From Fragilaria crotonensis (taxonomy: Eukaryota; Bacillariophyta; Fragilariophyceae; Fragilariales; Fragilariaceae): a DNA stretch of 64,000 nucleotides. Positions 1-64,000 of the stretch are shown piece after piece (position 1 is the first letter of the stretch; each line of letters begins with the position of its first letter). Made by a program: the position numbers and the translations under genes. The DNA is taken from NCBI GenBank assembly GCA_022925895.1, contig JAKSYS010000216.1:1-64000 (forward strand), in the 5' to 3' direction. The notes beneath the pieces were generated by a model. That model was not told the DNA's origin, did not search any database, and saw only the letters and a list, made by a program, of their open reading frames with translations.

Positions 1-363
1 GGTTATGAAGAACAGCTATTGCCTATTCCTGGTTTCACGCTCAAGACTATAGCTGGTTGCATCCCACGTAGACCTTAGTACAAAACATTGGCATTAACCC
101 AGTAGACTTAAAACTATCGTGCCAGACTTTATTGGTTTTTTTGTTGAAAAAGGACTAAATTGTAAGTTTTCCATGGGTGTTGTGGTAATAAAGTGCAAAC
201 AAAATTGGACTAAATTGAAAATGTCAAATGTATTTGTACTATATAGCTATATAGTCCTCCAATATATATGACATACAGTTTGACATAGTAAGAATCGAAT
301 ACGGTAATTTTTTGCACCCTACGTTGACAAATCTTTAAAATGAACTGAATTTTAATTTCACCT
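1..363. other. intergenic, nothing recognised
   Basis: AT-rich sequence with no open frame of note and no repeat. It lies downstream of the minus-strand acid phosphatase remnant and probably holds its 3' flank. Confidence 0.5.
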
Positions 364-1810
364 TCAATTTATTATTATATCAGACGAGTCCAAGCTGATG
401 CGTTTGTCAGGATCGATAGCTTCTATATCGACATCCTTTGCAGTTTTCTTAGTCATCACTTTTTGGAAAATAGCATACATCAATACGCCAAGTGCAATTC
501 CCCCGAAGAGTGCTACAATCAATGGCCCAACTGAGATGGAACAAGTCGCCGAACCAGCAGATGCTGTTGTAGTATCTCGTGGTGACAGTGCATCGAGTTT
601 GACCTCGAGACACACGTCAGCAGACTCATTTCGCATTGGCCACACCATTCTTCCAGCGATGTGAAACTCATCGTGGACAAAAGTTGTGTAAAATCGCCCA
701 AGGAACAGCTAGATGCTCCTGACAAGGTCCTTCTGAAAGCGAACAGTCGTTGCATTTGGCAAATCAGCTTCCTTGTACAGCATGTTTACCGAGTACACTC
801 CTGTTTCAGTATCGTTGTACAATTCAAATATCAAGGCATCGCTATACGGGAATAACTTCATTGGACGGTGGTAATACATTCAGCTGCAAATACCGACAAA
901 ATAGTCGGATAGTGTGCCGAGTAATGAAAAATTTGCGAAAGCCTTTGACATCGGATGCGTTTGTTCCTGGACTGAAGCCACTGGTACTGCCTCCCATGCG
1001 TTGATGAATTTGAAGCAAGGGTTGCCTCCCAGCAAATCTCCTGCGGTCGTGTTGGAATACCGCTGAAATTCAGCCAGATGGGTGATCGTTTGAAGTTCCA
1101 ACCAAGTGTCGTCATCCAGGGGTCAAACTCGCAATCCGTGTCATTGGTGGTGGTTGCAGCGGCACATTCTGTTTTCGCCACATTTATCAAATCAAACACA
1201 TTCCATACGTCACTGAGAGGTACGTAGCCTTCATCATTGACATACGGCTGAAATTCAGCAACCTGACCTAGGTTGTCTAACAACGGCCGGTGGTCGTCCT
1301 CCAACGTTTTCAGGAATCGTTCGCGTATAGATTGGCCAAAGCGTCAAGATAGGCGGGGCACTTGTCATAGGCGCGGATGAATATGTCATTGCGAGTGCCC
1401 TTCATGTAGATTGGAATGCCTGGGTATAAATTGGATGGCAACAAGCTATCTTTGGATGTCCGATTGGCAGGAGGATAAAGCCCCAAAGTGAGCGAGTTTG
1501 CCGATGAAATGGTACGTTCTAAATCTGAGGATTCAAAGCGCACATGAGTTGCGACATAATCGCCCAGTAACGGAACATCAACGGCATAACGTTGTCGCAA
1601 CCAAGTCCCTAGTTTGTAGTGTTGCAATTCTCCCAAGGGGGTCAGAATGGGATTTGTTGTTTCCACCAGAGTTGATCCTTTCTTTTCGAGCGCGGTACGC
1701 GATCCGTGTCGGGTAATGACTTGAACCTGTATAAGTTCGGGAATTGCGACTGCTAGAGATGCCGATAGCAGCACACATATTGTGGCGATGGGAACGAAGT
1801 GAAGTGACAT
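364..1810 (-). pseudogene. histidine acid phosphatase, disrupted
   Basis: The frame starting at 1810 encodes a signal peptide (about residues 1-22) followed by ITRHGSRT (RHGSR at residues 34-38), the phosphohistidine loop of branch-2 histidine acid phosphatases. Later parts of the fold follow in other frames: a GGNPCFKF segment near 1010, FHYSAHYPT (the SAHD-like catalytic motif, with Y for D) near 915, and PYSDALIFELY near 830. A C-terminal membrane helix (about 455-535) and a KK-rich tail end at 364. The reading frame changes at least four times by single-base steps (about 1330, 1112, 922 and 888), mostly at short homopolymers, and a TAG lies in frame at 709-711. Family members are secreted or membrane-anchored phosphomonoesterases. 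It is either a pseudogene or a gene damaged by assembly indels. The family call is secure; function is doubtful. Confidence 0.75.
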
Positions 1811-3131
1811 GGTCGGTGTCGTTTGCTGAATTTGAATTTGTTCGAACTTCGGGTCTGACCTTTACAAAGCTGAACAAGCCGGACTTGTGAACAACGAAGA
1901 AGAGAGTGATTTCGCATTTGTTGAATTGCCGCTTGACGGCTCAGGCCATTCTGCCGGCGTTTTCGTGGAAAGAAGATCCGAAAAGTTGCGAATTTGTGAT
2001 CGATGGACAATTACGTCATATATAGTCGTATCGTTGTGGTACTCAGGTTGAGGTACAAAAAGTGCAGATGGCAGATGGCAGATGGCATGCTCATGTAATT
2101 CTGACCATGACTGCTATCGTAGCTAGTAGTAGTAGTAGTTATTCTGGTACTTGTACTATGCACTATGATTGGGCGAGTCATGACTCTGAACTCTGGACTC
2201 TGGACCGCTTTTGACACTCATTTCTAATTTCTACAGCTGTACACAGTGCAACATATAAGCAAAAGCAGACACGGTGCTTGGTTTTTATCTGTACTACTAA
2301 TCGGGTACCGGGTAGTCCAGTACTCAACTTCCTCGTACCAGTAACCAGTATTTTGTCTCAACGGTTGCCATCTGGTGGGGAACACTTGTTTTGAAAAAGG
2401 TCTTCCATGCGCAGATTATTTGTACCGGTACCCGTGACCAGAGAACACGCTCAGGTGCGTTTCCGCTTGTCATTGACGATACAGAAATAGACGACGCTAC
2501 TACTGTAGCGTCCGAGGAACATGACTCTTGTTTTTGCTTGAACTTCATCGAGTTGCACTCTATCAATAATCAATAGTACCCTCGCCGATAGATATGACCC
2601 CGAACGACGATGACAACTCGACCTTCACGATTCCGGCCTCTATGTGACATTTAGTGTCCTCAATTTGCGCTCTTCGCCAACGTCAACTCATATCACGGAA
2701 CGTCCGGTAAATGACGGTATTTATTCTGGAATTATTGAGCTAACTTTTTCGTTTTCGGGCCGTTGTTCGGGCCGGGACTTGATTCATGCTAGGTAATCCG
2801 ATTAGTATAATAATAGAACTTCGACGTCAGCCAATCGAAAGCGGGGTGTCATCCTTCAGAAACAGGTTGCAGTTGGCCTTCTCCGCACGATTTTGCTCAC
2901 GACCTGCTTTGATTTGTTACTTCTTCGCAGAACACAAAACTGCAACTCACGTTTAACGGAAGTATCACTACGTGCCTGTACCTACTAGTACTCTACTAGC
3001 AGTACATACAAGTTCTTTGGCGTGAAAGGACTGCTCTGTGCCACAAACGTTGTCGAAGATTACACAGAGCAACATCCAAAAACCATTTACCCATAAAAAC
3101 AGATTTCGATCTACTCCATTTCGTTTTTTCC
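1811..3131. other. divergent intergenic region
   Basis: Lies between the minus-strand phosphatase and the plus-strand lactonase, so it should hold both promoters. A short repeat of GCAGATGGCAGATG is at 2064-2086 and a run of TAGTAG at about 2123-2138. No convincing coding sequence or transposon ends were found. Confidence 0.5.
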
Positions 3132-5019
3132 ATGCAGCTACTTCGCTCCTTGACGACGAACTCAAGTGACAGCGGTGTCATTCTCCCTCAGGATTCTATG
3201 GAGGATGGTGCCGATCAACTCTTCTTTGTGACGTCGTACTCGGTTTCGACAAACTCGGTAAGCTTCAACGATTTCGCAGGATATCTTAAATCGCGGATGG
3301 TAATTCAACTGCTACGGAGTAACTGACTACCTGATGTTACACGTTAACACTACAATGATCCTATGAGCATATCACTCACCCTTTCTCCTCTCGATCTTAG
3401 CTCACGGCCCCCGAGGAACTCAAGCCAAACAGTGCATCTACGTCTTTCGCTTTCACCCTTCTGACGGAAGCATGTTGCTTCTCAATAAGTTTGGAAACAA
3501 GGAAGATGTCATGAACCCGGCCTTTTCTCGCTTTCATCCCAAACTTGACGTTGTCTGTAAGTGTCGCTGTCGTTAGTTCGCCGTACTACATATAAACTTG
3601 ATCCATCTGTTGAAACTTCTTGCTCACGAATTTCGACATTTCGAAAACACTCCGACGCAGACACATGCACCGAAAACTGCCTCGAAAATGGTCAAGTCGT
3701 TGCGTATAAACTCGGCGTGGAGGGCCAACTCGAAAAATAGGCCAAGTTGATGCCGGAGGCACTTCGACATGCTACCTTACTCGATCACGGACAGAAGAAT
3801 ATGCTGGTTGTCAATTACTGGAACTCGACGCTTGCTGTCGTCCCGTTAGATCCCAGGACTGGAAATTTTGCCGGCCCCATCCATTCCATTTACGACCCTA
3901 ACGAAGGAAAGGACATGAAGGCAGCACCCAAGAAGAAGGGTGGGGTGAACCATTCTCACAATGACGACAGCACTATCAAGGCACGCCAAGCTGATCCACA
4001 TTCTCATGCGCTGGTACTCGATCCTTTTGTCGGCACTGTCGCCTACGTTCCAGACTTGGGAAAAGATTTGATTCGAGAGTTCTTCTATAACAAGAAAACT
4101 GGATCCATTGATTTAGAACTCAACATTATGCCTAGTGGTCTTTGCACTGGACATGCAGATGGACCCCGTTATTTTGAGTTCCATCCAACTTTGGATATCG
4201 GTTATGTTGTCAATGAACTGAGTTCAACGGTGAGTCGTCTGTTGCACCCTTCCCATTATTTAAAATTATTTCGTGAAACAAATATTCTCACACTTTGATT
4301 TTTTCCAGATTGCAGTGTTTGCGGTTGATCGTCAGTTACTTCAAGAAATCAATCTTGCGGCTGAAAATGGTGAGCCAATGGAACGTTTCAAGGGGCGCAC
4401 AACCCTGAGGTTGATTCAGTCCATCAAGACAATCCCCGCTGCTTTTAGTACCACAATGAATACCTGTGGACGTATCTGCGTTCACAAGAACGGTCGCTTC
4501 GTCATTGTCTCAAACCGTGGTCATGAGTCTATCGCAATCTTCCGCGTCAGAACGAAGGGCCCCAATCGCGGCCAGCTGGGTCTCGTGGGATACTATCATA
4601 CGCGCGGAGAAACACCTCGCCACTTTCAGTTTGACTCTTCTGGACAGTTCCTTGTTGTGGCGAACCAGGACACTGACTCTGTCGCTGTGTTCTCTTTCAA
4701 CCTAAGTTCAGGTGAACTCAAGTATACTGGTCACGAATATCGTGTCCCATCGCCCAATTTCATTTGCAGCTGCCCAATCCGCGACAGTGACCACATGCCC
4801 GCGGCAGTGTCGCTCCAAGAATCGATGAAAGTACCCAGTACCTTGAGTGGAATCAATTCCATGATGAGACCTGATCGTCTCGATTCTGATTTGGATGAGT
4901 CAGATGGTAGCACCATGGCCGTCAATGACACTGAGGCACTCCAAAAGCAGCTTGCCGAAGCTCTTCGTCAAGTGGAGGATTTGAGAGCTCAGCTCACCGG
5001 CTTGACTGTTCGCGCATGA
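3132..5019 (+). CDS. lactonase / 6-phosphogluconolactonase-like beta-propeller protein, spliced
   Basis: Four exons are visible: about 3132-3257, 3401-3556, 3661-4229 and 4309-5019. The introns have GT-AG ends (gtaagc, gtaagt, gtgagt donors). The product resembles the 7-bladed lactonase family: YVFRFHPSDGSMLL, FSRFHPKLDVV, NYWNSTLAVVPLDP, DPHSHALVLDPF, VPDLGKDLIREF, GPRYFEFHP, NTCGRICVH, VSNRGHESIAIF, TPRHFQFD, VANQDTDSVAVFS. These are the repeating blade motifs. The last 30 residues form a coiled coil after an acidic linker. Family members hydrolyse sugar lactones or act as sugar-binding propellers; the substrate is not known here. Two reading-frame breaks lie in exon 3, one in an A-run at 3733-3737 and one near 3781. 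The exon 1/2 junction is one base out of phase. Start choice is uncertain; an internal Met at about 3198 is an alternative. Confidence 0.72.
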
Positions 5020-5373
5020 GATGTCAACGACCGGAAAGAGACTAGAGGTGGAGACTATAATGCACGCAGATACACGATTATTTAATTTTCAAGAGGTGGA
5101 AATAGATGGAAGCAAACGTAAAAGTAGTAATTACAGTTTATACAATTTGGATGTCATGAGGTTTGTCTTCAAAGCTGCAGTAGCTACACCAACAACCAGG
5201 TATTGACGGAGAGCTTGCATCATCACCATTCCCTGCTGCGATTGTCGCTGGCAGGATGAACCAAACGTACAGGGTCTTCCAATGGTGTTTGCAACAAGTC
5301 ACAAACCTTGTGCGAACGACAAGGCGAGCATAGCGACGACGTGCAAAACTTAATCACGGCGTCATGTCATTTA
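5020..5373. other. convergent intergenic region
   Basis: Lies between the ends of the lactonase gene (plus) and the oxidoreductase-like gene (minus). No feature beyond presumptive 3' flanks was seen. Confidence 0.5.
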
Positions 5374-6765
5374 TTATTTCCCTCTCGACAACATTTGCAA
5401 CAAGCCGGTGCCTTTCTTTTCTGGCTTGGTCAACTCGTCATAGAGCTTGTTGAGATGTTTTTCCGCCATTTCTGCCAACCGCAATGCTTCAATGCCCATA
5501 CGTATCGAAGGCAATATTTCGGTCGATTCGTCCATGAGACTTCGCACCAACCGCCGTTTCAATTTCAAATCACAATTGCCATGAAAATGATCAAATTGTT
5601 GTAGGACTCGTCCTTGATCATCGGCCACAACACCCAAACACGCCGCGACGGGTGCATTCCGATCCACCACGACACTCACTTGAACGCCCGAATGGGTGTA
5701 AACACAAAAGGCGGCACGAATGAAATCGGTAATTCCATCAATAGTCCGTCGTTCCGTCAGACCTGGATTGACTTGCCACCGTGCGACCGATTCGAGTTTG
5801 ACACCAAAGTACATGACACAAATGACCATCTCGTCGAGGGCCGTCGTGTGGAGCAATCGACCGCGCGAAAAGACTTCTGCCATGTGCGCCAAGGCAATGT
5901 CTTGTTTGTGATACCACGTGACTTTGGGTTCCATGCTGGATGCAACATTTAATGTTCGTTGTACGTACGGGGCCACGACGCGGGGTAAATTCAAGTAAAT
6001 GGGACAGGCGTGGTCGTTGGAACATGCCTGCAGTGCTTGTAGGGATTTGTGAGTAATGGTTCCGGGAAGGTCGAGGAGTAGTGCCGAAGGTGGATGGAAG
6101 AGATCCATGATTTGAAAGACATCATGAAGACGTGTGGATCCCAAAATGAACAAGTTTGGTTGGGGTACTGAGAGATCCGATATTTTAGTATGCAATCGAA
6201 TGTTTCGAGTGCGACATTGAATAAGGAGACTCTCATCCGTACGACCAGAATTGATAATGGAGTGTATGCGGCATGATGTAATGAGTGAGAATTGTTGCAA
6301 ATGTTCCCAACCAGGTTGATAGGGAGCACAGTCCCCAATGATGACAACGTTCAAGTGTCGATTGGGACGCGTTTGAGGTGGCGGCGGTGGTGATGGTGGC
6401 GGAGGAGGAGGTGGAGATGGAGGCGCGTAGACTGGTGTAGGGATTGGCGCAGGTGCATGTGATCGTGCTTGATTGGCCCGTAGTCTTGGATTCATTTGGA
6501 TCAATACATCTTGCATTGTCGAGTTCTCAGATAGTTTATGCCCAAGAGCATAATACTCGCAAATGGTTCTAAACTTGCGTACAAAGACAGGCTTGACAGT
6601 GGGTGGAAAATCGACATCCTTGGTTGAAAGAAAGGCGAGATCATCCAACGAATAAACTCCTGCTCGACGCAACGATGTTTCCATCATGTGGACGACGGCT
6701 TCATCTGGAATATCAAGTAATCGCCAGAGTGGACCGTAGGTTCTTGAGGAGTTGAAGCCACTCAT
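5374..6765 (-). CDS. degenerate Gfo/Idh/MocA-like protein with N-terminal domain and polyproline linker
   Basis: A 463-residue single-exon frame. Residues 1-102 form an all-helical-looking N-terminal domain that I do not recognise. Residues 103-134 are almost pure proline/alanine/serine. From residue 138 a Rossmann-like beginning follows (LNVVIIGDC, then an alpha/beta alternation). The C-terminus (GIEALRLAEMAEKHL) matches the usual end of Gfo/Idh/MocA NAD(P)-dependent oxidoreductases. The glycine-rich GxGxxG nucleotide motif is absent (VIIGDCAP instead), and the usual EKP catalytic-lysine motif is not evident. The protein may therefore be a catalytically dead or repurposed fold. The minus-strand ATG at 6765 is the first Met of the frame. 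No targeting peptide is obvious. The family call is an inference from fold-like landmarks. Confidence 0.6.
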   Translation of the reverse strand: MSGFNSSRTYGPLWRLLDIPDEAVVHMMETSLRRAGVYSLDDLAFLSTKDVDFPPTVKPVFVRKFRTICEYYALGHKLSENSTMQDVLIQMNPRLRANQARSHAPAPIPTPVYAPPSPPPPPPPSPPPPPQTRPNRHLNVVIIGDCAPYQPGWEHLQQFSLITSCRIHSIINSGRTDESLLIQCRTRNIRLHTKISDLSVPQPNLFILGSTRLHDVFQIMDLFHPPSALLLDLPGTITHKSLQALQACSNDHACPIYLNLPRVVAPYVQRTLNVASSMEPKVTWYHKQDIALAHMAEVFSRGRLLHTTALDEMVICVMYFGVKLESVARWQVNPGLTERRTIDGITDFIRAAFCVYTHSGVQVSVVVDRNAPVAACLGVVADDQGRVLQQFDHFHGNCDLKLKRRLVRSLMDESTEILPSIRMGIEALRLAEMAEKHLNKLYDELTKPEKKGTGLLQMLSRGK

Positions 6766-7411
6766 GTCTCTTATTCTTCCTTGTTGTGGTTGTTGTTACT
6801 GCTATAATAGACTGCTGGATTGTACTGCAGAGTACTCGAGTAGATTGCCAGGCTTCTCAATCGGTGCAACAAATTGCAATGGAACACACTCCAGTCTCCA
6901 CAAATGTGCACTTTCTCAACGCATCTCAGCACTCACACTCACTCCAATGCCTCCAGCGCTACCAACTGTACTGCAATGCTAATCGTGTGACTATCGTGTG
7001 GTAGTAGTAAATACTGGAGTAGGTAATGCAGTACGGCACCGGTATTCGATAATAGGTATGCTGTACGCAGTATGCAGTACGCAGTAATAGGTATACAGTA
7101 TACAGTAAGAGTGTACGGGGTGATCTGAAACGTCACAGTTGCGTAAAGCTGCATATGGTGTGCGTGTGGCCTTCATATGGAGCACATATGATAGATATGA
7201 TATGCATATGACACAAAAAGTGCGGGGAAAACGAGTATTGAACGTTACGGAGCAAACCAACGACTGTATTAAGACTTTTTTAATTTGCGAAAGCGGGATT
7301 TTCGGACAATGTTGTACCCAAAATCTTCTGATTCTAGCGATGACGAGTTTTTCGGACAATTGCTGACATACAATGTCTTGCAGCTATGGCTGGATGCATA
7401 TTTTGGGTACA
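6766..7411. other. intergenic with short GTA-type repeats
   Basis: Upstream flank of the 5374-6765 gene. At about 7055-7110 there are repeated TATGCAGTACGCAGTA-like units, and at 7150-7210 repeated CATATG motifs. No gene was recognised. Confidence 0.45.
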
Positions 7412-8851
7412 CTAGGTAGCTCCACGTAGGCCTAGTATTGTTTTTTTGTTTCTGACCATAGAAAGGATACGAAGCCTACGGTACAGCCACTGAATTGGTG
7501 AATTAATCGGGATTCCACGCATGCTGAGCCACGATAAATCCCAATGGTGGCAGTGGAAAAGGCCAATGAACAAGAACATGTAAAAGGCGTTCAAGTGTTT
7601 GAGAGCCGCCTGCGATGTGAGCGCCAGCGTGACGAGAACTGTGCCTAGTAGCTACTGGGTCAAGATAACAAGATTCTTTGTGAGCAGCCAGACCAAAAAT
7701 GAGCCCACGGTCGAACTACCAAAATTCCTTCCCCTCCGCCACGGTTGTACCAGCCAGTTACACGTTCTTGCTCTCTGCAAGATCTGCATCTGCATTACTT
7801 ATCTTGTCGAGTCCAAGTTTCGCAGCAGCAGCAGCGGCAGCCAAAACATCGGCCTGCAAAATGCATTTCCTATCAAGATTAATGTGGAAGCCCTGCCATG
7901 GACCATGACCTCCATTTCGCCTTCTGTTTTGTCCAGCTTTCCTAGTAGCTAGCACGCCGTATGTGAAGGAACCACTCAGATACGGTAGCGAAGAAACAAA
8001 TTGTTTAATAGCCGTTGTTTTGCAGTACCCTGCCTGAGCACCCTTCCCCTTGAAGAACTGGTTCCACGGTTTACCAGTATAGTAGACCTGACAAGACACG
8101 ATATGGCAGGTTCGAAGAACATACAGCGTCAGCACCAGTTCACATCAGTGCTTCCTCCAAGGATCTCTTTGTAGTCAGTCCAAAAAGCCCGGACCCCCTT
8201 CTTGGCAACTTCCGATTCTCACACAAAGAATGTAATTCTGGTTCCCAGTTGTGTCACCGTTGACTCAACCAAGTTGCAATGTTACTGATCCGTCCTCATC
8301 CCAGCTGCGACAACTTGTAAAGACTGCAAAATGGCGACCCTTCCCTGTGGCGAGTATGGTGCATTCACTATCAGTCACAATACAATATACTGTGCCTCCA
8401 ATGGGTTTGGTACCCTCTGCAACCATAGTTTTAACCTCGATATCGCCAACCACGAAAACCCTGCGCAACCGTCTGCTATCCTTTCTTGAGGATCGTTCGC
8501 ATCTAATAAAAGAGTCTTTGCAGGACAAGGATGGCACAGTTGAGTCAATCCCACCTAACATGATTGCACCTGAATGCCCGATAACAGGCCATTCAGTTGC
8601 CCGTTTGAAAGGAGGCACCACAAGACGGGATGAGGAAGAAACCTGGCACTCCAGACTGATACGATGTTCACAATGCATACGGCTAACTTTTGTGAAGGCG
8701 TAGATCCCAGCCAACAGCGCCTCCTCTCCATATTTTCAAAGGGACTCAACTGAAGTCCTCGGGAATCACACCACCCAAGACGACATGAAATCTTTGTTTC
8801 TAAAATACAGATTCTTGTAGTACAGCACGAATGGGTGAGTTCAAAGTTCAA
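7412..8851 (-). pseudogene. possible decayed coding region, unrecognised
   Basis: Two minus-strand open segments (8265-8714 and 7758-8135) have protein-like composition: one with a beta-rich stretch VGDIEVKTMVAEGTK and VYCIVTDSECTILATG, the other with YCKTTAIKQF and GSFTYGVLATRKAGQNRRR. They lie in consistent order and orientation, and further plausible peptide follows towards 7600 in another frame. No intact gene links them and I do not recognise a family. They may be remains of a transposase or host gene, or chance frames. Confidence 0.25.
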
Positions 8852-10071
8852 ATCAAGGTAGCCTTCTCCTCACTCTTGCAAGGTTGTGATGTGCATCAAT
8901 ATGGATCGTGAATCTTGACATTGTGACATCATGACTTACTAGTTGTTGTAAAAGACCCGCTGTCGTCGATGTCGTCTACCCGTGCATGATCGAGTAGAAA
9001 TTGGATTGGTCGAGAATCATTCAAATCTGCGTTCTCTGTGGAGCTTCAGCATGTTTCCACTCATGATGAGCAAGGAGATGGTGTATATGCAAGGCGCTCC
9101 ACGGAATATCAAGGACTGGTTGAGAAATGTGTTTTCATGGTCAATCGGTTGAGAAGCAAGTGATTTGGCGTGTAAAACTATTTGTGACAGGCGCGCACTA
9201 AAAAAATAGTGGTACTAGTACGTAGAGCTCAACCTCGAGAATCCTCTTCGTGAATCCAGCCATAAAGTCTCGCGGTTTCTTGCAACCTTGTTGCGGAAAC
9301 CTTGCAGACTTGCAGTTGCTTGCGATCGCCGGATTTTCGGAGGATGCAAAATCTTGACGATGGAGTAAGCCAATTACAGTACCAATGACCAATGACCAAT
9401 GACCGATGACGAACAGTCTGGAGGTTCCGGAATATCTTCTTTTCGATGCTTATGTCGACCCGACCGACATGAAAATAAGTGAAAACGGTTACGACGAGTT
9501 TAGTGATTTCCAACGGAATTTCGCATGTGACATACAAACTAATTTTTTTTATTCAATATTAATACACCTATCTAAATTCGCCGTAAGCATGGATTAGTAG
9601 AAATGTGCGTACGACAAATTTGGCTGAAAAAAATGAAAGAAGGCTTTGAAAAATGCACTGTTAACGACTGGTATGACAATCCGATTTATGAATTCTTCAC
9701 GTTTGATTCTTATGGAATTACTTGAGATACTCCGACGCATTCGAATGGAATCTTTTGATTAGGAATCGTGAGGATACATATGTTTTCGAGCTGTTTCTTA
9801 AATTTTCTTAAGTTTTCTCAAACTTTCTTAAGAAACTTTAAGAAGATTTGAGTTGCTTATAAAATCTCAAATAATCTACGTGAACCTGGTAATGAAATCG
9901 CACCTTCTTAAATTTTCTTAAATAATCTCAAACTTTCTCGATCGGACGTGAGAAAAAAGAAGTTTCTCATATTTTCTTAAACTTTCTCATTCTTTCTCAA
10001 CTTTACTTAACGCAAGATTCCTATCTGTAACTCTTGTTCGAAAACAATTTGTCCGAACGATAATCTGCCAT
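8852..10071. other. intergenic region with TTTCTTAAA-type repeats
   Basis: No gene recognised. From 9777 to about 10005 there are many imperfect units of TTTCTTAAA or TTTCTCAAA on both strands. This block is bracketed by AGGAATC (9761) and GATTCCT (about 10015), so it may be a small inverted-repeat element of about 260 bp. No target duplication could be assigned. Confidence 0.4.
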
Positions 10072-11525
10072 CTAGTGTCTAAACGCCCGGGGGGGTTTCT
10101 TTAATTAACGACAAAGTTGTCTTTTTTTAAAGATGACCATTTTCGTACGTTCTGCAAGACGGTCAAGGTACATCTTGTACCATAATGAACACAAAATTCA
10201 ACATCGACAATGGCCGACCACCGGCATCAATTTCATCACATATCTTGTGCTACATTCATGAAGGATCAATTGACACCTGTTCATTATACACTGGAGAAGC
10301 TTTGTAGGTGGGTCAGAATGTTTAACTTTTGTTTTATTGTGCAGAAATTCAACAAGATTGTTGTGCACTCCGAAGAACCTTCATACCGGCAGCTACCCTT
10401 AGTCAATTCATCTCCTGTTTCATCAAAGGCTAGTCTGCTTTATCCACTGAGTCTCCAATGAAGCAAAGCTGTGAGGTTTTGTCATTGTTGGTTGTCGGTT
10501 GTGTAACAACAACACCAGCCATATACAGTTTTGCGGTCAGCACTATAGATGCTCCGGTCATCCTGCTTCTGACAGTATGAGTACGTTTGATGCTGGCGCT
10601 ATTGTCTTGATCCAGACTCACTTGGTGGCAGAAAATGTTGTGTCATAGCGACTTTGGCTGGCGTCTCATGTACAACAGGATTCGACGATGCGGCGACATC
10701 GTTCATTCGACACGAGACCAAATTGCTTCGAGGTCGTCGTGTAATGCCAATTGTTCAACATCATCCCTGTTGACAGCCACAGTAAGTATTCAAGCTTGCT
10801 CGTTGTTTCACCACCTGCATCAACCAATTACCACCGAGTGATCCTTTGTCTGGATCACATCAAATCTCGCCGGGGGTACCATGTACAATTTGGCATTCTT
10901 GCTTTTTGTTGCTTCCATTGCGGCAACATCACTTTTGCTTCAAACAATGCACCACCAACAAAGGTCTCGGGTCATCTGGTTGGACTTGAATGGTCAACAC
11001 AAGCGCTTTAAATGACAAAGGAAGTGAGAAATGGGGTGTCAATGAAATAGTGGCGCGTGATAAAAAACTTGCCTCAAATTCGTGCTCACAATTCAACAAA
11101 TAACAAAAATTAGAGATTCACACCAACTACATACCTTTCGTTTAAAGGAAGTTTAAGACGATTGCACTTGAGTGTTTTAGCTCAATCGAAGTGGAAGGTG
11201 ATGAAGTTAATGTGTTTGTTGAGGCTTCGAATGACTTGAGTTTGTGTAGCCTGCGTATCTCGAGTACTGTATATCCGGGTATTTTCCAAGCAAAAAAACT
11301 CGGAAAAATGGGCTTCAGATTAGTGTTCAAGAACGTACGTCAGAAACTGTCGCTGACTAAGATGACCCCGTTTGGCCCATGAGGTTTGACTTTATGGAGA
11401 TCACATTGGCCGTAGTAATTTGGGTGTAAATCATAAAACAACGAAGTTGAGTAGGGGCCAAAATCAATCTTTAATTAAAGATTTTACCACTAAGCAATCT
11501 TTAATTAAAGATTTCGGGCGTTTAG
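10072..11525. mobile_element. DNA transposon-like element with 18-bp terminal inverted repeats
   Basis: The 1454-bp interval begins with CTAGTGTCTAAACGCCCG and ends with its exact reverse complement (11508-11525). The similarity continues inwards as an imperfect CTTTAATTAA motif. The right end carries two copies of the palindrome AATCTTTAATTAAAGATT. Because the ends read CTAG outermost, the target duplication could be CTAG or TA; the sequence cannot separate them. Interior frames are short on both strands, with no transposase motif that I can identify. It is probably non-autonomous or decayed, superfamily unresolved. Confidence 0.65.
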
Positions 11526-12117
11526 ACACTAGGACAAAATGAAAATATTATATTGTAGAACAAGCTCGTGTGTAGGAAGGTTTGGGTGATATGGGTAGGA
11601 CACATCTAGTTAATATCCATGCAGATTATACATAGTCATTCATGATTTATACATAAAAGTCTCTGAGGTGCGTCACGTTTTGACATGAGATCTGATCGTA
11701 AATTACAGAATTTCGAGGTTGAGACATTTTCGATACGCACTGACAAATTCTACCAATCCTGTACGGAGTACGAGACACCTTTGTAGAAGGAATTCCGGAA
11801 CCTCCTGAAGTCTGAACTCTGAAGGACTGTAGTCCAGTGATACAGTACAAATCAACAGTACCTCAGTACAGTACCAGGTACACTGTATGAACAATGAACA
11901 CTAACGATGTATATGTAAATATGTATCATGTCATTCACTTTAACGCTAGAGGAAAACATGATGATCGTGTGCATGTGCATGTGCTCGGCTCCATTCTCGG
12001 ATTGTCTGCATAGAAAGTTGCTTGGCTGATCGAGAAGGAGAATATCGCATCACTGTGGTTTTGTGGATGGTGGAATATCACAAATCGGTACTCATGTACA
12101 AATACAGCAGTAGCATT
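11526..12117. other. intergenic, 3' flank of the kinase gene
   Basis: No gene recognised. It holds several GTAC-rich stretches near 11840-11885. Confidence 0.45.
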
Positions 12118-13680
12118 TCAAAATGCTATTCCATTTTCTTCAAGAAGTCTTTGAAGTCGCCCCGATTCCGATCGACTGGCTTCTAGTTCACATTCAAGTC
12201 GCGCAACCTGCTGGGTCAAGGTCGCGACCAATGCCTCGACATTTCGCTTCTCGTACAGTCCTCGCCGGATCAGGTCGCCCAACACTTGACTGCACGACGG
12301 GCGGTCTTCTGGAGTCGCGCTCGCCATTTGCCGTGCCAACTGTGCTTGAACCGCATGTGTTTGAATCCATTCCTCCGGCAAACGACGCAGTCCGGAACCC
12401 AAAACTTGGGCTCGTTCCATGCCCGTGGTGAAATTGGAAAACATTTCCACAAGTAATATTCCAAGAGAGTACGTGTCGCATTTTTCATTGTATCTGCCAG
12501 TCGCAACCTCGGGGGCCGTGTATAAAAATGTTCCAACTTGGGTGGATTTCTGATCCTTACCCGCCTGACTTTCGTTGCCTACTACCGGTAGTAGCGCTTT
12601 CAACGATGATGCATTACTGTCGCTTCCACCAGTACAATCACAACGGACAATCGTTGCCAGACCCAAGTCGCCAATCTTGACAACTCCGTTGTGGACGAAA
12701 ATGTTGCTTGGCTTAATGTCGCGATGAATGACACCCTTGGAATGCAAATGTGCCACTCCTTGCACGCACTGACAAAAGTAATCCCATTTCGTAGTGGAAT
12801 CCACATTCTGGACGGCATCTTGTAACGTTTGTTCGCAATACTCCATTAAAATGAACAAATAATTCTGCAGAATCAGCGTTTGTCGTATCTCAATGTCAGG
12901 GATCATATCACCTGGAATTGATTTCTGGTAGCACGGTATGCAGAGGTCCAGGGGCTGCAAGACTGCATCAATCAAACCCCAATGCTCAAAGCTCACTTCC
13001 CACTCGGTGTATGTTTCTTGGCACAAATGACAGACGGGAAATGCGTGATCTGAATGTGATGAGTCCGAACGAGACAGTGCCCAATCGATATCGTCTTCAC
13101 CATCGTCCTCGTCATCATCCGTGACATACTCGCCCTTCTCCACCCAAGCACTGTAATACCTTACAACATGATCGCTATGAAGACTTGACAATACTTGCAC
13201 TTCTCGGAGTACCTTTTCGTTGTTCGGATCAGATCCATCATTTTTGTTCCAATTCGTCGGATTTAACAATGGAATACTCTTGAGACAATACAATTGCGAG
13301 TCAACTCGATTTTGAACCAAATGGGCAGTTCCAAATCCTCCTTTCCCCAATTTCTCAAGGGTGATGAATTCTGTCTTGTGACGACAGGTTTCAATCGAAT
13401 CGCGACGACTCCACTCCAGAGAATCGTGTTGGGCAAGACCCAACGGAATCGCCTTGTTCATGATTGTTTTCATGGACGTTGGTGTCGATGTTGTTCTCGG
13501 TGACGCGGCAGGTGTTGTAGTGCCAGTAGTCGTTTCAGTGGTAATACTGTCGGTGGAATATTGATGATTCATGGCCATCGAAATCACCTCCTTATTACTT
13601 GGATTCGTCGTCACTGTGATTTTGGATACCAACTGACTCCCTGCAACGTTGCTGCCGTTGCTGTTGCCACGGTGCACCAT
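12118..13680 (-). CDS. PEK/GCN2-like Ser/Thr protein kinase with Cys-pair insert
   Basis: A 520-residue uninterrupted frame. It opens with a Ser/Thr-rich low-complexity N-terminus (1-85). The kinase domain follows: LGKGGFGTAH glycine loop (111-120), CLK with Lys134, Glu160 in the C-helix, HRDIKPSN (319-326), GDLG in place of DFG (337-340), and TAPE (388-391). The bipartite N-lobe with a long acidic insert (186-210), and the DLG form, are typical of eIF2-alpha kinases (PERK/GCN2/HRI/PKR class). The insert also carries CxxC pairs at 217/220 and 247/250, which could form a zinc-binding treble-clef or ribbon-like fold. The last 50 residues form a leucine-heptad coiled coil, suggesting dimerisation. 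No transmembrane or HisRS-like domain is present. A role in phosphorylating eIF2-alpha under stress is inferred from family resemblance only. Confidence 0.85.
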   Translation of the reverse strand: MVHRGNSNGSNVAGSQLVSKITVTTNPSNKEVISMAMNHQYSTDSITTETTTGTTTPAASPRTTSTPTSMKTIMNKAIPLGLAQHDSLEWSRRDSIETCRHKTEFITLEKLGKGGFGTAHLVQNRVDSQLYCLKSIPLLNPTNWNKNDGSDPNNEKVLREVQVLSSLHSDHVVRYYSAWVEKGEYVTDDDEDDGEDDIDWALSRSDSSHSDHAFPVCHLCQETYTEWEVSFEHWGLIDAVLQPLDLCIPCYQKSIPGDMIPDIEIRQTLILQNYLFILMEYCEQTLQDAVQNVDSTTKWDYFCQCVQGVAHLHSKGVIHRDIKPSNIFVHNGVVKIGDLGLATIVRCDCTGGSDSNASSLKALLPVVGNESQAGKDQKSTQVGTFLYTAPEVATGRYNEKCDTYSLGILLVEMFSNFTTGMERAQVLGSGLRRLPEEWIQTHAVQAQLARQMASATPEDRPSCSQVLGDLIRRGLYEKRNVEALVATLTQQVARLECELEASRSESGRLQRLLEENGIAF

Positions 13681-14173
13681 GGACTACGTCGGTGCTTGCA
13701 AGGCAAGGAACACAATGGAAATGAGACTTGGCACAAACGGTTTTTCAATCGCCGTCACGTCCTTCCTCTCAAGTGGATGCACTTGAAGTAGAAGAGAGAG
13801 GTGTAAGAGGTATGTAGTTGATTGTTCTGTACTGGTAGTGAAGTTTAAGAGTAGGCACACCGTTGAGACTTCGACCTTTGACTATCTCCTCATAGTCAGC
13901 TCGTCGGCATCATCCATTTTTTGGGTGTGTTGTTCGATCGAAAGGTTCGAGGGAATGTTCACACACCTTCTGCTTACAGACGGTCCTCCTACTGCAGTCA
14001 AGGGCTATGAAACGTCCTACACCCTTCAACGTAGAATTGATACTATTCTGAACGTAGTACGACGTACGTATGATCCAACATACAATTGTTTGCGTTTGCC
14101 AGTTAGTATTTTGTCGAACGCACGCCGGTCAACATACGTATGTGTGTTATGCACATGCACATGGCTGTAGACT
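13681..14173. other. intergenic between kinase promoter and retroelement
   Basis: Should contain the kinase promoter. A plus-strand frame at 13838-14170 has no recognisable features and is probably chance. Confidence 0.45.
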
Positions 14174-14571
14174 CTCTGCGCACCTACTGGTCAAGATGGA
14201 TAGCGGTTGAACGACGGACAAACACGGTAACACTACTTGGTTTCTTCAGTCTCTGATCACTGTCACTAACACTGTGCCGTTTACTGTTCGCCAGTATGTC
14301 ATTCTCGGTTTGCCGGGAGAGACTCTGACTGACGAAATTGGCGCACGTTAGTGCGAACGAACGGAAGTGGCTTCGGCCACGAGATCACGTGACTACGACA
14401 TCGGATTGGCAGACCTTACCTTGGAATCGGATTACTAGCACGTTCTGGTAGTTCCCTCAAGGTGATCATGTCAGGATCAGCTCTGATCCACTCTTTGAAG
14501 AAGTTGGACTTTTCCCCCTGGACCGTTCATCCAAGGATATCGTCTCGCGACTTCAAGGCAGTTTCTTTTTC
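14174..14571 (+). repeat. A1 split direct repeat of YR retroelement
   Basis: Matches 23012-23409 with no difference seen by eye. Its first two bases (CT) are also the last two of B2 and the overlap of B1 with A2, consistent with a recombinase crossover dinucleotide. Confidence 0.85.
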
Positions 14572-14600
14572 TCTTTTTCTTTTTCCGGTTTGCGTTCGCC

Positions 14601-16999
14601 ATGTCGGACTCTCTGCTGGATTTCATTCTCGTCGAAGCTGCGGGGCTCGATGCCTCGCCTGTGGGGGCCTCCCCGGCTCCGTCTGCCTCGCCGTCTGCGT
14701 CTTTGCCTAACCCGGCTCGTGTGGTGGGGGGGGTTGATATCTCGAGTTTAAAAGGTACGGTTTCTCCTTCGAAGTCTTATTCTGTTATGTCTGTTCGTGC
14801 CTCCGACCGGGGAACTTTGTGTATGGGTTTGATGAGCAAGTTGGGACGGATTGGATTTTGTGTGAGGAAAAACTGCGTGACCAAATCCACATCGGTAAAA
14901 AGTTCGATCTACCCGAGGTAGATGAAGCGTTCCTTTTCATCGTCCGGGTCCCAGGCTCAAACGTGTTCATGGAGCCATACGTTAAGGAGTCCATAGTTCC
15001 GAAGGCTGTCTTGATGGAATGGAAGACAACGGCAACTACGTTGCCCAACTGGGTGAAGGCCTTTCGCTCTGTAGTCATCACTGATGCCTCCGAGGTGACG
15101 GTGACGAACACCGATTTTAAGGAAACGAAATTTCTGGCGGATGCCGAGAGCTTTCGCACTCCCTACAAGAAGAAAAGGGGAAGTGGAGAGCAAGGAGAGC
15201 CGAAGGACGATCGAACGCCAGCCCTCCGAGAGGTAAGGTTTGATGTCCACGAACGAGCTCTGCCCACGGTTGGTGAATCGGAAGAATTGGAGGCCGTCAT
15301 TTCTGGCGGGTCGTTAGGGAAGGGTGGTCTCACTCGCATCGTGTCTGAAGTCGAATCGAGCGTTATCACCCTCGGAATGGCGATGAAGGAAGTCGCAGCC
15401 CTCTCTCAGAAGAGGTTTGAGGAAAACGAGAGGGAGTCGAAAGCCATCTTGGGGATTCTTCAAAACTTGTTTGCTACTCTCGGGCCAACGGTTGAAATCG
15501 ATGCCACACTTGGGGCTCCGACGTTGTGGGGAACCACAGCATTCATCGCCGAGGATGTAGTGAGGCTGGGAGGGGTTGTAGTATCCTTGGAAGCAGAACT
15601 AAAGCCGATGAGTGAGGCTATCAGGTTGGCGGTGGAAGCACAGGAAAAGAGTTCAGCCAGTGCTGGGTCAAGTGATAAAGTGATCAAAGTGCTGTCACTG
15701 GTGATGGGCCATGTTCGAAAGGTGGGGCCCGAATTGGAAATGTTAAAAGAAGGTTTGAGTCGTCTAGAGGCTGACGTCCGAGCGGGTGGGGCGGGGAAGG
15801 AAAAGATGTTACCTATTCCGACTCCCGACTCGATGGAATCTCTCATGACTATGTTGAAGGAGGGTGCTCGTGTTGACGACGATGAAATTCATGTCGACGG
15901 CAGAGGTAGGGGTCTGGATACATCGGAGGTCCTTCCTCTGTCGGTACGGAAGTTGATTGCGGACATCGGTCGGTTAACAGCTGACGTGGAGGCGTTGAAA
16001 GCTAATGCCGAAGACACATCGGTAAAGTTCGGAGGTCTCGGGTTAAAATCTCTGCAGGATTGCCACGCCTGGGTTGGAGCAAACTTCGGAGAGCATCGAT
16101 ACGGGCTAGTGATGGACCCTTTGCTGATGATGGAGCGAATTTTTGGTGGCGATTCCGCCGATGGAAGAGACAACCACCTAAAGATGTTGGAGTCAAGAGT
16201 GAAGTTGAAGATTCACACAGGAGCCGAGGCCGCAGCTATTAGCGCGTTGGCATACGCCCGACCAAGGCAGTTTCACAACGGTAAGGTGGCCATGACAACA
16301 GAGCAAAATGCGTCGCGTCTGAGCAAGCTACCGAACTACAAGAGTTGGAACTCGGGAGGTCAAGGAGTGCGAAACTATGTGACGAAACAAATGAACTTGA
16401 TTCAAGGGACAGTGGCTCACGACATATCCTACACGTTTGGGAGAGGGTCTGGGGCGTCGAGTCAGGCTCATGGTCTGGCTACCATGAGCCTCAATGCCAC
16501 AGTCACTTTTCTTACCCAATTGCTCGTGTTCGTTGATACACTCTATGAGAAGCTCCACGTGGATTCCAGGTTCTCGGCCGATCAATCTTGGGCGTTGACC
16601 ACCCAAATCTTGGATAGGATCTGCGAAGAACTTTACGCTCCGAAGGAAGGTGTGCAGGAAGCAATGTCGATAGAGGACCCGGCCTCGATTTGTTCTCACG
16701 TCCTCTGGGCCTGTCTCAGGACCCATGATATAATGGCGGGTTACATCGAACACCAATTCGAAAATCACCCGACAATTGCAGCGGAGTATGTCAAGTTCTT
16801 AGCTACCAACTCGGGGCACGACAAGGTAGATAAACTGGAGGCAACGGTTAAGGACCTTAAGGAGGAAGTAGCGTCGATTTTGAAACGCAGTAATGCTGCG
16901 GTTACGAAGGCGGATGTGGGGACAGGAAGATGTGACGCGTTGAAGACAGGACTCGAGGCGGTGGCAAAGCGGGTTAAGACGCTCGAGGACAGAAGGTGA
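14601..16999 (+). other. gag-like region of YR retroelement
   Basis: The main open frame, 14819-16999 (726 residues), is rich in heptad-like Ala/Glu/Lys segments and lacks recognised enzymatic motifs. It sits first after the left repeat, where elements of this class carry a structural (gag-like) gene. The assignment rests on position and composition. Confidence 0.55.
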
Positions 17000-17009
17000 C
17001 AAAGAGGAG

Positions 17010-18449
17010 GTGCGAATGGGCCGGAAGGCGCCAAGCCGGAGATATAACGATAGTAGCGAAACCTCTACCATCGATTCAGGTTTCGCCTTACCTCGCAAGT
17101 GTGGTGAACCCGTTTTAATTCTTAATGCACCTCCCATCAATCCGAAAGCGTCTCAACTCATTCACGCCGGCCCACAGGAGTCGACGTACAAGAAGTTGAA
17201 ACTGGTAAAGAGAGGTCACAGGGCGTTGACCAACCCTCTCGTGTGTGGAATGTCCTTTGACTCTCTCCCTGCTTGGCTGTGGTCCTTTCGTTTGTCCGAT
17301 TGGTCCGCTATTTTGATCACTGATTCAGACGAGCATCGGCTTCGTCAGTTTCATGTGTCGACTTGGTCCTTTTGGAAGGACAAGTTCGAAATTGTGAAGG
17401 CGGAGGGAGTAGCCGCTGGAAAGCACAACGCGGTGGTCTGGTTCGCAAGTGGCTCGCGATCTTTCCTTGAAGAGTTCGAGTCCCAGACAACTGCGCTCCC
17501 AGTGGTCTGTTGGTTGGAAAGGAGTGGACGAAGGCGTCCAGCCGACTCGAAGCGGGGACGATGGTTTAGCGTCTCTCACGAACTCGTGGGCGGCTCGACA
17601 ACAGCTCGAGGTGTGTTTGGGGCTTTCGGGCTGACATTTGACATCGACAAGGACCCCTTGAAGAGAACATTGGCACATGTGCTGAAATACTCGGAACGGC
17701 CATCCCCGTGTTCCATCCCAGTCCGTCAACCGCACTACACTCTCGACGATCGTTTGAGTCTGAACAGAATCGCCCAACCAGTTCTGTTCCAGAGCGGGTT
17801 TTCTCGGACAGGATGGGGAATCCGCCAACTAATCCCCTCGGAATTAAGTCAGGCCTTCGACTTGCCAGCATACCTCGAGTGGAATGATGCATTCCCGTCG
17901 ACGTTGGTGCCAGTCCAGTTGTTGCGGGTCACAGGCGATGCAGCGCTGCAATGTTTGAGGGACTCTTCTCCGTTAGACGAGCCACCACGGGCGAAGGTTC
18001 GAAACCGCGTAAGCACGCTTGACGAAAACGTGTCGGTGGTTTTGCCTGATCCCCCCACGTGGTTCCCGTTGCTCCGGAAGTGGCTTCCAGGATCTTGGGC
18101 GCACGCAAGTATCTCGTCAAAGGCAGTCAAGTCGGACAATGCTCAGGTGGACCAGCTACCGTGGAATTTACGGATCACACTGCTCTTCCCCACCGTTAAC
18201 GCATCGGCGATCCGTGGCTTTGAGGCGCTCGCGCTCCGGCGATGGCGAACATCTCTCTCAGGCTCGTTCTTCCGTTACTTGCGTGAAACATACGGAGGGT
18301 CCTGGTTGGCGCGTTTACAAGCAGAGCGCCGGCGGCGCAGAAAGGCTATTTGTGGTTGGAAACGGGCACGTTTCGAGAACCCAGGCGTGCCGAAGCACGG
18401 GTTAGAGGTGACGGATCACGGAGAGGGGGGGGGGTACCATTCTCGCTGA
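17010..18449 (+). other. second ORF of YR retroelement, unknown role
   Basis: A 479-residue open frame starting 10 bases after the gag-like frame ends and closing 34 bases before the reverse-transcriptase frame. It is Arg- and Trp-rich with no family recognised. Its placement between gag and RT makes it part of the element. Confidence 0.5.
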
Positions 18450-18483
18450 TCGCCTGGCTCGCGATGTAGTATGTGGACTACAG

Positions 18484-20955
18484 GTGCTGAATCAGGTGAT
18501 GGGGAGCGAGTGGTGGGATTGGAATTGCGGATCGTCGTTAATCTTTTGGAGATGGAACGGACCAGCTCAGACCGACGCAGCTCGAGATGGCATTCCGGTC
18601 TACGTCGCAGAAAAATTGCCGACTCGCCGAGGAAAAAAGGGTCTGAGTTTGGACGGAACCCAGAAGCTTATGGTGGCGTCAAAAATAAATGGTATGGTGC
18701 AGAGGAGCTACCTTGAGGTGGGCCACGTCACGAACACTGTTCACTTCTTTGCGGTTCCGAAGGGGGAAGACGATATCAGAGTTGTGTTTGATGGAACGTC
18801 GTCGGGGCTGAATGAAACACTGTGGGCGCCAAACTTCTTTCTCCCCTCGGCCAAGTCAGCCGCCATGGTTCTGACCTTTTCCACTTGGATGTCCGACATG
18901 GACTTTGGTGAGATGTTCCACAACTTCAATTTGGACCCAAAGATAAGGCCATACTCAGGAGTCAATGTGGATAAACTCAATGTCGGGATAGAAAGCTCCA
19001 ACGGGGGTCACGCGGAAAAGGTTTCAGCACTGCGATGGACTCGTCTGTTCATGGGCATGCGCCCAAGTCCTTACAATGCAGTGAGGCATTACTACTGGGG
19101 TGAAGAGTTCGCGAAGGGAAACCCAGCGGACAAGGCAAACCCCATGGGTTACGATCGAATTCGAAGCAACTTGCCTGGGATGGCGAATTACGATCCGTCT
19201 CTCCCCAAGATTATGAAGTGGCGAAACGGATCGTCTGACTCGGACATAGGATCAGTGGCAGGCGATGTGGTTACTTTCATAGACGACGTTCGGATAACTG
19301 GATCCTCAAAAGAAATGTGCCATGCCGTCCGTCGACAGTTCGCTGGACGAATTCAGTATTTGGGGATGCAGGATGCACCGCGAAAATTTCGCCCGCCTTC
19401 TCAGTCGAGCGCCGGAGCATGGACTGGGACCGTGTTCAAGGTTGGGTCCAGACGGATTACAAAGTCGGTGTCTCAAGAGAAATGGGAAAAGGGAAGGACA
19501 ATCGTGGAGGAGCTGACTCGCGCGGTGAATGCATCATGCGATGGCCGACCTCAGCTGGGAAGGAAGAAACTGGAAAAGGAAACAGGCTTCATGAACCATC
19601 TCGCGATGACATTTGAGACGATAGCTCCGTTCCTTAAAGGCTTTTATCTCACTTTGAATTCGTGGAGGAGTGGCCGCGACGCCGGAGACTGGAAGATCGC
19701 GCCGAAACGCTGGAGAGCACTCCTCTTTGCTCAACGTGCCAATGGAAGGATTTCGGAAGAAGAGTTGGACGCGGAATTGGAAAGGGATGCCAGCGGGGAA
19801 GAGGCTCCTCCGGTCGTGACCGCGAGCGTAAGCTTGCAGTCAGACCTCGCAGCGTTGCAGGTGCTCTTCGAACCGACAGGGGTTCCCGAAGTCAGCATTC
19901 GCTCTAGGAATGTGGTGACGATTGTGTACGGCTTTGGAGATGCTTCAGGAACCGGACTCGGGGCTACATTCACTTGCGGCTCAGGATTTAATTTTCGGAT
20001 TGGGGTCTGGGGGGCCGACGAGGATCCAGAGTCGTCAAATTGGAAGGAGTTCGCTAACATTGTGGAATCATTAGAAGAAGAGGCGGAGCTGGGGCACCTC
20101 TCAAACTCAGAGGTGTTTATGTTCACTGACAACTCCACAGTGGAGGCGTGTGCAGCAAAAGGTTCCTCGTCGTCGCCCAAGTTGTTGGAACTGGTGGTGC
20201 GGTTGTTCGCGTTGACGTCCAAAGTGGGAGTGAAGGTGAATGTCTTCCATGTGGCAGGAACAAGAATGATCGCCCAGGGCACGGATGGTGTCTCCCGCGG
20301 ATACTTGGGCCAGGGCGTCATGGCTGGGGATACGATGACTATCCACATACCAATCCATCTCTCCGCGGTGGAAAGAGCCTCAACGGATTTGGTGTCCTGG
20401 ATTCGAAGCTGGAGTGGTCACGAGACTATCCTGTTGGACGAAGCAGGTTGGTTTGAGACGGGACATGACATAGAAGGATGGTCACTTGGAAGGGACGGCT
20501 TCGAGCGTCCGCAGCTTGCAAGAATTCGGAAATCGTACATCTGGGCGCCGGCACCATTGGCTGCGGAAGTGGCCATCGCGGAACTAAGAAAGGCGCGGAT
20601 TAAACGCCAACAGTCGTGTCACATATTCGTTTGCCCTCGTTTGTGCACCACGCAATGGGTGAAACAATTGTACCGCGCGGCAGATATTGTGTTCGAGGTC
20701 CCGGTCGGTTTCTTTTGTTGGCCAGCAAGCATGCACGAACCTCTACTAATCGGTATCGTTTTCCCTTTCCTCAGTGTCAAGCCGTGGCAGATCCGGGGAA
20801 CGCCCAAGATGTACGCAGTGGGTCGGGAACTGCGTAGAGTGTTTGCGGAGTCGGAAGTGGACGCAAGGGATCTTTTGCGCAAACTTTGGGCATTGTGTAT
20901 CGACCTTGAAAGAATGCCGGAACATGTGGTGCGGAAGCTGTTATCGTTCAGCTGA
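18484..20955 (+). other. reverse transcriptase and RNase H region of YR retroelement
   Basis: An 823-residue frame. The first half has an RT palm with the FIDD-type active-site signature, preceded by a fingers segment and a MGMRPSPYNAV stretch. The second half has an RNase H-like domain (GFGDASGTGLGATF, later FTDNSTVEA). The end overlaps the start of the recombinase frame, an arrangement common in DIRS-like elements. Confidence 0.8.
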
Positions 20956-22324
20956 CGAGCCGGACTTCTTTATCGCGACGGGCGACAATCCCCGAGCAGG
21001 GTCGGGAGACGAAGATCGTCTTCTGTCTGGATGGGCTCCGAGAAAATCAGAGGAATCCAGGTTTCGCACGGCCAGGAATGGTGACGACTTGTTGGTGTCC
21101 TTCGAGTGCGACTTCTGCATCTTCGGAAAGCTCTTCGACCACGAACCACAATTGGACTGTGGGAAAGATCAGTTTGCGTTAGGGTGCATCCGTCGCATCA
21201 ACCTTGACGCTTTTTGGAGTCGAGCTCGCACGACGGTGGAGGCCAACACCTCAAAGATGAGAGAAGGTTTGGTCATCTCGAAATCGATGGGAATGAGGGG
21301 GACGCCGAAGGATCCGGGACCTTTGCCGTCCGACGACCACGTGGGCTACGAAGTGGCGATCCAGATGGTGGTATCCTCACTTGGGGCGGGCCGGTACTCC
21401 GGGACACACAAACAATGGGACACCATCCGGAGGTTTCGCGCTTGTTTTTCAAATCAAGTCAGAGCCGCTCGAGAGGCGAATTCGAAATGTTTAGTCCTGG
21501 CTGACAACAATGGCGGGACTTACCAACGACTGGCCTTCGATCCCTGCGGGTCTTTATGGTTTCAACGTTTCATGGTAGGTTGCAGCAAGAGAATGGGGCA
21601 GGACTGGCGACCGAACCAGGCGATAAGCGTAAAGATAATGCACGACTTGCTCGAGAAGACGGAGGAAAGAGCTCGAGAGGCCGAGACACCAAGCGCGCGC
21701 GAAAGATGGATCTTGGCAGGCACGTACTTCTGCATCTGCTTTGTGTTGTCCTTGCGGAGCCCTGAGGGGCTCATGGCGGACTTGGAAGGGATGAATAAAT
21801 ACTTTGAGAAGGAGACCCCGGAGGTAGTAATACCGTTGCTGGGTCGTTTCAAGGGCGAACATCATAGCAAGCAACATTTGCTGACGTCTGTGGCTGTCAC
21901 GGGTTCGGGCATCCGGATCAAGCGATGGATTGAGCTGTCGCTGGCCGTGCACAAGATCGCAGGGAGAATCGATGGACCTCTCTTCGTAAACGAGAAAGGT
22001 TTTCAATCTACAACCGCAGACATGAATGAGGCTTTCCTGGAACTGATTTGCGAGATCTACGAGGGAAATCCCAAGCTGTTCGGGTTGGACATTACGAGTG
22101 TTGGAGACCTCTCAGAAAAGTTCAACGTGTTTCGTTCTTTTCGGCGAGGATCGGAGTCGCGAGCCGTCGCAATGAAGGTCTCCGAGGCTGACCGGTACGT
22201 GGTCAATCGTTGGAAGAGGAAGGAGACTGCGGGCACCGGCAAGGTGTCTCATTCCATCGATCAACACTACGTGGATATTGCGATGGTGAAGGATTCGTTC
22301 ATCCGCTACACGAGGGCCATGTGA
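20774..22324 (+). other. tyrosine recombinase region of YR retroelement
   Basis: A 516-residue frame overlapping the RT/RNase H frame. The C-terminal half has a catalytic-domain layout of the tyrosine recombinase family: an Arg in LSLRSPEG, a second cluster FRSFRRGSESRA, and a terminal Tyr in DQHYVDI. This replaces the DDE integrase of LTR elements and defines the DIRS-like order. Confidence 0.75.
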
Positions 22325-22515
22325 ATGGAGTGATCATCGTTACGTCGACGCAAGAAGCAGTGTCAGGAGAACTGTATGTGTGTCGTTGGCGAGTCAGGGT
22401 TGATAACCCCAGCTGGGTTTGTCCCAGGGAAGCCCAGCATGCTCCAGGGTCGATCATCATGGTTCCTGTTGAAAGAAATCCTCTCGCGGGGAGGTGTGGG
22501 TGTTCTCACGTTGTG

Positions 22516-23013
22516 GGGGTTTTGAATTCAAGTTGTTATTGTTCTGGCGCGATCCAGAAGATAGTGACTGAGGTCTTCCGAACCGCATCAAGATCGAGTC
22601 GAAGGAATTTCAATTGTTTGGAATTGCACGTTCGAGCAGGTATATTTCCTCTCCCAGCCTGCCCGTCTCGGCCGATGACTTTGTTCCGACGTGGCGGGAC
22701 AGGTTGGGAGATCCAAGGAGAACAACCCTTTCAAGATGTGGATCAGTTGATCCGAGAATCCATGCGGGTACGCATGACCTGAGGAGGTGAAAGGTTGGCA
22801 CTGTACTACTGTGCACTAACTACCCATCACACGAGCGGAGCCATATGACCTGTGTGGTTCCGCTCACGAGACTCTCATTCGTTTTCACTCGCACACTCGT
22901 TCGTCGCTTATCAAGTCGATCGAGTGTGCAAATAAGGTAGTTTTAATTTTAACTATCTGAAGATGTACAAGTCGTGGCTCCGATGCATGTCCTGCAGGTT
23001 AACGGCAAATCCT
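22516..23013 (+). repeat. B1 split direct repeat of YR retroelement
   Basis: 498 bp matching 23472-23969. It abuts A2 with a 2-bp overlap, so B1-A2 has the form expected from a circle junction. Confidence 0.85.
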
Positions 23014-23409
23014 CTGCGCACCTACTGGTCAAGATGGATAGCGGTTGAACGACGGACAAACACGGTAACACTACTTGGTTTCTTCAGTCTCTGATCACTG
23101 TCACTAACACTGTGCCGTTTACTGTTCGCCAGTATGTCATTCTCGGTTTGCCGGGAGAGACTCTGACTGACGAAATTGGCGCACGTTAGTGCGAACGAAC
23201 GGAAGTGGCTTCGGCCACGAGATCACGTGACTACGACATCGGATTGGCAGACCTTACCTTGGAATCGGATTACTAGCACGTTCTGGTAGTTCCCTCAAGG
23301 TGATCATGTCAGGATCAGCTCTGATCCACTCTTTGAAGAAGTTGGACTTTTCCCCCTGGACCGTTCATCCAAGGATATCGTCTCGCGACTTCAAGGCAGT
23401 TTCTTTTTC
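23012..23409 (+). repeat. A2 split direct repeat of YR retroelement
   Basis: 398 bp matching A1 at 14174-14571. It is followed by a 62-bp segment (23410-23471) found nowhere else in the window, then B2. Confidence 0.85.
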
Positions 23410-23471
23410 CCCACCCACCATCCCCTTTTCTTTCCGAGCGGCTCTCTGGCTTTCGTCCATCGCGCTGTATC

Positions 23472-23969
23472 GGGGTTTTGAATTCAAGTTGTTATTGTTC
23501 TGGCGCGATCCAGAAGATAGTGACTGAGGTCTTCCGAACCGCATCAAGATCGAGTCGAAGGAATTTCAATTGTTTGGAATTGCACGTTCGAGCAGGTATA
23601 TTTCCTCTCCCAGCCTGCCCGTCTCGGCCGATGACTTTGTTCCGACGTGGCGGGACAGGTTGGGAGATCCAAGGAGAACAACCCTTTCAAGATGTGGATC
23701 AGTTGATCCGAGAATCCATGCGGGTACGCATGACCTGAGGAGGTGAAAGGTTGGCACTGTACTACTGTGCACTAACTACCCATCACACGAGCGGAGCCAT
23801 ATGACCTGTGTGGTTCCGCTCACGAGACTCTCATTCGTTTTCACTCGCACACTCGTTCGTCGCTTATCAAGTCGATCGAGTGTGCAAATAAGGTAGTTTT
23901 AATTTTAACTATCTGAAGATGTACAAGTCGTGGCTCCGATGCATGTCCTGCAGGTTAACGGCAAATCCT
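23472..23969 (+). repeat. B2 split direct repeat of YR retroelement
   Basis: Right end of the element, matching B1. The host sequence resumes with TGACTCTGG. Confidence 0.85.
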
Positions 23970-24678
23970 TGACTCTGGACTGGATTGTGGTCTTGGAGAG
24001 TCGTACAAGGAAGCGATCCGTGTTAAACCCTCGGGAAATCCGAAATCATAGGTCTCGTATATCAGTGTATTATGCAGTAGCGGTGAATTTGCAGGTGCCT
24101 GCACGTACCCCTCCATACTGTACCGAAGCATGATCAATGATGTGATGATGTGCAGTTTGATCGCCCTACGAAGTTTTCTTGTCGTACAGCGACGTTTGAA
24201 ATTGCAGAATCGTCCTGGTACTGCTCGTCACGTAGAAACTACGTATATTATGAAACATGGCGTGTGCGGATAAATATGTTGCTACATTGTACGGGGTCCG
24301 TCTGATACAGATGCATTTTGGGAGATCTGTACCGGTATCGTATTCATAAACATGTTACGGTACTGTAGTTGAATGCGGCACTTTATCATACAACGGTGAA
24401 GACACTCGGTACTACAGTACCTAGAAGTGAACTCCAGTACTCCAGTATAGTTGAACGCTTAGTACTAGTACTTGCACATTTTTCACCGGAGCACATAATG
24501 CATAATGTGCCAGTACTCCAGTACTCGTACTGTAGGGTTCGGATCTCGAAGCATGAAAGACAACGACGGTGGTCTGACTGCTGACAAACAGCGGTGAGGG
24601 TTTCACACAAACAGCCTCCCAATATGCAGGCAGTACCCAAAATGCGAACTTCCTAGTATCTTCGTGCCTCTCCACTAT
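23970..24678. other. intergenic, GTAC-rich
   Basis: No gene recognised. From 24405 to 24540 the sequence is dominated by ACTCCAGTACT and CAGTACTCGTACTG-like strings, a motif style seen in many gaps of this window. Confidence 0.45.
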
Positions 24679-25338
24679 CTAGGCTCTCATGGCTGGCAAA
24701 CCATATTGGTCGACAGGCGCGCTGGGAGCAGATGGCAACCCTTGCGGAGTGGCCGGCATCTGATTGGCTTGGAGATATGACGGTTCACTATCCAGCTCGT
24801 CAATATTCTCCAATTCATCTCCCAACATCTCCAATTCAGCATCCAAATCGGCTTCATCAATGTCATCGGGCGTGGCGAAATTGCGTCCCAACGCCTCATT
24901 GATCTCATTAAAGTCATCCATCAACTCTGCCATATCGTCGGCAAGTTCGTCGACCGAATCGATATCCAAATCCTGTCGGATTGTCTTTTTCAATTCCACA
25001 TTACTAGCCTTGAGAGCCGCAACCGTCGTGACAGTCGCCTTGGCACTTTCAATAGAAAATGCTGCTTGGTCGACATTGAATTGTTGGCCCATCGCTTGAT
25101 CTCGTTGTTGTTCGTACATGCGCTTGCGCTTTAGAATTTCCATGGCCCGTTTCTGAAGTTGCTGCTTGGCAGCAGGACTGCTGGTCTTTTTGATTTTATC
25201 CTTGTACATGCGCAGTTCCTTATCGAGAGACTCAATCTTGGCATCCATGGCGTCGACACGTCCTCCCAGTCCCTTGGCAGCATCCTCCAGGGATGGGGCC
25301 GGACCGGCAACCTTTTTCTTGCCAAAAATTCTATTCAT
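24679..25338 (-). CDS. CHMP5: CHMP5/Vps60 ESCRT-III-family protein
   Basis: A 219-residue single-exon protein that begins MNRIFGKKK and has the Snf7 domain across most of its length: a basic, coiled-coil N-terminal half (helices alpha1-alpha2, KRKRMYEQQRDQAMGQQFNVDQA) and an acidic C-terminal half (EALGRNFATPDDIDEADLDAELEMLGDEL) ending in DQYGLPAMRA. The MNRxFGK start, the RMYEQQRD block and the terminal DEFGLP-like motif are diagnostic of CHMP5/Vps60 rather than CHMP4/Snf7. Length agrees with the family. The protein acts on endosomal membranes in multivesicular-body formation, modulating Vps4 through Vta1/LIP5. The ATG at 25338 fits the conserved N-terminus exactly. Confidence 0.93.
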   Translation of the reverse strand: MNRIFGKKKVAGPAPSLEDAAKGLGGRVDAMDAKIESLDKELRMYKDKIKKTSSPAAKQQLQKRAMEILKRKRMYEQQRDQAMGQQFNVDQAAFSIESAKATVTTVAALKASNVELKKTIRQDLDIDSVDELADDMAELMDDFNEINEALGRNFATPDDIDEADLDAELEMLGDELENIDELDSEPSYLQANQMPATPQGLPSAPSAPVDQYGLPAMRA

Positions 25339-26757
25339 TCTGTGGGGTTTCTTTAGTAATTTGTCAAATATAATAAAGAATGAATTAATGTGAGTGAGAA
25401 TGATTCATCGATATTGATCCATCGGATGAAATGTAAAACACTCGGAGACCACCTCGAATATCTGAATCGTGCTTCGTAACGCACAACGCGGAACGCGGTA
25501 CTGAAACTATTCCACGATCATTACAGAGAATTCGATGAAACGAACAAAACGTCCAACTCTATTTCAACCAACGCCACTTGCATCGATGCAAATTATTCAT
25601 CAAGATGTCAAGCTTCTTACTTTGGACAACTATGCACTGTGCAAGTTCTTACCTGCAGAGAGGTTTAGTTGTGGATGATTAATACCGTTTTCTCAATGGA
25701 GTGTCTTCGTACTTGTGCTCGAAGGAATGGAGTCTGCTCACGCGTACAGCACCTTAGAGCAGTGGGCAGTACCAGGTACCAGTAGTCTACTAAGACTCTA
25801 CGGTCATTTTAGTATTGGCGATTCGGTCCATGTTTGAACGAAGAGTCAACGAGTCGTGCCAAGTTAAGACTCATTCGACTAAAATAGATACTCCAGTCTC
25901 CAGTCTAACCTCCTACAAGTAGAACCCTATCTGCCATCTGGAGGACTGTAATACCAGATTCAACGTGGGACAGTAATATTTTTCCAATCCCTGAGAAATC
26001 CCATACACAACGAGACGAACATAAAGACATGAGATAATGGTATGTAACTACCTGGTACCGTTGGAAATGTGTCTCATTCTTCATGCTTAAGAATCCGAAT
26101 CCTCCGAGTACTCATACCTTCAACGAGAAGTGTATCTGCCATCGCACAAATGACGGTTTCAAAGAATTGCAAGGCAAGCTAACTTTCTCGCGTTTTGCTT
26201 GAATTCCCAAATGTGTATAGTGTTTAGTGTCCACAGGTGTGGTATTTCTACGTCAGCAAGGTTCTATCACATGGTATCACACATGTTTAACGCATTATAG
26301 CCCCTACGAAGTACTTGTACCTAAGATTCATTGGTATCTTCGGATCGTGGCTGGTGGATGGTAGGCATGGGGCAGCAGTCAGAAGTCGAGACAAATTTGT
26401 AAACGACTTGTGTCACATCCACTATGAATTTTTCGTTTGATGCGTCTAAACAAACATGAAGTCATAGAAAAATAGTCATTGGTCATTAACTATTTTGCTA
26501 CTCTACTGGGAGTGTACTCGGATTCTCGGAGTATGGGACATCGGAACGAATCACCAGACAGGCTCCGAGCTTGCACTTCAGTGGAACCAAACGCGGATGA
26601 TTGTCTATTGCGGATGATCATCCAATGGCGACGATCCGCACTATCATTCGTGTTACCACAAGTATAGCCGTTGAACAATCGTATTTGGTGCCATTGAATT
26701 TCTGGCGAATTGCCTATTGTAGATTGACCATTCCGGTAAACTCTCCACTAGAAAGCA
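25339..26757. other. intergenic between CHMP5 and first Kelch gene
   Basis: Divergent promoters are expected here. No gene or element was recognised. The last 70 bases before 26758 resemble those before the second Kelch gene, so the duplication included some upstream DNA. Confidence 0.45.
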
Positions 26758-28869
26758 ATGATGTTGCTCCGAAAGCCAAAACACTTTGCTGCGGCTTTTG
26801 CTCGTGATCCTGAGGGTAGGAATTCCAATCCCAATCCTGTCAACGATCTCCAGTTCGGAAAAGAATGGAAGGATTTGCCTTGTCCCGGAATTCTACGGCG
26901 CTTTTGCGCAATGACCATGTGGGGCATTGATAAGATGATAGTGGTGGGCGGACGTGATCAAGAATGTCGAATTTTGGACAGTGTTGAGGTGTATGACTTT
27001 TCGAGGTGGGAATGGACGTTCCTTCCTCCTCTGAATCGACCTCGCGAGGAAGGCGTTGCCATCGTTGTGGAGACGAAGCTCTATGTGTTTGGCGGCTTTG
27101 GTAGAGGATGCTATCTGTCCGATTGCGAAGTTTTGGACCTCTGTCAACCGGAAGGGGGCTTTGTTCGCCTCCGAAACGGTTTACCGAAACCTCTCAAGGG
27201 TGCAGTTGCTGTATCGAACGGTCACTGGATATACATCGTCGGTGGTTACAATGCATCCGTTGGACATCTCAATACAGTCTTTGCCTTGGATACGCACACT
27301 TTGGAATGGGATAGTACCTTTCCGAGTCTTTGCACGGCCCGGCACCTTCCAGCAGCGACGGTTTTCGGTGATACACTCGTCGTAGCTGGCGGTCGGTCCC
27401 TTGGAAGGCATGGGGGAGTTAAGCATCTCCGATCAGTAGAATGTATCAACCTCGTCAACGGCACCCGGTGGACCTTCATGACTCCGATGGTTTCCTCTCG
27501 TTCCGGAGCGGTGGCTTTTGTTTCTGATAGGAATGTCTATGTCGTTGGCGGTGAGGTTAGAGGCGATCATCCTGCCTCCACCCTAATGGAGTACGATGGA
27601 ACACGGTGGAGTCAAAAACCCTTTCGCAGTTTGTTTTGTCCCACCCCTGGAACTCTGATAATATCTCCATCGCGAATGACTATGGTATCGATGGACAATT
27701 CATGGGACTTCAAAAGTCTCTCGTGTACTTCAGTTCAAGAATCAGACGCCTTTCTCAAGTTTGACTACAAAAAGTTGCAGCGACTAGAAAACGGACTGAA
27801 TTCACAACCATCGATCGAGCGCGTCCACGAATTTATGCGTCTCTTCCAACTTGCCTTGGAGTGGGATGAGGAACACCGTGGTAGCCACCAACATGGCAAG
27901 ATTGCCATACAGATTCGCAAGTTGCTGACGCAGCCGCACATCACAAAAATCCTTGACGAGGAAGGCGTTGGTTCTGATTACACTGTTGCCAATGTAGCCG
28001 AGAACAATGATTTCTTTATTAGTGACGACGATGACGAGGAAGAGACGAATGATTATGATATTGATGAGGAGACGAAGGATGACGAGGTAGAGACGAAGGA
28101 CGATGAGGCGGAGAAGACGGATACTGAGGCGGAGAAGAAGGAGGATGAGGTCGAGAAGAAGGATGACGAGGCCGAGAAGAAGGAGGAGGATAACGGGTCA
28201 CATTCAGTCTTTGATGATTCCGAAATGGCCTGCCCTGACAGATTAGTACCTGGGGTGATCGACGTGAGGCCTCAGTTTGTGGATGATGATCCGAGTGCCA
28301 TGACACTGTTAGACGATTGTTTCGAAGACCCAGTCGATGTATTCGACTCATCGAAGGGACACAGCAAACCGAAATCAGTTCCTAGTTTCAAAGCGCCAGT
28401 GACAACACTTCCCCGAGTTGTCAGCCCCGATCAAGGCAAAGTCAAGGTGTCGACGATTGTCAACTCCGAAGCCAATGATTCGGTTGCGGTTTCGCTCAGA
28501 GTGGTTAGTCCTGACCGAGGTCGCGACAAGGCGTCCAAGACAACGGACGCGAATAAGAAGGCTGCTGCAATACTTCATCCGGTGGTCAGCCCTGACCAAG
28601 GTCGAAGCAAGGCACCAAAGACCCCCACCAAACATCCCATTAAAATACCTCCGCAATCGGCCTATCCGGACCACGGCAGGCGCAAGTCATCCAAGATTGC
28701 AGACGGGGACACAGTTGCCACTTCTGAGTCTTCGCTCTTGACAAAGCAGACACGTGGCATCATCTTCAAGGCACCTAGTAGGAAGGTTTCCGGTAGACCA
28801 GCCATTCCTTTACGAGCTGTTCATGCGATCTGCGATGACGACGCCAGCACTGAGGGGTTTTGGGTGTAG
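26758..28869 (+). CDS. Kelch-repeat protein 1 with acidic and SPDQG-repeat tail
   Basis: A 703-residue single-exon protein. Residues about 55-330 hold Kelch motifs (IVVGGRD, YVFGGFGRG, YIVGGYNA, VVAGGRSLG, YVVGGEVR, each followed by a spaced Trp), forming a probable beta-propeller that acts as a protein-interaction platform. Residues about 340-420 are helical. At 28020-28195 the protein runs D/E/K-rich with repeats such as DDEAEKK. The tail has four to five copies of a VVSPDxGR(x)K motif, followed by an ending (STEGFWV) homologous to that of copy 2. No BTB, F-box or membrane segment was seen. Start: tandem ATGATG at 26758, alignable with copy 2. Its function is not known. Confidence 0.85.
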   Translation: MMLLRKPKHFAAAFARDPEGRNSNPNPVNDLQFGKEWKDLPCPGILRRFCAMTMWGIDKMIVVGGRDQECRILDSVEVYDFSRWEWTFLPPLNRPREEGVAIVVETKLYVFGGFGRGCYLSDCEVLDLCQPEGGFVRLRNGLPKPLKGAVAVSNGHWIYIVGGYNASVGHLNTVFALDTHTLEWDSTFPSLCTARHLPAATVFGDTLVVAGGRSLGRHGGVKHLRSVECINLVNGTRWTFMTPMVSSRSGAVAFVSDRNVYVVGGEVRGDHPASTLMEYDGTRWSQKPFRSLFCPTPGTLIISPSRMTMVSMDNSWDFKSLSCTSVQESDAFLKFDYKKLQRLENGLNSQPSIERVHEFMRLFQLALEWDEEHRGSHQHGKIAIQIRKLLTQPHITKILDEEGVGSDYTVANVAENNDFFISDDDDEEETNDYDIDEETKDDEVETKDDEAEKTDTEAEKKEDEVEKKDDEAEKKEEDNGSHSVFDDSEMACPDRLVPGVIDVRPQFVDDDPSAMTLLDDCFEDPVDVFDSSKGHSKPKSVPSFKAPVTTLPRVVSPDQGKVKVSTIVNSEANDSVAVSLRVVSPDRGRDKASKTTDANKKAAAILHPVVSPDQGRSKAPKTPTKHPIKIPPQSAYPDHGRRKSSKIADGDTVATSESSLLTKQTRGIIFKAPSRKVSGRPAIPLRAVHAICDDDASTEGFWV
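28021..28192 (+). repeat. acidic short tandem repeat within Kelch protein 1
   Basis: Imperfect GAGG(T/C)(A/G/C)GAGA(A/C)GAAGGA-type units encode DDEVETK, DDEAEKT, EDEVEKK and DDEAEKK. Expected to vary in copy number between strains. Confidence 0.7.
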
Positions 28870-29962
28870 TTTCTATAGTCCGCTTGCCTTCTCTTTGGGA
28901 CGCTCTAGTATTGAGGCACCCATTGCATACATCAGAATTGCATTCAATCTTGAACCATACGTAATGAAGCTCTAAATAATTTCATTCTCCATGCCTTCGC
29001 GTCCATGTCAACAATTAAAGGGCTGGTTTGACCAAGCGTCAAGTAGGTGGCGGTGGGATGATAACTGATTCATGAAAGTCGCGATTCGGTTGTGTTTGCA
29101 ATTGTCGTAGGTCCTTTGCACCGATTGGTCCTTCTGCCGAGGTAAAACATAAAGACTAGCCAACTGATCGAGGCCGCCTTTAATTTCTCTGGTGCTCTTC
29201 TCTTTTGCTTGCCATGCCAATCAGGACTTGGTTTTGCGCTTGTGAATCAGCCACAACCAGAGTACAGCAGCTGGAGATGGATTGATCCTCTTTCGGATTT
29301 TACATTCACGTCATTTCTAAGCATCCTTGTTGTGCGCCTGAGTTGAAGCAACCACCATAACGCTAGTAACGCACACGCATGTGCTGGAATAGGAATGCAT
29401 CTGAAAACATGGTGCGGACAGACAAATTGCACCCTTTAAATAACATCTGCTAAAGCTTAAGGGCACAATATCTGCACACATCTGACCGTTCCATTATACT
29501 CCACTTCATAGATGTAAGTGCTTAGCAGAAATTGAGATTATAATTGCACACCTTGAATATATGAATGGGGAAGTTAACATAGCTAAGCTATTTCGTTAAA
29601 TCTATGTGCATGTTCACCCCTATGTAGCTTGGGCTTCACAAACACAGTGTAAGCTCAGCATTTGTAATGCTTCATTACCTTACGACCTGGCAATGTAGAA
29701 CTTCCACGTTTATACTAGCTCCCTCATCATCTGTTCATAATTTGCCATCACGTATTCCTCATATTGTTGTGCTTTCCCATCTGCTATAAGCAATCGATTT
29801 GGTTTCAAACAAAGCTTGGTTTGAGATTGGAGGTGGCCATCTTCTTGTTGGAGGCAAGTTGTTGTGTTCGACGAGTGTTTTCAGCGTGCGGCGGTCGGGG
29901 TACTATGAGGATGACAAAGTGGGTTTTGTAATATTATTAGATGGTGGTTGGGCTGAGGGTGT
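28870..29962. other. intergenic, 3' of Kelch 1
   Basis: No gene recognised; short AT-rich frames only. The transposon nest begins at its right edge. Confidence 0.45.
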
Positions 29963-29970
29963 GTGTATAC

Positions 29971-30757
29971 CAGGGTTGGGAAAAACCACTACTCGTTGTT
30001 TTGCCGAAAGTGGTTTTTGCAAAAACCACCGAAAAACCACCGAAAAACCACCGAAAAACCACCGAAAAACCACCGAAAAACCACCGAAAAACCACCGAAA
30101 AACCACTAAAACCACTTGAAAAACCACTTTGCGTGTTAAAATCACGTAGTAAAGTCTTGCCACGTAGAAAAGGTACCGTCATTGTCGTAACAGTGACTGC
30201 AAAAATCACCTGCACACTAGCTAGTTGATGACTTGCATTCAACACAACCACTATAACTCCATACATCATGCTGTGAATCAGAAGATTGGCAATCACTGTC
30301 AATTCCATCAATATCAATGGGTTGGGCAAGATTCCTCCTTATCAAATCATGTGATAATTCGCAACTAAATACTGCGACCATGACGGATCATCATTTCCAG
30401 GCTCCATCTTCACTCCATTGGCAGCATTTGAATGGACAAGTGCTGGAGGTTGTGTGCAAACACGTGAACTTAACGATACAAGAAATGTGATCAGTTACAC
30501 TCTTTGTGGCGCGTGGTTATTGAACAGGTGAGTTACGATTCCTACTTACAATGTACTATGTAAGTGTATTGAGACTACTGGTACTGTGTGTCAATATGAC
30601 GGTGTGGCCCTCACTTTACGTACGAGGTCTGCTATTTAATTAGCAAAAACCACTTTTTAGCTCGAACAAGAAAAACCACTTAAATTTTGGAAAAGTTGTT
30701 TTTGGGGGTTTAAACCCAAAAACCACTTCGAGCAAAAACCACACCTTGCCAACCCTG
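29971..30757. mobile_element. hAT-family MITE with 8-bp target duplication
   Basis: 787 bp with CAGGGTTGG at the left end and CCAACCCTG at the right end. It is flanked by perfect 8-bp direct repeats GTGTATAC (29963-29970 and 30758-30765). An 8-bp duplication and CAGGG termini are hallmarks of hAT. Both subterminal zones are full of AAAAACCAC (reverse GTGGTTTTT), the kind of motif hAT transposases bind. No transposase frame is present, so it is non-autonomous. Confidence 0.85.
30021..30108 (+). repeat. 11-bp tandem array AAAAACCACCG x8
   Basis: Eight head-to-tail units, the last ending CTA instead of CCG. The unit is the subterminal motif of the surrounding hAT MITE, so the array is probably an expansion of a transposase-binding site. 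Confidence 0.9.
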
Positions 30758-31022
30758 GTGTATACAGCAAAAAACTTGGAAACTTGGATCGAAGTTTCCA
30801 AGTTTCCAACGGAATCTCACCTCCAAAAAACAAAATGGATTCCCTAATTCGTGACTTAAGGACCACCGTTACGTAAGGGCGTTCCTTAACCAGATACATT
30901 CGAGGCCACGTTGGACCAATTTTCGGTATTTACTCCGAGTGTGGTCATTTTCATGTATTTTTTCATTCCTTAACGGGGTACATTCGATGAGTTTTCCGGG
31001 TTCAAAAAACCAATTATGTCTG

Positions 31023-31105
31023 TAATTACATTCGATTCGAGTGTGATTACATTCAAAGGGCTTTTGAATGTGATCACACTCGAATCGAATGTGATCACAT
31101 TGGAA
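31023..31105. repeat. long near-perfect hairpin
   Basis: ATTACATTCGATTCGAGTG on the left arm pairs with CACTCGAATCGAATGTGAT on the right around a GGGC-containing centre. It lies in the left arm of element B. Confidence 0.8.
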
Positions 31106-31127
31106 TAAACATATACCAATTCCATCT

Positions 31128-31243
31128 GTAGATTTTCCTGTAGAGCACACTCCATCTCTCGCAGCCATCCCTTTCTCTCAATCTTCATAGATTTTCCTGT
31201 AGAGCACACTCCATCTCTCGCAGCCATCCCTTTCTCTCAATCG
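31128..31243 (+). repeat. two-copy 60-bp tandem duplication
   Basis: TAGATTTTCCTGTAGAGCAC and following bases are repeated with a 60-bp period (31128 and 31188) and no internal differences noticed. Confidence 0.9.
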
Positions 31244-31528
31244 GCCTCTTCAGTATTGTAGCAGGCGTCAAATTCTACGCGAGTATGCGAGTAGTACTGG
31301 GTTGTGTTTCGTCGTCGTAATTGGCACGGGGCGAGTGTTTCCTGACATCGTGACAAATGTAAAAATCAATTTATAGAATGTACCGGTAGTCGTACATATT
31401 GTTCAAGGATGTGTAGATTCTGCAACGAACGTGCATTGTATGGAATGTACAGTGCTAGTACTATGTTTATGAAAAAGGAGTGTATTGATTCAAAATTACG
31501 AGTGTATTTTTAAATTACGCAAGGCTAA

Positions 31529-32598
31529 GACCGTTCCTTAACCTGACACACTGAGTCCGACACATTCGATCGGTTTGAATTTTTCCCTCATTTTCGGCCG
31601 GCTCGCGGGTCGAGTGTGTCCATTCATCTTAACCAAAAAAAGTAAGTGTGTCCAGAAACGCAGATGCGAACACACTGGTTTCTACTGTAATCATGAACAG
31701 TGGCAATAGATGCTAGTAGTTTATCGGCACTGTGCGTCATACTACACGACCGATGCAACTACTACTACTAGAGTTCATCATGTTATGTTCCATTGACAAG
31801 TGATTCCTAGAGTATGGTCCGAACAGATGATTACTATGCTAATATTCCTCATCTGAATCCTATCCCTGAAGCTTCATGATATCAAAAGTTGGCATCTTGG
31901 GTGTCCAATTACTTGTAGTACAAGCATGTTTTTACGTGGTCGAAATAGGTTCCGTCGTCTTCGTCATCCTCATCGTTCAATGACAGTGCTGTACCGAGCA
32001 ACTTCGTGTCTTGCCATTATCATCTTTGCCGTTGTCGCCGTCTTCACTGTAATTGTCGACGTAGACATTGTCCCTCGTCGTCGTTGTTGCAACCGGCTGT
32101 TCGTCGTCGTCGTTACTGTCGCTCGTATCGTCATAACAATCTTTACTCGGATCGCAGCTGTGAACGGAATATGTTGCCAAGAGAGAATGCTGACAGGTTC
32201 ATACTAGCATCAGTTGGGAGGAATGACATGTCAACACCTTCAACCATTGGAAGAAGATAGTCGATCATGATTGCAATACTGCATGTGATCAACAACTTGG
32301 AGTATGGATCAGTGTACAATTTACTGTGCGGAATGCACGTATACTTCTATTTTGACGTCACATTTGCGTGACGTTTCATCTCCGAACGTTCGAAAATGTT
32401 CCAGTGTGGCCACACTGAAAAGGCAGTGTGACACATTCAAACCGGTCTCTGTGTGTGTCGATGGAGCAAACGAGTGTGGCCACACTGCCTGAAACCCGGA
32501 AATGAATGTTTTTAAACATGTGTATCAGTGGGCAAACTGCCGAAGCACATGGAAAAAAATCGAATGTGTCCTCAAATGTGTCAGGTTAAGAGAGGGTC
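31529..32598. mobile_element. PIF/Harbinger-like element C, nested in B
   Basis: 1070 bp beginning GACCGTTCCTTAACCTGACA and ending with an imperfect complement (TGTCAGGTTAAGAGAGGGTC). TAA flanks at 31526-31528 and 32599-32601. Its ends resemble those of element B (CGTTCCTTAACC core), so the two are related families. The interior has short frames only (for example Asp-rich 31977-32180, minus), none a recognised transposase. Confidence 0.8.
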
Positions 32599-34537
32599 TA
32601 AGGCAATCAACACATTCGCAAAGAAGCGGCAAAATGGTCAAAATCCCGACCGGCTCGGGCTGGCTCGGGGTTAATTGATATTTTTAAAAATGTCCAACGT
32701 GGCCTCGAATGTATCTGGTTAAGGAACGCCCTAATTACATTTCACGAAAACGAGAAGTTTTGACTTCTCGTTCATGTAAAATCCTCGTCCCCACCGTTAC
32801 GTAAAAAGCAGTCCACAAATACGAAAACATCAAGTCGACTGAGTCAAGATAGGAATCTTGATGTGAAACACATATATGTTTCAATCGTTCGCTCCATCCT
32901 AGTCGTACTGTGTACTGGGTACGTCTACAGATACGGTAAAGTTGTACGAATTGGAACCAAAAGTTATTAGATCGTCGCTCATCGAAATCCGACAATGACG
33001 ACCGTTTTGACAATGTTCCTCATGTAGAACCATCACAAACCACCGCACTAGCATCGATCGTCGTTTCTACGGCGCATGCAATTGTAGAAACGACGTCTTC
33101 ATCTGATCATTATCTGGCGAGAAAACCACGTTCATGTTTGATGCCAGCAGTGACAGTAGACAGTAGCATCTGTCAACAGGGCGAGTTAAACGCACATAGC
33201 AGTAGACCTACCAGAAGGAATCCAGAATCTTGAGATATTTCAAGGAAAGGCTGTGTTTTTTGCGGATCAACGAAAACCTCGGCAGATTTTCGTTGACGAC
33301 GGGATATGAGGCGCATCTGAGTGATTTCCTGAAAGGTTTTGGGGACCCGTTTTCGTACGTAAGCAACGGTGGTAAAATGGACCCTCGAAAACGAAAAAGT
33401 TTTCGTTGTCGTGAAATGTGATTACGTAACGGTGGGCCTAACTTGGATTTCCGCCAAGTTTGGCAATCCAAGTTTCGTATGCGCTATATTTCCGCGCGCG
33501 TCTTCGTAATCGGAGTGCTCAAGTACTTGTATTGCTATCAACGGTATCAACTGATGAGTGCGCTCATCGTCGTCGGGAGCCATGTTTCAACGATGAGGAA
33601 CGACACCACACCAGAGGGTCCTCATCAGTCACAATATGATTGCCCCAGTCCTACTTTAGCTATTTCGTCTAAAATAGTGAAAGCCATTAATTCAAGGGTT
33701 GTATTTCTATTCAATCTAAGATAGCAAATGCGTAATAACGAGCGAGTTCGAGAAAGGGAAGGCAATTACAGCCATACGGATGTCGCCCAACTCAAAGATT
33801 TAGGGGCACAGAGACGGAGAAACGCAGCTCTGGTGGGAGAGGTTGCCGTTATTCAGATCCTGAGAAGGGACACATTGAGGGAAACGAGGCACTGGTGGGA
33901 GAATTTGCCAAATAGGAAGCGTGCGGCACGGCAGAAACAACAAGGCAGATCGAACCTTGGCTGACAACAAGGGCCTTCCCTGTGGCTAAAAATCAGCTCC
34001 TTGACGTGACGGAGGCATGATAAGTGTGATTGACGATGAATCTTTCTCATCAGCGGAAAGGTGTGTAGAATCATCCCAAACAACCCGAACTGGACGTTTC
34101 CCCTCCGGGAGTGCCATGGTCCCACATGAGGGAGGAAGCGTACACTTCTCAGGGCGAAGTCCTTCACGCAAGTCATTCCACAAGCAAGTCTTCTCTTCTT
34201 CAAAGTGGCTGCTCAGCACTCATGTCAGGTTCAACGAGACGACGAGGCGATGAGGCGACGACGAGGACTGCATTGTGCGTCATCTGTTGTGCCTCGTTGT
34301 GATAGTGGTCAAGAACGCAGTGCATGTCGAATCTTCGGACAAAACATCTGTCCGGATAGTACTCACGTTTGTCTTCTTCGAAAGAAAACTTGGGAGTTTC
34401 CAACTTGGAAACAAAGTTTGAATTTTGCTGAATACATGGCACTGCACCTGGACAAAAATAACACAACGATTTCTTTCCCAAGATTCCGTTGGGAACTTCG
34501 AAACTTGGATCCAAGTTCTGAAAATTTTTGCTGTATA

Positions 34538-35829
34538 CACACACACTGAAACCTAAACCTTACGGAATTTCTGCTTCTATCCTAGTATTTCTTCTACAGG
34601 ACTTTTTGTGTATCAGATTGCCACGCCAAACGGACAAAATAGACTGATCGAATTGGTTGGACACTGTTGGTATTCGTAGGTACTCAAGTACAATGGACTA
34701 TTATCATTTTCTGATTTGACGGATTTTATTATAGAAGAAGAAAGTCCGCAGATTTCTTTCTCCTAATTTCTTTCTTCTACTTAAGCAAATTGAAGCTTCT
34801 TCAATTTTCTTCTAGTTTCTCCCTTTTTCTCCTTTTTTCTAAACAGCTTCTTCTATTTTCTTCCTTTTGCTTCCTTTCGCTTACTCCGTTGCAAGTCGTA
34901 GAATCTTAGTTTCGTTGATACGAACTCGATCACATAAATACGTGTCGTACATAAAATTCACATTAGAGTTGCGAGGTATAAACTGCTTTAAAAACCTATT
35001 TTGGACCATGCCACACTCTTTTCCAAATGAGCGAGTAGAGCTTCTCTCTTTTTCTTCCTTTTTCTCCTTTTTTCTTCACAGACTTTTTTCTTTCTTCCTT
35101 TCTCTTCTTTTTTCTTCCAGATTTTTTCCTTTCTTTCCTTTACTTGCTTTTTCTTCCGGGGTTTCTATGAATGTATATAGAACTTGCATATGAATCGATG
35201 GACTTGTTTTGCTCGTCACGTTTTCAATTTCGGTTGATGTCCAAGGTTATCACCTCTCATGGCAAGCAGAAAAAAAGAAACGGTTTTGAAAAACGTCCTT
35301 TAAACATGAAAGAAAAACTAGTCCGAAAGCAAGCATTCCGGACCTCCTGTAGAGAGTAGGGTTAGGACTTCGGACAAAAGCTGGTACTTGCAACTTGTAG
35401 TACACAGAGTACGTCGAACAGACGTACGAGGGGCGATATCGCTGTTTGATTTTCGGACATATTTGTACGCCAGCTACAGTACTACGCCTCTAGAAGGAGC
35501 TATTAAGTCAATTCTGAAAGAATATGTAACAGAAATTGGGTGCGAATGCTCTTTAAATGACAAATGCAAGCGACCACTCTATCATATGATTCTCTTCGTC
35601 TATGAGATACAGGATACAGTATGAGTAATATCATACCGTACGTTTTATACGTCCTACACACAGCACGTAACGCGGGTGCAGCATGCACACGAGTCCTCCC
35701 ACTGTTCAACCACACCAAGCATCGGTGTGAACAATCCTTTCATAAAGTTGCCAGAGAATTTTTGGCGGGTTCAACATAGTACATCCTGTCGTCGATTTTC
35801 AATTCTGCGAAACCGTCCATTGGACAACA
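34538..35829. other. intergenic with long pyrimidine-rich tract
   Basis: From about 34734 to 35165 the plus strand is dominated by TTTCTTC, TTTTTCTCC and similar units, with a less biased centre (34880-35030). No gene was recognised. The last 100 bases are similar to the upstream flank of Kelch 1. Confidence 0.5.
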
Positions 35830-38800
35830 ATGAAGCTGTTCCGAAAGCAAAAGACCTGTGCTGCGGCTAGTATTCGTGATCCTGAACGTAAGACTTCCAT
35901 TCCAAATACTAGCAACGATCTCCAGTTCGCAAAAGAATGGAAGGATTTGCCTTGTCCCGGAATTCTACGGCGCTTTTGCGCAATGACCATGTGGGGCATT
36001 GATAAGATGATAGTGGTGGGCGGACGTGATCAAGAATGTCGAATTTTGGACAGTGTTGAGGTGTATGACTTTTCGAGGTGGGAATGGACGTTCCTTCCTC
36101 CTCTGAATCGACCTCGCGAGGAAGGCGTTGCCATCGTTGTGGAGACGAAGCTCTATGTGTTTGGCGGCTTTGGTAGAGGATGCTATCTGTCCGATTGCGA
36201 AGTTTTGGACCTCTGTCAACCGGAAGGGGGCTTTGTTCGCCTCCGAAACGGTTTACCGAAACCTCTCAAAGGTGCAGTTGCTGTATCGAACGGTCACTGG
36301 ATATACATCGTCGGTGGTTACAATGCAACCGTTGGACATCTCGATACAGTCTTTGCCTTGGATACGCACTCTTTGGAATGGGATAGTACCTTTCCGAGTC
36401 TTTGCACGGCCCGGCACCTTCCAGCAGTGACGGTTTTCGGTGACACACTCGTCGTTGCTGGCGGTCGGTCCCTTGGAAGGCGTGGGGGAGTTAAGGATCT
36501 CCGATCAGTAGAATGTTTCAACCTCGTCGATGGCGCCCGGTGGAGCTTCATGGCTCCGATGGTTTCCTCTCGTTCTGGAGCGGTGGCGTTTGTGTTTAAT
36601 GGGAATGTCTACGTGATTGGCGGCGAGGTTAGGAAAGATCATCCTGCCTCCAGCGTAATGCGCTACAACGGGACACGGTGGAGTCAGAAACCCTTTCGCA
36701 GCATGATCCGTTCCTGCCCTGGAACTCTGTTAGTATCACCATCGCGCATGACTTTGGTGCCGATGGATCATTTATGGGACTTCAAATGTCTCGCGTGTAC
36801 CTCAGTCAAAGAATCAGACGCCTTTCTCAAGTTTGAAAAGTTGCAACGACTGGAATACGAACTGACATCTGAACCATCAATCGAACGCGTCCGCGAATTG
36901 ATGCACCTTTATCAACTAGCCATGGAGTGGGATGAGGAACACCATGGTAGCCACCAGCACGAAATGATTGCCACGCAGATTCGCAATTTGCTCACTCAGC
37001 CTCACATTACAAAAATTCTCAACGAGGAAGGCGATGGTTCCGATTCCACCATTGTCACTGTAGCTGAGAAGGATGAGGTCTTCGATTGTGAAAATGGCGA
37101 TAATCAGGAGGGGGATTATTCGCAACCTGTCCTTGGTGTCACTGAAATAGCACGCCCTGACGGACCGGTGCCTGGTGTGAATTCAGTGGCTAGTGCCATG
37201 GTGCCTGTAAGAACCGGAGAATGCATGGATGCGCCAGTCTCTGCGTGTGAGGATAAAGAAAATCCATCTGACGTCGAGAGCACTGACCTCGTAAGTCAAA
37301 GCTTCTCTGACAAGATGCCGATGGAACAACACAATCCTGTTGCCAATGTACACTTAATCAATGACTCAGTCGATGAGAAGAAGGGCGTGACAATCCCGGT
37401 CAACAATTTTTCAAACGCTGCACCATTGGAAGAAAGGAATCAAGATTGTATCCTTAAAAGGGACGAGCAAAATGTAAAAGGAAACGATACCCACGACTCG
37501 GTGGATGCACTTTATGGCAGCGCAGTCGTCGGAAGCAGAAGCGTGGTTGACAACGATGTGCAAGGCATGTCGCAGACGGGACAATTCAATTTCGAATCAG
37601 TGTCTGACGCAAAGGGGCCTGCTACATCAGGAGACTCCAGCGGTGAATCAGTGGATGTATTCAATGGCACGATTGCTCCCGTTGTTGCCGGAAGCGCGAT
37701 GCTATCGGAACAAAGTAAACTCGAATCCGTCGCTACCACTATAGCGCCGATTCCCACAGGAGACTTTAGCGATGATTCTGTGAATGCATTCGATGGCACT
37801 ACCTCCGTGACGGTCGTTGGTGGCGAGGACCTGGCAAGCACGACGCCATCGGAAGTGAGCCATATCGAACCACTCGTTGAGGCTACTGAGCCGATCATAA
37901 CAGGAGATTCGAACGATGGCATTACCAATGCAATGGTTATCGGAAGCAGAAGCGTGTTTGGCGACGACATGCCAAGCACGACATCATCGGAAGAGAGCAA
38001 TGTCAAGTCAGTCGGTAGTATTATTGAGCCGATTCCATCAGGAGACTCTAGCGGTTTAGCTGCGGATGATATCAATGGCACTGAAACTCCGGTGGTTGTC
38101 GGGAGCAGAAGCTTGGTTGGCGACGACGTACCAAGCATTACACCATCGGAACCAAGCAATCTCGAATCAGTCGATTTTATGATTGGGCCGAGTCCAGCAG
38201 GAGACTCGAGCGCTGAAGCTGTGAATGCATTAGATGGCACTACCACCGCAATCGTGGTGGTTGGCGATGACTTGGTTAGGACGACGCCGCCGGAGCTATG
38301 CAATCTCGAACCACTCGTTGACGCGACTGAGGCGATCATCGCAGGAGACTCGACCGATGGCATACTTACTCCTGTGGTTGTCGGGAGCAGAAGCGTTTTT
38401 GGCAACGACGTGCCATTTACGACACCATCGGAACAAAACAATCTCGAATCAGTCGGAGGTATCATTGAGCCGATTCCAGCAGAAGACTCTAGCGGTAAAG
38501 CTGTGGGTGATATCAACGGCAATGAAACCCAGGTGGTTGTCGGCAGCAGAAGCTTGGTTGGCGACGGCATGCCAAGCATGACATTATCGGAACGAATCAA
38601 TCTCGAATCAGTCGCTACCGCGATTGAGCCGATTCCCACGGGAGACTCTAGCGATGATTCTGTGAATGCATTCGATGGCACTACCTCCGTGATGGTCGTT
38701 GGTGGCGAGGACCTGGCAAACACGACGCCATCGGAAGTGAGCCATATCGAACCACTCGTTGAGGCTACTGAGCCGATCATAACAGGAGATTCGAACGATG

Positions 38801-40437
38801 GCATTACCAATGCAATGGTTATCGGAAGCAGAAGCTTGTTTGGCGACGACATGCCAAGCACGACATCATCGGAAGAGAGCAATGTCAAGTCAGTCGGTAG
38901 TATTATTGAGCCAATTCCATCAGGAGACTCTAGCGGTTTAGCTGTGGGTGATATCAATGGCACTGAAACTCCGGTGGTTGTCGGGAGCAGAAGCGTTGCT
39001 GCCAACGACGTCCCAGGCAAGATGCTGACTGATCCAGTCACTGATGCAATTGGGCCAATCACAGGAGGAGATTTACGGAACGAATCACTTGTTGACGCGA
39101 ATGAGCCGATCACTCCGGGAGACTCGAGCGATGGAATTGCCAAGGCCATGGTCGTCGGGAACAGAAGCGCGGTTGGCGACAACGCGCCATTCGCGACACC
39201 ATCAGAAACCAGCGATCTCGTATCAGTCGTTATCGCGATTGAGCCGATTCCAACAGGAAACTCTACCGTTCAAACTGTGGATGATACCAATGGCATACTC
39301 ACTCCTGTGGTTGTCGGGAGCAAAAGCGTTGTTGGCAACGACGTACCAAGCGCGACACCATCGCAACAAAGCAACCTCGAATCATTCGCCACCACGATTG
39401 GACCGATTCCAACAGGAGACGCTGGCGGTGAAGCTGTGGATGAGGTCATTGGCATTATTACTCCGGTAGATGTAGGCCGCAGAAGCTTTGTTGGCGACGA
39501 CCTGCCTTCATCGGAACAACGCAATCTTGAATCATCAGCTAAATCGATTGTAAAAGGAGAACGCATTGATGAATCAAACGGCGTCACTGATTGCATCACC
39601 GTTCAAATGGATATCAGGAGCTCTAGCCTGGCAGGTAACGGCATGCCAATGGTAGTGCCGGAGGGGCCACACAAGGTTGTACCAGTACCTGCTACCAAGG
39701 TCACGATTACCAATGGAGCCCACATTGTGGAATCTATCGATTCATCTGAAGGGAAGGCCATTCCGATCAACAAAGTGTCAAGTATTTCGCCGTTAGAACA
39801 TCGCAAACTTGGATCAGCGCCATCTGAAGGGAAGGCCATTCCGATCAACAAAGTGTCAAGTATTTCGCCGGTAGAACATCGCAAACTTGGATCAGCGCCA
39901 TCTGAAGGGAAGGCCATTTCCATCAACAAAGTGTCAAGTATTTCGCCGGTAGAACATCGCAAACTTGGATCAGCGCCCAGTAGCAAGAAGTTGGGAACTA
40001 CCCTTCCCCGAGTGGTCAGCCCTGACCAAGGTAGGGGCAAAGTATCGAAGACTATTGTCTCTGCAGCCAACGGTCCGGTAGTCTCTCCCCGAGTGATTAG
40101 TCCTGACCAGGGTAGTCGCACGGTTTCCAATTCAATTGGTGCGAATAAGAAGGCGGGTGAAATGCTGACCCCTGTGGTCAGCCCCGACCAAGGTAGAAGC
40201 AAGGTATCAAAGACCAAACATCCTGTTAAAACAACTCCGCGAGTGGTCAGTCCTGACGTGGGCACGCACAAGGCGTTCAAGATTGCTGACGGGAATTCTG
40301 TCTCTATTGATTCCTCGCCTTCTGGTAAACAACTACGAGGCAAGACCTTCAAGGCAACCAGTAGACGCGCCATTCCAGTGCGTCCAACGCAAGCTACCTG
40401 CGATGACGAGTCCAGCGTCGAGGAGCTTTGGGCCTAG
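35830..40437 (+). CDS. Kelch-repeat protein 2 with giant internally repeated domain
   Basis: A 1535-residue single-exon protein. The N-terminal Kelch propeller (about 50-330) is almost identical to that of copy 1. A helical segment and acidic linker follow. From residue about 560 to 1275 there are about 14 repeats of two lengths, 53 and 41 residues, with the consensus VVVGSRSxxGDDxPSTTPSExSNLESVxxxIEPIPxGDSS (written here in shortened form). Next come three exact-type 26-residue repeats (SEGKAIPINKVSSIS) and about five VVSPDxGR(x)K motifs shared with copy 1. The ending SVEELWA aligns with that of copy 1. The repeat domain is Ser/Thr/Asp-rich and probably disordered, with many possible phosphorylation sites. 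No signal peptide or membrane segment. The function is not known; it may serve as a scaffold. Start is the ATG at 35830 after a duplicated leader. Confidence 0.85.
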   Translation: MKLFRKQKTCAAASIRDPERKTSIPNTSNDLQFAKEWKDLPCPGILRRFCAMTMWGIDKMIVVGGRDQECRILDSVEVYDFSRWEWTFLPPLNRPREEGVAIVVETKLYVFGGFGRGCYLSDCEVLDLCQPEGGFVRLRNGLPKPLKGAVAVSNGHWIYIVGGYNATVGHLDTVFALDTHSLEWDSTFPSLCTARHLPAVTVFGDTLVVAGGRSLGRRGGVKDLRSVECFNLVDGARWSFMAPMVSSRSGAVAFVFNGNVYVIGGEVRKDHPASSVMRYNGTRWSQKPFRSMIRSCPGTLLVSPSRMTLVPMDHLWDFKCLACTSVKESDAFLKFEKLQRLEYELTSEPSIERVRELMHLYQLAMEWDEEHHGSHQHEMIATQIRNLLTQPHITKILNEEGDGSDSTIVTVAEKDEVFDCENGDNQEGDYSQPVLGVTEIARPDGPVPGVNSVASAMVPVRTGECMDAPVSACEDKENPSDVESTDLVSQSFSDKMPMEQHNPVANVHLINDSVDEKKGVTIPVNNFSNAAPLEERNQDCILKRDEQNVKGNDTHDSVDALYGSAVVGSRSVVDNDVQGMSQTGQFNFESVSDAKGPATSGDSSGESVDVFNGTIAPVVAGSAMLSEQSKLESVATTIAPIPTGDFSDDSVNAFDGTTSVTVVGGEDLASTTPSEVSHIEPLVEATEPIITGDSNDGITNAMVIGSRSVFGDDMPSTTSSEESNVKSVGSIIEPIPSGDSSGLAADDINGTETPVVVGSRSLVGDDVPSITPSEPSNLESVDFMIGPSPAGDSSAEAVNALDGTTTAIVVVGDDLVRTTPPELCNLEPLVDATEAIIAGDSTDGILTPVVVGSRSVFGNDVPFTTPSEQNNLESVGGIIEPIPAEDSSGKAVGDINGNETQVVVGSRSLVGDGMPSMTLSERINLESVATAIEPIPTGDSSDDSVNAFDGTTSVMVVGGEDLANTTPSEVSHIEPLVEATEPIITGDSNDGITNAMVIGSRSLFGDDMPSTTSSEESNVKSVGSIIEPIPSGDSSGLAVGDINGTETPVVVGSRSVAANDVPGKMLTDPVTDAIGPITGGDLRNESLVDANEPITPGDSSDGIAKAMVVGNRSAVGDNAPFATPSETSDLVSVVIAIEPIPTGNSTVQTVDDTNGILTPVVVGSKSVVGNDVPSATPSQQSNLESFATTIGPIPTGDAGGEAVDEVIGIITPVDVGRRSFVGDDLPSSEQRNLESSAKSIVKGERIDESNGVTDCITVQMDIRSSSLAGNGMPMVVPEGPHKVVPVPATKVTITNGAHIVESIDSSEGKAIPINKVSSISPLEHRKLGSAPSEGKAIPINKVSSISPVEHRKLGSAPSEGKAISINKVSSISPVEHRKLGSAPSSKKLGTTLPRVVSPDQGRGKVSKTIVSAANGPVVSPRVISPDQGSRTVSNSIGANKKAGEMLTPVVSPDQGRSKVSKTKHPVKTTPRVVSPDVGTHKAFKIADGNSVSIDSSPSGKQLRGKTFKATSRRAIPVRPTQATCDDESSVEELWA
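37505..39650 (+). repeat. 159/123-nt protein-coding repeats in Kelch protein 2
   Basis: About 14 units of 53 or 41 codons. In the centre they follow a short-long-long order (41+53+53 = 147 codons, 441 nt) used twice. The segments 37749-38112 and 38631-38994 are nearly identical and 882 nt apart, which is two such trimers. Confidence 0.85.
39745..39978 (+). repeat. three-copy 78-nt tandem repeat in Kelch protein 2
   Basis: Units start at 39745, 39823 and 39901 (TCTGAAGGGAAGGCCATT) and keep the reading frame (26 codons each). They are almost identical, so recently amplified. Confidence 0.9.
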
Positions 40438-42136
40438 TGTCGAGATTTTCGCACTCTCTCTGGCAGGTGCCCTTTCAACTTTCAATGGTCCAGTCTGTGA
40501 ATTATCCAGAATTATTTTTAGTTATTTTACGAAACTCAATGAAATGTCTTGTTGAGATGGCTTTACAACATTCAAGTCCTAATGGTTGCTTGATAGGTAG
40601 AAACTTTGGAGGTGGAGTCCTGATTATCCACTCCGGGCCCACTTGGCGGCTACTCTTGAGGGATGCCATGCATTTATCATTCTTGTTGAAATGCAACGGA
40701 TCTCATTCGCAGTTGTTGTCGACGATATAGATTGCGGCTTGGCACTCAGTCAAGGAACAAAGAATTAGTGAATTTCTGGAAACGTGCTAGGGATGCAAAT
40801 ACATCGTCAGCCGCGTTCTGAAGGACACGTTAAGAACCGCATTGTGATTGGCAAGCGGCAAGTATCATTTCCTTCTTTGCACTGTTATCACCGGCACGCG
40901 TGTGCATGTTCCTGTGTTATGCCGGCAACAACCAGCTGTACTTTTCGGCGTCCAATTGATTGTAGTCGTCCTCGTCTTCAACAGCATCACAACGATCAGA
41001 AAAAGGGATCTGTTTATCTTTTCGATTCCGCGACTGATGCCGCGGCTTGCGTTTCTGGCTTCCGTTTCACAACCTCTTCAAGGATATTGTCATCGCCATT
41101 GTCGAAACATTTTGGCAAATACTAATCGACATTGCTCGTGTCTCCACCACTCTCTTTCTCTTCACCATTCTGTACCTCGCGAGGTCGACGACAGAACTGA
41201 CAAAATATGATGGGTACTCCATATTGCATATTCCATGACAATTAGGCTGCTACCTACTCCAAGCTCCAAGGTGGGTGCCCATATCTGTGTGTGTCGCGCT
41301 ACATTCATCGAAACGAGCATCACTCTCCTCGTGGGCGTGTAGCGGAAGGCCATGAAAAATGAGGTTCAAGGTTTTGAATTCATTCGCACATATGACATTG
41401 TCATCTACATGTATGTTATATAAGACGGCGGCTATATATGATCGTAGGACAAAGAGTCATAAATTTTTTAGCAGAAGGTTCTGATAGTTTCTTCATACTT
41501 TAGAAACCGTAATTTACCGGATCTACCGTTAAACGGAGTTTATTATGTTTGCAATAACACAACCAACGAGATACTAGAAAATTCCAATCCGCGGATTATG
41601 AAGTTCACATACGGAGTACTTACTTGTTTTCGGTGAAGAAAGGCCCAAATCGACCAAAGTATCCCAAAAGACAGATGCAAAAAGAAAAACATGCACGATT
41701 TTCTGCAATGTATCTATGGTACAGTGCGTACGAGAACATATGTAATTTATTAAGACATAAAGATATATATTCATCCATATCATTTCGTCCATACTACTTG
41801 TATTGCAGTACTCGCTAATTGTAAGGCAACCTTCCATACTCGGATCAGTCTTCAAAAGTGCGAATGTTCATGTCAAATATGTCATACTAATCCTGTGCGA
41901 ATCAACGGTTCACGCACGACATTCTCAGTCCCCAGCGCCGGATATGAAGGTACTGTGCCTCCCCTCCCTCGCCTCCTGGAACGGCTGACCTTTGCCGCTG
42001 GTTTGACTCCGTGAGAATAGTAAGCATTCGCATTCACATTCACGTGTTGACACCTATACTGCTCAGCCGTTCATAGCACAACAACTCTATTGTTTGACAT
42101 TACAAGAGTTGGTCGACCACTATTATAAGATACACC
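40438..42136. other. intergenic between Kelch 2 and Kelch 3
   Basis: No convincing gene. At 40848-41238 two plus-strand frames contain hydrophobic stretches (LFGVQLIVVVLVFN, then FKDIVIAIVETFWQILIDIA and TTLFLFTILYLA). They could be remains of a membrane-protein gene but show no family motif. The last 100 bases should hold the Kelch 3 promoter. Confidence 0.35.
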
Positions 42137-43912
42137 ATGAGACGTTTCCGGAAACCCTTTACCAAACGTGTGAATCCAAACGATGGAAGAAAGGAACTAT
42201 CCCTCCATGGAACTTCTCTTACTCATCCCTCGTTGTCAACTCCTGATCCGTTAGAATTCGCCAAAACATGGAAAGATTTGCCCTGTCCTCGTACTCCTCG
42301 TCGATGCTGCGCAACCGCCATGTGGGAATGCAAGACTGATGATTGTTTGCAGAGTGATGTTTCTACGACCAAAATGATTGTCGTGGGCGGTCGTGATCGG
42401 GATCGTCGCATGTTGGACAGCGTGGAAATTTACGACTTTGCACGATGGGAATGGACACTCCTTCCTCCTCTGAGTCGACCACGAGAGGAATGTGCCGCGA
42501 TTGTTGTGGAGAACAAACTCTACGTGATTGGTGGCTTTAGTGATGGTTCCTACCTGTCGGATTGTGAAGTCTTGGATTTGATTCGTCCACACCAACGTGG
42601 ATTCACTCGCCTCCAAAGTGATCTGCCGGAGGCGTTGACCAGTCTGGCTGTGGTATCGAAAGGTCACTGGATTTATGTATTAGGTGGTTATCCTGGTGTT
42701 GAAGACCATTTCGATACGGTCTATGCGCTTAATACGCGTACGTTGGAATGGGACCTCTCGTTGCCCAACCTCAACGAGAATCGATACTTGCCGACATTGG
42801 TTGTCTGGAAAGACCAACTGATCGTCGCAGGTGGTCGGACGTGCGATCGGCATGGAAGGGTGCAATATCTTAAATCAGTGGAAACTCTTGACATTGCTCG
42901 AGGCACGAAATGGACAACCATGGCGACCATGCCATTGCCGCGTGCTGGAGCTGTGGGCTTTACTCTCGATGGGAACTTGATCCTAGCTGGAGGTGAAGAG
43001 AGAGACAATCTTCCTGCATTTTCTTTCTTGTGGTACGATGGATCTAGCTGGAACTACAAGCCGTTCCCAGCCATGGTTAATTTGTGTCCTGGAAATCTAG
43101 ATGTATCGCTGCAACGAGAACGTCTCGTGTATTTGGATGTTCACCGTGAGTTTAAATTTCTAACCTTCAAAGAAGCGATCAAGCCCTCGAATGATGACAA
43201 GACCAAGCAAACCGACTGGGAGGAGTCTCACCATGCGGTGTTGAAAGACGTTGAGTCCCTGGAAGACGATGATTTGGTTCGGCTTGCCAACCGTGAATTA
43301 TTCGGTGACAAGTCTCCTCGGGGAGTTGCTGATCCTGGACCCAATCCAAGGTCTAGACGGATCAACTCCATCGACGCTGTCTCTCTTGGATTTAAGCTTC
43401 TCCCGGACGCTCCTTCGGATGACTCGCCAATGGTAATTCAATCCGTAATGAATGCTAAGACGGTGCCATACATTCCCAGGAGTGATGCACCACAATCCAA
43501 AGTTCAGGAGGCAACAGATCTCGAGGAATTGATTCGAGTCAAGGAAAAAGCCATTGAATTACATCCATCTATGGAACTGCTGTCTGAGATTATGGAACTC
43601 TTCCGACAGGTGATTGAACGGTACGAGGAGGCTGATGATGTCCGGCACGAAGAAATTGCAACGAGGATGCACGTGTTTTTGTCTCTGCCAGTGATTGCCA
43701 AACTCTTGAAAGAATCTGCAGCTGACGCAAACACGCCAGAGATGAGCGACGCTCAAGAAAACCAAATAGTGGCAACGAATGCAATGGATGAAGGGATTTC
43801 ATGTGCAGACTTTGAAGAAACAGTGGACGAAGTCATCACCTCCCTCCTGCGTCGACTCTCCACGTCAATAGATTCCGACGGGAGCTTTACCGAAAGCTTT
43901 AATGAACGTTGA
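42137..43912 (+). CDS. Kelch-repeat protein 3
   Basis: A 591-residue single-exon protein homologous to copies 1 and 2 but clearly more diverged. The leader FRKPF and the block LEFAKTWKDLPCPRTPRRCCATAMW precede Kelch blades MIVVGGRDRD, YVIGGFSDG, YVLGGYPG, IVAGGRTCD and LILAGGEER, each with trailing Trp residues (about residues 75-330). The C-terminal half is mostly helical (KAIELHPSMELLSEIMELFRQ) and matches the helical segment of the other copies. It lacks both the giant repeats and the SPDQG tail, so it probably keeps the ancestral architecture. It is a presumed interaction scaffold; partners are not known. Confidence 0.87.
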   Translation: MRRFRKPFTKRVNPNDGRKELSLHGTSLTHPSLSTPDPLEFAKTWKDLPCPRTPRRCCATAMWECKTDDCLQSDVSTTKMIVVGGRDRDRRMLDSVEIYDFARWEWTLLPPLSRPREECAAIVVENKLYVIGGFSDGSYLSDCEVLDLIRPHQRGFTRLQSDLPEALTSLAVVSKGHWIYVLGGYPGVEDHFDTVYALNTRTLEWDLSLPNLNENRYLPTLVVWKDQLIVAGGRTCDRHGRVQYLKSVETLDIARGTKWTTMATMPLPRAGAVGFTLDGNLILAGGEERDNLPAFSFLWYDGSSWNYKPFPAMVNLCPGNLDVSLQRERLVYLDVHREFKFLTFKEAIKPSNDDKTKQTDWEESHHAVLKDVESLEDDDLVRLANRELFGDKSPRGVADPGPNPRSRRINSIDAVSLGFKLLPDAPSDDSPMVIQSVMNAKTVPYIPRSDAPQSKVQEATDLEELIRVKEKAIELHPSMELLSEIMELFRQVIERYEEADDVRHEEIATRMHVFLSLPVIAKLLKESAADANTPEMSDAQENQIVATNAMDEGISCADFEETVDEVITSLLRRLSTSIDSDGSFTESFNER

Positions 43913-44638
43913 ATATTCGTGCCGGCATAATCTTGATTCTGTGGTTGCTCCTCACACGAATATGCTGGTGGTGTTTGGTCGATCGAGGCGAACGGAGCCA
44001 TGCGGGCCATTACGATCTACTCCAAGTACAGTAGGAAGCAAGCACCTTTGCTTTGTCATTTCATTCCAACAGTAAAACAAAATCAAATTAAGTCGTGTGG
44101 TTCAATGCGCGTCAACGCCTTCTCTAATTCACGATCTTGAACCGTGAACCATCGATTGACAGGTGGGTGTGATCTTCAACTCTCGTTCCGACGCACCAAC
44201 TGGAGGGGAGCTCGTGCAGTATGCACGTCACAACTCGTGATCTAATTGTATCATACTTGTGCAACTCTGCAACATGTACGTGGCGTTCCGACAGTTACGA
44301 GACGTACTGACAATGTTCGTTGTCGAACTTTTGTATTCTAGCTTGAGTCCGCAGCTAGGACACTTTCCTTCCAGTTTGTCTCGGTGACTTCGTGTGGACC
44401 GTTTGGTTCGACAAAGGTGAGAACCATGTATTGTCGTCAAGGCGCGCACCTGAGAAAGACGTGGTTCGTGGAACAAAAAATCGAAAAGCCTTTCGAGCGC
44501 TCTCAAAAATATCTAATTGATGCTAGAAAAAGTGTAAATATCCGAATTGAAATGCCATACTTGAATCCATCGGCGAGAGAGTGTGCACTCGAGTATGACT
44601 TAAGAAATGTCTATGGTTATGCTTCAGATTTATGCGCA
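43913..44638. other. intergenic, 3' of Kelch 3
   Basis: No gene recognised. The region near 44080-44170 has short inverted segments around ACCGTGAACCATCG but no clear tRNA or ncRNA fold. Confidence 0.4.
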
Positions 44639-45155
44639 GGAAGGTCCGGCCCAAGCACGTTTCGCGATTAACAGATGTACCTTAAGGCTGTGCGCGCCAG
44701 CCAATGACCGGCCGGCGTGATGAGAGCTTGTTAGGATCTTTGTCGTATCATTCGAGCTGGCAAGGTTCAGCAAATGTCAGCAGATTTCTTTTTCGTCAGC
44801 AAATGTCAGCAGATTTGCTTTTCGTCAGCAAATGTCAGCAAACTTGATTCTCGTCAGCAAACGTCAGAAGATGTCAGCATCACCGTAGCTTTTGTACTGG
44901 AAAAAACTCGTTTTCGTCATCATATGTCAGAAAATGTCAGCAGATTCGAATTTCGTCAGCAGACGTCAGCAAATTCGTTTTTTGTCAGCGGATGTCAGCA
45001 GATCTGTCTTTTCGTCAGCAAGTGTCAGCAAAACGACGATGACGCTGGCATAACCAGTTTAGCACCAGCCAGACACAGAACGGAAATGATTTTCGCCTCC
45101 GGCCAGCGTGAATTCGACCTTGATTCACGACTAAGCGTGTATTGCCGGACCTTCC
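44639..45155. mobile_element. small TIR element filled with TGTCAGCA motifs
   Basis: 517 bp starting GGAAGGTCCGGC and ending with the complement; further inverted similarity (GCACG, GGCCGG) follows inwards. The interior 44775-45035 holds about 14 copies of (A/G)(A/C)(A/G)TGTCAGCA or close variants, all in one orientation, spaced about 12 and 30 bp. No target duplication could be assigned and no protein is encoded. It is likely a MITE. Confidence 0.55.
44775..45035 (+). repeat. GTCAGCA motif array
   Basis: Imperfect units of about 31 bp, TCGTCAGCAAATGTCAGCAG plus an AT-rich spacer. It is interrupted at about 44877-44925 by less regular sequence. Confidence 0.8.
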
Positions 45156-45665
45156 AGAGGGCCAAGGAAGGCAGGAATTGGTACACTGCTGTGATATGAC
45201 TCGGAAATCATTGGAGGACATGTCTCATGTAGACGATTTTCATTTATACTTGAGTCACGAACATATGTAGTAAGAAAATGAAAATATCGTTTTCTGGACT
45301 CTTTGCGTTGGAGTCATCGTTAAGGATTTATTCCCCGTCCGCTTAGGTTGTGACGGAGGTACGACAGAGCAAACGCACAAGCACTTCTATCCGAATGACC
45401 CGTCCAAACGTTTTTTTGTCAAGGAAAGTCTGGTATCTCCCGCCGTACTTGAGACACACGGGTGCCGTTAGCATGAGCTCAACTCGAGACTCGAGTGTAC
45501 ATAGGTCATTCTCGATCGAACGCACAATTCCGATTTGCTTCGGTAGTATGCCATACGTACTAGCTACAAGTAGCTAGCGAAGAGGCTAAGAGCATTTTTT
45601 CAGAAAAAGAATAGTTTCTCATTTTCTCCGGAAATCGTTCACACGCACTTCTGTCCTCATCAAAC
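45156..45665. other. intergenic
   Basis: Nothing recognised. Confidence 0.4.
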
Positions 45666-46010
45666 ATGAAGATATTCTTCAGAAAGTCCACTAAGCAGTG
45701 CACCACGGCCATGCCAAGTCGATCGACTTTGAAGAGTTCAATGGACAACAAGGGAAGTATGGATTATTACGAGCTACTAGTAGCGTCAGAACCTAATAAT
45801 GACGTGCGTCTGAAGAAGAAACAGATTGGGAAATTCCTGGAGGTGGTGTGTCATCCCTCCATTGTGGATTCGCAGCAGATCCAGTCCCGCCCGTCCTATA
45901 TTCAATATTCTAGCAGCGTTGCGTCAAATTTCATTGGACTTGTCGAGCATTCCCATCTGCGTCATGATTCTTTAAAATGTGCGGTCTGCCGGCACGAAGA
46001 GCACCCTTAA
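45666..46010 (+). CDS. small hypothetical protein
   Basis: A 114-residue frame with a basic N-terminus and a mid-segment rich in Lys/Asp (DYYELLVASEPNNDVRLKKKQIGKFLEVV). No family is recognised. Its stop codon overlaps that of the convergent phosphatase gene (TTAA at 46007-46010), which may be coincidence. There is no independent support for expression. Confidence 0.3.
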   Translation: MKIFFRKSTKQCTTAMPSRSTLKSSMDNKGSMDYYELLVASEPNNDVRLKKKQIGKFLEVVCHPSIVDSQQIQSRPSYIQYSSSVASNFIGLVEHSHLRHDSLKCAVCRHEEHP

Positions 46011-47641
46011 TCACTTTCGGCTTTAGTAATAGAGTTAATAACATCGTAGCCTTCCGCAGTAGAAATCAGCTGCGATCCATCGACAAAGTCTGCCTTGACC
46101 CACCATTGCTGATTGGTGCCTCGCCCATAGTTTGATAACCGTCCCACTGGCGAATCGTAATTCTCAAGCATGTTTGTGGTTTCGAAGGGTATCCCATTGC
46201 TCAGCACACCATGATTCGTGACATTCTTGATGATCCCGGTTTCTATGCACTGCTCTAGCAAGACTTCGCATACTGCCACTGGACCGCGGCCTCCAACGGC
46301 GCGCCGTTTCTTGGTCCCTAGCCATTGCATGTCTCCCGAGTAGCTGGTATCGCAAGCCATGATAAGTTTGTCATCACCCAAACGAATCGGTGTTGGCAGA
46401 TCACCTTGTGGTTGATGTCCAGACAAAATAACTTGCACATCAGCGTCATCCATGAAGTTCTTGGTAAATTCGGCCTCTCGGCTGTTCGGATCAAAGAACT
46501 GTCGTGGCATTCCTGTTTGGGTCCAACTTGAATACACCACAGTAGGGATGCGCTCCTTGGAGGGTAGCCATCCCATCCCATATTGCAACAGTCCTGCGTA
46601 GTTGCAAACTTGCGACGGCCAATAGTCAAATCCACCCTTGGTGGCCCACACTCCATTCGTTAGTTCTTCGCTCGAACTCAGTTGCCACTGCCGTAACTGG
46701 GCATGCCCAAACTCATTCAATGCGTCCATCCAGTCCAGCGTTGATATCGACGAATCGGAGTCTTTCAACCATGGCATTGCTAAATCATAGTGTCGATTAC
46801 TACTAATCGACGACATCCAGGGCACAGCACCATGTACCACAAAGAGCTTTCCCAGTTTAAAACAAATGTTGGCTTGTCGTAAATACATTCCCATTTCACC
46901 GGTTTGTGCATGACAGGAATCCAAATATGATTGCAATACGTCATGATCAGTAACGACACAAGGAACCTCATCATCATCATCATCCTCTTGATGAATACTT
47001 CGTTCTCGTTCCAATTCGTGTCGTCGTAATTCAAACGCGTTGGGAGATCCCATGGTATGGCCCAAGATCCATTGGAGTCTCTGACTGGTGGTCCACAAGG
47101 GATCGGGCATTTCGTGTGGTTTCCACCACACACCTCCGTGGTGTGGACTTGCAAGTTCGTGTCGTATTCGCATCTTGTTAATGTCACGATTGCCCATGAG
47201 AAAGTGGACGCGATGCGGGTATCGTCGTTTCAAATCTAATAATTGTCGAATGACGAGCAAATCACTCCCACCCTTGTCCCAAACGTCGCCACCAAAAATG
47301 AGCATGGCGTTGGGACAAGTGAATTCAATGCTGGGAATCGCTGTTGTTGTTCTTATTGTTGACGAATCTGATTCGTTACGGAATTGCAAGACACGAGAGT
47401 TCTCCACATAACGATAAAGATAGGCAGCATCACCTTCGACATCGGTCAAAAATGTGATGCGACGCATATTGTTGTTGTTGTCGCTGTCATTCTGAGGTGT
47501 TATCATTGACGATGCCCAACAGCGACGATCTCCCAATTCCATAAATGGTCGCAAAAACAACGCACGACTGGTATGGAGGCATTGTTGTTGTGGTCTCCAA
47601 CGGGGAACTGCTGCAACTGCAGCACCTGCTGTGCGGTTCAT
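46007..47641 (-). CDS. calcineurin-like metallophosphoesterase
   Basis: A 544-residue single-exon protein. Residues 1-45 are Arg-rich and free of acid until late, resembling a mitochondrial presequence. The metallophosphatase core follows: FLTDVEGD (65-71), IFGGDVWDKGG (115-125), FLMGNRDINK (148-157), then VVHGAVPW and a VILSGHQPQGD segment with metal-binding His, and ACDTSYSGD near the end. These five blocks correspond to the D-x-H/E, GDxxDxG, GNxD/E, H and GHxxx motifs of two-metal phosphoesterases. The first block has DVEGD in place of DIHG. The substrate is not predictable; bacterial-type Ser/Thr phosphatases and diadenosine hydrolases are both possible. The ATG at 47641 suits the presequence. 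Confidence 0.85.
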   Translation of the reverse strand: MNRTAGAAVAAVPRWRPQQQCLHTSRALFLRPFMELGDRRCWASSMITPQNDSDNNNNMRRITFLTDVEGDAAYLYRYVENSRVLQFRNESDSSTIRTTTAIPSIEFTCPNAMLIFGGDVWDKGGSDLLVIRQLLDLKRRYPHRVHFLMGNRDINKMRIRHELASPHHGGVWWKPHEMPDPLWTTSQRLQWILGHTMGSPNAFELRRHELERERSIHQEDDDDDEVPCVVTDHDVLQSYLDSCHAQTGEMGMYLRQANICFKLGKLFVVHGAVPWMSSISSNRHYDLAMPWLKDSDSSISTLDWMDALNEFGHAQLRQWQLSSSEELTNGVWATKGGFDYWPSQVCNYAGLLQYGMGWLPSKERIPTVVYSSWTQTGMPRQFFDPNSREAEFTKNFMDDADVQVILSGHQPQGDLPTPIRLGDDKLIMACDTSYSGDMQWLGTKKRRAVGGRGPVAVCEVLLEQCIETGIIKNVTNHGVLSNGIPFETTNMLENYDSPVGRLSNYGRGTNQQWWVKADFVDGSQLISTAEGYDVINSITKAESD

Positions 47642-48784
47642 GGTCGTTGTGGTGTTTCAATGATTTCAATTTATTTTTGTCATCAGAGATCCAATTGTAA
47701 TCACCAACATTGTGAGAGTCAACCAGACTTATATAGAGATTGGAGATACTGTAGGGATGTGAGAGAATGAAGTACTCGTATAGTGGAAGGTTCAAGCAAT
47801 CGTCAAGGGAAGGGCCAACGATTGCCCTTGTGTGATTGATTGCCAGAGGTCGACTTCATTCTCAAAACCAACAACGGTACTCCATTAATCAGTAGGCGTA
47901 TCATATCATGTACCAGTACGAAGAAATCGATGACCATGCCAATTTGCAGTGCTGTGAGTTCAATTTGGGAACGCTTGTCACACCCTGAAACCGACTGGAA
48001 CACCTGACAAACAAAATTCGCCGAGAATCCATAGGACAGTTCTTTTAAACGCTTCTGACGTGCGAAGCTACTCTGGTACAAGTACGTCGTGCCAGTACTC
48101 GTCATCTCCTGAGGATACCAGTAGTACTACAGTACTACGGTAGTACGAATTGCAAATTATACTGGAGTACTGTATACCGAAGTGCTCTCTCTGGAAGAAG
48201 TCTGAAGCCTGCGTAATTCTTGACTGTGGCGTGGTGATTGATTGGCTATCGTTGAGTGAGCAACGCCGGTCTGTCCCTGATCACAGCAAAACTGATCTCA
48301 TAAATCAATATTGTTCTGTAGTACAAGTACCAGTGACCACAAATGAAGAAGACGATCAAGAACACGTAGCTGTGATACACGATAGGAGATAGGACAATGA
48401 ACAATAACTACAAAATGTATTGTGCGCACTTAAGTTTTGAACGTCTAACTTGGAATTGCATCAAGCAGACATGCCGTGGACGTAGCTGGGGTAACAAATT
48501 TCAGTCGCCGGCATGTGGGTCGTCCCCGGACATTAAGATCACTATCGCTGCTGTCACTTCACGGGGGGTAAATAAGCTGGAACCATCGCTCCGGTGTAGT
48601 TGTACTCCAGCACTCCGAGTATTCTTTTTAACTGATGTAGCGCATTCACAAAGTAACTATGCCTTGGCATGCATAATGTATGCAACCTTTGCATATCCGT
48701 AAATCAAACCACACACATCACGACCCGCGACTAGTTCCTATAGCTTACACTACTAGTCCAAAAGTTCCATACGTGACTCTTCCT
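47642..48784. other. intergenic
   Basis: No gene recognised. Around 48085-48175 there are repeated CAGTACTACGGTAGTAC-like strings. Confidence 0.4.
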
Positions 48785-49735
48785 TCACTTTGGTCCAGAT
48801 TCAATCGCATTCACAACATCAATAGCACGTTGGATCTCTTCCAGCGCTTCACACGCTTCAATCATTTCCGTAAGACATTCATCCGTCAACGTCCCACCGA
48901 GCGCACCTGCGGCTTCACTCGCGGACGAAATTTCCTCCAACGATTCCCACGCCAATTTGGCTTCGACGGAATCGGCACCAAATTCTGCCGTGGCGGCAGT
49001 TGCCGCCTTGAGTGCGGCACGGACGGCAGGAGTGTCGGCGCCGACGGGCATTTCGACAGGCTGCATTTTGATGGCCTTGACTTCCAGGGCAATGTTCCGT
49101 ATCTTGTTGGTCAATGGACCAGTATCTTCGAGGATCTGTCGGAGTTCATCAATCTTGGTTCCGTATTCGATGCATGCGGCAGATGTGGCATCCACGTCGC
49201 ACTCGTCTTGGGCACTTGGGACGGACATGGCGTCGCTGTTATATTATTGTTTGAGTATGGTTCGTGGTGAGAGGAGTGAGTGAGAGGGTGAGTGATGACT
49301 TATATAGGGGTGAATAACTATGCACATGACGGGCATCCTGGAACGAAGGAAACCAATGTGTGACATGCCCATTTGAACGTTGTCGATATGGATCACATGC
49401 CTTGGCACAAGAAAGAAAGAAAATCATCGAGCACATTGACACATACAGATACGACAATCACAACAATAACAATCATAATATCAATAATAACAATAACATC
49501 AAACTTACAATTGATTCGTAGAAGCATCCATCTCTTCGACTGCTTCCCATGCCAATCGAGCTTCCGTAGAGGTTGGACCAAACTGTTTGGATTTGGCCAA
49601 GGCCTCTTGGATGATTTTTGATGTGTCAGGACGAACTGCAGCTTGCAAGACTGTTGTTTGACGAGAAACAATGGGGCCAGTAAAGGCGCTCGTCGTTGTT
49701 GCGAACGAAAGGAGGAATGCAAAAGCGAACTTCAT
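48785..49735 (-). CDS. CP12-like chloroplast protein with two CP12 N-type segments, spliced
   Basis: Exon 1 is 49509-49735 and exon 2 48785-49235; the intron has a GTAAGT donor and CAG acceptor and joins in frame, giving 225 residues. Residues 1-20 are a signal peptide ending TTTSAF|TGP, the ASAFAP-like cleavage motif of diatom plastid import, and residues 19-33 are a short transit peptide. Two CP12-type AWE-x-(V/L)EE-(M/I) segments lie at 62-70 (LAWEAVEEMD) and 171-178 (AWESLEEI). Each follows a FGxxSxEA(R/K)(L/V) helix. Cysteine pairs Cys88/Cys97 and Cys196/Cys204 are spaced like the redox pairs of CP12. CP12 links GAPDH and phosphoribulokinase under oxidising conditions. A similar regulatory role in the plastid stroma is inferred; partners may differ in diatoms. 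Confidence 0.82.
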
Positions 49736-50552
49736 GGTGATTTTACAATGTAAATGACAGATGTTGGCGTGATCAGTTTTTATGTGAGTGATGGGTTTAT
49801 CAAATTTTTCACGATGTGCAATACGTAACATACGCAAAGGGAAGACTGGTCGTAGTGCAGTATAGCATGATACGGAGTTGAGAGTTCACATGCAAATGTC
49901 ATATGATACAGCGAGCACATAACAGTACTGGAGCACGTCGTACGCATTGATGCGTTACGGTTTGGATCCGACTCACAAAAACCAAAAATTGATGGGTTCG
50001 CAACTTGAGTAGTGTTCTCATTTCTGATTTGCCGGATATTACGATGCGACCAGCTTGATTCTACGAGAAGAACAATGGAAAACGACACGACAGTCCGTGA
50101 GGAACAAGGGGCAATTGAAGTGAAGGCTATTGCAGAATTTCTTCAGCGAACAAAACAGCTGGGGGGAAGCAAGACGTTGAAGTATCAAAGTCTCCACGTG
50201 TGACCCCGATAACCAAGGAATTAAGCTGCGCGCGATGGACGGACACTTCGTCAACTCAGATCCGATTGACAGTCTGACAGTCTGACGGCGGACAGGGGAC
50301 TTGGCCATCAAAATCTGACCCAGAGCGACAGAGCGAAAGGAGAGAAAAGTGAACAACCAGATACATCAGATGGGACGTTCGTCAACACACGACAGTCAAC
50401 AACAATCATATAGCCATTACTCGGGGTACCAGGTGCTATAGAACTATTATCAGGAAGTCAATAGTCTCGTTGTACGAGTACCATGGTAACTTTGCTCCAC
50501 ACGGATCACTACTGTTACCAACCGCGTTGATTCCTCCTGAGAAGTTACAATC
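49736..50552. other. divergent promoter region
   Basis: Lies between the CP12-like gene (minus) and the helicase gene (plus), both starting outward from here. A short repeat GACAGTCTGACAGTCTGACGG is near 50266-50286. No gene. Confidence 0.5.
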
Positions 50553-53427
50553 ATGTACAAGATTCATGGTCACTCGCGTCGACTGCTAGCACAAACTACT
50601 ACCTCATGGCAGACGACGATCAACCGGACTTTATGGCAATCTTTGCTGTTGCATCGACGTCGATTATCGGCGCAAGCCGCAACACAAACAGTCACATCAA
50701 CAACAACGGCAGAGATTCAACATGCATCGTCCATGGCTACTGACGTATCATCCTTGTCCAATGTTGTCCAACATGCTCGACAGGAATTACATCCATTGGA
50801 TACAACCGTTTCCAACAACAACAGCAGTAGCAATGACAACAATACAGCAACGCCAAAAAAGCGTGACGAACGACCAACAAATCGTGATCGGTATCGGAAT
50901 GCCGCACGGTCTCTCCCGTATTGGTTGGGGAATGATCCAGAGTGTTTCCAATGGACCATGGGGGCATTGCAATTGCAACCACAGAAAGAAGAATATCGAG
51001 AATTGTATCAAGCAAGTTTGGGAAGTTTTCTGCAAAAAATAATGGAAGAGCAAACATCACCAATTGTTCAACAGAGTTTGGAGACGCTCGTCCAACTAGG
51101 GTTTGGAGATTTGGCCTATGCCAAGAAATTTCGAAGTATGAAGACGTATCAGACCGACCTTGCCGCTCTGAAAAAGAAATTGGCTCGAAAAACAAAAAGT
51201 CATGCCACGTTATTGAAACAAGTCGAACATCACCAAACTGACATTGCTGCCATGGAGAAAATTGCAAACAAGAATGACGACAACAACCCAACAGGACTAC
51301 AACACGACAATGATGACCGCAATGGCAACAACGAACAGGGAATGAACGTCGGTCGTGTCATTTCATCGGTACGACTACAACTGCAATCACTATTCACATT
51401 TGGATCGACAGAACAACCCGCCAAGAACAACAACAAAAACGAGATCGATGACGATGACAACAAACAGGAACAATCGTTGTTGTCATCACGTCCATCGGCA
51501 GCAAATCGAGAACGGGCACTCCAGAAACGGCGTCGCAAATTGGATACTGCCTTGGTTGATTTAGAAAAGAGTGCGACACAGCTCGATGCACTCACCAAGG
51601 AATTGGAGGACATGGAATCCATGATTTCCATTGAGGAATATGAAAGCACCATGGTTGTCGTCAAATCCGTCTTACGAAATGTGTGTCCCGAACTTGCCAT
51701 GCACATTGAGAATCGTCACAAGAATAAAATTGAACGTTACCAAACCATGGATGCCAAGACGGATTTGACGAAACCTCATGAATGGTATTTGCACGCACGG
51801 TTGGATCGTCGTCGAATCATCTTTCATGCCGGTCCTACCAATTCTGGTAAAACATATGCCGCACTACAGACGCTCATGGCTGCCAAAAAGGGACTCTACG
51901 TCGGACCACTCCGATTGTTGGCGGCCGAAGTGTACGAAACACTAACGTCGAATGGTGTCTATGCGAATTTAGTGACTGGTCAAGAGAAACGTTTCATTGC
52001 CTTTGCGACTCACACGGTGGCAACGGTCGAATTGGCACCAGATTATGAAGATTTTGATGTTGCCGTGATTGATGAGATTCAAATGATTGCAGATCCTCAT
52101 CGTGGATTTGCATGGACGCGTGCGTTGATGGGATTGAGGTGTAAGGAAATACATGTCTGTGGTGGTATGGAAGCAGTGCCCTTGGTCCAAAAACTAACAG
52201 AAGCATGTGGTGACGAGTTTCAAGTCCGTGAATATCACCGCTTCAGTCCACTCATTCCATTGACCGAGAGCTTGTCCAAAACCCCTTCCAGTGCTGGCAG
52301 TTACAGGAATGTCCAGCCGGGTGATTGTGTGGTGGCATTTTCGAGAGCTGACATTTTCGCCATTAAACGAGATTGAAAGTACGACGAATCACAAGTGTTG
52401 TGTCATTTACGGATCGTTGCCGCCGGAAACACGAACTGCCCAGGCCCGACGCTTCAACAATCCTGATTCTGGTTATGATGTGTTGGTGGCAAGTGATGCC
52501 ATTGGGATGGGTTTGAATTTGAGCATTAAGCGCATCATCTTCAATTCCATGTTCAAATCCAATGGAGAAATGACAGTTCAACTGGATCATTCCTCTGTCA
52601 AGCAGATTGCTGGACGTGCAGGTCGTCGCAATAGTACGTTTCCAGAAGGTGAAGTTACGTGTCGTGATCCTCGTGATATGGAATACTTGATGAAATGCAT
52701 GACGACCGAGATCCCGACTGTTCCCAAGGCGGGATTGCTTCCGACAGCCTCACACATTGAATCCTTCGCGGCGGCTCTCAAAACATACAAACTCTTATCG
52801 AATGACAGTCATTACGATCATTTGCATTTCATGTTGGATCAATTTTCGGAAATGGCGACATTGCAGGGTGATTACTTTTTTTGTCGTCAAACGTCCATGC
52901 GTACTATTGCTCACAATTTGGTCCATGTTCCCATTTCGATGCGTGACAAGTACACGTTGTGTATGGCACCGGTATCGGTGACGAATCGTCGCAACATGAC
53001 AACACTGTTGAAATTTGCAGAAAAATTGGCATTGGGACAAGCATCCGGACTAAGTACGAATTCCATGTCGTTGAAAGAAGCCAAAAGTTTTGATGATTTG
53101 GCAAGTTTGTGTGAATTGCACAACGATTTGGATTTATTCTTGTGGTTGCATGGTCGATTTCCGGGCAATGCCATGGAACAGCAGACGGCAGTCACCTTGA
53201 AACAACGTGCGATTGAATGCATTGAAGAGGGATTGCAACAGACGGAGGATCTTGAATTGAAGCACAATTACATTTATCGCGATGCGCGTTTGCGGCGTAG
53301 TTTTGAGAATGCGAACTTCCATAATGGCAGTGATCATGATGGTGATGATGACGTGGAGGCGAACGTTGAGAGCAAGGGACGACATGGTCGTAAACGAACT
53401 GCCGGACTACTCGACTATTTTGAATAA
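50553..53427 (+). CDS. SUV3: SUV3-like organellar ATP-dependent RNA helicase
   Basis: Two frames together cover the family. The first (607 residues) begins with an Arg/Thr/Ser-rich, acid-poor mitochondrial-type presequence, then a long low-complexity and helical region. The core starts with Walker A GPTNSGKT (427-434), PLRLLAAEVYE, and the DEIQ box at 507-510. The second frame carries VIYGSLPPETRTAQARRFN, SDAIGMGLNLSIKRIIF and the motif VI QIAGRAGRR, then the SUV3 C-terminal domain. SUV3 unwinds RNA in the mitochondrial degradosome. The frame changes near 52365-52372: compared with the family, two bases (an AG dinucleotide) seem to be missing after AIKR. In a conserved single-copy gene this is more likely an assembly error than a true break, but that is not proven. 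Confidence 0.88.
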
Positions 53428-53501
53428 AATGATTAATGGGACGCATTTGCACGAACATGGCAAGCATATGAAGTATCGTTAGGGATTGAATTGTATACCA
53501 T

Positions 53502-54647
53502 TCATTTAGTCGACGGGGTGGCATCATTGTCATCGTCATTACGATCATCACCCTCCTCCTCCGCTTCTGTACTGCTACTACTCGTTGCTACATTCTTATT
53601 AGTCGCTGCGACAGATTGCAACAATCGATCGGCATTTAGTGAATCCATCAAATCTTGTGGCACCATGAGTGGATTTTGATTGAAACATGGCAGTACCAAA
53701 TCTTGATGTACAGTTTCGGCATCATTGTTGGTCACAATGATACCCAATTCCGCCAGTAATGAAAGTGTCATGGGATTTGGTCCTTCATGTGTTTGTATTT
53801 GAAACAAGTACGCACGTTTGGCACGTTTCTTCATGGTTCGGTAGGGACGTTGTTGACGATACAACAATTGAGTTGTCAGATCAACAATGGCTTTCCAAAC
53901 ACGAACAGGATGTTCATCGACGGCTTCTTCGTGCAACACATGTTCCAACGCGACATGAATCGTATCCATGGTCGTCGCATAATACAATCCTGATTCGGGT
54001 GTGACATTCTCAAGGAACAACAATCCACCCGTGGTCGGATCTGCCTTGAGGATGGCATGGAGACAATCATTGGCTAATTCTGATGTCAGTAGGAATCGAT
54101 TGATGCGTTTGTAATTGATGAGGGCTGTAATGATAATGTTGGCATCCTTGGGTTCGTGGGGACGAACACAATTAAGTAACAATCGAAAATGATCGTCTGA
54201 TATAGTGGCACCTTGTCGATAACCACCCTTTCCAACTTGATTGAGTACGGCAAGGACATGACCAGGAGTGTAATCTTCTGGTAAGAGCGATTCAATGTCG
54301 AATGATTGTAACGATAAATGTTGTTGGCTATCGTCTGCGGTGGTAGCAGTAGCAGTGTCACGAGCCGCAGCAAGACTTTGAGCAATGATCGATGAAAACG
54401 GTAGAGTCGATACTTCAGAGACCGTCGACATGGACATGGCTGATGACTGCAACACTGTAGGTACAGACACAACCACACCGAGATTAGACGCCACACATTG
54501 ACGTGAACGCATACGGATTGCAGAGCGGACTGCACGTGTCATGCCTGAGGACAATGACAACGACAAGGACATCATGATTGGTTGGAGAACGTTCGACGAT
54601 TGAGTTGATGGCTTGTGCGCCGTTATGTGCTGTGAATTTGGGCCCAT
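53502..54647 (-). CDS. conserved-looking organellar protein, function unknown
   Basis: A 381-residue frame convergent with the SUV3 gene, 74 bp between stops. An internal Met-Met at residues 25-26 begins a Ser/Leu/Arg-rich, acid-free stretch (MMSLSLSLSSGMTRAVRSAI) that looks like a mitochondrial presequence, so the true start may be about 54575. The middle (about 120-320) is helical with a PPR-like look (DANIIITALINYKRINRFLLTSELANDCLHAIL), but no repeat consensus can be proven. The tail is a Ser/Glu/Asp low-complexity run. I do not recognise a family. The convergent pairing with an organellar helicase is suggestive at most. Confidence 0.6.
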   Translation of the reverse strand: MGPNSQHITAHKPSTQSSNVLQPIMMSLSLSLSSGMTRAVRSAIRMRSRQCVASNLGVVVSVPTVLQSSAMSMSTVSEVSTLPFSSIIAQSLAAARDTATATTADDSQQHLSLQSFDIESLLPEDYTPGHVLAVLNQVGKGGYRQGATISDDHFRLLLNCVRPHEPKDANIIITALINYKRINRFLLTSELANDCLHAILKADPTTGGLLFLENVTPESGLYYATTMDTIHVALEHVLHEEAVDEHPVRVWKAIVDLTTQLLYRQQRPYRTMKKRAKRAYLFQIQTHEGPNPMTLSLLAELGIIVTNNDAETVHQDLVLPCFNQNPLMVPQDLMDSLNADRLLQSVAATNKNVATSSSSTEAEEEGDDRNDDDNDATPSTK

Positions 54648-55156
54648 CGATTAAATTGCGTGGTTCACGGTCACGGATTACGGCTTCATACTGTGAGTCT
54701 GTGAGTACCAGCCACGGGAACTGGGAATACTGTAATGCATCTTCGCATCATTTGAAATTGGCCATGAGCATGCCATGATCTGCGTACAATTGTACTGGTG
54801 CTGGTACTCCAGTGCGTTCGACCAGATCCGAGAGACGCAGCAATTGAGCACCGTAGACCGTAGAAGCAACGTACTCGGAGTACTGGAGTATTTGGTAAGA
54901 TCGTGTAGTCTATCGTAGATCACGCATCACGCATCACGCATCACGCATCACCGCATCACGCATCACCCATCACGCACCAGAAACTCGCGCCTCGCGACTC
55001 GCGACTCGCGACTCGCCATCGATACCAGTACTGTACTGCAGTAGTTGTACCGGATGAGATCCACGCCTCCGCTGTCCGCCACCGTCCATAACGCAGCCCA
55101 TGAACCACACAAAACCACTCCCTTGGATTTTGGCAGCCGTGATACATCATTTGACA
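54648..55156. other. divergent promoter region with two 7-bp microsatellites
   Basis: CATCACG-type units run from about 54918 to 54976 and GCGACTC units from about 54988 to 55016, adjacent to each other. They lie upstream of SmF and of the 381-residue gene. Confidence 0.7.
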
Positions 55157-55520
55157 ATGGTAAGTGATTGACGGCATTGTAGTTATGCTGCACGCCTTTG
55201 TCATTTCCTAATCTCAAACCTCTCTCACACTCATGAAACACACACACATTATCTCTCTCTGTCTATTGATGCGATAGTCCCAATTTATTGTAAATCCCAA
55301 ACCATTTCTTGCCGATTTGGTCGGGAAGCAAGTTCTGGTCAAACTCAAATGGGGACACATGGAATACCAAGGCACTCTTAACAGCAGTGACAGTTACATG
55401 AATCTATATCTCGAGCGAACGGAAGAAATTATTGATGGACAATTTGCTGGCTTTTTGGGTGATGTCTTGATACGATGCAACAATGTCCTGTATCTCAAGG
55501 CAGCTCCAGCAGAAGAATGA
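55157..55520 (+). CDS. SNRPF: small nuclear ribonucleoprotein F (SmF)
   Basis: The main frame reads [20 protein letters not shown]...[23 protein letters not shown], with both Sm motifs (KLKWGMEYxGxL and [14 protein letters not shown]) at SmF-specific residues. Upstream, exon 2 begins at 55278 after a TAG acceptor and supplies [14 protein letters not shown], matching the SmF N-terminus. The only coding part of exon 1 is the ATG at 55157-55159, followed directly by GTAAGT; the intron is 55160-55277. The product is 81 residues, the usual size. SmF is one of seven subunits of the ring that binds U1, U2, U4 and U5 snRNAs in the spliceosome. Confidence 0.92.
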
Positions 55521-56681
55521 ACTGCTTGTGTGCGTGTTTTTACTGCTACCACAAGGAGGAAGACTACGATTTAAAATGGTACGGTGTGATATCCATGTTG
55601 TACAAGGGGGTAAGTACAAACTGCATATCCTGTATCAATCCATACGTTTTGTTACTTGTTGCCACGAACGGTGTGGGTAGAGAGAAGAAGAGAAAGATTT
55701 GGTCCATGATATCAAATTCTCGTCCGACTAGGTGCAGGAACCACGCCGCAAGGCGAGCCGAACTAGTTCACTGCAAAGCGAATACTACGAAAGCGACCAT
55801 ACCCTCACCTTTTGCAAAAACAACTACAAGCGCTGAGGACCATAGATGCCTGAACAGCATCAATCACCAACCCATAGAATATGAGACCATCCTCTTTTTT
55901 CATTTCCTGCTCTTCTTCCACGTGACGTTGCAGTTATAAAGTGACATTTCTTAAATGAAACTATACACTAACTTTCTGTTTTGGTCTTATTTCCCCATTT
56001 TGCAGACCGGGGCTCGTACCCATGTGCGGGCAAGGCATGGTTATCATGGTGAGTTGTTGTTGTTGTTGTTGTTGTTGCCGTCGTCGGCAGCGTCTATGCA
56101 TATCTTATTCTACTTGCAAAATCAGTCTGTGATTAGACGTGATCTGTCTGACTCTGGTGCCGAAGGAGAAGGAAAACGTCAAACATTGATTCAAAAGGAA
56201 TGTAGTTTGGCTCTTTCTTTGTCCCTCGGATGTACACCAGTATTGCAGTATACATCTTGTATACGCACTGATGACACGATCCCTGTGGTATATGAGACTG
56301 GTTTCATGGTTTGCCATTTTCCTGGAATCGATCGATGGTTGGCCATGACCTACCAAACACTTTCGTCAATACGGAGACTGCAGAGTTCGTGATTTTCTTG
56401 TTTCGTAAAACTCACTCACACCTGTGTCTTACCATGTATACTCTAGATGCAGCTGTTTAGGGACAACGAAGGCACATTGCCACCAGACAAAGAATTATAA
56501 ATTTACACATGTATTCGGTAGCATAATAATTCCATGAGAGAAAATAGTATGCTTCGCTCCTGCAACTTTTCTCAAATGCTACTCCTACAATACAACAACC
56601 ACGTCTTTCAGTCTTGACTTCGAGTCATGCTTCAAGTGCATGTATGGTACACAACCATCACTCGTGATGCGTCGTCCTTTT
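55521..56681. other. intergenic; right part is the duplicated 3' flank of LRR gene 1
   Basis: A (GTT)n stretch is at about 56053-56079. From about 56300 to 56600 the sequence is recognisably similar to 59960-60240 downstream of LRR gene 2 (for example TCATGGTTTGCCA), so the duplication unit included 3' flank. No other gene. Confidence 0.6.
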
Positions 56682-58869
56682 TCAAAAGCGCGTAATGTTG
56701 CCATCATAAAGGAGATAATAATCTCCTCGTTCGAAATTATCCTGCCAGTTTGGATCGTACTGTGCCAACTCATCACCGTAGTCACAATCGGTCGTAGTGT
56801 TGGGATCGCAACATGTGCAACAGGAACAGATGATGGTGGTATTGACGGCTCCACAATCGGAACGAGCAAAGTCCCAATCAAGATTAACCAATTCCTCACA
56901 TAACAAAGATAAATTTCCAGTCAATTTTGGATTCCCATCCAAAAGAAGCGCCTCTTTATAGGAAGGAAGTGAACAAGATGAGTATAGTTAAAAGTCAGAC
57001 AATTTCCCACACAAAGATGTCAAAACTTACGAAGGGAGGACACGAATCCCAATTCCGTCGGAACGTTTCCTTCCAACTGGTTTCGGTTCAAGAAAAGGAA
57101 CTGCAAGCTAACCATGTTCCCGATTTCCGATGGAATTTTACCTGTGAACTGGTTGGCATCCAGATCTAGCAACACAAGTCTGTCAAGATCTTTCAACCAT
57201 GTTGGAAGCAGCTAACAACAAGGGAAGAAGAAGACGATAAAAAAAGCAGACAAATTCAGAAAGTGAGGAGAGATGCGACTTGGCGTGTTCGCCAAGGTTG
57301 GGTTTGTCTGAGTTTACTTACCCCAGTTCGTCCCGAGCGCTTTAGACTCAAATCCACAAGGTTTGTAAGACCTTGGTATTCCTCTGGAATAGACCCCGCA
57401 GTAAAGTTCGTACCCGCCATGAATAGATAAGTCAGCTTTGTTAGTTCACCAATCTCCGAAGGCATGCCCCCGGTGAATCCAGTTGAAGTCAAGTCTAGAT
57501 GATCCAACTCGGTCAAATTTCCAATAGTCTTGGTGGGGAATGAACCGGTGATGGGATTGTCGTAGAAAGCCAAAAATGAGAGGCTACCATTGGCAGGAAT
57601 GGAATCGGGAAACTCGGTGAGCTGGTTGTCATGGATATCAAGGATTGTGAGCGAAGGCAATCCCATGAGATGCACAGGCACCGTTCCATTAAGCAGATTG
57701 CCGGAAGCATCCAAGATTCGAAGGTTAGAAAGATCCTGAAGGAATGTGTCGTCCACGGTACCTGTGAATCCATTGCTATCAATGTACAGCCCGGTTAACT
57801 TGGTAAGTCCTTCCAGCACGCTCAAATCACCTGTCATGGTATTGTCGTCGACGGCAAAAACACGAAGATCGGTAAGGGAGGCAAGGGAATCCGGCAAGGA
57901 CCCGCCGATATCATTCGCCGAGAGGCTTAAAAACGTCATGGAAGTCCACTGATCAATCCAGCTAGGGAGGGATCCGGATATTGACGAGCCCGAGAATTCA
58001 ATAGAATTCAACTTCTTCAGGTTCTGCAGGGTATCCGGCAAGGACTCGACAAGAAAAATTTCTCGATAAAAGATGAAGCTTTCGAGTTCGGCGAGAAGAC
58101 CCAATTCGGAAGGAAGGCTACCAGTAAGGCCAATTCCAACTTGACACTCCTGGTGAGTCGAAATGTCGGTTCATAACGTAATCAAATGTCACAGAAGTGG
58201 GCACTTACAAAACTGAATCTTCTTGATCCGTTGACTGGTTTCATCGCAGGATGCTCCTTGCTCGTAGAAGTCATTTGTCCTTGTCCGCAAAATAACGTTC
58301 CAGAGACAGCATGTATTCGCCGCTTCCAAAAAGTTGCTCTGATCTAACCATTGCTCGCCACGGAGAGAGTAGTAGAAGACGACCAGAACATAACGTTCCA
58401 TCCAAGCGATCGATTCGTCCGACGTCGATTCGGTTGGTACATCGAGTCCCATGGACTCTACCATGAATTCAACAGCTCGGCTCTGTGGGCTGTCCAATTC
58501 GGCCAAGGATTCTGCGGAAGAGTATCCCTGTTGCACAACCCACGCCTCGACTGCCGCTCTACGATTGGCCATGACGGCAGGGCTCATTGTGGGAGACGTG
58601 TCGCCGATGCTGTCGTTCGGGTTGCCCGTACTTGCACTACTATTGTTTCTGGACAGCACGACCGCGAGAGAAATGATTGTTACCAACATGACAACGACCA
58701 TGATGATGAATGCAGGGATTAGCCAACGTCGTGCTCGGGGAGGAGACGGAGGCGATTCGGTCACCAACTGACGAGCACTTCCTTCGACAGGGAGGTCGCC
58801 TTCAGGAGAGATGCTCACACTCCTACCACTAGTAGGAGATCCAGCCTCATATTCTTCAGGGTTGCCCAT
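56682..58869 (-). CDS. leucine-rich-repeat membrane protein 1 (four exons, intact)
   Basis: Exons: 58209-58869, 57322-58139, 57031-57211 and 56682-56953 (1932 nt, 643 residues, phases consistent). Residues 1-48 are Ser/Pro-rich cytosolic tail; 49-73 form a single membrane helix (IPAFIIMVVVMLVTIISLAVV). The rest is probably extracytosolic (type II topology). A conserved segment (SIAWMERYVLVVFYYSLRGEQWLDQSNFL...CCLWNV) resembles the N-cap of plant-type LRRs. About ten LRRs of the xxLPxxLxxLxxLxxLxLxxNxxxG type follow, spread over exons 2-3. Exon 4 gives a Cys-rich cap (CGAV...CSCCTCCDPN...DC). There is no kinase domain. Such proteins form large families in diatoms; a recognition or adhesion role is inferred. 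Acceptor of exon 2 is AAG. Confidence 0.85.
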
Positions 58870-60307
58870 CGTTGCAATATTTGAGTTACACCAGGTTGAA
58901 AGCTTGAGTAATGTGATCGGGCGAAGTATCCGTCCAGTAACTTCTCATACGAAGACCTGAGAATCAATCGAATCCTGATGATTCCTGATGCAGAGGACGA
59001 AAGAACACGACTTGTGGTACAGTAATCGAATGAATCCTTGCCAGCTCAACGTCACCTCTATATATGCACAGTGCATATTCCAAATTAGTGACTATGTGTG
59101 TGACGTGTGTCTGGTACTATACGAATAACTGATGTCGTCGACCACATATTTAATTAAGAAGGATCATTTCACTTCAAAAATTTGCGTAACAACACCAGAA
59201 CACTTATGTACTACTGCATCAATCGGCAGGAGATCCGCTGCATACATCGGGGTAAACGCGTATTTTTCGGGTCGTGTGCATGTATCACTACACTATATGC
59301 TCTCTATATATACTGGTATGTATGTCATATCCATACACACAGCAGCTATTGTCCTCGATCATTTTATTTGGATCCTTTGTAATGTACTACTATGATATAC
59401 AGTACAAGTACGGAGTACGTCGTACAACGAGCAGTAGGTACTGTACAGTATGCTCGTATTCTCAACCCGCACATTTTGCATGAGCCGAGTACCTCGTACT
59501 CCAGCACAGTACATAGTGGAACATGTACTTGAAACTCGTACAGTAGTACTCCGAGTACAGTTGGGTTAGAAGCATAACGGCTAACAAGCAACATGCAAAC
59601 ATGCAGCATAAAGAAACACCTGCATTCCGCCCTACGGAGTATGTCATACGCGCATTCAACGAGTACTCCAGTATCCAGTATCCATATCTACTTTATAATG
59701 TCTACAGTCGTACCGTACTGGCGTATCGAGTATGATAGCAATCCCTTGCCCTTCGCACCGATGATGTTGTGCTTTCTGCCTCCATGAACTCGAAATTGAC
59801 AGAAAATGATGCCATCGCAGCACCAGGTAATCATAACATGCATCACAGTTGCAGCTTCTCTTGTTCAGGGACACTCATTGGTTGGATCACACCATGTTGA
59901 CATTATTGCACATGGAGGTGTCGCAATCTTGCCGAATTGGATTCCAGAGACGTGAAGAATGACATAGGATGCGGTTCATGGTTTGCCAGTCCCTTGAATC
60001 GATTGCAGTTGGCTACGAGCAACCATCCCATCTCCCTATTTGTGACACTGCAGAACTCTCGATTTCCTTGCTTCGTTCCCAGCACAATTGTATCTTCCCA
60101 CGTGCAGATGTATTGTGTATCGGGATGATGAAGGCTCAGGACCACCAGAAAAGAATGATGCATTTGCTCCGACGTATTACTTTTCCTGAGAGAATGTGGA
60201 CTGCCTCGCTGCTGCATCTTTCTCAAGTGCTAATCCTACATTTTTATGCGTTGACGTCAGTCGAGCATCCAATCCATAAAGTACACAACATCATTTGGTT
60301 TGCGAAC
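58870..60307. other. intergenic between the two LRR genes
   Basis: Contains GTAC-rich stretches at 59390-59560 and, from 59960 onward, the 3' flank of LRR gene 2 that is shared with LRR gene 1. Nothing else was recognised. Confidence 0.5.
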
Positions 60308-62477
60308 TTAGAGGCGCGTAATGTTCAAGTTGTTAAAGGAATAAACATCGCGATCGAAATCATTTCCCCAGTTGGGATCGAACTGTGCCGATTCATTACC
60401 GTACTTACAATCGGTCGCATTGTTGGGATCACAACACAGGCAACAGGTGCAGCTGATGGTGGCATTGGTAGCATTATTGACAGCTCCACAATCAGAACGA
60501 ACAAAGTATGTCGTACGAGTCTCCAATTCCTCACAGAGTAACGCTAAATTTCCAGACAAATTCGGGTTCCCATCCAAAAGTGCCCTTTTCAATAAATGAC
60601 GAAACGAAATGATGTCGTGTGAGACAATTGTGGTGCAACTGAAAGTGTGGCCCCACGGCACACACGCATATGTCAAGACTTACGAAGGGTGGACGCAAAT
60701 CCCAGTTCTGTCGGAACATTTCCTTTGAACTGGTTGTGGTTCAAGAAAAGGAATACCAAGTTCACCATGTTCCCGATAATGGTTGGAATTGTACCGTTGA
60801 GCTGGTTGCCATCCAAATCAAGAAGCACTATTCTGTCAAGATCTTTCAACCATGTTGGTAGAAGCTACGAAAGTAGAGGCATGGAAAACAAGCAGGATAA
60901 CTCAGAAAAAGGTGGATGTGACATGCAGTGGAAAGTATAAGTTCACGTACCCCAGTTCGTGCCGAGCTCTTGAGACTCAAATCCACGAGGCTGGTAAGAC
61001 TTTGGTACTCGTCTGGAATAGAGCCCGCGGTAAAGTTCACACCGGCCATGAAAAGATACGTCAGATCTGTTAATTCACCAATCTCCGAAGGCATTCCGCC
61101 GGTAAATCGAGTCGATGATAAGTCAAGATGACTCAACTTGGGCAAATTTCGGATGGTTTCGGTGGGGAATGAACCAGTGATGGGATTGTTGTAGAAAGCC
61201 AGGAGTGAGAGGCCGCTATTGGTAGGAATGGAATCGGGAAACTCGGTGAGCAGATTGTTATTGATGTCAAGGATTTCCAACAAAGGCAACCCCATGAGAT
61301 GCACTGGCACTGCTCCTTCGAGGAGGTTGCCAGAAACATCCAATATTTGAAGGTCGGAAAGATTCTGAAGAAAGGTACTGTCCACGGTACCAGTGAATCC
61401 ATTGCGATCGATGTATACATCGCTTAAATTGGTTAGTCCTTCCAACACGCTCAAATCCCCGGTCATGGAGTTGTCGTCGACGGCGAGAAGAAAAAGATTT
61501 GTAAGGGAGGCTAGGGAGTCTGGCAGGGATCCGCTGATTTCATTCGATGAGAGGCTTAAAGAAGTCATCGAAGTCCACTGACCAATCCAGCTAGGAATGC
61601 TACCGGATATTGTCGAGCCTGAACAATCAATGTAAGTCAACTGCTTCAGATTCTGTAGGGTGCTGGGAAAGAACCCGTCAAGGTACTCTTCGTTCAAAAG
61701 CATGAGGGTTTCGAGTTCAGCGAGAAGACCCAATTCGGAAGGAAGGCTACCAGCCAGGCCAATTCCAACTGTATGTTCTTGGTTAGCCGAATTCTCGATC
61801 CACATAGTACTGACACAAGCGACAGAAGTGGGCACTTACAAAACTGAAAATACTTGATCCGTTGACTGGTGTGATCGCATGATGCGCCTTGATCGTAGTA
61901 AACTCCCGATAGCTTCACCGCAACGTTCCAGATGCAGCATGAATTATCCGCGTCCAAAAAGTTGCTCTGAGCTAACCATTGCTCGCCATTAAGGGCATAG
62001 TAAAGACCGCAAGAGCGTAACGCTCCATCCAAGCGATCGATTCATCCGACGTAGTCTCGGTTGGAACATCAAGTCCCATGGACTCCGCCAAGAACTCTAC
62101 AGCTCGGCTCTGTGGGCTGTCCATTCGGCCAAGGATTCTGCGGAAGAGTATCCCTGTTGCACAATCCACGTCTCGATAGCCGCTTTACGATTGGACATGA
62201 CGATGGGGCTCATGGTCGGAGTAGCCTTGTCGATGCCGGTCGGGTCATCAGAATTATTGTTTCTGAACAGCTCGACCGCGAGAGCAATAATTGTTACGAA
62301 CATGACAACGACCATGATGACCAATGCAGGGACTAACCAACGTCGTCCTCGGGGAGGAGACGGAGGAGATTCGGTCACCAACTGACGAGCACTTCCTTCG
62401 ACAGGGAGGTCGCCCTCGATGCTCACACTCCCAGCATTAGTAAGAGATCCAGCCTCCAATTCTTTAGGGTTGACCAT
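60308..62477 (-). CDS. leucine-rich-repeat membrane protein 2 (disrupted paralogue)
   Basis: A close paralogue of the neighbouring LRR gene with the same exon lengths: 61840-62477, 60951-61768 (818 nt), 60684-60864 (181 nt) and 60308 to about 60582. Topology is the same: SPPSPPRGRRW, then one membrane helix, the N-cap segment, about ten LRRs and a Cys-rich end (CTCCLCCDPN). Relative to paralogue 1, exon 1 lacks one base at about 62122 (AA to A) and one at about 62010 (a T-run). Exon 4 also appears one base short at its acceptor (a G-run near 60583). All three are homopolymer contractions. With the two exon 1 bases counted, its length would equal paralogue-type phase. It is either a new pseudogene or damaged by assembly indels. 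Confidence 0.75.
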
Positions 62478-63060
62478 CGTTCCAACGTTATCAGAATTCC
62501 ACCAGATAGAAATGTTGAGTAATATGATCGTGCGAATGAAACTCGCACTGATACAATCATGTGTATCGCAACTCGTACAGTATCAATCGACCATGCCTTC
62601 ACTAAGTCGTATACCTACTACTACTGTAATACGCATGTAGAGCCAGTGTATGTCCACTAATCGAGCCGGCCATCACCTGCATTACTGTACGGTAGTACTG
62701 TCTTCTACTGAGTACTGGTACGGTGTTGGGTACTTCTCTCTGCAGAGGAGCATCCTGAGATTCGTATGTAAAGTCGACGTGAAATTTAATCTCTAGAGTA
62801 TATTTCAGGGAGTCGATTTTTTTCGAAAGCTCGATCGGCTCGATTAGGGGACATACACGGGCTCCCTAAATTCATGAAACAAATAAAGCCACCATGTAGG
62901 GCATAGCATATTCCCAAGTAGAAAAAACTCCGTGCTGTCGCCGTCTTAAAACGGAGGACTCGCGGTATTCTGAAGGTAGAGTATCAAGTAACACTAAAAA
63001 GTGTTAAAAAGCACAAGTACAATCAACAACAGCTGAACTAACATTAAGATTGGGATTGAG
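62478..63060. other. intergenic
   Basis: Promoter side of LRR gene 2. Nothing recognised beyond GTAC-type strings at about 62680-62730. Confidence 0.4.
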
Positions 63061-63069
63061 TCTCTTAAG

Positions 63070-63780
63070 CCCAAAAGGGGCATCCGCCATTTTGCATGAA
63101 AACCAGCACAAAGAAGAGTCGATCCGAGCAGCTGCAGCACAGGCACAGCGTCGCAAGGATGAAGAAGTATGTACTGCCAAGGCTGAAGCACGCTGGCTGA
63201 GGCCAAGAAGGCTGCTGCCGTTGCTGCAGCGGAGAAACAGCGCCTGGCGGAGGCTGCTGCTAAGGAACGACGTCGCGAACAAGAAGGCAGGCAACAGAGC
63301 TCTGCTCCCGACAGGCGCAGCATGAAAGCGATTCGAAAAATGCAGCCGAATGGCTGCGTTGGTTCAGAAATGTTGACAAGAGGAAGAACACGCCGCCAAG
63401 GATGCTGAAGCGGAAGCACGTTGTCGCGAACAAGCTGAGGCAAAGAAAGCGGCGGAAGTTGCTGCGTTGGCTCAATGTCGTCAGCAAGAACAAGAAACGT
63501 GCGGCTTAGGCTCCTGAAGCAGAAGCGTGTCGTCATGAACAGGTGGGCGAGATGAAGAAGGCCGCTGCTATATGTGGTGCAGCTGAGCGTCATCGTAAAA
63601 AGAGACAGAGCGCGAGGCTTAGGCCCAAGAAGCTGCTGAGAGGCGACGGCAGCAGGAGAAGGAGCAACAAAGAAAGGCCGAGAAACGCAAGGCTGCAAAA
63701 GAAGCTGCTCCCGCGTAGGAGGTCCTCCAACGAGCGTTCCCAAGATCAAGGAAGGGAGATCGGCGGGCATGATATCATCG
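63070..63780 (+). pseudogene. remains of an Ala/Lys/Glu/Arg-rich coiled-coil gene
   Basis: The plus strand encodes, in successive frames, peptides such as RAAAAQAQRRKDEE, AEKQRLAEAAAKERRREQE, AEQARRKAAEVAALA and AERRRQQEKEQQRKAEK, all of the repetitive coiled-coil kind. GCTTAG interrupts the same kind of segment at two places (near 63505 and 63617), and there are several frame changes. The long open frame on the opposite strand (62994-63806) is the antisense shadow of this biased composition. No family can be named. It is probably a decayed gene or exon. Confidence 0.45.
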
Positions 63781-64000
63781 AAATCTGTGGTAACGAGACC
63801 GCCCAAAGACTCGGCAGCAAAGCCAATGGCATCGTCGATGTTCGTTGCGGCGTTGCGGCTCGTGTTTTGTGTTATTCTGACTCTGGAGTCTGGAGTACTT
63901 GTGGTCTCAGGGTACTGTACCCACCACTGGTAGATAGTATTGCAATACGTAGAAGAGTACCGGGAAAAAGTTGCATTCGTTCCATATACGAAGCACGTAA
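63781..64000. other. window edge, nothing recognised
   Basis: Continues out of the coiled-coil remnant into GTAC-rich sequence. Confidence 0.3.

What the first reader, a model, noticed from the sequence alone, without database searches (positions are those of the whole stretch)
29963..34537. Five DNA transposons nested in a single 4.6-kb interval
Ends and target duplications can be read directly. An outer TIR element (TACAGCAAAAA ends) holds a hAT MITE at its left tip and Harbinger-like element A inside it. A holds B, and B holds C. Target duplications TAA/TAA/TAA and GTGTATAC show the order of events: outer first, then A, then B, then C. The hAT insertion is independently later than the outer element. 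This gives a relative clock for four families in one place.
Basis: partly seen in the sequence, partly recalled or inferred. Interest (0 to 1): 0.75.

Follow-up and report, generated by a model that had tools for sequence, protein, structure and literature searches.

The report
Five transposons nested in one another
In the genome of what is probably a diatom, one jumping gene was hit by others, one inside the next, and other copies in the same genome show the sites before they were hit; this is well-resolved but ordinary transposon biology, with a modest hint that these elements tend to land in each other's ends.

Summary
The nest is real. Five DNA transposons lie in 29957-34546: an outer element, a hAT MITE in its left end, A inside the outer, B inside A, C inside B. 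All ten target-duplication copies are exact. Copies elsewhere in the same 62.1-Mb genome show uninterrupted sites for A (5 of 5 outer copies read across it), B (13 of 14 A copies read) and C (2 of 3 B copies). The outer is thus the same kind as A, B and C: TNA duplications, with longer relatives carrying Harbinger-type transposases (weak for A). The nest gives an order, not a numeric clock: private substitutions are 4/1171 (outer) but 10/700 (A) and 18/736 (hAT). A sixth element (34560-35347, CWG duplications in other copies) lies 10 bases to the right. B sits in a TAA inside A's terminal repeat, and a different element occupies the same TAA in another A copy: a hint of a hotspot. New member of a known kind.

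The parts
29957..34546 (.). Outer element (non-autonomous, about 1.2 kb of its own sequence), TIR GGGTGTGTGTATACAGCAAAAA, TSD TGA at 29954-29956 and 34547-34549
   Evidence: Copies C329, C677 (99%) and C201 (93%); ends read in C329 and C677
29971..30757 (.). hAT MITE (787 bp), ends CAGGGTTGG.., 8-bp TSD GTGTATAC at 29963-29970 and 30758-30765, inside the outer's left TIR
   Evidence: 6 of 6 other copies read at both ends (L002-L007) have their own 8-bp TSD. Relative with a hAT transposase at C42
30860..33438 (.). Element A (about 0.72 kb of its own), TIR GG(A/C)CCACCGTTACGTAAT.., TSD TAA at 30857-30859 and 33439-33441
   Evidence: Uninterrupted site in 5 of 5 outer copies read across it; 56 genomic matches to the A end at up to 2 mismatches, reversed control 10; 14 copies read
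30877..32731 (.). Element B (about 0.78 kb of its own), TIR GGGCGTTCCTTAACCAGATACATTCG, TSD TAA at 30874-30876 and 32732-32734, inside A's left TIR
   Evidence: B copies at C170 (TSD TCA) and C797 (TSD TTA); uninterrupted A left end in 13 of 14 A copies read
31529..32598 (.). Element C (1070 bp), TIR GACCGTTCCTTAACCTGACACA, TSD TAA at 31526-31528 and 32599-32601
   Evidence: C copy at C775 (99%, TSD TTA); exact uninterrupted site in B copies C170 and C797
34560..35347 (.). Sixth, neighbouring element (about 790 bp), TIR GAGGTTCCGGAAT, CWG-type 3-bp TSD in other copies; the window copy has lost its first bases and left TSD
   Evidence: 18 loci aligned, 16 of them to 35347 or beyond

Best explanation
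This is a stack of cut-and-paste DNA transposon insertions between two kelch-protein genes. A short, internally deleted Harbinger-type element (outer) inserted at a TGA. Later A inserted at a TAA inside it, B at a TAA inside A's left terminal repeat, and C at a TAA inside B. A hAT MITE inserted, at an unknown time after the outer, into the outer's left terminal repeat. Each insertion duplicated its target (3 bp for the Harbinger type, 8 bp for hAT). Shown: ends, duplications, uninterrupted sites, copies elsewhere, and transposase-bearing relatives of the outer, B and C (weakly A) in the same genome. Inferred: that transposases of such relatives moved these elements, and that splitting the terminal repeats of A and of the outer has immobilised them.
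For: All ten duplication copies exact. Uninterrupted sites: A's in 5 of 5 outer copies read across it, B's in 13 of 14 A copies read, some of them duplicated loci, C's in 2 of 3 B copies. Other copies with the same ends for each element. Harbinger-type transposase PF13359: 150 matches scored of 333 candidates in this genome; by position one lies between outer-family ends at C127, between C-family ends at C197 and at C218, and between ends resembling B's (about 90 bp each, 76-81%) at C76. The C127 and C197 ORFs pass Pfam cut-offs. hAT relative at C42 with hAT-type ends, 8-bp TSD and transposase.
Against: No empty allele of the host site: the left flank is unique in the assembly, so the outer's own insertion rests on its ends and a 3-bp TGA, with one mismatch in the last bases. 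One B copy (C325) stops matching near C's site for an unknown reason. 58 bp of the outer present in C329 just right of A's site are missing in the window. Private substitutions of A and hAT exceed those of the outer, which needs unsampled donors. A's 4.5-kb relative matches the transposase model below cut-off (19.5 against 24.8 bits). C127's left end is altered and C76's transposase match has a stop codon, so working partners are not shown; the 12.6 kb between the C42 hAT ends was mostly not read.
Confidence: 0.96

Rival explanations
1. Part of the nest was built elsewhere and moved here as one unit: the outer element, already carrying A (and perhaps B and C), transposed into this site.
For: The outer copy has 4/1171 private substitutions while A inside it has 10/700; the outer's two flanks have matching TGA.
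Against: The outer copies read across the A site all lack A (5 of 5); no source nest was seen among the copies read.
Confidence: 0.15
2. Assembly error: repeats from different places were stitched together.
For: The parts are repeated elsewhere in a draft of 881 contigs.
Against: Each of the five insertions carries an exact target duplication, and A's, B's and C's junctions match uninterrupted sites in other copies.
Confidence: 0.02
3. The numeric ages are informative after all: A and hAT are older than the outer copy and were captured, not inserted later.
For: A and hAT private substitution rates exceed the outer's (Fisher p 0.011 and 6e-5).
Against: The duplications around A and hAT are made of outer sequence that other outer copies have once, so the outer sequence was there first; donors of cut-and-paste elements need not survive or be sampled.
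Confidence: 0.01

Closest known systems
PIF/Harbinger (PHIS superfamily) non-autonomous elements, Tourist-like MITEs
   Same: TIRs starting G(G/A), 3-bp TNA duplications (18 of 24 sites TWA), longer relatives with DDE_Tnp_4 matches in the genome
   Different: 6 of 24 sites are TCA/TGA, outside strict TWA; no Myb-like match in the second ORFs scanned
NuwaII group of PHIS (C|TNA|G target; PMC4482050, abstract and passages read)
   Same: TNA duplications; C before or G after the duplication at 19 of 48 half-sites against 22% expected (p 0.005)
   Different: Only 6 of 24 sites have both C and G; no phylogeny of the transposases was made
NuwaI group of PHIS (CWG target; PMC4482050, NuwaI section read) for the neighbouring sixth element
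   Same: CWG duplications in 14 of 16 copies read by eye; a 3.8-kb relative at C140 with a DDE_Tnp_4 match of 30.1 bits
   Different: That paper found NuwaI in animals only, here the host is an alga; the C140 relative's own duplication reads CCG, not CWG; TIR starts GAGG, not GGG
hAT MITEs
   Same: 8-bp TSD in the window copy and 6 of 6 other copies read, CAG..CTG ends; relative with a hAT transposase
   Different: Nothing noted
Nested PIF/Harbinger-like elements in Medicago truncatula (PMC2213677, abstract and passages read)
   Same: Harbinger-like elements interrupted by later insertions, including a composite of two related elements
   Different: The passages seen describe mainly retrotransposon or unidentified inserts; here four TNA-type elements stack three deep inside one another, plus a hAT

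Membership tests
PIF/Harbinger (A, B, C) | 3-bp TWA target duplication | tested here: met
   Window A, B and C all TAA; over 24 sites of these and related elements 18 are TWA, 6 TCA/TGA
PIF/Harbinger (outer) | 3-bp TWA target duplication | tested here: inconclusive
   C677, C147 and C72 copies TAA; window copy TGA
[quoted passage not shown]
PIF/Harbinger (outer, B, C) | DDE transposase of the Harbinger type in a relative with related ends | tested here: met
   C127 83.7 bits PF13359; C197 53.7 bits PF13359 and 90.7 bits PF04827; C76 66.3 bits PF13359 with one TAG, its first ORF alone 20 bits PF04827, under the cut-off 22
PIF/Harbinger (A) | DDE transposase of the Harbinger type in a relative with related ends | tested here: inconclusive
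   C614 ORF 19.5 bits, E 7.8e-4, under the cut-off 24.8
PIF/Harbinger | Second gene with a Myb-like domain | tested here: inconclusive
   B and C relatives have a second ORF, 32% identical to each other over 330 residues, but no Pfam match and, for the one tried, no PDB match
NuwaII | C|TNA|G target | tested here: inconclusive
   TNA met; both flanking C and G in 6 of 24 sites
hAT | 8-bp target duplication | tested here: met
   Window plus 6 of 6 other copies read
hAT | hAT transposase in a relative with related ends | tested here: met
   C42: end CAGGGATGGCAAAAACCAC, TSD GAGCTGCG, PF05699 match between the ends; interior of 12.6 kb mostly not read
NuwaI (sixth element) | CWG target duplication | tested here: met
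   14 of 16 copies by eye; the other two (one duplicated locus) CGG/CGG and CGG/CAG; the longer C140 relative CCG/CCG
NuwaI (sixth element) | Two ORFs, DDE and Myb/SANT | tested here: inconclusive
   A 128-aa DDE fragment at C140; a Myb/SANT ORF was not looked for

The most novel reading that the evidence does not exclude
PHIS-type elements in this alga preferentially insert at or inside the ends of one another (for example the TAA inside A's terminal repeat, used by B here and by a different 1.9-kb element at C38), so that the elements disable each other's ends and limit their own load.
Probability: 0.2. Interest if true: 0.5.

Novelty: new member of a known kind. Interest (0 to 1): 0.3.

Why it matters
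It is a clean worked example of nested DNA transposons in a probable diatom with at least 150 Harbinger-type transposase matches, and it gives the ends of four such families. If the end-targeting hint held genome-wide, it would be a testable mechanism for how Harbinger-type elements limit themselves.

Tried and rejected
Outer as an element with TACAGC ends: rejected by copies that continue to GGGTGTGTG. The 34560 repeat as an LTR before the 1535-aa ORF: rejected; the ORF is a kelch protein and the repeat has inverted ends and CWG duplications. An empty host allele: the left flank 28870-29980 matches only itself; the right flank beyond the sixth element was not searched. The kelch paralogues as an empty site: their similarity within the window does not reach the nest's edges. 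A numeric clock: rejected. PDB relatives of the B relative's second ORF and of the C127 transposase: none at E up to 1. Background density of TNA-type inverted-repeat elements in 114.8 kb already held: 14 bases with up to 2 mismatches 2 hits (one duplicated locus) against 0.33 expected; 14/3 4 against 3.33; 12/1 2 against 0.33; 12/2 2 against 2.33; too little to test end-targeting. A first typed pattern for A's end was too strict (2 matches) and was replaced. Jiang and Wessler 2001 on nested MITEs: seen only as a reference entry; the paper is not held.

Dropped rows: the 24-site table leaves out sites with one end lost, unread or irregular (among them C329, C201, C127, C753, C221/C266/C91, the L025/L029 pair, C284, C1, C449).

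Full report
Setting. The window is contig C133 of an unnamed 62.1-Mb genome in 881 contigs. It has 61 light-harvesting (PF00504) matches. One such protein matches best the PDB chains 6ly5 and 6l4u, fucoxanthin antenna proteins; that these come from the diatom Chaetoceros gracilis is recalled. A second one matched first several chains of 9vfj, whose organism the output does not show. The host is therefore probably, not certainly, a diatom. The nest lies between kelch-protein ORFs 26758-28869 and 35830-40437.

Anatomy. The five elements and ten duplication copies were read base by base. Outer 29957-34546, TSD TGA. hAT MITE 29971-30757, TSD GTGTATAC, inside the outer's left terminal repeat. A 30860-33438, TSD TAA. 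B 30877-32731, TSD TAA, 17 bases inside A's left end. C 31529-32598, TSD TAA, inside B.

Copies and uninterrupted sites. Outer: the C329 and C677 copies differ from the window copy by 0.6% and 1.0%, C201 by 5.6%. Of five outer copies read across the A site (L010, L011, L012, L018, L019), all five read GTGACTTAACTTGG where the window has the TAA doubled around A. The same comparison shows 58 bp of C329 just right of A's site that the window lacks. A: 14 copies were read, among them two pairs with shared flanks (L074/L078, L025/L029); 13 have an uninterrupted left end at the TAA that holds B in the window, though L025 and L029 diverge right after it, and the 14th (C38) has another insert there. 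Eleven of the 14 show matching TNA duplications and C38; L025 and L029 are irregular. B: copies at C170 and C797 have an exact site without C; a third (C325) stops matching at about the same place for an unknown reason. C: a copy at C775 is 99% identical with TSD TTA. hAT: 6 of 6 other copies read at both ends have their own 8-bp duplications.

Correction of the outer ends. In C677 both ends, and in C329 the left end, run 11 bases beyond TACAGC to GGGTGTGTGTATACAGC, with TAA outside; C329's right end has the same bases but is followed by TATAA. A subfamily (C72, C147, C753) ends in GGTGGTGTG or GGCGGTGTG with TAA at the ends read. C201 has lost its left end and C127's left end is altered. The outer is of the same TNA kind as A, B and C.

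Transposases. PF13359 has 150 scored matches of 333 candidates, a lower bound. By position, a match lies between outer-family ends at C127, between C-family ends at C197 and C218 (same flanks, so probably one insertion duplicated), and at C76 between ends that resemble B's over about 90 bp each at 76-81%. The C127 and C197 proteins pass the Pfam cut-off. The first ORF of C76 is 51% identical to C197's over 172 residues, and their second ORFs are 32% identical over 330 but match no Pfam model. A's 4.5-kb relative at C614 matches PF13359 below its cut-off. B and C therefore look like sister families; C127's protein is more distant, 20% over 291 residues. The hAT MITE has a relative at C42 with hAT-type ends and a transposase match between them.

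Order versus clock. Nesting gives outer > A > B > C and outer > hAT; hAT is not ordered against A, B, C. Substitutions private to the window copy: outer 4/1171 (against 3 copies), A 10/700 (against 11), B 2/773 (against 2), hAT 18/736 (against 6). Recounted with one rule, columns without gaps in any copy: 4/1171, 10/660, 2/762, 17/704. C differs from C775 at 8/1072, of which 3 are private to the window, 3 to C775 and 2 unresolved. A and hAT exceed the outer (p 0.011 and 6e-5 on the first counts). The simple reading is that their donors are not among the copies sampled; the numbers cannot date the insertions.

Target choice. Of 24 sites of these families and relatives read by eye from the outputs, 13 are TAA, 5 TTA, 3 TGA, 3 TCA; C before or G after the duplication occurs at 19 of 48 half-sites against 22% expected (p 0.005). 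Several insertions lie at or in ends of other such elements: B in A (window); a 1885-bp element with TAA duplication at the same TAA of an A copy at C38; the outer at C329 in what matches the end of a GGCCCACCCTTACGG inverted-repeat element seen at C677, though no partner end was found near it at C329; B at C797 directly against an inverted-repeat element of about 0.53 kb; A at C497 directly against ..GGGTGGCCC, where no partner end was found within 1 kb. A has 16 TWA and 47 TNA sites. The window case and the C38 case came to notice as nests, the background sample is small, and clustering of transposons between genes is an obvious alternative, so this stays a hint.

Known and new. Nested PIF/Harbinger-like elements are reported in Medicago (PMC2213677, abstract and passages), and nested MITEs by Jiang and Wessler 2001 (seen only as a reference entry; content recalled). 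PMC2836001 (passages) describes 3-bp duplications, an extended target preference and the need for two proteins; PMC10288884 (passages) raises self-insertion as a possibility for long elements. PIF-Harbinger is listed among the superfamilies of the diatom Cyclotella cryptica (PMC7466962, passages). The listings of searches show no title about such a nest in a diatom; that is a limited search. Verdict: a real, well-resolved, ordinary nest.

Noticed in passing
window 34560-35347; L014-L034 (18 loci): A roughly 790-bp element with TIR GAGGTTCCGGAAT and CWG duplications (14 of 16 copies read) and a DDE_Tnp_4-bearing relative at C140 (duplication CCG). CWG is the mark of the NuwaI group, which PMC4482050 found in animals only.
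   Followed up: partly
L087/L079 (C38): Another A copy carries a 1885-bp element (ends GGCCAATGCTTACAG / GGCTGATGCTTACGG) at the very TAA where B sits in the window.
   Followed up: yes
L012/L013 (C677): An outer copy interrupted by a different CAG-ended insert with 8-bp duplication TCCGGGAG.
   Followed up: no
L031/L093 (C42): A hAT relative of the MITE, with a transposase match, sits in a copy of the sixth element; its ends are 12.6 kb apart.
   Followed up: partly
window 26713-28016, 35785-37082, 42257-42753: Tandem kelch-protein genes; the 35830-40437 ORF has internal 441-bp and 78-bp repeats.
   Followed up: no
L043 (C325): A B copy stops matching at about the position of C's insertion, with unrelated sequence after it.
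   Followed up: partly
L074/L078, L025/L029, C197/C218: Pairs of contigs with the same insertion and flanks, suggesting haplotigs or segmental duplications in the assembly.
   Followed up: no
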